This document shows positions 1-27,159 of a stretch of DNA of 27,159 bases, piece after piece (the stretch's first letter is position 1; the number at the start of each line of letters is the position of its first letter). Location of the stretch: IMG/VR virus record IMGVR_UViG_3300047510_003064, positions 1 through 27,159 of that record, one strand, 5' to 3'. A model generated the notes under the pieces. That model made no database searches. It had not been told where the DNA came from and saw only the letters and a list, made by a program, of their open reading frames with translations. Made by a program: the position numbers and the translations under genes. The DNA is from a virus.

Positions 1-281
1 GTTAATATTTTAGTTATATCTCTTTGTATTTCAACCATCTTATCAGTATTAACTGGGGCTCCGTCATCGTCAACGATCTTAGATAAACGCCTTGAAATGC
101 TTTTTACCTCATTATTTACGTAAGACATTTGCTCGGCCTGCACTTTAATTTCTCTAGCAACTGGTAAAAAGTCTTCTTTTTTTACGTAAGTGGCATTTAG
201 ATAAAACAAAACAGAAGCGATTAAAATCCCGCCAACAATCTTAATTGTGTTTGCCCAGAAGTTAACGCGCTCCATTTTCAT
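1..281 (-). CDS. membrane-anchored coiled-coil protein, 3' part outside window
   Basis: The reading frame opens with ATG at 281 and stays open to the window edge, so only about 93 N-terminal residues are seen. Residues about 8-28 form one hydrophobic segment (core GGILIASVLFYL). A charged, heptad-like stretch rich in E, K, Q and R follows and probably forms a coiled coil. The start codon lies one base after the stop of the PhoH-like gene, so the two are probably translated together. I do not recognise the family. A single-TM anchor with an extra-cytoplasmic coiled coil would fit a virion-associated or membrane-associated phage protein, but that is inference. Confidence 0.7.
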   Translation of the reverse strand, partial: MKMERVNFWANTIKIVGGILIASVLFYLNATYVKKEDFLPVAREIKVQAEQMSYVNNEVKSISRRLSKIVDDDGAPVNTDKMVEIQRDITKIL

Positions 282-282
282 C

Positions 283-1020
283 TTATCTATTGGTCTTTAC
301 ACCTTTTGAGTTGATTTTCTTAATTATAAATTTCAAGATTGCGCTTCTTTTAATGTCCTCTTCTGTGAACTCAAAGGTGTAAATTCCATTTTTTTGCGAA
401 TCTTCGTCTGAAAATAGATTATAAAAGTCGAGAAATCCGTTTTGGGTTTTGATATCTGGCTGCATAAAGTCTCCGCATAAAAAGATCTTTGACCCCTCGC
501 CAATTCTGGTAATAAGGGTAGTGATCTCTTTGGCGCTGAAGTTTTGGACCTCATCTGCGATTATAATCTTATCGCTTAACGTACTGCCGCGCAAAAAGTT
601 AATAGGAGTAGCGGAGATTCTGCCCTCGTCTCTTAACCTGTTAGCGTCAACAGGATCAATTATTTCTTGAACTTTGTCTTCCAGAGGGAGCAGATATGGC
701 TGGAACTTTTCTGCCACAGAGCCCGGCAGCGATCCAATAGATTTGTCAGCGCTTTCTGCGATAGTTCTAATATATACGATATCTTTTTCATTGTGGTTGA
801 TTAGATTTAAGGCCGCATAAACGGCCATAAAAGTTTTTGATGTTCCTGCTGGACCAGCAATAAAAACTATTTTAGTTTGCTCTTCCAGCAGTATTTTTAA
901 CAGATCTTGTTGTTTTTCGGTAAATTTAAATTTTCTTTCTTTGAATTTGATTTCCGTTTTCATCTGCGGAATAATGACTTCCGAAGATGTCTGTTTTGTT
1001 TTCTTGGGCTTTTTTGCCAT
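283..1020 (-). CDS. phoH: PhoH-like P-loop ATPase
   Basis: This 245-residue protein has the phage PhoH-like layout. A basic N-terminal tail is followed by a Q-motif-like segment (FTEKQQDLL, about 33-41), Walker A GPAGTSKT (56-63), a YIRT strand near 83 and Walker B IIIADEVQN (152-160). A sensor-like LCGD segment follows further on. PhoH proteins are RNA/DNA-linked ATPases and a common phage auxiliary gene; their role in infection is not settled. The length fits the short phage form. The gene sits 3 bp after the preceding structural-type gene and one base before the next, so it is inside an operon. No clear Shine-Dalgarno sequence precedes the ATG. Confidence 0.88.
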   Translation of the reverse strand: MAKKPKKTKQTSSEVIIPQMKTEIKFKERKFKFTEKQQDLLKILLEEQTKIVFIAGPAGTSKTFMAVYAALNLINHNEKDIVYIRTIAESADKSIGSLPGSVAEKFQPYLLPLEDKVQEIIDPVDANRLRDEGRISATPINFLRGSTLSDKIIIADEVQNFSAKEITTLITRIGEGSKIFLCGDFMQPDIKTQNGFLDFYNLFSDEDSQKNGIYTFEFTEEDIKRSAILKFIIKKINSKGVKTNR

Positions 1021-1023
1021 AAA

Positions 1024-1833
1024 TTAAACCATCTCTTCTACAATCCGTAGCCCTCCTTTTGCTACTCCGTTCGCATCGATAGAAATGTTTTGCTCGCTTA
1101 ACACTCCTGCTAAAGAAATTGTATTGCCGTCAGCCATAGTTACGGTCAAAGTACCGCTAGTATTTGGCTGATAATCAGAAAGCCAATCCATGTTAGATAT
1201 ACCTTCCAACTGAAGCGATTTTGTTATTTTTGCTACGCTTGTGTGTGTTGGATAAGCATTTCCGATCTCAAAATTTGGGCGACGCTCTACTTCTACTGAA
1301 AAATTCAAGCTTTCGTACTCAGAAATAGTTTGAGTAAAGTTTGTGGTTGTAAAAGCAATCGCCATTCCTCTTAATGGAGAGATAATTCCTGTCTGAGCTT
1401 CCTGAGAGGTGTAAACATTGATTCCTGAGCCTGTTGCTAGGCCATAAGAATCAAACTGAAGATTTGCCGTTGCCACTTTCCAAGGCTCAAAAGAAACGGA
1501 AAAGCTTTTTAGAAAACACTTATCGAAGCGGTAGTCGGGAACTTGAATATAGCAGCCGCTAGTTGAATCACCAGTTAAAGATAAAAAGCCAGTTAGCTGA
1601 TTAACGCTACTTCCAGTAACTGGAATCACTGTCATTGAAACAGACGCCGTCTTTGGTCCTGTTTGTATATAATAATCAAGCTCTTGCCCAATTCTTTTAA
1701 CTCTCGTTAAAGCTGTGCTATTAGAAGCAGAAAAGTTTGTCGCATACAAAATGTTATAAACGCCCGTATTCAAGCTCTGTTCGTCTTGATTAGAGAGAAA
1801 TGGGCGAATATTGTCGTATGTAACGTAAGACAT
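1024..1833 (-). CDS. putative tail-tube-like virion protein
   Basis: The 269-residue product is rich in S, T, G and short beta-prone strands, with no signal peptide or TM segment, as expected of a soluble virion beta-sandwich. The segment around residues 190-215 (YPTHTSVAKITKSLQLEG) and the final glycine-rich stretch recall phage tail-tube/major tail proteins. That resemblance is by eye only. It is the first gene of the minus-strand group at the left edge. Position, length and composition fit a late structural gene. Other beta-sandwich virion proteins, such as a head decoration or neck protein, are possible alternatives. Confidence 0.45.
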   Translation of the reverse strand: MSYVTYDNIRPFLSNQDEQSLNTGVYNILYATNFSASNSTALTRVKRIGQELDYYIQTGPKTASVSMTVIPVTGSSVNQLTGFLSLTGDSTSGCYIQVPDYRFDKCFLKSFSVSFEPWKVATANLQFDSYGLATGSGINVYTSQEAQTGIISPLRGMAIAFTTTNFTQTISEYESLNFSVEVERRPNFEIGNAYPTHTSVAKITKSLQLEGISNMDWLSDYQPNTSGTLTVTMADGNTISLAGVLSEQNISIDANGVAKGGLRIVEEMV

Positions 1834-1892
1834 GTGATATATTTACACTTAAAAATTATGTTACGTTTTCATGCTAGTTTTTTCTAAATGTA

Positions 1893-1920
1893 TTGACATC
1901 GTAACTTTTTTCTCTACCAT
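1893..1920 (+). promoter_or_regulatory. promoter for the 1936-3885 operon
   Basis: TTGACA at 1893-1898, exactly 16 bp, then TACCAT at 1915-1920. This is the same spacing seen at the other promoters of this window. Predicted transcription start is near 1928, leaving a leader of about 8 nt before the ATG at 1936. Confidence 0.6.
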
Positions 1921-1935
1921 AATAAAAGCTTGACT

Positions 1936-2088
1936 ATGAACGGTAAAGCATCTAAACCAAGACCATTTTCAATTAAATACCAGCAATATGCCGAAAACTG
2001 GGATGGCATCTTTTCCAAAAAAGAACAGAAGAAAGTCTTGACAAACGATACCAAACAGCCTAACCTACCAACAAATTTAAAAAACTAA
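1936..2088 (+). CDS. small basic protein, 50 aa, unknown
   Basis: An ATG at 1936 opens a 50-codon frame ending TAA at 2086-2088, four bases before the next gene. The product starts MNGKASKPRPFSIKYQQYAE and is rich in K, N and Q without TM segments. It fills an otherwise empty stretch between a good promoter (1893-1920) and the next gene in the same direction, which supports it being real. No Shine-Dalgarno sequence is visible. I do not recognise the family. Confidence 0.6.
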   Translation: MNGKASKPRPFSIKYQQYAENWDGIFSKKEQKKVLTNDTKQPNLPTNLKN

Positions 2089-2092
2089 TCTT

Positions 2093-2698
2093 ATGGGAAT
2101 GTACGACGATATCTCAATCAAAGATCAACTGCCGCTCAATCAAGAGATGATTGATTTCGGCTTTGACCACAAAGACAGTTACTTCCAGACCAAAGACCTT
2201 GAGTGCGCGATGGCGTTTTACAAGATTGAGAATGGCGAGCTTTTTATCGAAAAGTTTGCCAAGACTGAGTGGATTGAAGGAAATAAAAAGTCCAAAAGTC
2301 TTATCGAGAGGATTGGCTACTTCAAAAGAGAAGAGCCTTACTTTGAAAAAGTCCCTCATCACGGGGATATTGGGTTTTATGATTTTTATGACGTTAAAAA
2401 GGGCGAAAAAACTTATGAGGTTTGGGTGGAATTTAATGCCCGATTTGGCAACGGTAAGGTAGAAAAGATTGACCTTGTAAAGTTTGAGGCTAGAGATGTT
2501 ACGGAAAGATTAATTGCCGAAGAAAAGCGCAATGAAGAGTATCACGCTAAGATGGAGCGCCCAATTTATAAATATTTCTTGAACGCTCGCTGGTTTATCC
2601 TTTTCAAGAGAAAGTGGGCGTCGTTTTGGAGCTATCTTGCTTTGGGCTTTTCAAAGCTAGGCTCTATCTGCCAAAAAATTGGCTACTCTATTTATTAA
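2093..2698 (+). CDS. conserved phage-type protein, MGMYDD family
   Basis: This 201-residue protein begins MGMYDDISIKDQLPL, an N-terminus that recurs in uncharacterised phage proteins (MGMYD/MGMFD, then a polar segment with L-P-L). The central part is charged and has a mixed alpha/beta look. The C-terminus (about 165-201) is aromatic and moderately hydrophobic (RWFILFKRKWASFWSYLALG) and may contact the membrane. The stop overlaps the ATG of the HAD gene (TAATG), so the two are translationally coupled. No function can be stated. Confidence 0.75.
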   Translation: MGMYDDISIKDQLPLNQEMIDFGFDHKDSYFQTKDLECAMAFYKIENGELFIEKFAKTEWIEGNKKSKSLIERIGYFKREEPYFEKVPHHGDIGFYDFYDVKKGEKTYEVWVEFNARFGNGKVEKIDLVKFEARDVTERLIAEEKRNEEYHAKMERPIYKYFLNARWFILFKRKWASFWSYLALGFSKLGSICQKIGYSIY

Positions 2699-3192
2699 TG
2701 AATCCTTATATCTTTGTTGATTTAGATGAAACGCTGATTCATACTTTCGAAGACTGGGAAGATCCAACGGCAGATGCTATTGAGGTTGAAGTGTCTGGGC
2801 AAAGACTACAGACTTCACTAAGACCGGGCGCATTGGATTTACTCGCCCAGTTTCGGGCGATTGGCAGCGTTCATCTGCTCACAATTGCGTGCGCTGATTA
2901 CGCGGCCAAAATGAATCAACAATTTGGTTTCGGGTTTTCGGGGCAAGAGATTTATCCTAGAGAAAAAATCCAAGATAAGATGATCAATCTGCCTCCAAGA
3001 GATCAAGTAGCCCTTCTAGACAATTTGCCAAGAAGAGAAAACAGAAATAAAATTGAATTCCTGCGTAAAGTCTCAACCAAAGGGAAAGTTTCTTACCTAC
3101 AGTGCGCTGAGTATCGGGGCCATCCTGATTTTTCTTTTGATCAAGAAAACATCAAATTTTTCGTAGAAAAAATAATTAATAACAATGAATGA
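2698..3192 (+). CDS. HAD-superfamily phosphatase-like protein (NIF/FCP1-like)
   Basis: The 164-residue product starts MNPYIFVDLDETLIHTFEDW. The DxDET motif (residues 8-12) is HAD motif I, with Asp8 as the predicted nucleophile and Asp10 as the acid/base. The RPGALDLLAQF segment after it and LLTIAC further on match the NIF/FCP1-type arrangement, and LLDNLP near 107-112 sits where the metal-binding acidic motif is expected. Family members dephosphorylate proteins or small molecules; the substrate here is unknown. The start was chosen at 2698, inside the stop of the upstream gene. The gene lies beside an APS-kinase-like protein, so the pair may process a phosphorylated metabolite or nucleic-acid end (inference). 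Confidence 0.75.
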   Translation: MNPYIFVDLDETLIHTFEDWEDPTADAIEVEVSGQRLQTSLRPGALDLLAQFRAIGSVHLLTIACADYAAKMNQQFGFGFSGQEIYPREKIQDKMINLPPRDQVALLDNLPRRENRNKIEFLRKVSTKGKVSYLQCAEYRGHPDFSFDQENIKFFVEKIINNNE

Positions 3193-3403
3193 TCTTGAAT
3201 TATTAATGAAAAAAATTCCCAAGGAGCACTGGACAGAGCATGGCGGCAAACCTATTTTAGTTCGTGATCTAATTAAAATTCTCGATGAAGAGATTGAGAG
3301 AATAGATAGGGAAAAGAAAGCTGTCGCAAAAAGAAAGAAAAAACAAAATGAAGAAGATTCTAGTGATGGGTTTGCCCGGCGTTGGGAAGACGACCTTCGC
3401 TAA
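3185..3403 (+). CDS. small charged protein, 72 aa
   Basis: The start ATG at 3185 overlaps the end of the HAD gene by 8 bases, and the last 56 bases overlap the kinase-like gene in another frame. Residues 1-35 look like a short folded domain (LLMKKIPKEHWTEHGGKP). Residues 38-60 are strongly basic and helical (KK/KR rich), followed by an acidic tail. No homologue is recognised. Its place in a chain of overlapping genes in the same direction supports translation. Confidence 0.6.
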   Translation: MNDLELLMKKIPKEHWTEHGGKPILVRDLIKILDEEIERIDREKKAVAKRKKKQNEEDSSDGFARRWEDDLR

Positions 3404-3794
3404 AGAATTGGCGCCAAAACTGCAAGCGGTTCACTTTAATGCGGACGAGATAAGAAAAGAAATAAATAAAGACTTAGGCTTTTCAGAAGGGGATAGAGTT
3501 GAGCAGGCAAGGAGAATGGGGGTTTTGAGCGATATTGTTTGCCGAAGTGGCAATTTTGTGATTGCTGATTTTATTTGTCCAACTCCAGAGACTCGAAAAG
3601 CTTTTGGTTCCAATTATTTTTTGATTTGGGTAGACAGGGTTCCGTGCAGGGGTTTCCCGGATACAACCAAAATGTTTGTTCCGCCAAACCAATTCGATCT
3701 TCAGGTCACAAATGATCATTGCCCAGAGTTTTGGGCCGAAATAGCAGTTAATTTATTATTTAAAAATACTTCAAAGAACAGCTATGAAATTTGA
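3348..3794 (+). CDS. P-loop kinase resembling adenylylsulfate (APS) kinase
   Basis: This 148-residue protein has Walker A GLPGVGKTT (8-16). It also has features of the APS kinase family: FNADEIRKEINKDLGFSEGD (about 30-49), where APS kinases have a GDNVR...LNxDLGFSxxDR motif, then an RRMG turn and a DFICPTPETRK segment equivalent to the conserved ISP/R region. APS kinases phosphorylate adenylylsulfate to PAPS. The protein is shorter than cellular CysC (about 200 aa), so it could be a related small-molecule or nucleic-acid end kinase. It overlaps both neighbours and lies two genes after a HAD phosphatase. Confidence 0.7.
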   Translation: MKKILVMGLPGVGKTTFAKELAPKLQAVHFNADEIRKEINKDLGFSEGDRVEQARRMGVLSDIVCRSGNFVIADFICPTPETRKAFGSNYFLIWVDRVPCRGFPDTTKMFVPPNQFDLQVTNDHCPEFWAEIAVNLLFKNTSKNSYEI

Positions 3795-3885
3795 CTCTAA
3801 ATCAGAAAAGTTCCAATTCATTCTTATGGTTTTGGCCGTTATTGCGGATATTGCCCTGATTGTGAATATCATTCACCACTGGTAA
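3784..3885 (+). CDS. 33-aa single-TM microprotein
   Basis: ATG at 3784 lies inside the end of the kinase-like gene (11-base overlap, different frame). The frame ends TAA at 3883-3885, just before a strong terminator. The product is a polar N-terminus (MKFDSKSEKFQF), one hydrophobic helix of about 18 residues (core VLAVIADIALIVNI) and a short HHW tail. It is probably an inner-membrane peptide. Function unknown. Confidence 0.55.
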   Translation: MKFDSKSEKFQFILMVLAVIADIALIVNIIHHW

Positions 3886-3891
3886 AAACAG

Positions 3892-3930
3892 GCCGCCCGG
3901 TTCCAGGAGACCTTGGGCGGCTTTTTCTTT
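3892..3930 (+). terminator. rho-independent terminator
   Basis: A perfect 7-bp stem GCCGCCC/GGGCGGC (3892-3898 with 3915-3921) is followed directly by TTTTTCTTTT. It lies 7 bp after the last gene of the 1936-3885 operon. Confidence 0.9.
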
Positions 3931-3964
3931 TGTTTAAGTGTTGTTTTTTTAAATAGGGGGGGGT

Positions 3965-4147
3965 ATGCTAGTCATTAGAAGAGCCGTAGATAAACACCGT
4001 TCTTATACTGTTTTATTTCTTCAAGGGGAGCCACCTAAGTGGATACCTACCACCGACTACGAACACCAAAGAATCCTCGAAATATACAAACAAGACAGGT
4101 TCTATGAAGGGATAGTTAATGATTTCTCCCAGATTAGCTGGGAATAA
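3965..4147 (+). CDS. small protein, 60 aa
   Basis: The frame begins MLVIRRAVDKHRSYTVLFLQ and contains an aromatic, charged C-terminal half with a DRFYEGIVNDF segment. The ATG follows a run of eight G residues (3957-3964), which could act as a strong though crude Shine-Dalgarno sequence. It stands alone between the terminator at 3892-3930 and the inverted repeat at 4202-4260. The family is not recognised. Confidence 0.55.
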   Translation: MLVIRRAVDKHRSYTVLFLQGEPPKWIPTTDYEHQRILEIYKQDRFYEGIVNDFSQISWE

Positions 4148-4201
4148 GTATAGAGAGGGATAGATATAGGATGGTAAAAATGGTGGTAGAGCGGTCTAAA
4201 A

Positions 4202-4260
4202 CCCTCCCCCCCCCGCGAACCAGGACCGGGCCTTGGGCGTTTTTTGGAAATGGGGGAGGG
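4202..4260. repeat. perfect 9-bp C/G inverted repeat
   Basis: CCCTCCCCC (4202-4210) pairs with GGGGGAGGG (4252-4260) across a 41-nt loop. The loop contains CCAGGACCGGGCCTTGGGCG followed by six T, which resembles the loop and 3' arm of the terminator at 3892-3930. It may be a complex terminator or an RNA structure before the GC-rich island. No gene is seen between 4148 and 4329. Confidence 0.5.
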
Positions 4261-4294
4261 TGTTTCCAATCCTACAAAAAAACCAAAAAAGATG

Positions 4295-4322
4295 TTGCAT
4301 TGCGCGCGGGAGCGGTCATTCT
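4295..4322 (+). promoter_or_regulatory. leaderless promoter for the 4330 gene
   Basis: TTGCAT (4295-4300), 16 bp, CATTCT (4317-4322), then 7 bp to the ATG at 4330. The predicted transcription start coincides with the start codon. Confidence 0.65.
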
Positions 4323-4329
4323 CTGGGGT

Positions 4330-4521
4330 ATGAAACTAACCCTTAACGATAAGACGGTCGCTGACTTCGAAGTGGAAATCTCTGGCGATTGCGGCGACGA
4401 TTCGGGCGTGCTCTGGGCCGAGTGGGAAAACGGTGTCAAGCTGACGTACCGCGAGCTTGCGGCCTTCGAAGACCTGTACCTCGCGCGTCTGGTGTGGGGC
4501 GATCTGATTGATCGTCGCTGA
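4330..4521 (+). CDS. small acidic protein, 63 aa
   Basis: The product starts MKLTLNDKTVADFEVEISGD. It is acidic, with an alternating pattern suggesting a small beta sheet followed by a helix (TYRELAAFEDLYLARLV). The frame is open further upstream, but the ATG at 4330 lies 7 bp after a CATTCT hexamer in the recurrent promoter geometry and is the better start. There is no Shine-Dalgarno sequence, as expected for a leaderless mRNA. Codon use is clearly more GC-rich than in the genes to its left. Function unknown. Confidence 0.65.
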   Translation: MKLTLNDKTVADFEVEISGDCGDDSGVLWAEWENGVKLTYRELAAFEDLYLARLVWGDLIDRR

Positions 4522-4527
4522 TTTTTC

Positions 4528-4555
4528 TTGCAACTCTATCCTGAACCCTCACTCT
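4528..4555 (+). promoter_or_regulatory. near-leaderless promoter for the 4564 gene
   Basis: TTGCAA (4528-4533), 16 bp, CACTCT (4550-4555), then 8 bp to the ATG at 4564. Confidence 0.6.
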
Positions 4556-4563
4556 CTCCTCTG

Positions 4564-4818
4564 ATGAATAACACTACCTCTCCCGAACTGTTCAAGCTCT
4601 CTATCGGTGACCGCGACTTTGTCCCGATGACTCTGGAAGCCGTCGAGCGCCAGCTTTACCTCGCTTGGCCGGATGTCTGGTGCAAGAAGGAGGAGCGGAT
4701 GTTGCAAGTGGATGACTTCCAAGAACTTATGGAATACTGGGATGAAAAGTCCAAGTGCTGGGAAATCCTTAACCCCGAGGACGGGGTTAGCGTCTGGGCC
4801 TTCTTTAAGAAGGTGTAA
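4564..4818 (+). CDS. tandem paralogue A, 84 aa
   Basis: The product (MNNTTSPELFKLSIGDRDFV...) is a clear paralogue of the protein at 5309-5542. They share the N-terminal FKLSIGD(R/K)D and PMTL segments, a central W-P-D, and an almost identical C-terminus ending GVSVWAFFKKV. The copy here carries about 7 extra residues in the middle (WCKKEERMLQVDD). The first ATG after the promoter was chosen. The composition suggests a small soluble alpha/beta protein. The same hairpin plus palindromic element follows both copies, so a whole unit was duplicated. Function unknown. Confidence 0.7.
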   Translation: MNNTTSPELFKLSIGDRDFVPMTLEAVERQLYLAWPDVWCKKEERMLQVDDFQELMEYWDEKSKCWEILNPEDGVSVWAFFKKV

Positions 4819-4832
4819 GGAAATCCGACACC

Positions 4833-4855
4833 CCCTGTAGGGAGACCTTACAGGG
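4833..4855 (+). other. conserved hairpin after paralogue A
   Basis: CCCTGTA/TACAGGG stem (4833-4839 with 4849-4855) and a 9-nt loop. The counterpart after paralogue B (5555-5581) keeps the stem while changing its sequence, which points to selection on the RNA structure. No T-run follows, so it is not a standard terminator. Confidence 0.6.
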
Positions 4856-4866
4856 AGCGCTGTCAA

Positions 4867-4967
4867 TACGTAGTTCCACGTAGAACATCATTTTTACAAA
4901 TTTTTTACAACCGGGCCTGGCCCGGATGTAAATTGTAAAAAAAATGTAAAAGAGCATAGCTACGTAG
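4867..4967. repeat. palindromic cassette element, full copy 1
   Basis: Left arm: TTTTACA at 4892 and 4903 (11 bp apart). Core: CCGGGCCTGGCCCGG at 4911-4925. Right arm: TGTAAAA at 4934 and 4945 (11 bp apart). It is flanked on the left by TACGTAG (4867) and CACGTAG (4877), 10 bp apart, and on the right by TACGTAG (4961). It lies between a gene-end hairpin and the promoter at 5038. Copy 2 has the same full layout. Confidence 0.85.
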
Positions 4968-5037
4968 TTTCACCTATTGACAAAGATTTCCTATGCGGTT
5001 GGCACGCATTTTGTACGCAAAAAAACAAAAAAAAAAC

Positions 5038-5065
5038 TTGTGCTGCGCCTCTGAACTGCTATTCT
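5038..5065 (+). promoter_or_regulatory. leaderless promoter for the 5073 gene
   Basis: TTGTGC (5038-5043), 16 bp, TATTCT (5060-5065), then 7 bp to the ATG at 5073. An A-rich run precedes the -35 element. Confidence 0.65.
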
Positions 5066-5072
5066 CTGAACT

Positions 5073-5288
5073 ATGGAAATCAGTTACACCACCCAAGAGA
5101 GCCGCAAGGCTAGCCTCCGCAACACCTACCTCGCGTCGTTTTTCCAGCACTTGCTGGAAACTGCCGAGTTCAGTCTCCCGCTCTCGGTCACCGCTGAACA
5201 GGAACAGGCTTTCAAGAAGGCGCTTGCCGAGCGCATCGCCAAGGGCAAAGCTAGTGCCGAGCAGTTCGCGGAAGAATACAGCAAGTAA
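5073..5288 (+). CDS. small helical protein, 71 aa
   Basis: The product (MEISYTTQESRKASLRNTYL...) is predicted mostly helical. An FFQHLLETAEF segment is followed by an alanine/lysine-rich C-terminal helix (about 45-71) with heptad-like spacing. The start is the ATG 7 bp after TATTCT. It sits between the two tandem paralogues and ends 20 bp before paralogue B, which has no promoter of its own, so the two probably share one transcript. Not recognised. Confidence 0.65.
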   Translation: MEISYTTQESRKASLRNTYLASFFQHLLETAEFSLPLSVTAEQEQAFKKALAERIAKGKASAEQFAEEYSK

Positions 5289-5308
5289 ACTGTAAACAAT
5301 TCCGACAA

Positions 5309-5542
5309 ATGAATACCTCTGCCTCTCCCGAAATGTTCAAGCTCTCTATCGGTGATAAGGACTATGCTCCGATGACTCTCGACCGAGTCGAGGCGAACCT
5401 TTACGTTAATTGGCCTGACGAGTCCGACATCTGGGAGACCTATCCCGATGGTATCTTTGAGTTCTTCGACGAGAAGAACCAGCATTGGGAAATCCTTGGG
5501 CCTGATGGTGTTAGCGTCTGGGCCTTCTTCAAGAAAGTGTAA
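5309..5542 (+). CDS. tandem paralogue B, 77 aa
   Basis: This is the second copy of the protein encoded at 4564-4818: FKLSIGDKDYAPMTL near the N-terminus, then W-P-D and an FFDEKNQHWEILG segment, ending GVSVWAFFKKV. The aligned cores show many substitutions, so the duplication is not recent. It lies 20 bp after the 5073 gene without a promoter of its own. Two related copies in one short stretch suggest dosage, or different partners for the same fold. Function unknown. Confidence 0.7.
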   Translation: MNTSASPEMFKLSIGDKDYAPMTLDRVEANLYVNWPDESDIWETYPDGIFEFFDEKNQHWEILGPDGVSVWAFFKKV

Positions 5543-5554
5543 GGAGGCCCGACA

Positions 5555-5581
5555 CCCTCTGTAGGATAAGCTTACAGAGGG
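5555..5581 (+). other. conserved hairpin after paralogue B
   Basis: CCCTCTGTA/TACAGAGGG stem (5555-5563 with 5573-5581) with a 9-nt loop. Compared with 4833-4855 the stem gained a CT/AG pair on both sides, a compensatory change. Confidence 0.6.
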
Positions 5582-5589
5582 CACGTCAA

Positions 5590-5688
5590 TACGTAGTTAT
5601 ACGTAGTTTCTCTCTTTTACAAATTTTTTACAACCGGGCCTGGCCCGGCACAATTGTAAAAAAAACGTAAAAAACACCTTCTACGTAC
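5590..5688. repeat. palindromic cassette element, full copy 2
   Basis: TTTTACA at 5615 and 5626, core CCGGGCCTGGCCCGG at 5634-5648, TGTAAAA at 5655 and CGTAAAA at 5666. It is flanked by TACGTAG at 5590 and 5600 and by TACGTAC at 5682. The arms have the same 11-bp period as copy 1. Confidence 0.85.
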
Positions 5689-5723
5689 TTTTACCCATTG
5701 ACGCATTTTTAATCAAATAAAAG

Positions 5724-5751
5724 TTGACCGCACGGAAAAAAGAGTCATTCT
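5724..5751 (+). promoter_or_regulatory. promoter for the 5774 gene
   Basis: TTGACC (5724-5729), 16 bp, CATTCT (5746-5751). The predicted start near 5759 leaves a leader of about 15 nt before the ATG at 5774. The GTCATTCTCTCCCCTGT block is also found at 8845-8861, where it leads straight into a GTG start. Confidence 0.65.
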
Positions 5752-5773
5752 CTCCCCTGTAACCAAATTAAAT

Positions 5774-5926
5774 ATGACCCTCGATCTCTTCCCTACCGCC
5801 GCTAACACCCTCGCCACTATGTCCCCCGCCGAGCTTGCTGAGATGGACGCTTGGTTCGCCTTCCTCGATGAGGTCGAAGCGGGCTGGGAGCGCCTCGCTG
5901 ACGCCGTTGACACGGGGGCGCTTTAA
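5774..5926 (+). CDS. small acidic helical protein, 50 aa
   Basis: ATG at 5774 to TAA at 5924-5926 encodes MTLDLFPTAANTLATMSPAE followed by an acidic, Trp-containing helical C-terminus. It lies between a promoter of the recurrent type and a clear terminator (5934-5960), so it forms a complete single-gene cassette. Codon use is GC-rich like its neighbours. Function unknown. Confidence 0.65.
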   Translation: MTLDLFPTAANTLATMSPAELAEMDAWFAFLDEVEAGWERLADAVDTGAL

Positions 5927-5933
5927 TCGAAAC

Positions 5934-5960
5934 GGGGGCTGTCAAGCCCCCTTCTTCATT
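5934..5960 (+). terminator. terminator of the 5774 cassette
   Basis: GGGGGCT/AGCCCCC stem (5934-5940 with 5945-5951), GTCA loop, followed by TTCTTCATTTTT. Confidence 0.8.
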
Positions 5961-6015
5961 TTTACATTTTTTTTACATCCGGGCCAGGCCCGGCACTCCC
6001 TAGGGTGAATACCCT
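5960..6015. repeat. palindromic cassette element, half copy 3
   Basis: TTTTACA at 5960 and 5971, core CCGGGCCAGGCCCGG at 5979-5993. The right arm is absent; in its place is CCTAGGGTGAATACCCTA (5998-6015), a GGGT-N4-ACCC inverted repeat. Confidence 0.8.
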
Positions 6016-6024
6016 ATGCCCAAA

Positions 6025-6046
6025 ATAGGGAATCGACCCTATTTAC
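6025..6046. repeat. 8-bp perfect inverted repeat
   Basis: AAATAGGG and CCCTATTT separated by 6 bp (AATCGA). It lies between half copy 3 and the TTTGCTGAT iterons and could be a protein-binding operator. Confidence 0.6.
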
Positions 6047-6056
6047 TATTTCTCTA

Positions 6057-6095
6057 TTTGCTGATTGTTTATTTGCTGATCTCACGTTTGCTGAT
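6057..6095. repeat. three TTTGCTGAT iterons, 15-bp period
   Basis: TTTGCTGAT occurs at 6057, 6072 and 6087, exactly 15 bp apart. A TTTTGCTGATT-like element is not seen elsewhere in the gap. The region after it is AT-rich. The layout resembles regulator- or replication-initiator-binding iterons; no function is proven. Confidence 0.65.
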
Positions 6096-6152
6096 CTGCG
6101 CGTGTCAAGCATAAATAATCAATTAAAATTCAGCCCGCCCCCAAGATTTTTC

Positions 6153-6180
6153 TTGTGATTCGCGCCCTCTGTTGTATTCT
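6153..6180 (+). promoter_or_regulatory. leaderless promoter for the 6188-7690 operon
   Basis: TTGTGA (6153-6158), 16 bp, TATTCT (6175-6180), then 7 bp to the ATG at 6188. Confidence 0.65.
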
Positions 6181-6187
6181 CTCTCTT

Positions 6188-6412
6188 ATGAATCAATCAC
6201 TTGTTGCCTCCACCCCTGACCAAATCTTTGCTTATCGCCTGCTCGCCCTGCGCGCCAGCCTCAAGCTGGAAACCCTCGGAATGACCTTGAGCCGTAAGGA
6301 AAAGGCTTCCAAGACCATTCGCCACCTGATGTCCACCCGTACCCGTAACCTCAAAGACCTCCTCGCTGAATATGAGTCCTTCCTCCGCTGCAACGGTTTC
6401 CTGCAAGCCTAA
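6188..6412 (+). CDS. small helical protein, 74 aa
   Basis: The product starts MNQSLVASTPDQIFAYRLLA and is helix-rich and basic (RLLALRASLKLETLGMTLS, then a KAS/RHLMSTRTRNL stretch). The frame is open upstream, but the ATG at 6188 fits the recurrent 7-bp spacing from TATTCT and was preferred. It heads a plus-strand run of genes ending with the YubB-like gene at 7690. Not recognised. Confidence 0.65.
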   Translation: MNQSLVASTPDQIFAYRLLALRASLKLETLGMTLSRKEKASKTIRHLMSTRTRNLKDLLAEYESFLRCNGFLQA

Positions 6413-6419
6413 CCCTTCA

Positions 6420-6596
6420 ATGTTCTCCCTCTTCGCTCTTATCGACAAAGAAAATCGCGTGTTGCTTTCCAACCACCGTACCCTTCGGGGTGCGGTTGGC
6501 GCGAAGTTTAAGCACCTTGCCAGCATTCGGCGCGAACACGGTTCCGACGCCTTCGCCATTTACTCCATTATCGGCCCCGATGAAAAACAATACTGA
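6420..6596 (+). CDS. small protein, 58 aa
   Basis: ATG at 6420, seven bases after the previous stop. The product begins MFSLFALIDKENRVLLSNHR and continues with TLRGAVGAKFKHLAS and a FAIYSIIGPDEK end. The alternating strands and one helix suggest a compact alpha/beta fold. The frame is open further upstream, but that extension overlaps the preceding gene. Its last 17 bases overlap the next gene in another frame. Function unknown. Confidence 0.6.
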   Translation: MFSLFALIDKENRVLLSNHRTLRGAVGAKFKHLASIRREHGSDAFAIYSIIGPDEKQY

Positions 6597-6774
6597 CAAA
6601 GTGGAAAAACTGGACGAGTTTCAAATCGCCAAATTAATTCTTGCTTTTGATTGGAATACGGATAAAGTTCGTGAGTATGCAAAAGATCAAAACCTCCCTG
6701 CTCCTTCTGATTCTGACCTGTTCTGGGGCGGCTTCGTCGCTGCCGCCTCGCAACGTCACCAATTTTCAAGTTGA
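6580..6774 (+). CDS. small protein overlapping the SleB signal-peptide region, 64 aa
   Basis: ATG at 6580 (MKNNTDKVEKLDEFQIAKLI) opens a 64-codon frame. Its last 98 bases are shared, in another frame, with the start of the SleB-like gene. The N-terminal 45 residues look like a normal soluble helical protein (DEFQIAKLILAFDWN). The C-terminus (WGGFVAAASQRH) is the out-of-frame reading of the hydrolase signal peptide. The nested layout recalls overlapping lysis genes such as Rz/Rz1, but there is no TM segment or lipobox here. Confidence 0.5.
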   Translation: MKNNTDKVEKLDEFQIAKLILAFDWNTDKVREYAKDQNLPAPSDSDLFWGGFVAAASQRHQFSS

Positions 6775-7129
6775 GATTTCCGCTTCCGAAATCGTCGCCA
6801 GCACTTTGATTATGGAGGCTGGCGGCGAGGGTCGCGTTGGGATGGAAGCTGTGCGCGAAGTGATTGCCAACCGCGCCAAGAATAAAACGGAAATTGCCGT
6901 TTGTTTAGCCCCGAAACAATTCTCTTGCTGGAACGGGATTCCGATTTCTCGCGGGATTGAAATTGCCAAGAAGCATCCGAATTGGACCGCTGCGCTTGCT
7001 ATTGCCAAGGGCAAGCCCACGAACCACACGAAAGGCGCGACTCACTACCACACGACCAAGGTTTCCCCTTACTGGGCCAAGAAGCTCCAGAAGATCACCA
7101 CAATTAAAAATCATATCTTTTACAAATAA
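6677..7129 (+). CDS. SleB-type cell-wall hydrolase with signal peptide
   Basis: The 150-residue product starts MQKIKTSLLLLILTCSGAAS, a short basic head plus hydrophobic core typical of a Sec signal peptide. The mature part has the Hydrolase_2/SleB signature: ASEIVASTLIMEAGGEGRVG (37-56) with Glu47 as the expected catalytic acid, then EAVREVIANR and, near the end, a TKGATHYH motif. SleB-family enzymes cleave peptidoglycan glycan strands. A secreted form suggests export to the periplasm by the host Sec system, so this could be the endolysin or a virion-linked hydrolase. The start at 6677 gives the signal peptide; an upstream frame extension was rejected. Cys15 gives only a weak lipobox. Confidence 0.8.
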   Translation: MQKIKTSLLLLILTCSGAASSLPPRNVTNFQVEISASEIVASTLIMEAGGEGRVGMEAVREVIANRAKNKTEIAVCLAPKQFSCWNGIPISRGIEIAKKHPNWTAALAIAKGKPTNHTKGATHYHTTKVSPYWAKKLQKITTIKNHIFYK

Positions 7130-7135
7130 GGACTT

Positions 7136-7690
7136 ATGCCAAACTGGTGCGAAAATGCTCTGAACGTAAACGGAACTGCTGAAGACATTTCGGCGTTCAT
7201 CAAATGGCTCGACGACAAGCCGTTTTCTTTTGAAAAGATCGCGCCCACTCCCGAGGAACTGAAGGATAGTGCGCCTTTCAGCCAAGCCCGAAAGGACTCA
7301 GGCGCAGGCAAGGAACTGATCGAGAAATTTGGTTCTGATAATTGGTACGACTGGCGCATCCAAAACTGGGGTTGCAAGTGGGACATTAGTGAGAACGAAG
7401 GAAAGCCCGTGCATTCTTCGGCAGAATCAATTAGTTTTGAGTTTCAAACTGCGTGGAGCCCACCCGAAACAGCAATTTTCCTTCTTTCGATTAAGTTCCC
7501 CACGCTGACCTTTTTCCTAGAATACTATGAAATGGGCTGCGGTTTCGCTGGGGATATGAAAGTAAAGAACGGAGAATCAGAAGGAACTTACTATGATGCA
7601 GAAAAGGACGTTGACAGTTTCAAACAATATGTTTCCGAACGCTGGGGAATGGAATTCGATGAAGAAGAAGAAACAGTTGACAGCAACTAA
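7136..7690 (+). CDS. YubB/DUF1281-like phage/plasmid protein
   Basis: The 184-residue product begins MPNWCENALNVNG and carries a WYDWRIQNWGCKWD segment (about 70-83), the two hallmarks of the YubB/DUF1281 family found on phages and plasmids. The family is predicted to have a ferredoxin-like fold; its function is unknown. The C-terminus is highly acidic (EFDEEEETVDSN). The ATG is preceded by AATAAGGACTT, one of the better Shine-Dalgarno sequences in this island. It closes the 6188-7690 operon. Confidence 0.78.
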   Translation: MPNWCENALNVNGTAEDISAFIKWLDDKPFSFEKIAPTPEELKDSAPFSQARKDSGAGKELIEKFGSDNWYDWRIQNWGCKWDISENEGKPVHSSAESISFEFQTAWSPPETAIFLLSIKFPTLTFFLEYYEMGCGFAGDMKVKNGESEGTYYDAEKDVDSFKQYVSERWGMEFDEEEETVDSN

Positions 7691-7705
7691 ATAGTGAGCC
7701 ACGAA

Positions 7706-7763
7706 GTCTGGGGTGTTTACCCTAGGCTTCCGGGCCAGGCCGGGTTGTAAAAAATTTGTAAAA
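7706..7763. repeat. palindromic cassette element, half copy 4 (inverted)
   Basis: Core CCGGGCCAGGCCGGG (7730-7744, one base off a perfect palindrome), then TGTAAAA at 7746 and 7757. The 1-bp gap from core to arm matches the left arm of other copies, so this is a half copy in reverse orientation. On the other side GGGGTGTTTACCCTAGG (7710-7726) replaces the missing arm. It lies between two convergent genes; the rest of 7691-7884 shows nothing coding. Confidence 0.75.
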
Positions 7764-7884
7764 ATCAAATTGGGGGCAATTAAAGCTTGCCCCTGCGCTT
7801 CATTTGTATCTAGGCCGCTTCTTTCTTGTCAAAACGTAAACAGTCAAAGCGACTGTCAAGAACAAAGGGAAAATCCAGCTTGTT

Positions 7885-8580
7885 TTACGCATAAACCACG
7901 AAACCGCTTTTGTCTTGCTTTGCCTTACCCTTTGCCTTCAGACCGATGACGCAATTGCGCGGATCGGTGAAGCGCAAATCCGTTTCGTCCCCGTTCACCA
8001 CTTCAATTCCATTCCAGAAGGCAGGGAAAGACGCGGAGGAGAAAACCACGGCAACGTTGCCGCCGTCGCGCAAGACCTGCAACGCTTGCGCCTCGTTTGA
8101 TTCGGAACGAGAAAAAGTCAAGTGGTAATTGGCAGGGAGCAAACGGTTGCAATATGCCATCATCCGCACGGGATTTTTCGTGTAATCATAGAACTGCACG
8201 GAGGGGAAATCCGAAAAGAACTTGAACCGCTCCCAAGGAATGTCGGAAGTCCCGTTGAGCCGCACGCAAGCCTTCGCGCCACGCTTCGCGCAATAGGCTT
8301 GGAAAGCGACGATGTCCTCGCGCAGCAAGCGGAGAAACTCGGCGGAATTGTCAAAGAAAAGCTGCGTTTTCCGAACCCGCGCGGATTGCACGCTGTTCAT
8401 TTGCCCGCGCCCCGCCGTGAAAAGGCACGCAGCGGTGCAAGCGACGGAGCGATGGGAGCACACTTCCCCGCGCCCCGCAATCTTAGCGGGGGCGAGATAC
8501 AAAATCGCGGTCAAGTAGTCCGCGCCGTTGCCCTTGCGGGTCTTCGCGTCAGCATTGAACGAAAGCAATTGAAGTTTCAT
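7885..8580 (-). CDS. conserved phage protein with N-terminal Cys cluster
   Basis: The 231-residue product starts MKLQLLSFNADAKTRKG, followed by a YLTAILYLAPA segment and a cysteine cluster C-x6-C-x3-C leading into LFTAGRGQMNSVQSARVRKT. The block VRLNGTSDIPWERF (about 115-128) is the other hallmark. I recognise this pattern from uncharacterised phage proteins that are often annotated only as conserved; the cysteines may bind a metal or cluster. The ATG at 8580 lies 8 bp after CACTCT, as at the 4564 gene, so the mRNA may be almost leaderless. It is the only minus-strand gene in the island. Confidence 0.7.
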   Translation of the reverse strand: MKLQLLSFNADAKTRKGNGADYLTAILYLAPAKIAGRGEVCSHRSVACTAACLFTAGRGQMNSVQSARVRKTQLFFDNSAEFLRLLREDIVAFQAYCAKRGAKACVRLNGTSDIPWERFKFFSDFPSVQFYDYTKNPVRMMAYCNRLLPANYHLTFSRSESNEAQALQVLRDGGNVAVVFSSASFPAFWNGIEVVNGDETDLRFTDPRNCVIGLKAKGKAKQDKSGFVVYA

Positions 8581-8678
8581 CAGGGGAAAGAGTGACAGTT
8601 TCCCCGAATAAATAAAGAAAAAAAATGAGATCGGGCGCAAAAAAGTTCTTGTCAAGTTTTTTCTGGTTAATGAGCGAG

Positions 8679-8737
8679 TTTTACATTTTTTTTACATCCG
8701 GGCCAGGCCCGGCGCCAATTGTAAAAAATTTGTAAAA
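8679..8737. repeat. palindromic cassette element, full copy 5
   Basis: TTTTACA at 8679 and 8690, core CCGGGCCAGGCCCGG at 8698-8712, then CGCCAAT, then TGTAAAA at 8720 and 8731. It lies between the divergent genes at 8580 (minus) and 8860 (plus). Apart from the promoters nothing else is seen in 8581-8859. Confidence 0.85.
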
Positions 8738-8824
8738 AACACACCAAAATCAACTTTTTGTTGACTCCTTCCCAGCAGCACCTAAAAGCCGAAAATTGAG
8801 AGCGAAAAAAACCTAAAAAAAGGT

Positions 8825-8852
8825 TTGCAAGTGCGGCTTCGGGAGTCATTCT
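8825..8852 (+). promoter_or_regulatory. leaderless promoter with GTG start
   Basis: TTGCAA (8825-8830), 16 bp, CATTCT (8847-8852), then 7 bp to a GTG at 8860. The GTG decides the start of the gene. Confidence 0.65.
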
Positions 8853-8859
8853 CTCCCCT

Positions 8860-9159
8860 GTGAATAACAACCTACGTTCCGTTATCGAGAAGATCGTTGC
8901 CAATGGCGCCGCCATTGTTTCGTTTGATTACACCAAGAAGGACGGCACCACCACGCGCCGCAACGGCGTGATCGGTTACACCCCCTTCGGTGAACGCGCT
9001 TGGGGCCAGCACGCCAGCAAGTCAATTGTTGTCTCGGCTGCTGGTGACCAGTTCGTCACCGTTAAGACCAACAACGAGGACACCCCCACGGGCCACGCCT
9101 ACAAGAGCTTTAACCTCGCGCAAATTTCCAACTTCACCCACAAGGGCGAAACTCTTTAA
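8860..9159 (+). CDS. beta-rich protein, 99 aa, GTG start
   Basis: The product starts (GTG) NNNLRSVIEKIVANGAAI, then VSFDYTKKDGTTTRRNGVIG and a series of short strands. It looks like a helix followed by an SH3-like or small beta-barrel domain, reminiscent of WYL or KOW-type folds, but no family is certain. The start is fixed by the 7-bp spacing from the CATTCT box. It is followed 45 bp later by the DUF932 gene, probably on the same transcript. Confidence 0.65.
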   Translation: MNNNLRSVIEKIVANGAAIVSFDYTKKDGTTTRRNGVIGYTPFGERAWGQHASKSIVVSAAGDQFVTVKTNNEDTPTGHAYKSFNLAQISNFTHKGETL

Positions 9160-9204
9160 ACTTTTTGCTTGCTTACTGAATAAAACAAACCAACATCAAA
9201 TCGA

Positions 9205-9981
9205 ATGAATAACAACGCCATCAACCTCCGCATCTGCGGTTCCGATAATTCCGAGATCAGCGGCGCTGACCTCCTCAAAGTTGCTACGCCTAGCAAGACG
9301 GATTCGTACCAGCCGATCCCTCACGCTGACCTCGTTAGCATCTTCCGCGATCAAATGAAGGCGGCGAGCCTCACGATCAAGCAGGAGGTTCACACCACCG
9401 CCCGCTTCGGCCAGCGTTACTTCGGCTTGTTCGAAATCGATATGGGCAAAGCTGGCTCGTCTGGCACCGTTGTCGGCCTCCGCAATTCGCACGACAAGAG
9501 CTTCCCCGCTGGCATCTGCGCGGGTAACGCTCCGTTCGTTTGCAGCAACCTCGTTTTCCACAACGAGATTGTTTTCGGTCGCCGTCACACGACGAACCTC
9601 CTGCGCGACTTGCCGCAAATCATTTCGCGCGCGATTGGCGCGTTGGGCGATATGTGGACGAAGCACGAAACGCGCGTGACCAAGTACGCCGAGACTCCCC
9701 TGACGGATGACGAAGCGGGCAACCTCATTCTCCGCAGCTATCGGGCGGGGGCGATTGGTAAGACGATGATCGCGGATGTGCTCGACCAATGGGAGAAGCC
9801 CGCGCACGAGGAGTTTGCCCCGCGCAACCTGTGGAGCCTGCACAATAGCTTCACCGAGGTTTACAAAGGCAACCTCATTGCCCTGCCCAAGCGCAGCCAA
9901 GCCTTGCACAGCATCTTCGATCCGTTCGCCGGTCTGAACCTGACGGTTGACATCAAGCCCGAGGTGGAGGTGACGGCGTAA
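9205..9981 (+). CDS. DUF932 phage/plasmid protein
   Basis: The 258-residue product has the DUF932 (phage/plasmid-related) signature. This includes YQPIPHADLV, an ARFGQRYFGLFEID strand pair, VVGLRNSHDKSFPAG (about 92-106), then APFVCSNLVFHNEI and a GRRHTTN motif, with a helical C-terminal half. The length is typical of the shorter family members. Function is not established; the family is often found near replication and recombination genes of phages and plasmids. It ends just before a strong terminator. Codon use is strongly C-ending. Confidence 0.82.
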   Translation: MNNNAINLRICGSDNSEISGADLLKVATPSKTDSYQPIPHADLVSIFRDQMKAASLTIKQEVHTTARFGQRYFGLFEIDMGKAGSSGTVVGLRNSHDKSFPAGICAGNAPFVCSNLVFHNEIVFGRRHTTNLLRDLPQIISRAIGALGDMWTKHETRVTKYAETPLTDDEAGNLILRSYRAGAIGKTMIADVLDQWEKPAHEEFAPRNLWSLHNSFTEVYKGNLIALPKRSQALHSIFDPFAGLNLTVDIKPEVEVTA

Positions 9982-9987
9982 GCTATC

Positions 9988-10016
9988 GGGGGGCGGGCCA
10001 ACCGCCCCCCTTTTTC
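9988..10016 (+). terminator. terminator after the DUF932 gene
   Basis: GGGGGGCGG/CCGCCCCCC stem (9988-9996 with 10002-10010), GCCAA loop, followed by TTTTT. Confidence 0.88.
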
Positions 10017-10036
10017 CCTTGCTTTATCAAATACTT

Positions 10037-10064
10037 TTGTTTGCCCTGTTAATACTAATACTTT
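10037..10064 (+). promoter_or_regulatory. promoter for the 10081 operon
   Basis: TTGTTT (10037-10042), 16 bp, TACTTT (10059-10064); predicted start about 10 nt before the ATG at 10081. TACTTT is also the -10 of the 25288 gene. Confidence 0.5.
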
Positions 10065-10080
10065 TGCGGAAAAAATTCAA

Positions 10081-10404
10081 ATGAGCATTCAAAGTCAGTT
10101 TGTTTCAATTAATAAAACCCTGATCGAGCTTACCAGAGAAGCAGCGATCCTTAGCAAGTATCAAAACAAGACTCCCGAGGACGCGCAGCGGATGTTTAAT
10201 GAAATGGCGCCCGTTATCACTCCCCGAGTGAACGGCTGGCTGAATGAAGAAGAGCGTTGGGCTATCGCTTTCTTTTGCGAAACGCTGCCACGTAAAAGGA
10301 ACCGCTGGGATTGCCGTTTGCATTTCTATGACATTGCGGCGAAGTTCGCCTGTTCAATTGCTACTGTTTACAGATATCGGAAATACTTGTGGAAGGACTT
10401 GTAA
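10081..10404 (+). CDS. small HTH-like DNA-binding protein, 107 aa
   Basis: The product starts MSIQSQFVSINKTLIELTRE. The N-terminal 65 residues are helical and charged. The C-terminal part FYDIAAKFACSIATVYRYRK (about 83-102) has the spacing of a helix-turn-helix with a recognition helix containing TVYRYR. This suggests DNA binding, perhaps as a local regulator, but the target is unknown. It is the first gene after the 9988 terminator and is followed 4 bp later by the 66-aa gene. Confidence 0.65.
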   Translation: MSIQSQFVSINKTLIELTREAAILSKYQNKTPEDAQRMFNEMAPVITPRVNGWLNEEERWAIAFFCETLPRKRNRWDCRLHFYDIAAKFACSIATVYRYRKYLWKDL

Positions 10405-10408
10405 AAAA

Positions 10409-10609
10409 ATGAGTTTTAAAGCTGAATTCCTAGTAGATGGAAAGTGGGCGACAAATGCCGTTCGCTTTGCTACTGAAAACGAGGCGATAGAATATGGGCG
10501 GGAGCTATTGTCTCGCTGGCTCGTCCCTACTGATTCGCGCCCTGCGCCGAGTGATGATCCCGTCAACTACAAATTTGACGTGAAATCCTACTCTGCTGTG
10601 AGGCTCTAG
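10409..10609 (+). CDS. conserved small phage protein, 66 aa
   Basis: The product starts MSFKAEFLVDGKWATNAVRF, continues with ATENEAIEYGRELLSRWL and ends with a DDPVNYKFD segment. This pattern (strand, WATNA, F-x-T-x-x-E-A-x-x-Y, then R-W) recurs in small uncharacterised phage proteins. ATG at 10409 was chosen because it opens the recognisable domain. It lies 4 bp after the HTH gene and is followed by a terminator. No function is known. Confidence 0.7.
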   Translation: MSFKAEFLVDGKWATNAVRFATENEAIEYGRELLSRWLVPTDSRPAPSDDPVNYKFDVKSYSAVRL

Positions 10610-10628
10610 GCTAGAACCGTGCCAAGTG

Positions 10629-10658
10629 CCGCCCCCTTCGGGGGGCGGTAGCTTTTTT
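10629..10658 (+). terminator. terminator of the 10081-10609 cassette
   Basis: CCGCCCCC/GGGGGCGG stem (10629-10636 with 10641-10648), TTCG tetraloop, then TAGCTTTTTT. Its T-run is the first TTTTACA arm of the next repeat element. Confidence 0.88.
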
Positions 10659-10713
10659 ACAAATTTTTTACAACCGGGCCAGGCCCGGCGCCAATTGTAA
10701 AAAAAATGTAAAA
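10655..10713. repeat. palindromic cassette element, full copy 6
   Basis: TTTTACA at 10655 and 10666, core CCGGGCCAGGCCCGG at 10674-10688, CGCCAAT, TGTAAAA at 10696 and 10707. It overlaps the end of the terminator and lies 24 bp before the next -35 box. Confidence 0.85.
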
Positions 10714-10736
10714 GAGATTCCCCCGTCAGAAAGAAC

Positions 10737-10763
10737 TTGCAAGCGCACCCATTTCAGTATCTC
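10737..10763 (+). promoter_or_regulatory. probable promoter for the 10775 operon
   Basis: TTGCAA (10737-10742) with TATCTC at 10758-10763 (15-bp spacer) or an overlapping TATCTCATTC block. The fit is poorer than at the other cassettes; leader of only a few nt before the ATG at 10775. Confidence 0.45.
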
Positions 10764-10774
10764 ATTCCCCCATT

Positions 10775-11140
10775 ATGAACGTTGACATCTACTTCAACCT
10801 CCGCAAGCATTGCCTTTCCGTCAGGAGCAAGGGCAAGGTCGTTAGTCATCTGGATTCCGTTGTCGTTAACAACCCTTGCTTTGTGGTGAATGCGGCGGGG
10901 CGGGCGCGTGTGCTGAAGCAGAAGCGCAAGAACGTTCACGCTTTCGTGCGGGGCCAAGCTTATCCTGTTGACATCTCTTGCGAACGCTTCCACAAGCTGA
11001 CTTCGATGCGCTGGAAACTGATCAAATACAACCCCTACAAATTTTCTTCTTTTGTGCTTGCTTGCGGGGAGACTCCCGTATCTACTGCTGACATCGCGAT
11101 CATTCGCAAAAACACCATCCTTGCCTTAAATCCAAAATAA
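10775..11140 (+). CDS. conserved phage protein, 121 aa
   Basis: The product starts MNVDIYFNLRKHCLSVRSKG, followed by VVSHLDSVVV and a block AGRARVLKQKRKNVHAFVRG (about 41-60), then KLIKYNPYKFSSFV. The pairing of YFNLxKxCxSVR with R-V-L-x-x-K-R-K-N-V-H-A-F-V-R-G is shared by uncharacterised proteins of many tailed phages. Basic patches suggest nucleic-acid contact, but no function is known. It heads a four-gene cassette (10775-11857) ending at the 11863 terminator. Confidence 0.72.
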   Translation: MNVDIYFNLRKHCLSVRSKGKVVSHLDSVVVNNPCFVVNAAGRARVLKQKRKNVHAFVRGQAYPVDISCERFHKLTSMRWKLIKYNPYKFSSFVLACGETPVSTADIAIIRKNTILALNPK

Positions 11141-11141
11141 T

Positions 11142-11366
11142 ATGACCATAACCAACAAGTGCGTGTTCAACGGAAAAGAATACACGATGGAATTCCCCAA
11201 CGTGACCGTCGAGCAGTTTGAATCCAGCTTCACCCGCTGGATCGGTGGAGAAGTGATTCAAAGCGCCTTCTCTTACCTCGATGCCGATCAGCGCGAGTTC
11301 GTGATGACCGGCACCCCGCCCCACGTATGGGACGAAATGTTTTTCCCCGCTGAAACCGAAAACTGA
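11142..11366 (+). CDS. conserved small phage protein, 74 aa
   Basis: The product starts MTITNKCVFNGKEYTMEFPN and has VTVEQFESSFTRWIGGEVIQ, then FSYLDADQREFVMTGTPPHVWDEMF. The last part (R-E-F-x-M-T-G-x-x-P-x-x-W-D) recurs in small uncharacterised phage proteins. It starts 1 bp after the previous stop, without a Shine-Dalgarno sequence, and is probably translated by coupling. Function unknown. Confidence 0.7.
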   Translation: MTITNKCVFNGKEYTMEFPNVTVEQFESSFTRWIGGEVIQSAFSYLDADQREFVMTGTPPHVWDEMFFPAETEN

Positions 11367-11371
11367 TTACT

Positions 11372-11662
11372 ATGAAACTGGTCCTGTCCCAATCCGAAGT
11401 CCACGACATCGTTGCCGAACGCTACAACATTCGCGTCGATCAGGTCGAAATCCAAGGGCTGCACCCCGCCCCGAGCCTGCCGAACATCGAGAACGTCGAG
11501 GTTCGCAAGGCGTTGATCGTCCTCGCCACCGAGGGCGCCAACCGCTACAGCCCGAACAAGATTGCCTTGATCAAGGCGATCCGCACCTTGACCGGATGCG
11601 GTCTGAAGGAAGGGAAAGACTTCCTTGAGGTTGACATCCTGTGCGAACGCGCCAGCTTCTGA
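11372..11662 (+). CDS. protein with ribosomal L7/L12 C-terminal-like domain
   Basis: Residues about 60-86 (SPNKIALIKAIRTLTGCGLK, then EGKDFLE) match the core of the bacterial L7/L12 C-terminal domain, whose consensus is K-K-I-x-V-I-K-x-V-R-x-x-T-G-L-G-L-K-E-A-K-x-L-V-E. In ribosomes this domain recruits translation GTPases. The N-terminal part (MKLVLSQSEVHDIVAERYNI) is unrelated and looks like a small helical domain. It could bind host translation or transcription factors, or use the fold for something else; this is inference. It is tightly packed in the 10775-11857 cassette. Confidence 0.7.
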   Translation: MKLVLSQSEVHDIVAERYNIRVDQVEIQGLHPAPSLPNIENVEVRKALIVLATEGANRYSPNKIALIKAIRTLTGCGLKEGKDFLEVDILCERASF

Positions 11663-11665
11663 ACT

Positions 11666-11857
11666 ATGAGCCCAATACAACAGCAAGCTTACGATGACTT
11701 GATCATCGTTGCCACGATGGCGAAAGCCTACTTCGAAAACAAGCGGGACGGGCGGGGGATCGAAGATCCCCTGTGGCACTCGGCCCGCAAGGCCCTCGCC
11801 TCCGTCGCTAGGGCAGAGGACGAGCAGTTTGACCTCAAGTGCCGATTGGCAGACTGA
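11666..11857 (+). CDS. small helical protein, 63 aa
   Basis: ATG at 11666, three bases after the previous stop. The product begins MSPIQQQAYDDLIIVATMAK and is helical throughout, with a charged middle (NKRDGRGIEDP) and an ARKALASVARAEDEQF helix. It is the last gene of the cassette, ending 5 bp before a terminator. Not recognised. Confidence 0.6.
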   Translation: MSPIQQQAYDDLIIVATMAKAYFENKRDGRGIEDPLWHSARKALASVARAEDEQFDLKCRLAD

Positions 11858-11862
11858 AAGCA

Positions 11863-11893
11863 AGCCCCATCGAAAGGTGGGGCTTTTTTTACA
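11863..11893 (+). terminator. terminator of the 10775-11857 cassette
   Basis: AGCCCCA/TGGGGCT stem (11863-11869 with 11878-11884) followed by TTTTTTTACA; the T-run again forms the first arm of a repeat element. Confidence 0.88.
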
Positions 11894-11945
11894 CTTTTTT
11901 TACAACCGGGCCAGGCCCGGAGGGCTGGGGGGTTTACCCTAGCCC
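11887..11945. repeat. palindromic cassette element, half copy 7
   Basis: TTTTACA at 11887 and 11898, core CCGGGCCAGGCCCGG at 11906-11920. The right arm is replaced by GGGGGGTTTACCCTAGCCCC (about 11927-11946). It closes the GC-rich island. Confidence 0.8.
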
Positions 11946-12042
11946 CAACTTGGGGGACTATCCTTATTTATCCCTTATTTGTTATTATTTGACTTCGCTT
12001 TCGTTATTTATTTAGTACAGACTCACTCTTATTTGAAAGAAA

Positions 12043-12165
12043 CCCCACCAGTCCAAGGCTTTGTCCTAGCCTTTGTTTTGCGTAAGGGCCACACACTATT
12101 GTTTGTTTAACTATTGTTTTATTGGTTTGTTAGACTCGACAGAATGTCGTTTTGGACTGGCGGGG
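12043..12165 (-). other. long-range 14-bp RNA pairing at the end of the minus operon
   Basis: CCCCACCAGTCCAA (12043-12056) and TTGGACTGGCGGGG (12152-12165) are complementary. The one DNA mismatch becomes a G-U pair in the minus-strand transcript, so all 14 positions pair. The 5' arm lies inside the last codons of the 12119 gene and the 3' arm is followed by TTTCTTTC. It may form a 3'-end structure or terminator. An AAGGCT/AGCCTT hairpin (12055-12073) overlaps it. Confidence 0.45.
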
Positions 12166-12409
12166 AAGATGGAAAAATGGAGTTGAGGTCTTGAACAGCT
12201 TGGATCACCAAGTCATTTGTCCAAGGGGGATTGTCGTAACTATCACCAGACAAGGAGGGCAAGTCAAGGAAACCTACCTCAGCAGTAAACAATTTAATTA
12301 GTTTTTTTGCTGGGATATCAATGATACGAAGAACTTTGATTGAAGACAGTTGCTTAGTCTGTCCTCTTTGATCTGTAAATGTTTTTGGTTGGGAAAAGAT
12401 AACGGTCAT
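12119..12409 (-). CDS. unknown protein, 96 aa
   Basis: The product starts MTVIFSQPKTFTDQRGQTKQ, then LSSIKVLRIIDIPAKKLIKL and an acidic, proline-rich C-terminal half with a DLNSIFPSSPPVQND stretch. No TM segment or known motif is seen. It is the last gene of the minus-strand chain from the AT-hook gene, 8 bp after the 50-aa gene, with no Shine-Dalgarno sequence. Confidence 0.55.
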   Translation of the reverse strand: MTVIFSQPKTFTDQRGQTKQLSSIKVLRIIDIPAKKLIKLFTAEVGFLDLPSLSGDSYDNPPWTNDLVIQAVQDLNSIFPSSPPVQNDILSSLTNQ

Positions 12410-12417
12410 AGAAATAT

Positions 12418-12570
12418 TTACACACTTTCCGCATCCTGCTCTGCGAACTCAAACGCAGTGGCATCGCCATAGTGGGCGCAATCAGAAAGATACTTCAGTA
12501 AGATATTGTACGCCTCTTCCTCAGAGGACGCTACGATATTATCAATGAACTTGATATTAAATGTTTTCAC
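12418..12570 (-). CDS. small protein, 50 aa, GTG start
   Basis: GTG at 12570 overlaps the stop of the upstream 56-aa gene (GTGA) and the frame ends TAA at 12418-12420. The product reads (M)KTFNIKFIDNIVASSEEEAY, then NILLKYLSDCAHYGDATAF and an acidic tail. The strand followed by an E-rich helix resembles other small phage proteins that modify a beta-alpha domain. The overlap and codon use support translation; the function is unknown. Confidence 0.6.
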   Translation of the reverse strand: MKTFNIKFIDNIVASSEEEAYNILLKYLSDCAHYGDATAFEFAEQDAESV

Positions 12571-12737
12571 GCGACTTCAAACGGCAGTTCAGTTTGGTAC
12601 TCAGTCCACTTGACCTCTGCACTATCCTTGTCTGCATTGTCCAAGTCAAGATCAATGATCTCCAGTTCGATGTCAACGTTAGAGCGCGCACCTTGAATGG
12701 CGCCGCCTTCAATCCAGATAGCAATTTTGTTTTTCAT
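12567..12737 (-). CDS. conserved small phage protein, 56 aa
   Basis: ATG at 12737 to TGA at 12567. The product begins MKNKIAIWIEGGAIQGARSN, followed by VDIELEIIDLD and an acidic stretch ending LPFEVA. The pattern K-I-A-(I/V)-W-I-E-G-G, then R-S-N, then an acidic D-N block is known from small uncharacterised proteins of many phages. Both ends overlap neighbours by 4 bases (ATGA and GTGA), so it is inside a coupled chain. Confidence 0.68.
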   Translation of the reverse strand: MKNKIAIWIEGGAIQGARSNVDIELEIIDLDLDNADKDSAEVKWTEYQTELPFEVA

Positions 12738-12811
12738 ATTAAATGGTGGGCCACCACTACCGCAGGTTGCCCAGTCTCGACTTTAAGGTCAGGCTGTTTT
12801 GGTGTCTGCAT
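12734..12811 (-). CDS. 25-aa micro-ORF with ETGQPA motif
   Basis: ATG at 12811 directly follows the stop of the 36-aa micro-ORF (TAAATG), and its stop TGA overlaps the next ATG. The product is MQTPKQPDLKVETGQPAVVV followed by AHHLI. The block ETGQPAVVVA is almost the same as ETGQPAAVVA in the 36-aa neighbour. The perfect start/stop linkage on both sides supports real translation, either as a product or as a coupling device. Confidence 0.5.
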   Translation of the reverse strand: MQTPKQPDLKVETGQPAVVVAHHLI

Positions 12812-12905
12812 TTACCATTCACTTAGCCGTTTCGAGCTGCAGAGTTTGGCTCCTGACTTACAAGTAAATAATTGGGCCACCACTGCCGCAGGTTGCCCAG
12901 TCTCG
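12748..12905. repeat. 32-bp direct repeat pair inside the micro-ORFs
   Basis: A 32-bp sequence starting GGGCCACCACTACCGCAGG (12748-12779) recurs at 12874-12905 with a single difference. Both copies are read in the same frame as the ETGQPA(A/V)VVA motif of the two micro-ORFs. Confidence 0.8.
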
Positions 12906-12922
12906 GTATGAATAAACAACAT
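12812..12922 (-). CDS. 36-aa micro-ORF with ETGQPA motif
   Basis: ATG at 12922 overlaps the stop of the RuvB-like gene (TGATG) and the frame ends TAA at 12812, immediately before the next ATG. The product starts MLFIHTETGQPAAVVAQLFT and ends with a basic, two-cysteine tail. It fills the stretch between the AAA+ gene and the conserved 56-aa gene with coupled junctions on both sides. Function unknown; it is a duplicate partner of the 25-aa ORF. Confidence 0.5.
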   Translation of the reverse strand: MLFIHTETGQPAAVVAQLFTCKSGAKLCSSKRLSEW

Positions 12923-13851
12923 CAACTCCTGACAACTTCAAGCACTTTCGCGCCTGCCACCGTGAGCTTGCGCGTCCCTTCAATCTTCATGAAACCCTTT
13001 TGGAGTAGGAAGATTTCGGAATCGCGCTGGAGCGAGGAACGGCTCATGCCAGTGATAGCACTGAGCATATTGAGCGAGCAGTCGCCACGATCCTTGAGCG
13101 CACGGAGAATCTGAATTTCGGTATTGTTAAGTCCAGCGGGGTTAATGCCGATCTTGCTGCACAGGTCATCCCACTCCTTACAACCAAAATTTTTGTTTGC
13201 TTTGGTGTCGCAGTACATCTCGATCTGCTTTGCACGCTGAACAGACGAGCGGGCATTGCCACGAACGGTAGTTGCGACTCGCTCCAGAGCTTCGCCCTTG
13301 AAGGAAACATCAGGAAGAATCTTTTGGATAATCTTGCCAACGTCACCGTGAGAATAGGTCTGGAAGTCGATGTGAGTCAGGCGGTCCTTGAGCGGGCCAA
13401 AGAGCTTGTCAGCTTCAGTAGTCGCAAGCATAAACGTCTGCTTCTTGAAGTTGAACTCATACAGCCCATCGCGCCAGCTTACCTGCTTAACGTCCGTCCT
13501 CTCAGTATTGAAAGCAGTGAGGAGTACAGTCATCAAGTCCTTGGGGAGCGCATGGCACTCGTCGAGCAACACGGTGATCTCGTTGCCTTGAATGACAGGG
13601 GCGAACACCTGTTCAAAGAACACTTGAGCATTCTTAATCGTACCGCAGTTGATTTCGAGGAAAGCCTTGGGCGCGCCGTCCGCAGCCTTGATGCCGCGAG
13701 CGGTCTCCTTGGCGAACTCGGTCTTACCCATACCCTTGGCACCCGTCAGCAACAGGAAGGGAAAACGCTTGGTCTTCTCATGAGCGTCGAGATAGAAGTT
13801 GAGCTTCTTCTTGACATCATCCTGACCAACTAGTTCAGCAAAACGATTCAT
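12922..13851 (-). CDS. RuvB-like AAA+ ATPase
   Basis: This 309-residue protein has a RuvB-type layout: Walker A GAKGMGKT (37-44), Walker B LLDECHAL (95-102), sensor 1 LATTEAD (142-148), and an LKDRL segment with Arg157 as the likely arginine finger. A C-terminal winged helix (GLNNTEIQILRALKD, then SRSSLQRDSEIFLLQKGFM) matches the RuvB C-domain. RuvB drives Holliday-junction branch migration with RuvA. No ruvA is seen here, so it may use host RuvA, work in phage recombination or replication, or be a more general clamp-loader-like ATPase. It follows the AT-hook gene by 12 bp. Confidence 0.78.
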   Translation of the reverse strand: MNRFAELVGQDDVKKKLNFYLDAHEKTKRFPFLLLTGAKGMGKTEFAKETARGIKAADGAPKAFLEINCGTIKNAQVFFEQVFAPVIQGNEITVLLDECHALPKDLMTVLLTAFNTERTDVKQVSWRDGLYEFNFKKQTFMLATTEADKLFGPLKDRLTHIDFQTYSHGDVGKIIQKILPDVSFKGEALERVATTVRGNARSSVQRAKQIEMYCDTKANKNFGCKEWDDLCSKIGINPAGLNNTEIQILRALKDRGDCSLNMLSAITGMSRSSLQRDSEIFLLQKGFMKIEGTRKLTVAGAKVLEVVRS

Positions 13852-13863
13852 GGTAATGTGTGA

Positions 13864-14109
13864 TTAGAGCTTGGTGATCTTGAACTCCACCTTGGGGGAA
13901 GAGTCGGTGTCGTTGACTTCGCTGATTGAACGGGAGATCGGCTGGATAGCAAGCCCCATCTTCTGGAGCCAGACGCGCGACACAGGGATCGCGCTCTTGG
14001 TGCCAACGAACTGATCGAGGTCAGCGAGGCTGACATTGACAAAGGAGGTGGACCCAGCAGGGCGTCCGCGTCCGCGCTTAACAATCGTAGCAGTGGTGGT
14101 CTGATTCAT
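13864..14109 (-). CDS. AT-hook protein, 82 aa
   Basis: The start was set at the ATG at 14109, which lies 8 bp after a TACAGT box in the recurrent promoter geometry; an ATG further upstream would place the promoter inside the gene. The product starts MNQTTTATIVKRGRGRPAGS. KRGRGRPAG (11-19) is an AT-hook-like minor-groove DNA-binding motif. The rest (SFVNVSLADLDQFVGTKSAI) is a small helical domain. It is probably a DNA-binding partner of the RuvB-like ATPase encoded next (inference from position). Confidence 0.72.
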   Translation of the reverse strand: MNQTTTATIVKRGRGRPAGSTSFVNVSLADLDQFVGTKSAIPVSRVWLQKMGLAIQPISRSISEVNDTDSSPKVEFKITKL

Positions 14110-14117
14110 ACGCGAGC

Positions 14118-14145
14118 ACTGTACCACATTTTTCGCCCCCGTCAA
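14118..14145 (-). promoter_or_regulatory. near-leaderless promoter of the AT-hook/RuvB operon
   Basis: On the minus strand TTGACG (14145-14140), 16 bp, TACAGT (14123-14118), then 8 bp to the ATG at 14109. Confidence 0.68.
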
Positions 14146-14208
14146 GCACCTTGTGCGCTTTTTTTTGAAAAAAAACGAGGCCCAGAGGCGGCGATTTTTA
14201 ATTAATTT

Positions 14209-14469
14209 TTATTCCTTCCAGTACTGGGTTACTTTGCCAGCGGTCGCTGCTCCCATAATCGCAATCAAAAATGTTGACAACCCTACGGGGAACTCCAGCA
14301 GCGCGCCCTTCCAAACGGACAAGATTCCCCATACGGTTATAGGTAGAATCGCACAGAAAAACGTGCATAGTAGCATCTGCAATCTAATTGAAGATAAAAC
14401 GCCGTCGCTTTCTTCTAGGAACTTTAATAGAGTTTTCATGCGGGCATTATTTGGCGCACTCTCATTCAC
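14209..14469 (-). CDS. two-TM small membrane protein, holin-like
   Basis: The frame can start with GTG at 14469 (overlapping the upstream stop as GTGA) or ATG at 14439 (MKTLLKFLEES). A short charged head is followed by two hydrophobic segments (core LLCTFFCAILPITVWGI, then LSTFLIAIMGAATAG) and a polar end VTQYWKE. Size and topology fit class II holins or similar phage membrane proteins. It lies directly after a candidate unimolecular spanin, which strengthens the lysis reading, but holins are too variable to be sure. Confidence 0.55.
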   Translation of the reverse strand: MNESAPNNARMKTLLKFLEESDGVLSSIRLQMLLCTFFCAILPITVWGILSVWKGALLEFPVGLSTFLIAIMGAATAGKVTQYWKE

Positions 14470-14993
14470 TTTTTAATGTTTTTCTTATAGAAGTAGAAAA
14501 GAGTTATGTATGCGGCTGCAAATAAAAGTACGAAGATTAAAATTGAATAAAAATTAATAGCCTCGCCCTCTTTTTTTTGCGGCTCGGAGGGGATCTCAAT
14601 CAGTTGAAGCGGGATTACCGTGGGCTTATTTGGCTCAGGTTGATTCACGTTTGGTTCTTTTTCTTTTATATTTAGCCCAGACTCATTCGTGTTTGGCCCT
14701 AAGAGCTTATTTAGAGCATCTTGATTCGTGTTTGTTGCTATTAAACGCAAATCACTTTCACTTACTATGAAATATTTTGTATTTTTCCCTGACCCGGATA
14801 ACACTTTGGGCTCATTAATTGTATTTTTCCCTAGCCCGGATAACACTTTATCGCCCTTTTCGCTCACAGTCTTGACCGCATTATTTGGCTCAGGACGAAC
14901 AAAGATGGGCGCATTCTTGTTAGTATTAACCCCTGTATTTGTACCACATCCACTCAATATTGCAAGAGAAAATGGGAGAAAAAGTTTATACAT
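14466..14993 (-). CDS. candidate unimolecular spanin (lipoprotein with C-terminal TM)
   Basis: The 175-residue product has an N-terminal lipoprotein signal ending LSGC (lipobox, Cys16) and a C-terminal TM segment (about 148-168, core ILIFVLLFAAAYITLF) with a basic cytoplasmic end. The 130-residue stretch between is polar, with many N, P and K and two KVLSGxGKNT repeats (49-58 and 63-72). An outer-membrane lipid anchor plus an inner-membrane anchor in one chain is the layout of unimolecular spanins such as T1 gp11, which join the two membranes at lysis. It is somewhat longer than T1 gp11. The adjacent small membrane protein could be the holin. Confidence 0.62.
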   Translation of the reverse strand: MYKLFLPFSLAILSGCGTNTGVNTNKNAPIFVRPEPNNAVKTVSEKGDKVLSGLGKNTINEPKVLSGSGKNTKYFIVSESDLRLIATNTNQDALNKLLGPNTNESGLNIKEKEPNVNQPEPNKPTVIPLQLIEIPSEPQKKEGEAINFYSILIFVLLFAAAYITLFYFYKKNIKK

Positions 14994-15213
14994 TTCGAGT
15001 ATTATTTTTGATTGTTTTCTTGACTAATTTCGCTACGTATGCTGCGGAAACAACATCATTTCCAGCTTTCAAAACGCTTGATGTGCAATGGTTTACGAAG
15101 CCAACGAACGTTATCACGCCAGTGGTAACGCCCGCGATCACACCCACAGGAACAATCAAAAGAAAAAAGATCAAAAGGGCTACGGAATAGTTAGCAATCT
15201 TATAGAGTAGCAT
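14986..15213 (-). CDS. membrane protein with long hydrophobic segment, 75 aa
   Basis: ATG at 15213 (MLLYKIANYSVALLIFFLLI) was chosen over an upstream frame extension because it starts the first TM segment. Residues about 8-42 are hydrophobic and could make two closely spaced helices (VALLIFFLLIVPVGV, then GVTTGVITFVGFV). A basic C-terminus ends with KLVKKTIKNNTR. It overlaps the spanin-like gene by 8 bases. Function unknown; a lysis-cassette role is possible. Confidence 0.5.
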   Translation of the reverse strand: MLLYKIANYSVALLIFFLLIVPVGVIAGVTTGVITFVGFVNHCTSSVLKAGNDVVSAAYVAKLVKKTIKNNTRNV

Positions 15214-15247
15214 AGAACGTGAATAAAAAATCGAGACTGAATTTAAA

Positions 15248-15457
15248 TTAATAAAAAATAGAATGGTGCAGATACGTACCAAATACCCCAATTCTAACTA
15301 CCTCACTATTATCCTTATATCTTTTCTCTATATTATGTAAGTGTATTTGATTCATATTTTGTTCTTTATCAGGGGGGTGGTTAGAAGGGGGTAAATTGAT
15401 GTCGGGAAGAGGGTTAGTCAAGGCTTTAGCTCTTCTTATTTTCTGGGGGTAAAACAC
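15248..15457 (-). CDS. possible small protein, 69 aa
   Basis: The frame starts at 15457, inside the end of the TM/coiled-coil gene, and runs 69 codons (MFYPQKIRRAKALTNPLPDI). It is proline-rich in the middle with a basic, His-containing second half. An internal ATG (MNQIHLHN...) would give a 35-residue version. Composition is not strongly coding, so this could be a chance frame in the gap between two membrane-protein genes. Confidence 0.3.
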   Translation of the reverse strand: MFYPQKIRRAKALTNPLPDINLPPSNHPPDKEQNMNQIHLHNIEKRYKDNSEVVRIGVFGTYLHHSIFY

Positions 15458-15722
15458 TCTCTCTCTTTAGTGTTCCCTTAACATTCTTGGGGAATGGTTT
15501 ACGCTTACTTGACAACTCTTTTGGCTTATCTAACCCAGCGTACTTCTTAGACTTACGTAATTTCTCGCTCATTCTTTCAGCTTCTTCGTGAGCTAGTTCC
15601 TCTTCTCTCTTTTTCTGAATTCTATTCATTTCTGTAACATCTTGAATTATATTATAGATTGTATAGATTGCGACCAAAGTTATCAGTCCTCCGAATACCC
15701 ATTGTATAGTGCCGTTATTCAT
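15426..15722 (-). CDS. TM plus coiled-coil protein, 98 aa
   Basis: The product starts MNNGTIQWVFGGLITLVAIY with one TM segment (about 7-25), followed by a highly charged helix (RIQKKREEELAHEEAERMSE, about 34-60) typical of a coiled coil, and a basic tail rich in K and P. An N-terminal TM with a following coiled coil resembles inner-membrane spanin (Rz-like) subunits or virion-linked anchors. It stands at the head of the membrane-gene group, with no clear promoter of the recurrent type. Confidence 0.6.
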   Translation of the reverse strand: MNNGTIQWVFGGLITLVAIYTIYNIIQDVTEMNRIQKKREEELAHEEAERMSEKLRKSKKYAGLDKPKELSSKRKPFPKNVKGTLKRESVLPPENKKS

Positions 15723-15857
15723 TAGATTGCCCGTGTTTTTTCTGTGAAATTTTGTGTTGTTTTTTAGCCCGATTTCTTCGTCGTTTTATTCCGCTCAACG
15801 AATTTGACCCTAAATTTAATTACATTAAAACGCCCCCGAATCTCCCATTATCTTTAT

Positions 15858-15903
15858 AAAAGAAGAGCCCCCAAATTACCTTTTAATTGAATAACTTGGG
15901 GGC
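15858..15903 (-). terminator. terminator of the 17844-15929 minus-strand group
   Basis: In the minus direction GCCCCCAA (15903-15896) pairs with TTGGGGGC (15874-15867), followed by TCTTCTTTT. The stem could act in both directions. The rest of 15723-15928 is AT-rich and shows no gene. Confidence 0.7.
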
Positions 15904-15928
15904 AGCGGTTTTAATGTTTAATTACCCG

Positions 15929-16246
15929 TTACTTCTTCTTTTTCTCTTGAATGCTCCCAGAAGCCCCAGCCTCTTCAGTTTTCTGTTCCTTTGGCAAACG
16001 AGTTGCAATAATTGCAAGGCTCTGTCTGATGATCTCATATTCCTCTAAAGACAAGGCAACTCTATTGTAAAGGGTCACAATGTTAGTTAGAGCAACTTGA
16101 GGAGTCATCTCAGAATTCGTTTCTGATAGCCCAAGTAAGCTGGAAAGAACAGAGATCGACTCTCTGACGGCTTCGTGGTTCTCTGGGGTCAGTCTTGCCT
16201 GACGGTGGAGGTCTCTTAGGTTTGCTATGATTGTTTCTGGATTCAT
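15929..16246 (-). CDS. helical protein with internal duplication, 105 aa
   Basis: The product consists of two similar blocks of about 35 residues: NLRDLHRQARLTPENHEAVR (9-28) and NIVTLYNRVALSLEEYEIIR (55-74). Each is followed by an S-(I/L)-x-(V/I)-L/I-x-x-x-L pattern, and a lysine-rich tail EKKKK closes the protein. It is probably a helical-repeat domain made by tandem duplication. The stop lies just before the terminator at 15858. The start overlaps the beta-helix gene by 4 bases (ATGA-type). Function unknown. Confidence 0.65.
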   Translation of the reverse strand: MNPETIIANLRDLHRQARLTPENHEAVRESISVLSSLLGLSETNSEMTPQVALTNIVTLYNRVALSLEEYEIIRQSLAIIATRLPKEQKTEEAGASGSIQEKKKK

Positions 16247-16779
16247 TTGTTACGGTTAATTTGCCAACGGCGAAACAGGAAGTAAGGATACCAAATAAAC
16301 TTTGGAACTTTAATGATCTTGACGTTCTGATTGCCTAGCACTTTTGGAACTTCACCATCCCAAACGCGAATGTCAACCTTTTCGCCAGTGATTATTGTGA
16401 CATTTTCGACAATTCCATTTCTAGTAGGTGGGCGCCCCGGATACCAATAGTTATCGAATTGACCAATCTCAATTGTGTATTCGGCGCCCTTTCTAGAGAA
16501 TAAAATGTTTTTTAAATGCCACCCATCAATGCTTCCTTTGATTGTAATGCCGTTTTCTAGTGGGTAGAGATTAAGATTCTCGAAAAGATAATTCGATCCT
16601 CTTACGGCATCGATACAGTCCTCTTTGCCCCCACTTACGCTAATGCTTGTTACTGTGACGTTTGTGCAATCAGAAAACTTCAGAACGTCGTCGTAAATGG
16701 AAGCCACGCTAGGCGGCTCCCAAGTATCGACAACAAGATTGTTTTCCTTTACGTAAGATTTGTAGTTGTAGTCGGCCAT
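16243..16779 (-). CDS. small right-handed beta-helix-like protein, 178 aa
   Basis: The product has repeated short strands with the pectate-lyase rhythm: FSDCTNVTVTSISVSGGKED, then SNYLFENLNLYPLENGITIK, then WHLKNILFSRKGAEYTIEIG and VENVTIITGEKVDIRV. N- and I/V-rich turns recur about every 22-25 residues. Such folds are used by phage tailspikes and polysaccharide-binding proteins. There is no signal peptide, so it could be a virion receptor-binding or structural protein. The C-terminus is aromatic and basic (FIWYPYFLFRRWQ). Catalytic residues cannot be assigned. Confidence 0.6.
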   Translation of the reverse strand: MADYNYKSYVKENNLVVDTWEPPSVASIYDDVLKFSDCTNVTVTSISVSGGKEDCIDAVRGSNYLFENLNLYPLENGITIKGSIDGWHLKNILFSRKGAEYTIEIGQFDNYWYPGRPPTRNGIVENVTIITGEKVDIRVWDGEVPKVLGNQNVKIIKVPKFIWYPYFLFRRWQINRNK

Positions 16780-16782
16780 GAA

Positions 16783-17115
16783 TTAAGGGACCGAGATGCG
16801 AATAACAACGTTGGAAGGAGCGACAGGGGGAGGATTAACAGTAACAGTAATAGTATTGCTCTCGGCTGAACCAAGAGAATTGGTAACGACAAGCTTATAA
16901 ACTCCAGAGTTTGCGGTTGTTGCAGAAGCTACAACATAAGTTGCGCTCGTTGCACCAGAGATGGCGACATTATCCTTGTACCAAGCATAAGTGAAGGGCA
17001 AAGTGCCTTCTGCTGTGCTTGTCATTGTGAACTGCTGACCTGTGTTTACTGACTGGGTAGTCTGCCCGAAAACAGAACCGGCGAGAAGAACGAATGCGAG
17101 TAATAGCTTTTTCAT
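16783..17115 (-). CDS. secreted Ig-like domain protein, 110 aa
   Basis: Residues 1-18 (MKKLLLAFVLLAGSVFGQ) form a clean Sec signal peptide. Residues about 22-95 form one Ig-like domain with the marks Y-A-W-Y-K-D (45-50), ISGATSATYVV and GVYKLVVTNSLGS. The tail is rich in P and V. Exposed Ig modules with this consensus are very common in Verrucomicrobiota exoproteins, which makes host capture or mimicry plausible. In phages such domains often bind cell-surface carbohydrates. It lies 4 bp from the beta-helix gene, which supports a shared surface-related role (inference). Confidence 0.75.
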   Translation of the reverse strand: MKKLLLAFVLLAGSVFGQTTQSVNTGQQFTMTSTAEGTLPFTYAWYKDNVAISGATSATYVVASATTANSGVYKLVVTNSLGSAESNTITVTVNPPPVAPSNVVIRISVP

Positions 17116-17156
17116 TGTTTTATGATAAGAGAAATTCCAACATTTTTCTAGAATTT

Positions 17157-17372
17157 TTAGCTTTCTCCAATAAGAGAAATAGTTTCATTAATCTCTCTGC
17201 GAATCTCAGAGAGTTCTTGCTCATAGGAACCATCCTTGGCAGTGCCATACTTGAGAAGATTTCGCAGCCGGTTATCTATCTCATACAGCGCGCACCAAGC
17301 TGCGCCAGCATGAACGGCACGAAGATGCTCTGCCCGATCTTCCGGTAAATTAAATTCTAGGGTGGCTTTCAT
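17157..17372 (-). CDS. conserved small phage protein, 71 aa
   Basis: The product starts MKATLEFNLPEDRAEHLRAV, followed by HAGAAWCALYEIDNRLRNLL and a helical end. The block K-A-T-L-x-F-N-L-P-E-D, then H-A-x-x-x-x-C-A-L-x-E-(I/L)-D, then R-N/G-L/Q-L/I-K-Y is shared by small conserved proteins of many tailed phages. No function is known. It is tightly packed (2 bp) after the 83-aa gene. Confidence 0.75.
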   Translation of the reverse strand: MKATLEFNLPEDRAEHLRAVHAGAAWCALYEIDNRLRNLLKYGTAKDGSYEQELSEIRREINETISLIGES

Positions 17373-17374
17373 TT

Positions 17375-17626
17375 TTATTTGTTTAAAACAATGCGGTCGA
17401 TGTCTTTTTTGATCCAGTCTGGCAAGCAGCTTGGGATGAATCCATGGTCAATTTGTTTTTGATGCAAAAGAATTACAGTTGCACCGAGATAAGCAAGCGA
17501 ACGAACTGTTTCTGGAGCTAAGGTATAACTGCTGTCATTTGCGAAAGTACAAAGACAGCCAACATCATCATTTAGCTCAGAAAACATAATGAGATTATCA
17601 TTGAGGTGATATTTATCGCATCCCAT
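17375..17626 (-). CDS. unknown protein, 83 aa
   Basis: The product starts MGCDKYHLNDNLIMFSELND, with cysteines in GCLCTF, a hydrophobic stretch SLAYLGATVILLHQ (about 43-56) and a C-terminal PDWIKKDIDRIV. It has a folded, mixed alpha/beta look but no recognisable motif. It lies 2 bp from both neighbours in the minus-strand chain. Confidence 0.55.
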   Translation of the reverse strand: MGCDKYHLNDNLIMFSELNDDVGCLCTFANDSSYTLAPETVRSLAYLGATVILLHQKQIDHGFIPSCLPDWIKKDIDRIVLNK

Positions 17627-17628
17627 AA

Positions 17629-17844
17629 TTAATTGTATCTTTTATAATCGGGCCAATTGAATGACTCTTCCAGAAAAAAAGACAAGCTATTATAAAATTT
17701 GTTTTCGTTTTCAATGTCCATACTAATGTTAGAACAAGCCATCTCTTTCATAAGAGCAAGCTTCATTCGTGTCACATCTTCCATATGGACTTCCCTGTTA
17801 GTCTCTGGTTTAAAGATAGGTTGATTTGTAATTGAATGATTCAT
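17629..17844 (-). CDS. unknown protein, 71 aa
   Basis: The product starts MNHSITNQPIFKPETNREVH and has a helical middle (MEDVTRMKLALMKEMACSNI) and an aromatic C-terminus. It begins 25 bp after the 3' end of the tRNA-Leu gene, without an obvious promoter, so the tRNA precursor and this gene probably share a transcript. Family not recognised. Confidence 0.55.
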   Translation of the reverse strand: MNHSITNQPIFKPETNREVHMEDVTRMKLALMKEMACSNISMDIENENKFYNSLSFFLEESFNWPDYKRYN

Positions 17845-17922
17845 AAATTGGTGGTGTAAAATTAAAAATTGGTGGAGGTAGAGGGAGTCGAACCCTCAAA
17901 GTTTTTGAAACTAACGGATTTT

Positions 17923-18844
17923 CTTACCACTATAACTTTCGTTACCTCTTTTGAGTTTGTGGTCTGGACTATACCTTAATCATGGCTGTTATTCCATATT
18001 TTAAGCACCATTTTCTCACTGCGTTATCAGAAACATTAAAAAATTCACCAACTTTGGTAAATGATTTATAAATCTTAAACGCTTCAAGAATTTCTGGAAC
18101 TTTTGGAATATTTTCTGAATTATGGTCTCTGTAACATTTAGCGCAACAATATATATTTTTTTTTGATTTTATAATCGATTCGCACGCTAAACATTTTTTA
18201 ACAATTAATTCTTTGTCAGCTTTAGATTTACCGTGTCTAGTCTCTGCTCCTTCATTCAGATTATGAATGCTTGGGTCAGGATTACCAGTTAGTGAGGCTT
18301 CCCTGAGTTTACGGTATTCTACTGCTTTCATTTCTGAAAGCGCACTCTTTTTATTTCTGCCGCGATAATAGTCGGTTTGAGCGTGACAATTTGGACATAG
18401 TAGCTTTAAATTTTCTAATCTATTATCCGTATTGACACCGTTTGAATGTTCTAGTTCTAAAGGAATTTTTTTATTCATCCATTCTGTATTGTTGCAGTTT
18501 TCGCATTTATGCTGCTTTAATCCTTCTTTTATCAACCTCGGTTTTAATTTTGAAGATTGATAGTTAGAATTTTCAACAAGAATGTCTGATAAAGCTATTC
18601 GTTTGCGAACTGGAATATCCCATCCTTTTCTCCAACCTTGACCAGTAAAATGCGAAGCATCTAATTCAAAATCTTTAATCTTACGATTAACGATTTTATA
18701 ATTTCCTCCGCACGGTCTTATTCCTATTTGTCTACAAACTGCCGCGACAGAAAAATTATCTTTAACAGCTTTTTCGAATTCTTCTTTGGTATATTTCATA
18801 TAAATATATTACACAAGAATCGAACTGAAAAGACAATTATCTAA
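17923..18844 (-). ncRNA. group I intron (922 nt) in tRNA-Leu(UAA)
   Basis: The intron follows a U at the 5' splice site and ends with G (omega-G) before AAAATCCG. Core elements in order on the minus strand: AAACTCAGGGAAGCCT (18310-18295), GGTAATCCTGACCCAAGC (18286-18269; P4/P6 side, Q-like), GGAGCAGAGACTAGAC (18250-18235; P6/P7, R-like) and AAGGTATAGTCC (17977-17966; P7 3' strand, S-like). TAGTC in the S-like element pairs with GACTA in the R-like one. These match the tRNA-Leu intron class of cyanobacteria. A canonical P1 with a U-G splice-site pair is not clear; CAGTTCG (18826-18820) pairs with CGGACT of the exon except at the last base. Confidence 0.9.
17969..18799 (-). CDS. intron-encoded HNH endonuclease overlapping the ribozyme core
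   Basis: The 276-residue protein has three parts. Residues 1-160 carry an HTH-like N-terminus (VAAVCRQIGI) and an HNH nuclease domain with zinc pairs CENC (99-102) and CPNC (135-138), the LEH motif at 116-118, Asn130 and His139. Residues about 163-190 (RKLREASLTGNPDPS...EGAETR) are the translation of the intron catalytic core. Residues 200-276 carry a second Cys cluster (CLAC, CCAKC) and an HTH-like end (VGEFFNVSDNAVRKW). The stop codon TAG lies inside the P7 3' strand. It is probably a homing endonuclease that cuts intronless tRNA-Leu genes. ATG 18799 is 45 nt into the intron. Confidence 0.88.
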   Translation of the reverse strand: MKYTKEEFEKAVKDNFSVAAVCRQIGIRPCGGNYKIVNRKIKDFELDASHFTGQGWRKGWDIPVRKRIALSDILVENSNYQSSKLKPRLIKEGLKQHKCENCNNTEWMNKKIPLELEHSNGVNTDNRLENLKLLCPNCHAQTDYYRGRNKKSALSEMKAVEYRKLREASLTGNPDPSIHNLNEGAETRHGKSKADKELIVKKCLACESIIKSKKNIYCCAKCYRDHNSENIPKVPEILEAFKIYKSFTKVGEFFNVSDNAVRKWCLKYGITAMIKV

Positions 18845-18927
18845 AAGTCCGTTGCGTTTACCAATTTCGCCATACCTCCATAAATTTTCAATGAACAACT
18901 TAAACCTATATACCGCCCATCAACAAG

Positions 18928-19509
18928 TCAAGACCTTTCAGCTAGAAAAATATTATTCTCGATCAGAAGATTTTTCAATCTAGCTCTTGCCCGAAAAGCT
19001 TTTACTTTTACGCTAGATTGCGTCCATCCAGTCAAGGCGGCGATCTCTTCGCTGTTTTTCTGCTCTAAATAAAATAAGCGAATTACTGTTTGATCCGTAA
19101 GCTTTAGTTTAGAAATAAAACTATAAATAATATCGGAGTCTACTGAAAGACCTTTCGGAGATTCGGCCTGCTGATCTAGAAGATTACTTTCAACAGCTTC
19201 TGCTTCAGTCTCTGACATATCTGCCCACCTGTATTCTGGTCTGCGCTTTTGATAGCGCAAGGCATCGATGCAAGTCGAGACAGCAACGCGAGAAACCCAG
19301 TGATGAAAAGGAACTTCTTTCTTGTACTGCTTCAGCCTTACGAAAACCTTTTTGTAAACTTCTTGAATTAAGTCTTCTTCTGCTGCTCGCCAAGGGCGGC
19401 GAGCCCGCACAATTTTAGTAACCATTGGCTGAAGGTATTCAACCAATTCACGCGCAGCTTCTTGGTTGCCCTTGCGAACTTTTGAAAGACAGGCTGCAAC
19501 GTTATTCAT
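18928..19509 (-). CDS. ECF-like sigma-70 family factor
   Basis: The 193-residue protein has sigma region 2 at about 40-95, with EEDLIQEVYKKVFVRLKQY, the PFHHWVSRVAVSTCIDALR block and a basic end KRRPEYRW. Region 4 lies at about 136-183, with LKLTDQTVIRLFYLEQKNSE and an HTH ALTGWTQSSVKVKAFRARAR. There is no region 1.1 or 3, so it is of the ECF type, with normal length. It directs RNA polymerase to specific promoters. A phage-borne copy may control a gene class of its own, perhaps the recurrent promoters seen here (inference; those boxes also look sigma-A-like). Its start overlaps the 51-aa gene. Confidence 0.85.
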   Translation of the reverse strand: MNNVAACLSKVRKGNQEAARELVEYLQPMVTKIVRARRPWRAAEEDLIQEVYKKVFVRLKQYKKEVPFHHWVSRVAVSTCIDALRYQKRRPEYRWADMSETEAEAVESNLLDQQAESPKGLSVDSDIIYSFISKLKLTDQTVIRLFYLEQKNSEEIAALTGWTQSSVKVKAFRARARLKNLLIENNIFLAERS

Positions 19510-19657
19510 GTTTTGTTTTTTCTGCGCGATCTAAAATCGCTTGTGCGACAGGAGAAATTTCCACAGTGTTTTTTAATTGGCGGATAGCTTCTTCCGTAGA
19601 ATTTAATTTGTTTTTAATTCGGTCTTCCAGAGTAGGCCATTTAGGAGATTCGTTCAA
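19502..19657 (-). CDS. small helical protein, 51 aa, TTG start
   Basis: TTG at 19657 with AAGGAG about 9 nt upstream, to TAA at 19502; the TTG overlaps the stop of the upstream gene (TTGA). The product reads (M)NESPKWPTLEDRIKNKLNST, then EEAIRQLKNTVEISPVAQAI and a charged helix. The Shine-Dalgarno sequence decides the unusual start. It overlaps the sigma factor gene by 8 bases, so it may be translationally coupled to it and could act as its partner, but nothing in the sequence proves that. Confidence 0.6.
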   Translation of the reverse strand: MNESPKWPTLEDRIKNKLNSTEEAIRQLKNTVEISPVAQAILDRAEKTKHE

Positions 19658-20058
19658 GATTGAATCTCCTTTCGTGCGGCGTCGATGGATTCACGAAGCG
19701 ATTCGGGAGTCACCGACAACGGCCTTTCGGTCGCACTAACGCTCCGGTTGCGTGCAATCCAATCTAGCCGCTCCTTATCCGCCCGCAACGCGGCGTTCTC
19801 CTCCTCTAAAGTCTCTATTCTTCCACTTTGGCTAACAGCCAAGGCACCAGCGTTGGTGCTGTCTGCCGCTTGAAGCAAAATGCCGTTATCTTTGATTAGA
19901 GCTAAAACCCATTCTCTTTCTCGTTCTAGCGCCGCCCGCAGCGCGGCGTTTTCGCGCTCCAACTCGCGAGCAAAATCAATCTGGACGAACTCTTCGCCCT
20001 CGTCTGGATTGAATCCAAAAAACTGAGCGTTCGCGTCTGTTCTTGGTGTATCGCTCAC
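19654..20058 (-). CDS. coiled-coil protein, SDTPRTDA family, 134 aa
   Basis: The product starts MSDTPRTDANAQFFGFNPDE, a recurrent phage N-terminus. It then has a long leucine/glutamate-rich coiled coil (DFARELERENAALRAALERE) and a second one, EENAALRADKERLDWIAR. It ends ESIDAARKEIQS. The 21258-21557 protein is a paralogue sharing the ELEREN..ALRADKERLDW block and the final AAIDRARKE. Such proteins are usually uncharacterised. The last codons contain the AAGGAG that serves the next gene. Confidence 0.75.
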   Translation of the reverse strand: MSDTPRTDANAQFFGFNPDEGEEFVQIDFARELERENAALRAALEREREWVLALIKDNGILLQAADSTNAGALAVSQSGRIETLEEENAALRADKERLDWIARNRSVSATERPLSVTPESLRESIDAARKEIQS

Positions 20059-20324
20059 GGCTGTTTCTCCTTCAGTTGCTTCAAAAATTGTCTTACGAAT
20101 GTTCTTTTAACGCCCAACATTTCAGCGATTCTTTTCTCTCTCAGTCCGTGACACTCATTGAGATGAATAATCATAGTGCGGAATAAGAGATTGTTCGCGT
20201 CTTGATTAGCTCGGTGAGCGACTCTATCAGCGTGCTCGTTTGCATCTAGATTAGCTTGGTAAGCGGCTCTACCAGCATACTCATATGCGTGAATTGCTGC
20301 CCATCCTTGTTCTGAGATGCTCAT
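20055..20324 (-). CDS. small protein with C-terminal HTH, 89 aa
   Basis: The product starts MSISEQGWAAIHAYEYAGRA. The N-terminal half holds a degenerate repeat (AYQANLDANEHADR and AHRANQDANN). The C-terminal part GLREKRIAEMLGVKRTFVRQ (about 61-80) is a helix-turn-helix followed by FLKQLKEKQ. It is probably a DNA-binding protein, perhaps a regulator. Both ends overlap neighbours by 4 bases. Confidence 0.68.
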   Translation of the reverse strand: MSISEQGWAAIHAYEYAGRAAYQANLDANEHADRVAHRANQDANNLLFRTMIIHLNECHGLREKRIAEMLGVKRTFVRQFLKQLKEKQP

Positions 20325-20476
20325 GATTTCTCCTTTGTCGCAGCGTTATTCTTCTCCATCTCGCGCAACGTCAGTAGTTTGTGAGCGCATCCGCCAACCA
20401 TAATTCCAACCAGAAAAGCCAAAACGATTGTCGCCCAAATGCATCTGAAAAAAGCGCGATGGTCGAAATCAGTCAC
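20321..20476 (-). CDS. 51-aa single-TM protein, GTG start
   Basis: GTG at 20476 lies about 8 nt after AAAGGAG and overlaps the stop of the pentapeptide gene (GTGA). The product is (M)TDFDHRAFFRCIWATIVLA, one TM segment (IVLAFLVGIMVGG, about 16-28), then CAHKLLTLREMEKNNAATK. A longer upstream frame is open, but that part is an out-of-frame reading of the pentapeptide gene. Probably a small inner-membrane protein of unknown role. Confidence 0.6.
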   Translation of the reverse strand: MTDFDHRAFFRCIWATIVLAFLVGIMVGGCAHKLLTLREMEKNNAATKEKS

Positions 20477-21261
20477 GGCTGCTCCTTTCGTGCGGCGTCG
20501 ATAGCGGCGACGATAAAGTCGCGTGCTAGCTTGCGGGTTCTCTTGTAGCGTTCCTCGCACTTGTCGATGTAAACATCTAGCTCGGCAAGTGTGCCAGCAA
20601 AGCAGCCGCAGAACAGCCACAGCTCTTCAGCGATCACTACGCCAGATAGCTGTCGTCCTCTCTCGCCGTGTGCATCAAACGAGCATTGTGCATAGCGTAG
20701 GCCAGTCGCCCCGCTCATGTCGGCCCAGCTCATGTCGGCCCCGCGCAGGTTGGCCCCGCTCATGTCGGCCCCGCGCAGGTTGGCCCCGCTCAGGTTGGCC
20801 CGACTCATGTCGGCCCCGCGCAGTTTGGCCCTGCTCAGGTTGGCCCCGCTCAGATCGGCCCCGCGCAGTTTGGCCCTGCTCAGGTTGGTCCAGCTCAGGT
20901 TGGCCCCGCTCAGGTTGGCCCGACTCATGTTGGCCCCGCTCAGATCGGCCCCGAGCAGGTTGGCCCGACTCATGTCGGCCCCGCGCAGGTTGGCCCGACT
21001 CAGGTTGGCCCCGCTCAGGTCGGCCCGACTCAGGTTGGCCCCGCTCAGATCGGCCCCGCGCAGGTTGGCCCTGCTCAGGTTGGACCCGCTCAGGTCGGCC
21101 CCGCTCAGGTTGGCCCAGCTCAGGTCGGCCCCGCTCAGGTTGGCCCGACTCATGTCGGCCCCGCGCAGATCGGCCCCGCGCAGGTTGGCGCATTTGCCGC
21201 CATTTCCGGTGAGCCACAATGCGTGGTCTGCCAAGATGCGTTTCAATTCGTCAGAGTTCAC
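20473..21261 (-). CDS. pentapeptide-repeat protein, 262 aa, GTG start
   Basis: A short N-terminal segment ends in GNGGKC (residues 19-24), then 32 consecutive pentapeptides of the A(D/N/K)(L/M)xx type fill residues 25-184. They predict a right-handed quadrilateral beta-helix of about eight coils. The C-terminal domain (SFDAHGERGRQLSGVVIAEE, then LWLFCGCFAGTLAELDVYI) is of a kind seen after pentapeptide repeats in phages. Long versions such as MfpA/Qnr mimic DNA and bind gyrase; there is no evidence for this here. GTG at 21261 follows AAGGAGGTG. The end AAIDAARKEQP resembles the tails of two neighbours. Confidence 0.88.
   Translation of the reverse strand: MNSDELKRILADHALWLTGNGGKCANLRGADLRGADMSRANLSGADLSWANLSGADLSGSNLSRANLRGADLSGANLSRADLSGANLSRANLRGADMSRANLLGADLSGANMSRANLSGANLSWTNLSRAKLRGADLSGANLSRAKLRGADMSRANLSGANLRGADMSGANLRGADMSWADMSGATGLRYAQCSFDAHGERGRQLSGVVIAEELWLFCGCFAGTLAELDVYIDKCEERYKRTRKLARDFIVAAIDAARKEQP
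20710..21189 (-). repeat. 15-bp tandem repeats coding for pentapeptides
   Basis: About 32 tandem 15-bp units, on the plus strand variations of CCCGCTCAGGTTGGC and CGACTCATGTCGGCC. Many neighbouring units are nearly identical at the DNA level, which suggests expansion and contraction by slippage or recombination. An opposite-strand frame is open here only because of the repeat. Confidence 0.85.
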
Positions 21262-21557
21262 AAATGCACCTCCTTTCGTGCGCGGTCGATAGCGGCACGC
21301 ATATCTGCAACGTCGCCATCATTTACCCACAAGCCATGTACAGTTAAGAGCCGCTTGTCTGGAGATAGCGCAAGCCAGTCCAGCCGCTCCTTGTCCGCCC
21401 GCAGCGCGACGTTCTCGCGCTCCAGTTCGGCCACAGTATCTGCAAATCGGTCTAAAGCATCAGCGAATGCTATTGCCGTGATTGTGTCATTTTTCCAACG
21501 CGCTGCGGCGGCGCCAATCTTGCGAGCGGCCATGTCTGTTTTAAGTGTATCACTCAT
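21258..21557 (-). CDS. coiled-coil protein, paralogue of the 19654 gene, 99 aa
   Basis: The product starts MSDTLKTDMAARKIGAAAAR. It has a coiled coil ELERENVALRADKERLDWLA (about 45-64) and ends MRAAIDRARKEVHL. These blocks match the 134-aa protein at 19654-20058, which has an extra coiled-coil segment. The start has GTAAGG about 10 nt upstream. Its stop overlaps the GTG of the pentapeptide gene, and the AAGGAGGTG within its last codons is the Shine-Dalgarno sequence for that gene. Confidence 0.7.
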   Translation of the reverse strand: MSDTLKTDMAARKIGAAAARWKNDTITAIAFADALDRFADTVAELERENVALRADKERLDWLALSPDKRLLTVHGLWVNDGDVADMRAAIDRARKEVHL

Positions 21558-21566
21558 GATTTTACC

Positions 21567-22064
21567 TTACAGATTATTACGGGTTTGTAGCAAAGCCGCA
21601 ACGATCTTTTCGGCATTTTCTTGGATAGAAGGGTAAGTAAGCATATTGAAAGCTTCGCCGTGCTTCTTGATAAACTTATCCCAGTCCTTCTTTTGCTCCT
21701 GAGTAAGAGGGGTCTTTGTGGGCCGAGCCTCTCCAGCCTTGCGAATAATTTCAACCAGCTTATCTTCCATTACGCGAGCAGCAGCAGAGATGTGCGCCTT
21801 GTCTGGATAAATCTGTTGGCGAATAGAAGTAGAACCATCCTTGACTTGAATCAGCCAAAAGCCATTACGAAGCCCATCATAAGCATAAGGGTCATTGTCA
21901 GGAATGAACTTCTTACCTACCTTACGATAAAGCCGTTGATCTTCTTTGATAGAAGCTCTGCAAACCACTGGATCAGATTGAAACTTAAAATTAAGCTGAT
22001 GATGAAGCCGCTTAACTTCGTTCTTGTAATACTCGATAGTTTCTGTGTCGGTTTTTTTATTCAT
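21567..22064 (-). CDS. conserved phage protein, 165 aa
   Basis: The product starts MNKKTDTETIEYYKNEVKRL, then has a folded middle (DPYAYDGLRNGFWLIQVKDG) and a C-terminal block ARPTKTPLTQEQKKDWDKFI, followed by GEAFNMLTYPSIQENAEKIV. The K-x-G-x-A-R-P...W-x-x-F-(I/K)...Y-P-S-I pattern recurs in uncharacterised phage proteins. The start lies exactly 7 bp after a TATATT box, so its mRNA is predicted leaderless. Function unknown. Confidence 0.72.
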   Translation of the reverse strand: MNKKTDTETIEYYKNEVKRLHHQLNFKFQSDPVVCRASIKEDQRLYRKVGKKFIPDNDPYAYDGLRNGFWLIQVKDGSTSIRQQIYPDKAHISAAARVMEDKLVEIIRKAGEARPTKTPLTQEQKKDWDKFIKKHGEAFNMLTYPSIQENAEKIVAALLQTRNNL

Positions 22065-22071
22065 TGTCGTT

Positions 22072-22099
22072 AATATATCACAGTTCCGTTAGAGGTCAA
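22072..22099 (-). promoter_or_regulatory. leaderless promoter for the 22064 gene
   Basis: Minus strand: TTGACC (22099-22094), 16 bp, TATATT (22077-22072), 7 bp to the ATG at 22064. The same geometry as in the GC-rich island, but in an AT-rich setting. Confidence 0.72.
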
Positions 22100-22107
22100 G
22101 ATTTTAA

Positions 22108-22827
22108 TCAAAATTTTCTTTCACTTTCCATTCTGCGAAGTGTTTGTTCGGGTGTTTCGTTTGGCAACATTTCATATGAGCAGCCAATAGTTCCACCTTT
22201 CCAAGAACCGCTTCTCTCTCCTACTTCATCATCAAACTTTACATCCAATGTAGTGCTAACCATCTTGACCCAAGGAGCCCATCTTACGGTCCAAGTGCGG
22301 CGTTCAATATGACAGGTTGCCTTTCGGTTTTGCACCGTGCCATTCTTTAGAACATATGTATAGCCATATGTCTTGGCATTGTCTTTTACCCAAGCCTCTT
22401 TTTCATTATACCATTTGTGCCAATCTCTTTCGCCAACCTCTTCTTTACATACTGTATTCATCTCCCAATCAAGCAGTTCAGTACGCTTCCATTTATATGT
22501 CCAAGGCATTTCAATATTCAATGATTTATTATAGAATTGAAATACTGTTGCTTCCCAGTTGTTTAGATTAGGATAAAGATAAAAACCGTAATTGCGTTCT
22601 TCTTTGGAACTTTGTGCGGCCTTTACTCCAAACGATGGAGTGCGAATATAAAATGATATAAAATATAGACCGATAATTAGTTTAGGCTCATAACAATAAT
22701 AAGGACCACTCCATCTAAACGAGATGTCTTTATTCAATAGAGCAATTTCGCCCCAAGAAAATCTGTATGAACGATCTCTGCCGCCATAATTATGTTTATA
22801 GCCGATTATTTTTAGAAATGCGTTCAT
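22108..22827 (-). CDS. conserved phage protein, 239 aa
   Basis: The product is rich in W and Y and ends with GSWKGGTIGCSYEMLPNETP followed by EQTLRRMESER. The W-K-G-G-x-I-G-C-x-Y-x-(M/L)-x-x-x-E-(T/S)-x-x-x-(T/S)-L-x-R-M-E motif is known from uncharacterised proteins of several tailed phages. The N-terminal half has alternating strands. TTGACT lies 17 bp before a TAACAA hexamer that ends at the start codon, so the promoter of this gene is not clear. Confidence 0.75.
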   Translation of the reverse strand: MNAFLKIIGYKHNYGGRDRSYRFSWGEIALLNKDISFRWSGPYYCYEPKLIIGLYFISFYIRTPSFGVKAAQSSKEERNYGFYLYPNLNNWEATVFQFYNKSLNIEMPWTYKWKRTELLDWEMNTVCKEEVGERDWHKWYNEKEAWVKDNAKTYGYTYVLKNGTVQNRKATCHIERRTWTVRWAPWVKMVSTTLDVKFDDEVGERSGSWKGGTIGCSYEMLPNETPEQTLRRMESERKF

Positions 22828-22867
22828 TTGTTATTCGTGACTTTTTTGAAAGTCAAGAATTTTGTTC

Positions 22868-23101
22868 TCAATACTCTGCTGTGGTTTCGAGGTCTTTGTT
22901 TTCGTAAATCATTACAAGATCTCCATTACCGTAAAAACTCCTGATGCCGAAGCCTTCTGGAATTGTTTTCTTAAACGCTTCTAGCCTTTGATTCAGTACT
23001 TTGTATGCAAGAAAGCACTCATCTGCTGCCGCTTCCATCTCTGGCGAAACAGGGCCAAAAGAAAGAATTTGACCGTTGGGTGTATGTTTTTCGGTTAACA
23101 T
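22868..23101 (-). CDS. small protein, 77 aa
   Basis: The product starts MLTEKHTPNGQILSFGPVSP, continues with a helix (EMEAAADECFLAYKVLNQRL) and ends with strands GIRSFYGNGDLVMIYENKDL. No motif is recognised. The start is 6 bp after a TAGAGT box, so the mRNA is probably leaderless. Confidence 0.6.
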   Translation of the reverse strand: MLTEKHTPNGQILSFGPVSPEMEAAADECFLAYKVLNQRLEAFKKTIPEGFGIRSFYGNGDLVMIYENKDLETTAEY

Positions 23102-23107
23102 AAAGAT

Positions 23108-23135
23108 ACTCTAGCAGGTTTTTATAGAACGTCAA
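23108..23135 (-). promoter_or_regulatory. leaderless promoter for the 23101 gene
   Basis: Minus strand: TTGACG (23135-23130), 16 bp, TAGAGT (23113-23108), 6 bp to the ATG at 23101. The -35 box overlaps the last codons of the 23132 gene. Confidence 0.62.
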
Positions 23136-23404
23136 GTGTCAAGTTTGCCATCAATCATTCTCTTTAAAGTATTGGAATAAAGCTTTCTTTCTTCTTGTCG
23201 CCCCATCCAATAAGCGTGAGCAACGATATCTTGCATTGCTTGCTTTAGAGTTGGGCGAGCCTTGGGCAAGTCCCAATTCCAATCTACAACTCTACAAATG
23301 TCAATCTCAATATTGGTATCTTTTGACGCTTTGACGGTAAGCCAATAATTATGTGGGGAGCCAACAATTTCTTTAATTAGCTTTTCATCGAATTTGGTCG
23401 CCAT
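23132..23404 (-). CDS. small protein, 90 aa
   Basis: The product starts MATKFDEKLIKEIVGSPHNY, has a DWNWDLPKARPTLKQAM segment and a C-terminal helix (IVAHAYWMGRQEERKLYSNT). It looks like a folded soluble protein; no family is recognised. It lies 5 bp after the 73-aa gene and is translated without an evident Shine-Dalgarno sequence. Confidence 0.58.
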   Translation of the reverse strand: MATKFDEKLIKEIVGSPHNYWLTVKASKDTNIEIDICRVVDWNWDLPKARPTLKQAMQDIVAHAYWMGRQEERKLYSNTLKRMIDGKLDT

Positions 23405-23409
23405 ACTTT

Positions 23410-23631
23410 TTATTCGTAATAATACTTTTGCCCACCGAAATAGTATCTAGTCCTTTTAAGAGAGTCAAGATTCAAAACGTGATACTTCAAGTCTTCCTTT
23501 TCGTATGCCTTGAGACCTTTCTTGCTTTTGAGCCGTTTGATGTCGGCTTCAATACAATCAATGGAATTAGTGATGCTGGAAACGATGATGCCATCTATCA
23601 TATCTTCGTCTACTTCGATTTTAATTTTCAT
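23410..23631 (-). CDS. small charged protein, 73 aa
   Basis: The product starts MKIKIEVDEDMIDGIIVSSI, a beta strand followed by a helix, then has IKRLKSKKGLKAYEKEDLKY and ends in an aromatic YYFGGQKYYYE. The I-K-I-E-V-x-x-D...I-x-x-S-I-x-x-x-I layout with D-L-x-x-H-x-x-x-L-x-x-L is seen in small phage proteins with no assigned role. It sits 6 bp from the glycosyltransferase gene. Confidence 0.6.
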   Translation of the reverse strand: MKIKIEVDEDMIDGIIVSSITNSIDCIEADIKRLKSKKGLKAYEKEDLKYHVLNLDSLKRTRYYFGGQKYYYE

Positions 23632-23637
23632 TATATT

Positions 23638-24309
23638 TTAAGAGTTTGTGTACCAGACTAATTTTTCGTTAATGAAGATTCCCTCAAAGCTATTCTTGAT
23701 TAAATCTTGGCAAAACGTGGAGTCTTCTCCTTCTTGTCTGCCAGTAATTTGCCAAGGAATTGATTCATTAAATTTTACTTTATCAAAACAATGCTTTTTT
23801 ACCGCTATGTGAGCGTGATGGATAGGCTTTGGATTAGTCAAACAAAAAATTGTTGTTTGATATGGAACGCAAAATAAATCTCTATGAGGATAAGTTTGGT
23901 TTGGATTAATTTTATATTTTAAAAGCTTGCCGGTTGAATAACTGTGCAACAAGAAGTCTGGATCATATTTTTCAAAGATTTTTTTCGTTATTTCTATTTT
24001 CTGCGGATGGGGGAAATCATCTACATCAAAAAATATAATAATTTCATTTTTAGCCGCAGACTGGCATTTGTTTCTGGCAACCGATTGAATTGTTCTTTTC
24101 TCTTGTATGATGTAAGAAATAGGCACTTGCTGCTTGTTAACTATCAAGTGATCCAGTCGATTAATTTGACCATTCTTTACTCCGCTGCAAAAAACTAAAA
24201 TTTCTTCTGGCGCTTCTGTTTGGCTCTCAATATGCGAAAATAAGTTATCTAAAAGATGATAATCTTTATCGTAGCAAGTTATGCAAAAAGAAATTTTTTG
24301 TTTCTGCAT
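23638..24309 (-). CDS. GT2-like glycosyltransferase, 223 aa
   Basis: The protein has a GT-A fold signature: ISFCITCYDKDYHLLDNLFS at the N-terminus, SVARNKCQSAAKNEIIIFFD (76-95), the DVDD metal/nucleotide-sugar motif (95-98), and ITGRQEGEDSTFCQDLI as the acceptor/catalytic-base region with an ED pair. The length fits a minimal GT2 catalytic domain with no TM segment. It could glycosylate phage DNA, a virion protein or a host surface polymer; nothing here tells which. Its ATG overlaps the stop of the nuclease gene (TAATG). Confidence 0.75.
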   Translation of the reverse strand: MQKQKISFCITCYDKDYHLLDNLFSHIESQTEAPEEILVFCSGVKNGQINRLDHLIVNKQQVPISYIIQEKRTIQSVARNKCQSAAKNEIIIFFDVDDFPHPQKIEITKKIFEKYDPDFLLHSYSTGKLLKYKINPNQTYPHRDLFCVPYQTTIFCLTNPKPIHHAHIAVKKHCFDKVKFNESIPWQITGRQEGEDSTFCQDLIKNSFEGIFINEKLVWYTNS

Positions 24310-24731
24310 TACGGAATTTCGCCTCTTTCTCTGAGCTTAGTGGCGTTTGCCTTGTGCAGTTGTTCAAGGTTAACCTTGCTCTTGCCATCATAGGCAACAG
24401 CGTAGTTGCGTTCAATCATCCACTTGTTCACATCAATTCCCCCTCCCGTTACAACGTGACCCAAGATGCGGCCAAACTTGTCGTCGGGATCAAGCTCTGT
24501 GCGAATAATAAGATGATCAGATTGATCGTCGAGAACATCGATCAACCCTGCCAATGCTGCTTTCCCCATAGCTTTCATCTCCTTATCAGAGGTTCTAATT
24601 TCTGGGGTGTCAATACCAGCCAAGCGGATTCTTTGATTTCTGAGCCAAACACCAAAGCCCAAATCAAAATCAACTTCGATTGTATCGCCGTCAATAACTT
24701 TAACTAAATCAGCTTTGTATTGATACAGCAT
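24309..24731 (-). CDS. thermonuclease (Staphylococcal nuclease-like), 140 aa
   Basis: The SNase fold is clear: VKVIDGDTIEVDFDLGF (10-26), RIRLAGIDTPEIR (34-46), DKFGRILGHV (85-94) and VNKWMIERNYAV. The catalytic set is predicted as Arg36, Glu44 and Arg88, with Asp14 and Asp41 at the calcium site; all are present. The family cuts DNA and RNA. There is no signal peptide, so it should act in the host cytoplasm, for example in host DNA breakdown or nucleotide recycling. It overlaps the glycosyltransferase gene by 1 base and follows the next gene upstream by 1 base. Confidence 0.9.
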   Translation of the reverse strand: MLYQYKADLVKVIDGDTIEVDFDLGFGVWLRNQRIRLAGIDTPEIRTSDKEMKAMGKAALAGLIDVLDDQSDHLIIRTELDPDDKFGRILGHVVTGGGIDVNKWMIERNYAVAYDGKSKVNLEQLHKANATKLRERGEIP

Positions 24732-24732
24732 A

Positions 24733-24948
24733 TTACTCGGCTCCTTCCATTTCTACTGTCCACTCTGTGTCATTGTAGACATGATCCCAAAGAATCTTGT
24801 TTTCTTCTTCAGAAAGCCCCATTGAAGCAGCGATGCGATCAAAACGCTTGTCTTCCCTGACTTGTCGCTTCAGCAACATATCCTTGAATCTTTTGATTCG
24901 CTTCTGATACTTCTTTTTGATAACGAGTTTGGATGGGTTTTCGCTCAT
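24733..24948 (-). CDS. small basic protein, 71 aa
   Basis: The product starts MSENPSKLVIKKKYQKRIKR, is very basic in the first 35 residues (FKDMLLKRQVREDKRFDRI) and acidic at the end (TEWTVEMEGAE). The SMGLSEEENKILWDHVYND segment resembles a short helical domain of unknown phage proteins. Nucleic-acid binding is possible. It is packed 1 bp from the nuclease gene. Confidence 0.6.
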   Translation of the reverse strand: MSENPSKLVIKKKYQKRIKRFKDMLLKRQVREDKRFDRIAASMGLSEEENKILWDHVYNDTEWTVEMEGAE

Positions 24949-24961
24949 AATTTAATAGTTT

Positions 24962-25288
24962 TTAATCAGTCTTTTGGTTAGCTTGTTGAACGTAGTCGAG
25001 AAGTTCGCGGGCAGCATCAATGTAATTTGCCTTCAGTTGGTGGAACTGAGGATCGCTGATGTCGCGGTAATTAGAATAGTGTCTGAACGCAGCATCGAAG
25101 CCTTCGGTATCGATGATAGACAAGATGCTTTCTGCGTCGTGCGGGCGCATGAGATTCTGGAACTCACGCTCTTCGTGCTGTGGCGCATCTTGTTCTTGTG
25201 CTGGCAGCTTTGTAATCGCAATTATTGTAATGCCCAAGGCCGTGCCAGCAATAAAACTTACGGCGATTCTTTGAATAACGTCTTTCAT
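24962..25288 (-). CDS. membrane-anchored helical protein, 108 aa
   Basis: The product starts MKDVIQRIAVSFIAGTALGI with one TM segment (about 9-26). After a short Q/E/H-rich linker a helical domain follows (DAESILSIIDTEGFDAAFRH, then LKANYIDAARELLDYVQQA). The ATG lies exactly 7 bp after TACTTT in the recurrent promoter geometry. A small inner-membrane protein with a soluble domain; function unknown. Confidence 0.65.
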   Translation of the reverse strand: MKDVIQRIAVSFIAGTALGITIIAITKLPAQEQDAPQHEEREFQNLMRPHDAESILSIIDTEGFDAAFRHYSNYRDISDPQFHQLKANYIDAARELLDYVQQANQKTD

Positions 25289-25295
25289 AGGAGAA

Positions 25296-25323
25296 AAAGT
25301 ATAAGTGTTGGGAGAAATGTCAA
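25296..25323 (-). promoter_or_regulatory. leaderless promoter for the 25288 gene
   Basis: Minus strand: TTGACA (25323-25318), 16 bp, TACTTT (25301-25296), 7 bp to the ATG at 25288. One of the best matches in the window. Confidence 0.72.
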
Positions 25324-25326
25324 GTG

Positions 25327-25518
25327 TTAATCTGAATATTCGTCAAAATGTCCGTACCTTACAAACTGATAAATGTTTGGCACCGATTCCATAAGGAAAG
25401 ACCAGTTAGGGTAAAGAATTAAATATATGGCGCAGGGTATTGCAAAAAACGTAACAACTGCTAATGCTACCGCGAGTCTGACTGGCATTGTGATTAGGCT
25501 TAAAAAGGTGTCTTTCAT
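25327..25518 (-). CDS. small membrane protein, 63 aa
   Basis: The product starts MKDTFLSLITMPVRLAVALA, with one long hydrophobic stretch (about 13-36, core AVALAVVTFFAIPCAIYLIL) and an aromatic, acidic tail (FVRYGHFDEYSD). It starts 3 bp after the metallophosphoesterase stop, so it shares its transcript. Function unknown. Confidence 0.6.
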   Translation of the reverse strand: MKDTFLSLITMPVRLAVALAVVTFFAIPCAIYLILYPNWSFLMESVPNIYQFVRYGHFDEYSD

Positions 25519-25521
25519 TTT

Positions 25522-26169
25522 TTATATGATAAAAACCTTGGGCTCGTTCACAATTCGATAATCTTCATTGCAGAGACAAACATTGGAAAAGATTGTGCTG
25601 CCAAAGGTCTTTTCAGATCCGCCAGAAAAGTGGATGTGACCAAACAAATGAAGTTTCAGCTTCAGTTGCTGAACTCTCTTGGCAAGTTCTTCGCAGCCAA
25701 CTTCGTCAGGAAAGCCGCGATCTCTCAGAACTGTATCACAAATCTTATGCGGTGGGCCATGACTAATCAGAACATCAGTATCATCGGGAATAGCTTCCCA
25801 ATGCCTACGGATAGCAGAGCCGCGATTACGGTTGAACGCCCAATTGAAAAAGGTCGGTGTTACCGGAGAACCCCAAAAGTTCACGCCATCAATACAGACG
25901 CCAGTATCTTCCAAGTAAATTAGCTCTGGGCATTCTCTGACCAATGCCTTGGCAACGCCGCTATTTTTTTCAAATAGAACATCATGATTGCCTGCAATGA
26001 AGATTTTATGCTTATGGGGCATAGCATTAAACCAGTGCAAGAATTTTTGTGCATCTTTTATGTTTCCCCAAGAGCAAAAATCGCCGCAATGAATTAAAAC
26101 GTCGCCATCTGGGATGTTTTTAACATTGAGATGCAAGCCATGAGTATCTGATAAGGCGACGATTTTCAT
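25522..26169 (-). CDS. calcineurin-like metallophosphoesterase, 215 aa
   Basis: All metal-binding motifs of the family are present: SDTHG (7-11; Asp8, His10), GDFC (29-32; Asp30), GNHD (60-63; Asn61, His62), SHGPP (136-140; His137) and GHIH (177-180). The length fits a single-domain phosphoesterase. These enzymes hydrolyse phosphomonoesters or diesters with two metal ions; the substrate here is unknown. An AT-rich 42-bp gap separates it from the divergent HNH gene and probably holds promoters for both. Confidence 0.88.
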   Translation of the reverse strand: MKIVALSDTHGLHLNVKNIPDGDVLIHCGDFCSWGNIKDAQKFLHWFNAMPHKHKIFIAGNHDVLFEKNSGVAKALVRECPELIYLEDTGVCIDGVNFWGSPVTPTFFNWAFNRNRGSAIRRHWEAIPDDTDVLISHGPPHKICDTVLRDRGFPDEVGCEELAKRVQQLKLKLHLFGHIHFSGGSEKTFGSTIFSNVCLCNEDYRIVNEPKVFII

Positions 26170-26197
26170 ATTATGTGTAAATCATTTATAATAAATA

Positions 26198-26203
26198 TAT
26201 AAT
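26198..26203 (+). promoter_or_regulatory. possible -10 box of the plus-strand HNH gene
   Basis: TATAAT at 26198-26203, 8 bp before the ATG at 26212. No good -35 box is seen 16-17 bp upstream. Confidence 0.45.
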
Positions 26204-26211
26204 CATCCAAA

Positions 26212-26625
26212 ATGGAAATTAGTCAAGAAGCAGTAAACAAATATATCTGTAGGCACTGCAAGGAAGAAACTGACGACTTTTATCCATCTCGTATAAAAAA
26301 GAAAATTTATAGCTGCAAGAAGTGCGACGCCAAACAAGGTAAGATTTTAAGAGAGAATATCAAGCGCAAATGCGTTGAGTACAAGGGCGGCAAATGTTTT
26401 GTTTGTGGTTATAATAAATTTCAAGGCTCTCTAGACTTTCATCACGTTGACCCAAAAGAAAAAGATTTTGGCATAGCGACAATGAAAAGTAATTCTTTTG
26501 AATCTTTAAAAGAAGAGTTAGATAAGTGCGTTCTACTCTGCAAGAACTGCCATTGTGAAGTTCACGCTGGCTTAATTGATCTGAATAAAATTGGTGGTAC
26601 TGCTGGGGATCGAACCCAGTCCTAG
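26212..26625 (+). CDS. free-standing HNH endonuclease, 137 aa
   Basis: The product has a Cys-rich N-terminus (CRHC at 13-16, CKKC at 36-39), then CFVCG (about 62-66), the HNH core LDFHHVDPKEKDF (about 73-85) and a final CKNCHCEVH. This is the zinc-linked HNH type typical of phage homing endonucleases. It is on the opposite strand to its neighbours, with a different base composition, as expected of a mobile gene. Its last codons run antisense into the tRNA-Ile gene (34-bp overlap), so the C-terminus GGTAGDRTQS comes from tRNA sequence. The original end may have been lost on insertion. Confidence 0.8.
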   Translation: MEISQEAVNKYICRHCKEETDDFYPSRIKKKIYSCKKCDAKQGKILRENIKRKCVEYKGGKCFVCGYNKFQGSLDFHHVDPKEKDFGIATMKSNSFESLKEELDKCVLLCKNCHCEVHAGLIDLNKIGGTAGDRTQS

Positions 26626-26681
26626 CGGTTATCTACCGAAATGCTTATAAGGCATCTTGCTCTACCGTGAGCTACAGTACC
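26592..26681 (-). tRNA. tRNA-Ile(UAU) with hairpin insertion in variable region
   Basis: 90 nt with encoded CCA. Acceptor GGTACTG/CAGTACC, D arm GCTC-ACGGTA-GAGC, anticodon stem GATGC/GCATT (one G-T pair), loop CTTATAA with anticodon TAT, T arm CTGGG-TTCGATC-CCCAG. The variable region is about 20 nt, with a CGGT-AGATA-ACCG hairpin, whereas tRNA-Ile normally has 5. Removing about 15 nt leaves a normal class I tRNA. Confidence 0.85.
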
Positions 26682-26746
26682 AAACTATATCCACTGGCAT
26701 TTCAGTGCCCAAACGCACATTGGAGCCAATGATTCGGTTAGTAAAT

Positions 26747-26830
26747 TGGTGGTGCCGGTGGGACTCGAACCCACGATGTTTATTTATCGGTTTAAAAGAC
26801 CGGACCAATCGCCACTATGGGGACGGCACC
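26747..26830 (-). tRNA. probable tRNA-Lys(UUU), irregular
   Basis: 84 nt with encoded CCA. Acceptor GGTGCCG/CGGCACC and T arm GTGGG-TTCGAGT-CCCAC are perfect. The anticodon loop CTTTTAA is the classic Lys type (TTT) on a 4-bp CGGT/ACCG stem. The D arm (CCCA..TTGG) is weak and the variable region is about 13 nt, longer than usual. The identity is the best reading, but charging is uncertain. Confidence 0.72.
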
Positions 26831-26839
26831 TTAAAATAA

Positions 26840-27028
26840 TTAAAATTGAATACACTCGCTCCACTTGAAGTGGGGCACGCCTTCATTGTCGTAGATATAA
26901 GCTGCGTGTCCATTCAAAAGTGCTTCTTGGCGAACATTTCTTTTGCCAAGCTCATAACCAAAAGCAACAGCAAAGAAAAGATTTGATGCGACGACAAGAA
27001 AGAATAAAAGCTTTTTGGATGTGATCAT
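26840..27028 (-). CDS. conserved small phage membrane protein, 62 aa
   Basis: ATG at 27028 was chosen; the frame extends upstream only through the tRNA-Met gene. The product starts MITSKKLLFFLVVASNLFFA with one TM segment (about 8-24), then GYELGKRNVRQEALLNGHAA and YIYDNEGVPHFKWSE. The pattern of a TM followed by G-x-R-x-x-R-x-E-A...G-H-A-x-Y...D-x-x-G-x-P-x-F-x-W is a well-spread small phage protein of unknown function. It lies between two tRNA genes and is probably cut from the same transcript. Confidence 0.75.
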   Translation of the reverse strand: MITSKKLLFFLVVASNLFFAVAFGYELGKRNVRQEALLNGHAAYIYDNEGVPHFKWSECIQF

Positions 27029-27035
27029 TGTGAAT

Positions 27036-27110
27036 TGGTGGGCGGTGCAGGGGTCGAACCTGCAAACTAACAATTATGAGTTGTTTGCTATACCATTTAG
27101 CTAACCGCCC
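27036..27110 (-). tRNA. tRNA-Met/Ile2 (CAU)
   Basis: 75 nt with encoded CCA. Acceptor GGGCGGT/ACCGCCC, D arm GCTA-AATGGTA-TAGC, anticodon stem AACAA/TTGTT, loop CTCATAA with anticodon CAT, T arm GCAGG-TTCGACC-CCTGC. The first pair is a normal G-C, so it is not an initiator. Elongator Met, or Ile if C34 becomes lysidine, cannot be told apart here. Confidence 0.88.
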
Positions 27111-27115
27111 GAAAG

Positions 27116-27159
27116 TGGCGTCTCTACAGGGAATCGAACCCCGATTAGTGGATTAGAAA
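27116..27159 (-). tRNA. tRNA, 3' part only, possibly Arg(UCU)
   Basis: The window ends inside this gene. Seen are the CCA end, discriminator G, acceptor strand TAGAGAC, T arm CGGGG-TTCGATT-CCCTG and the end of an anticodon loop reading ..TTTCTAA followed by TCCAC. If the loop is CTTCTAA the anticodon is TCT (Arg). Confidence 0.7.

Follow-up and report, generated by a model that had tools for sequence, protein, structure and literature searches.

The window analysed here, which is the whole of a 27,159-bp IMG/VR virus record, contains a tRNA-Leu(UAA) gene interrupted by what we consider, with a probability of roughly 0.85, to be a mobile IC3-like group I intron whose ribozyme core is enclosed by a homing-type HNH gene. 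One frame is open from the HNH domain through the core to a C-terminal tail, the core helices are supported by covariation, both protein domains have homologues and are under selection, and the arrangement recurs in other contigs. An earlier note on this DNA had described the interrupted gene and the passage of the ORF through the core, although it missed the recurrence with its relatives, the location of the HNH half in loop L1 and of the tail in loop L8, and the fact that overlap of this kind was already known.

The Interrupted tRNA-Leu(UAA) Gene

With introns allowed, ARAGORN called tRNA-Leu(taa) at c[17870,18879] with a 922-nt intron after U34, in agreement with the insertion between anticodon positions 34 and 35 read in the earlier note; without the intron option, no tRNA was called at c[17870,18879]. 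The intron boundaries are unique, because CUU/AAAA is the sole possible 7-nt anticodon loop, and the insertion lies in the anticodon loop of tRNA-Leu(UAA), after U34, as required (Table 1). The motif at the 3' end of the intron is common to about 70 viral tRNA-Leu introns. A megablast search of the window against phages gave no match, and none of the isolated phages is a close relative. The record is possibly only part of a longer genome, so another, intact tRNA-Leu(UAA) outside it cannot be ruled out. A sigma-70/ECF-type sigma factor gene (18928-19509, minus strand; Pfam Sigma70_r2, r4_2) lies immediately upstream of the interrupted tRNA gene.

Table 1. Coordinates of the tRNA-Leu(UAA) gene, its intron and the enclosing ORF in the window.
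Feature	Position	Strand	Evidence
5' exon of tRNA-Leu(UAA), ends at U34	18845..18879	-	ARAGORN with introns
Group I intron, 922 nt, ends in omega-G (17923)	17923..18844	-	ARAGORN with introns; 3' end motif
Loop L1 insert: 45-nt leader and HNH-domain coding sequence (residues 1-150)	18348..18844	-	R1 guide position
HNH endonuclease ORF, 276 aa, stop UAG inside P7 3' strand	17969..18799	-	phrog_10822, E 4.2e-57, residues 2-264
Internal guide sequence GAGU, pairs with exon ACUU (U34.G), codons 151-152	18344..18347	-	R1; conserved in compact introns
P2 hairpin, GAAA tetraloop	18324..18341	-	R1, pair counts
P3-P4-P5-P6-P7(5')-P3' core	18229..18316	-	R1, 91 bits, E 5.6e-23; covariation
P3	18316-18311/18234-18229	-	R1, covariation
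P4	18306-18301/18281-18276	-	R1, covariation
P5	18298-18296/18286-18284	-	R1, covariation
P6	18269-18265/18257-18253	-	R1, covariation
P7 5' strand	18242-18238	-	R1, covariation
P8 5' strand (18228-18225 and 18220-18217)	18217..18228	-	Pair counts
Loop L8 insert: Cys4/HTH C-terminal domain coding, about residues 196-270	17989..18216	-	Tail match, E 1e-7
P8 3' strand (17988-17985 and 17981-17978), codes residues 271-274	17978..17988	-	Pair counts
P7 3' strand UAGUC, first three nt are the ORF stop codon	17967..17971	-	Sequence, pair counts
P9 domain, GAAA tetraloop L9	17927..17962	-	Sequence, pair counts
3' exon of tRNA-Leu(UAA), starts at A35, CCA encoded	17870..17922	-	ARAGORN with introns

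The Group I Ribozyme Core

Support for the group I intron proposed in the earlier note was weak from the general Rfam model and strong from a dedicated one. At the gathering score, Rfam gave no intron match; RF00028 reached 21.1 bits on the locus (gathering score 50; E 0.0074 on 1 kb), and on the window's own record it is too insensitive with split cores. This low score is probably due to the two coding inserts that split the intron, and the gathering score is a cut-off belonging to a general model rather than a structural criterion that defines such introns. A pattern taken from the intron 3' end (TAGTCC..GGTAAGAAAATCC) led to about 80 viral contigs, most of which carry a tRNA-Leu(UAA) with a compact ORF-less intron of 190-220 nt. 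The covariance model R1, built on 31 compact phage tRNA-Leu intron cores with the window left out, matches the window once, at 18347-18226 on the minus strand, over all 118 positions; therefore the core is real and, together with the ARAGORN call, the identification of a group I intron in tRNA-Leu(UAA) holds.

The P3-P4-P5-P6-P7-P8 core expected of an IC3-like tRNA-Leu intron is present in the R1 match and the pair counts, and so are the U.G pair at the 5' splice site (exon CUU against guide GAG) and the terminal G (..GUAAG/AAAA). A guide sequence was also sought within the 45 nt that follow the 5' splice site, where no U.G partner fits; the conserved GAGU beside P2 does fit. Since this guide, at 18347 directly before P2, pairs with exon ACUU, the 497 nt back to the 5' splice site constitute loop L1.

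Group I introns of the compact, ORF-less kind occur commonly in viral contigs, in phage tRNA-Leu(UAA) genes (L017-L097; 36 distinct cores), and one 12-kb viral locus (L091) contains three matches to the intron-core model.

Layout of the ORF and Its Overlap with the Core

The ORF starts at intron nt 46 and ends with a UAG formed by the first three nucleotides of the P7 3' strand, which confirms the coordinates 18799-17969, the passage through the core and the stop in P7 described before. The P4-P6-P7 overlap described there was also correct, although its extent was too small, because the guide sequence, P2, P3 and P8 are overlapped as well. Thus, the ORF shares about 151 nt with P1 (guide strand), P2, P3, P4, P5, P6, P7 and P8, divided into 131 nt from the guide sequence to the P8 5' strand and 20 nt from the P8 3' strand to the stop, and these helices code for residues about 151-195 and 271-276.

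No convincing Shine-Dalgarno sequence or promoter was found ahead of the window ORF, and promoter consensus matches in L1 of the window were no better than in shuffles. Of 32 relatives, 11 carry a Bacteroidota-type TAnnTTTG motif in L1, against 1.6 expected; the motif is absent from the window. As a separate observation, the leader at 18844-18800 (minus strand) in L1 contains a T-loop-like string, GTTCGATTC, which has a similar counterpart in L116 and may be what is left of a tRNA 3' half.

The HNH Protein and Its Free-Standing Relatives

In the ORF product, which matches phrog_10822 (Table 1), H118, N130, H139, C99, C135 and C138 are invariant among 18 homologues and C102 is present in at least 90%, so that it has the H-N-H catalytic residues and Cys pairs required of an HNH homing endonuclease. 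Many of its homologues in isolated phages adjoin tRNA genes. In the two-domain free-standing homologues, the same HNH domain is connected to the same Cys4/HTH tail by a linker of variable length, which is almost lacking in some of them. Searched by itself, the tail matches the corresponding part of other HNH proteins (best E 1e-7), and it also follows GIY-YIG domains, e.g., in EFDG1.

In the AlphaFold2 model, pLDDT is below 50 at residues 149-198, the stretch coded by the core, and ten-residue means in the flanking domains are mostly near 90, with low spots of 57-65 around residues 51-70 and of 73-82 in the N-terminal part of the tail. The core-coded linker is thus predicted to be disordered, and free-standing relatives use an unrelated, shorter linker sequence. 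This predicted disorder sustains the proposal that the core codes for an inter-domain linker, whose limits should be placed at about residues 151-195 instead of 163-190. A PDB sequence search and a Foldseek search gave no significant match.

Free-standing two-domain HNH genes adjoin both intron-less tRNA-Leu(UAA) genes (L107, L110, L114, L120) and tRNA-Leu genes with compact introns (L212, L213, L216, L225). At two further loci (L105, L106), an orphan Cys4/HTH tail without an HNH domain adjoins a tRNA-Leu(taa) gene.

Recurrence of the Arrangement

A first protein scan of viral contigs returned one distant locus. Relatives were then collected in two scans, one with the tail domain and one with the composite proteins, which gave six distinct composites: the window, L115, L116, L119, L189 and L265. 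The five beyond the window, four of them viral and one from a bacterial MAG, have the HNH domain in L1, the core, and the tail in L8 in one frame; therefore, the arrangement is not a quirk of assembly or annotation. Three of them are called as interrupted tRNA-Leu(taa), with introns of 967 nt (L115), 964 nt (L116, identical in three records) and 993 nt (L119). ARAGORN calls an interrupted tRNA-Ser at L265, in a Candidatus Onthovivens MAG, and no tRNA at L189; L265 also scores lower (60.5 bits), and the tRNA identity at these two loci is less certain.

On the HNH tree, where L119 groups with a free-standing gene (100/95), the composite label must change two or more times, and the tail tree lacks resolution. 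As neither tree resolves one clade, a single origin of the composites has not been demonstrated, and repeated origin or domain exchange remain open. Short matches to free-standing genes lie at both ends of the composites: ATGGTGAA is shared by L191 and the P8 3' strand, and AATAAAAAGAGT by L209 and the guide-sequence region. Joining by microhomology is suggested by such matches, without being demonstrated. In L189, TAAAATACCGTAAAATTC, between the 5' splice site and the ORF start, resembles the P3 region of the same intron (shuffle p 0.003). A decayed second core copy in L1 was considered, but the match is no more than suggestive and was obtained only at L189, one of six loci tested, so that no such copy is claimed; the value for L265 is disregarded, because a wrong segment had been used for it.

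Selection on the Protein and a Graded Series at One Site

Among composite pairs, pN/pS is 0.16-0.57 in the HNH domain, 0.38-0.93 in the tail and 0.14-1.02, mostly 0.8-1.0, in the core. These ratios are rough, because many pairs are near saturation at synonymous sites; on these sequence comparisons, the HNH domain and the tail are both under purifying selection. The core values may be read as a sequence dictated by the RNA, in which the protein would need mainly an open frame.

Overlap between endonuclease ORFs and intron cores is known, and has been named core creep (Edgell et al. 2011, PMC3073962; also PMC3984707). It could be argued that an HNH ORF in L1 lost its stop codon and drifted through the core, everything after the HNH domain being meaningless read-through. 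Other introns with an L1 HNH ORF at this site do stop at graded positions, which would fit stop-codon loss into the core: ahead of the guide sequence (L052), within it (L024), past P2 (L064), around P5 (L047) and near P9 (L037, a weak core match of 21.4 bits). The Bacteroidales ORFs of this type (27 introns) end in P6 or in the P7 3' strand, 24 in the same frame and 17 open to P7, and in other introns the ORF lies between P6 and P7 (L003, L070). The post-core tail nevertheless needs a further step. The Cys4/HTH domain is conserved in the window and its five relatives with pN/pS below 1, and it is homologous to the tails of free-standing enzymes, a domain that drift does not create; simple drift is, consequently, an improbable explanation for the composites.

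The Bacteroidales MAG introns (L266-L298, L312) are also tRNA-Leu introns, with an L1 HNH ORF running into P6 or to P7, and some of them have the Bacteroidota-type promoter motif in L1.

Selection on the RNA

Pairs were counted in 14 introns at this site in which the HNH frame enters the core, which is partly or wholly coding, five of them composites. Standard pairs are formed in 97.3% of 636 cells, with double compensatory changes in 29 of 48 pairs; none of 500 shuffles reached the observed level, and slid controls were 34-44% paired. In the core, pS is lower than in the flanks in all 15 composite pairs, with p <0.05 in 14, although the pairs are not independent. The frame used in the window is open through the core in 6/6 composites versus 0/36 distinct compact cores, which contain a mean of 2.5 stops, and openness is thus not intrinsic to the core. 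The covarying pairs and the depressed pS bear out the earlier suggestion that protein and ribozyme constrain the same bases.

These data also weigh against a dead or decaying intron, in which the ORF would have been kept and RNA splicing lost. The RF00028 score below the gathering threshold and the outermost P2 and P5 pairs, unpaired in several relatives, could be taken as signs of decay. However, the intron has all core helices, the splice-site U.G, the omega-G and both GAAA loops (L2 and L9), and covariation and depressed synonymous change point to selection on the RNA, which leaves this explanation very unlikely. As for a chance open frame or an assembly chimera in which an intron and the tail of a second nuclease were joined to an HNH gene, compatible with a single metagenomic record that has no close isolated-phage relative, it is already refuted by the recurrence of order, frame and site in other contigs at 52-55% protein identity.

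Proposed Mechanism

In the preferred reading, a mobile intron enclosed by its HNH gene, L1 would code for the HNH domain, the core would double as code for a flexible linker, and L8 would code for the DNA-binding tail. The same strand could have two fates: either it would fold and splice itself out, leaving tRNA-Leu(UAA), or it would be translated from the internal start in L1 to give one two-domain HNH enzyme. This enzyme would most likely cut intron-less tRNA-Leu(UAA) genes, with the intron spreading as a result. Splicing, translation through the core, cleavage target and homing are all inferred, in the absence of transcript, splicing or protein data, and the only pointer to the target and to homing is the location beside tRNA-Leu genes.

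A ribosome cannot pass through the core without unfolding it, so splicing and translation of one molecule should be mutually exclusive. This conflict would not arise if the nuclease were made from transcripts of its own, started at a promoter in L1. A more speculative proposal, which we regard as doubtful, is that each transcript acts either as tRNA precursor or as mRNA, that translating ribosomes unfold P2-P8 and block splicing, and that enclosure might have been selected for an inverse coupling between the synthesis of the endonuclease and the supply of tRNA-Leu.

Relation to Known Introns

The tRNA-Leu(UAA) IC3 introns of cyanobacteria and plastids, like the window intron, are inserted between U34 and A35, and have a small core without P5 extension, a short P1 with U.G, and GAAA loops L2 and L9; they are usually ORF-less. 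In contrast to this ORF-less state, the window intron has two coding inserts and its core within an ORF, whose translation is inferred.

In the T4 td intron with I-TevI and in other cases of core creep, the ORF of a homing endonuclease shares core-helix nucleotides, as in the window. The td intron was therefore a poor example of an ORF outside the core, which is how the earlier note had used it, since 20 nt of P6a/P7 are shared with its ORF (PMC3073962). The published overlaps range from 9 to 81 nt, and the authors warn of wrong ORF ends (PMC3073962). The overlap of about 151 nt exceeds the largest of these, in keeping with the unusual degree claimed for it in the earlier note; moreover, the known overlaps are at ORF ends, whereas nearly all of the one described here is inside the ORF, between two conserved domains, so that wrong ORF ends cannot explain it and the concern about annotation errors in large overlaps does not apply. 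The tRNA-fMet intron of Synechocystis is likewise a tRNA intron, with an endonuclease ORF in P1 and a P1/P2 overlap of 61 nt; however, its ORF belongs to another family, PD-(D/E)XK, and no passage through P3-P8 or L8 tail is listed (PMC3073962). The phrog_10822 HNH genes beside phage tRNAs, as in Agrobacterium phage Atu_ph07 and Klebsiella phage Muenster, have the same HNH and Cys4/HTH architecture, although they are free-standing and have no ribozyme between the domains.

In open-licence papers, the only ones searched, no ORF enclosing a whole core between two conserved domains was found, nor any description of phage tRNA-Leu introns. According to a 2014 review, all phage introns observed until then were in protein genes (PMC3984707); the loci described here indicate that phage tRNA genes do carry predicted group I introns. 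A catalytic RNA core serving as code between two protein domains represents a clean natural case of two selections on the same bases. At one intron site, the states found include the free-standing enzyme only, the ORF-less intron only, both side by side, an ORF in L1, an ORF into the core and an ORF enclosing it; with this range, both the core-creep idea and the question of how mobile introns arose can be tested directly.

Other Genes in the Window

A second free-standing HNH ORF, unrelated to the first (phrog_2255; 26212-26625, plus strand), runs antisense with its 3' end into a tRNA-Ile gene (26592-26681, minus strand). A pentapeptide-repeat-like protein with ADLSGANL repeats is encoded at 20473-21261 (minus strand), and two adjacent paralogous small ORFs (..FKLSIGD..GVSVWAFFKKV) lie at 4528-4818 and 5309-5542 (plus strand).
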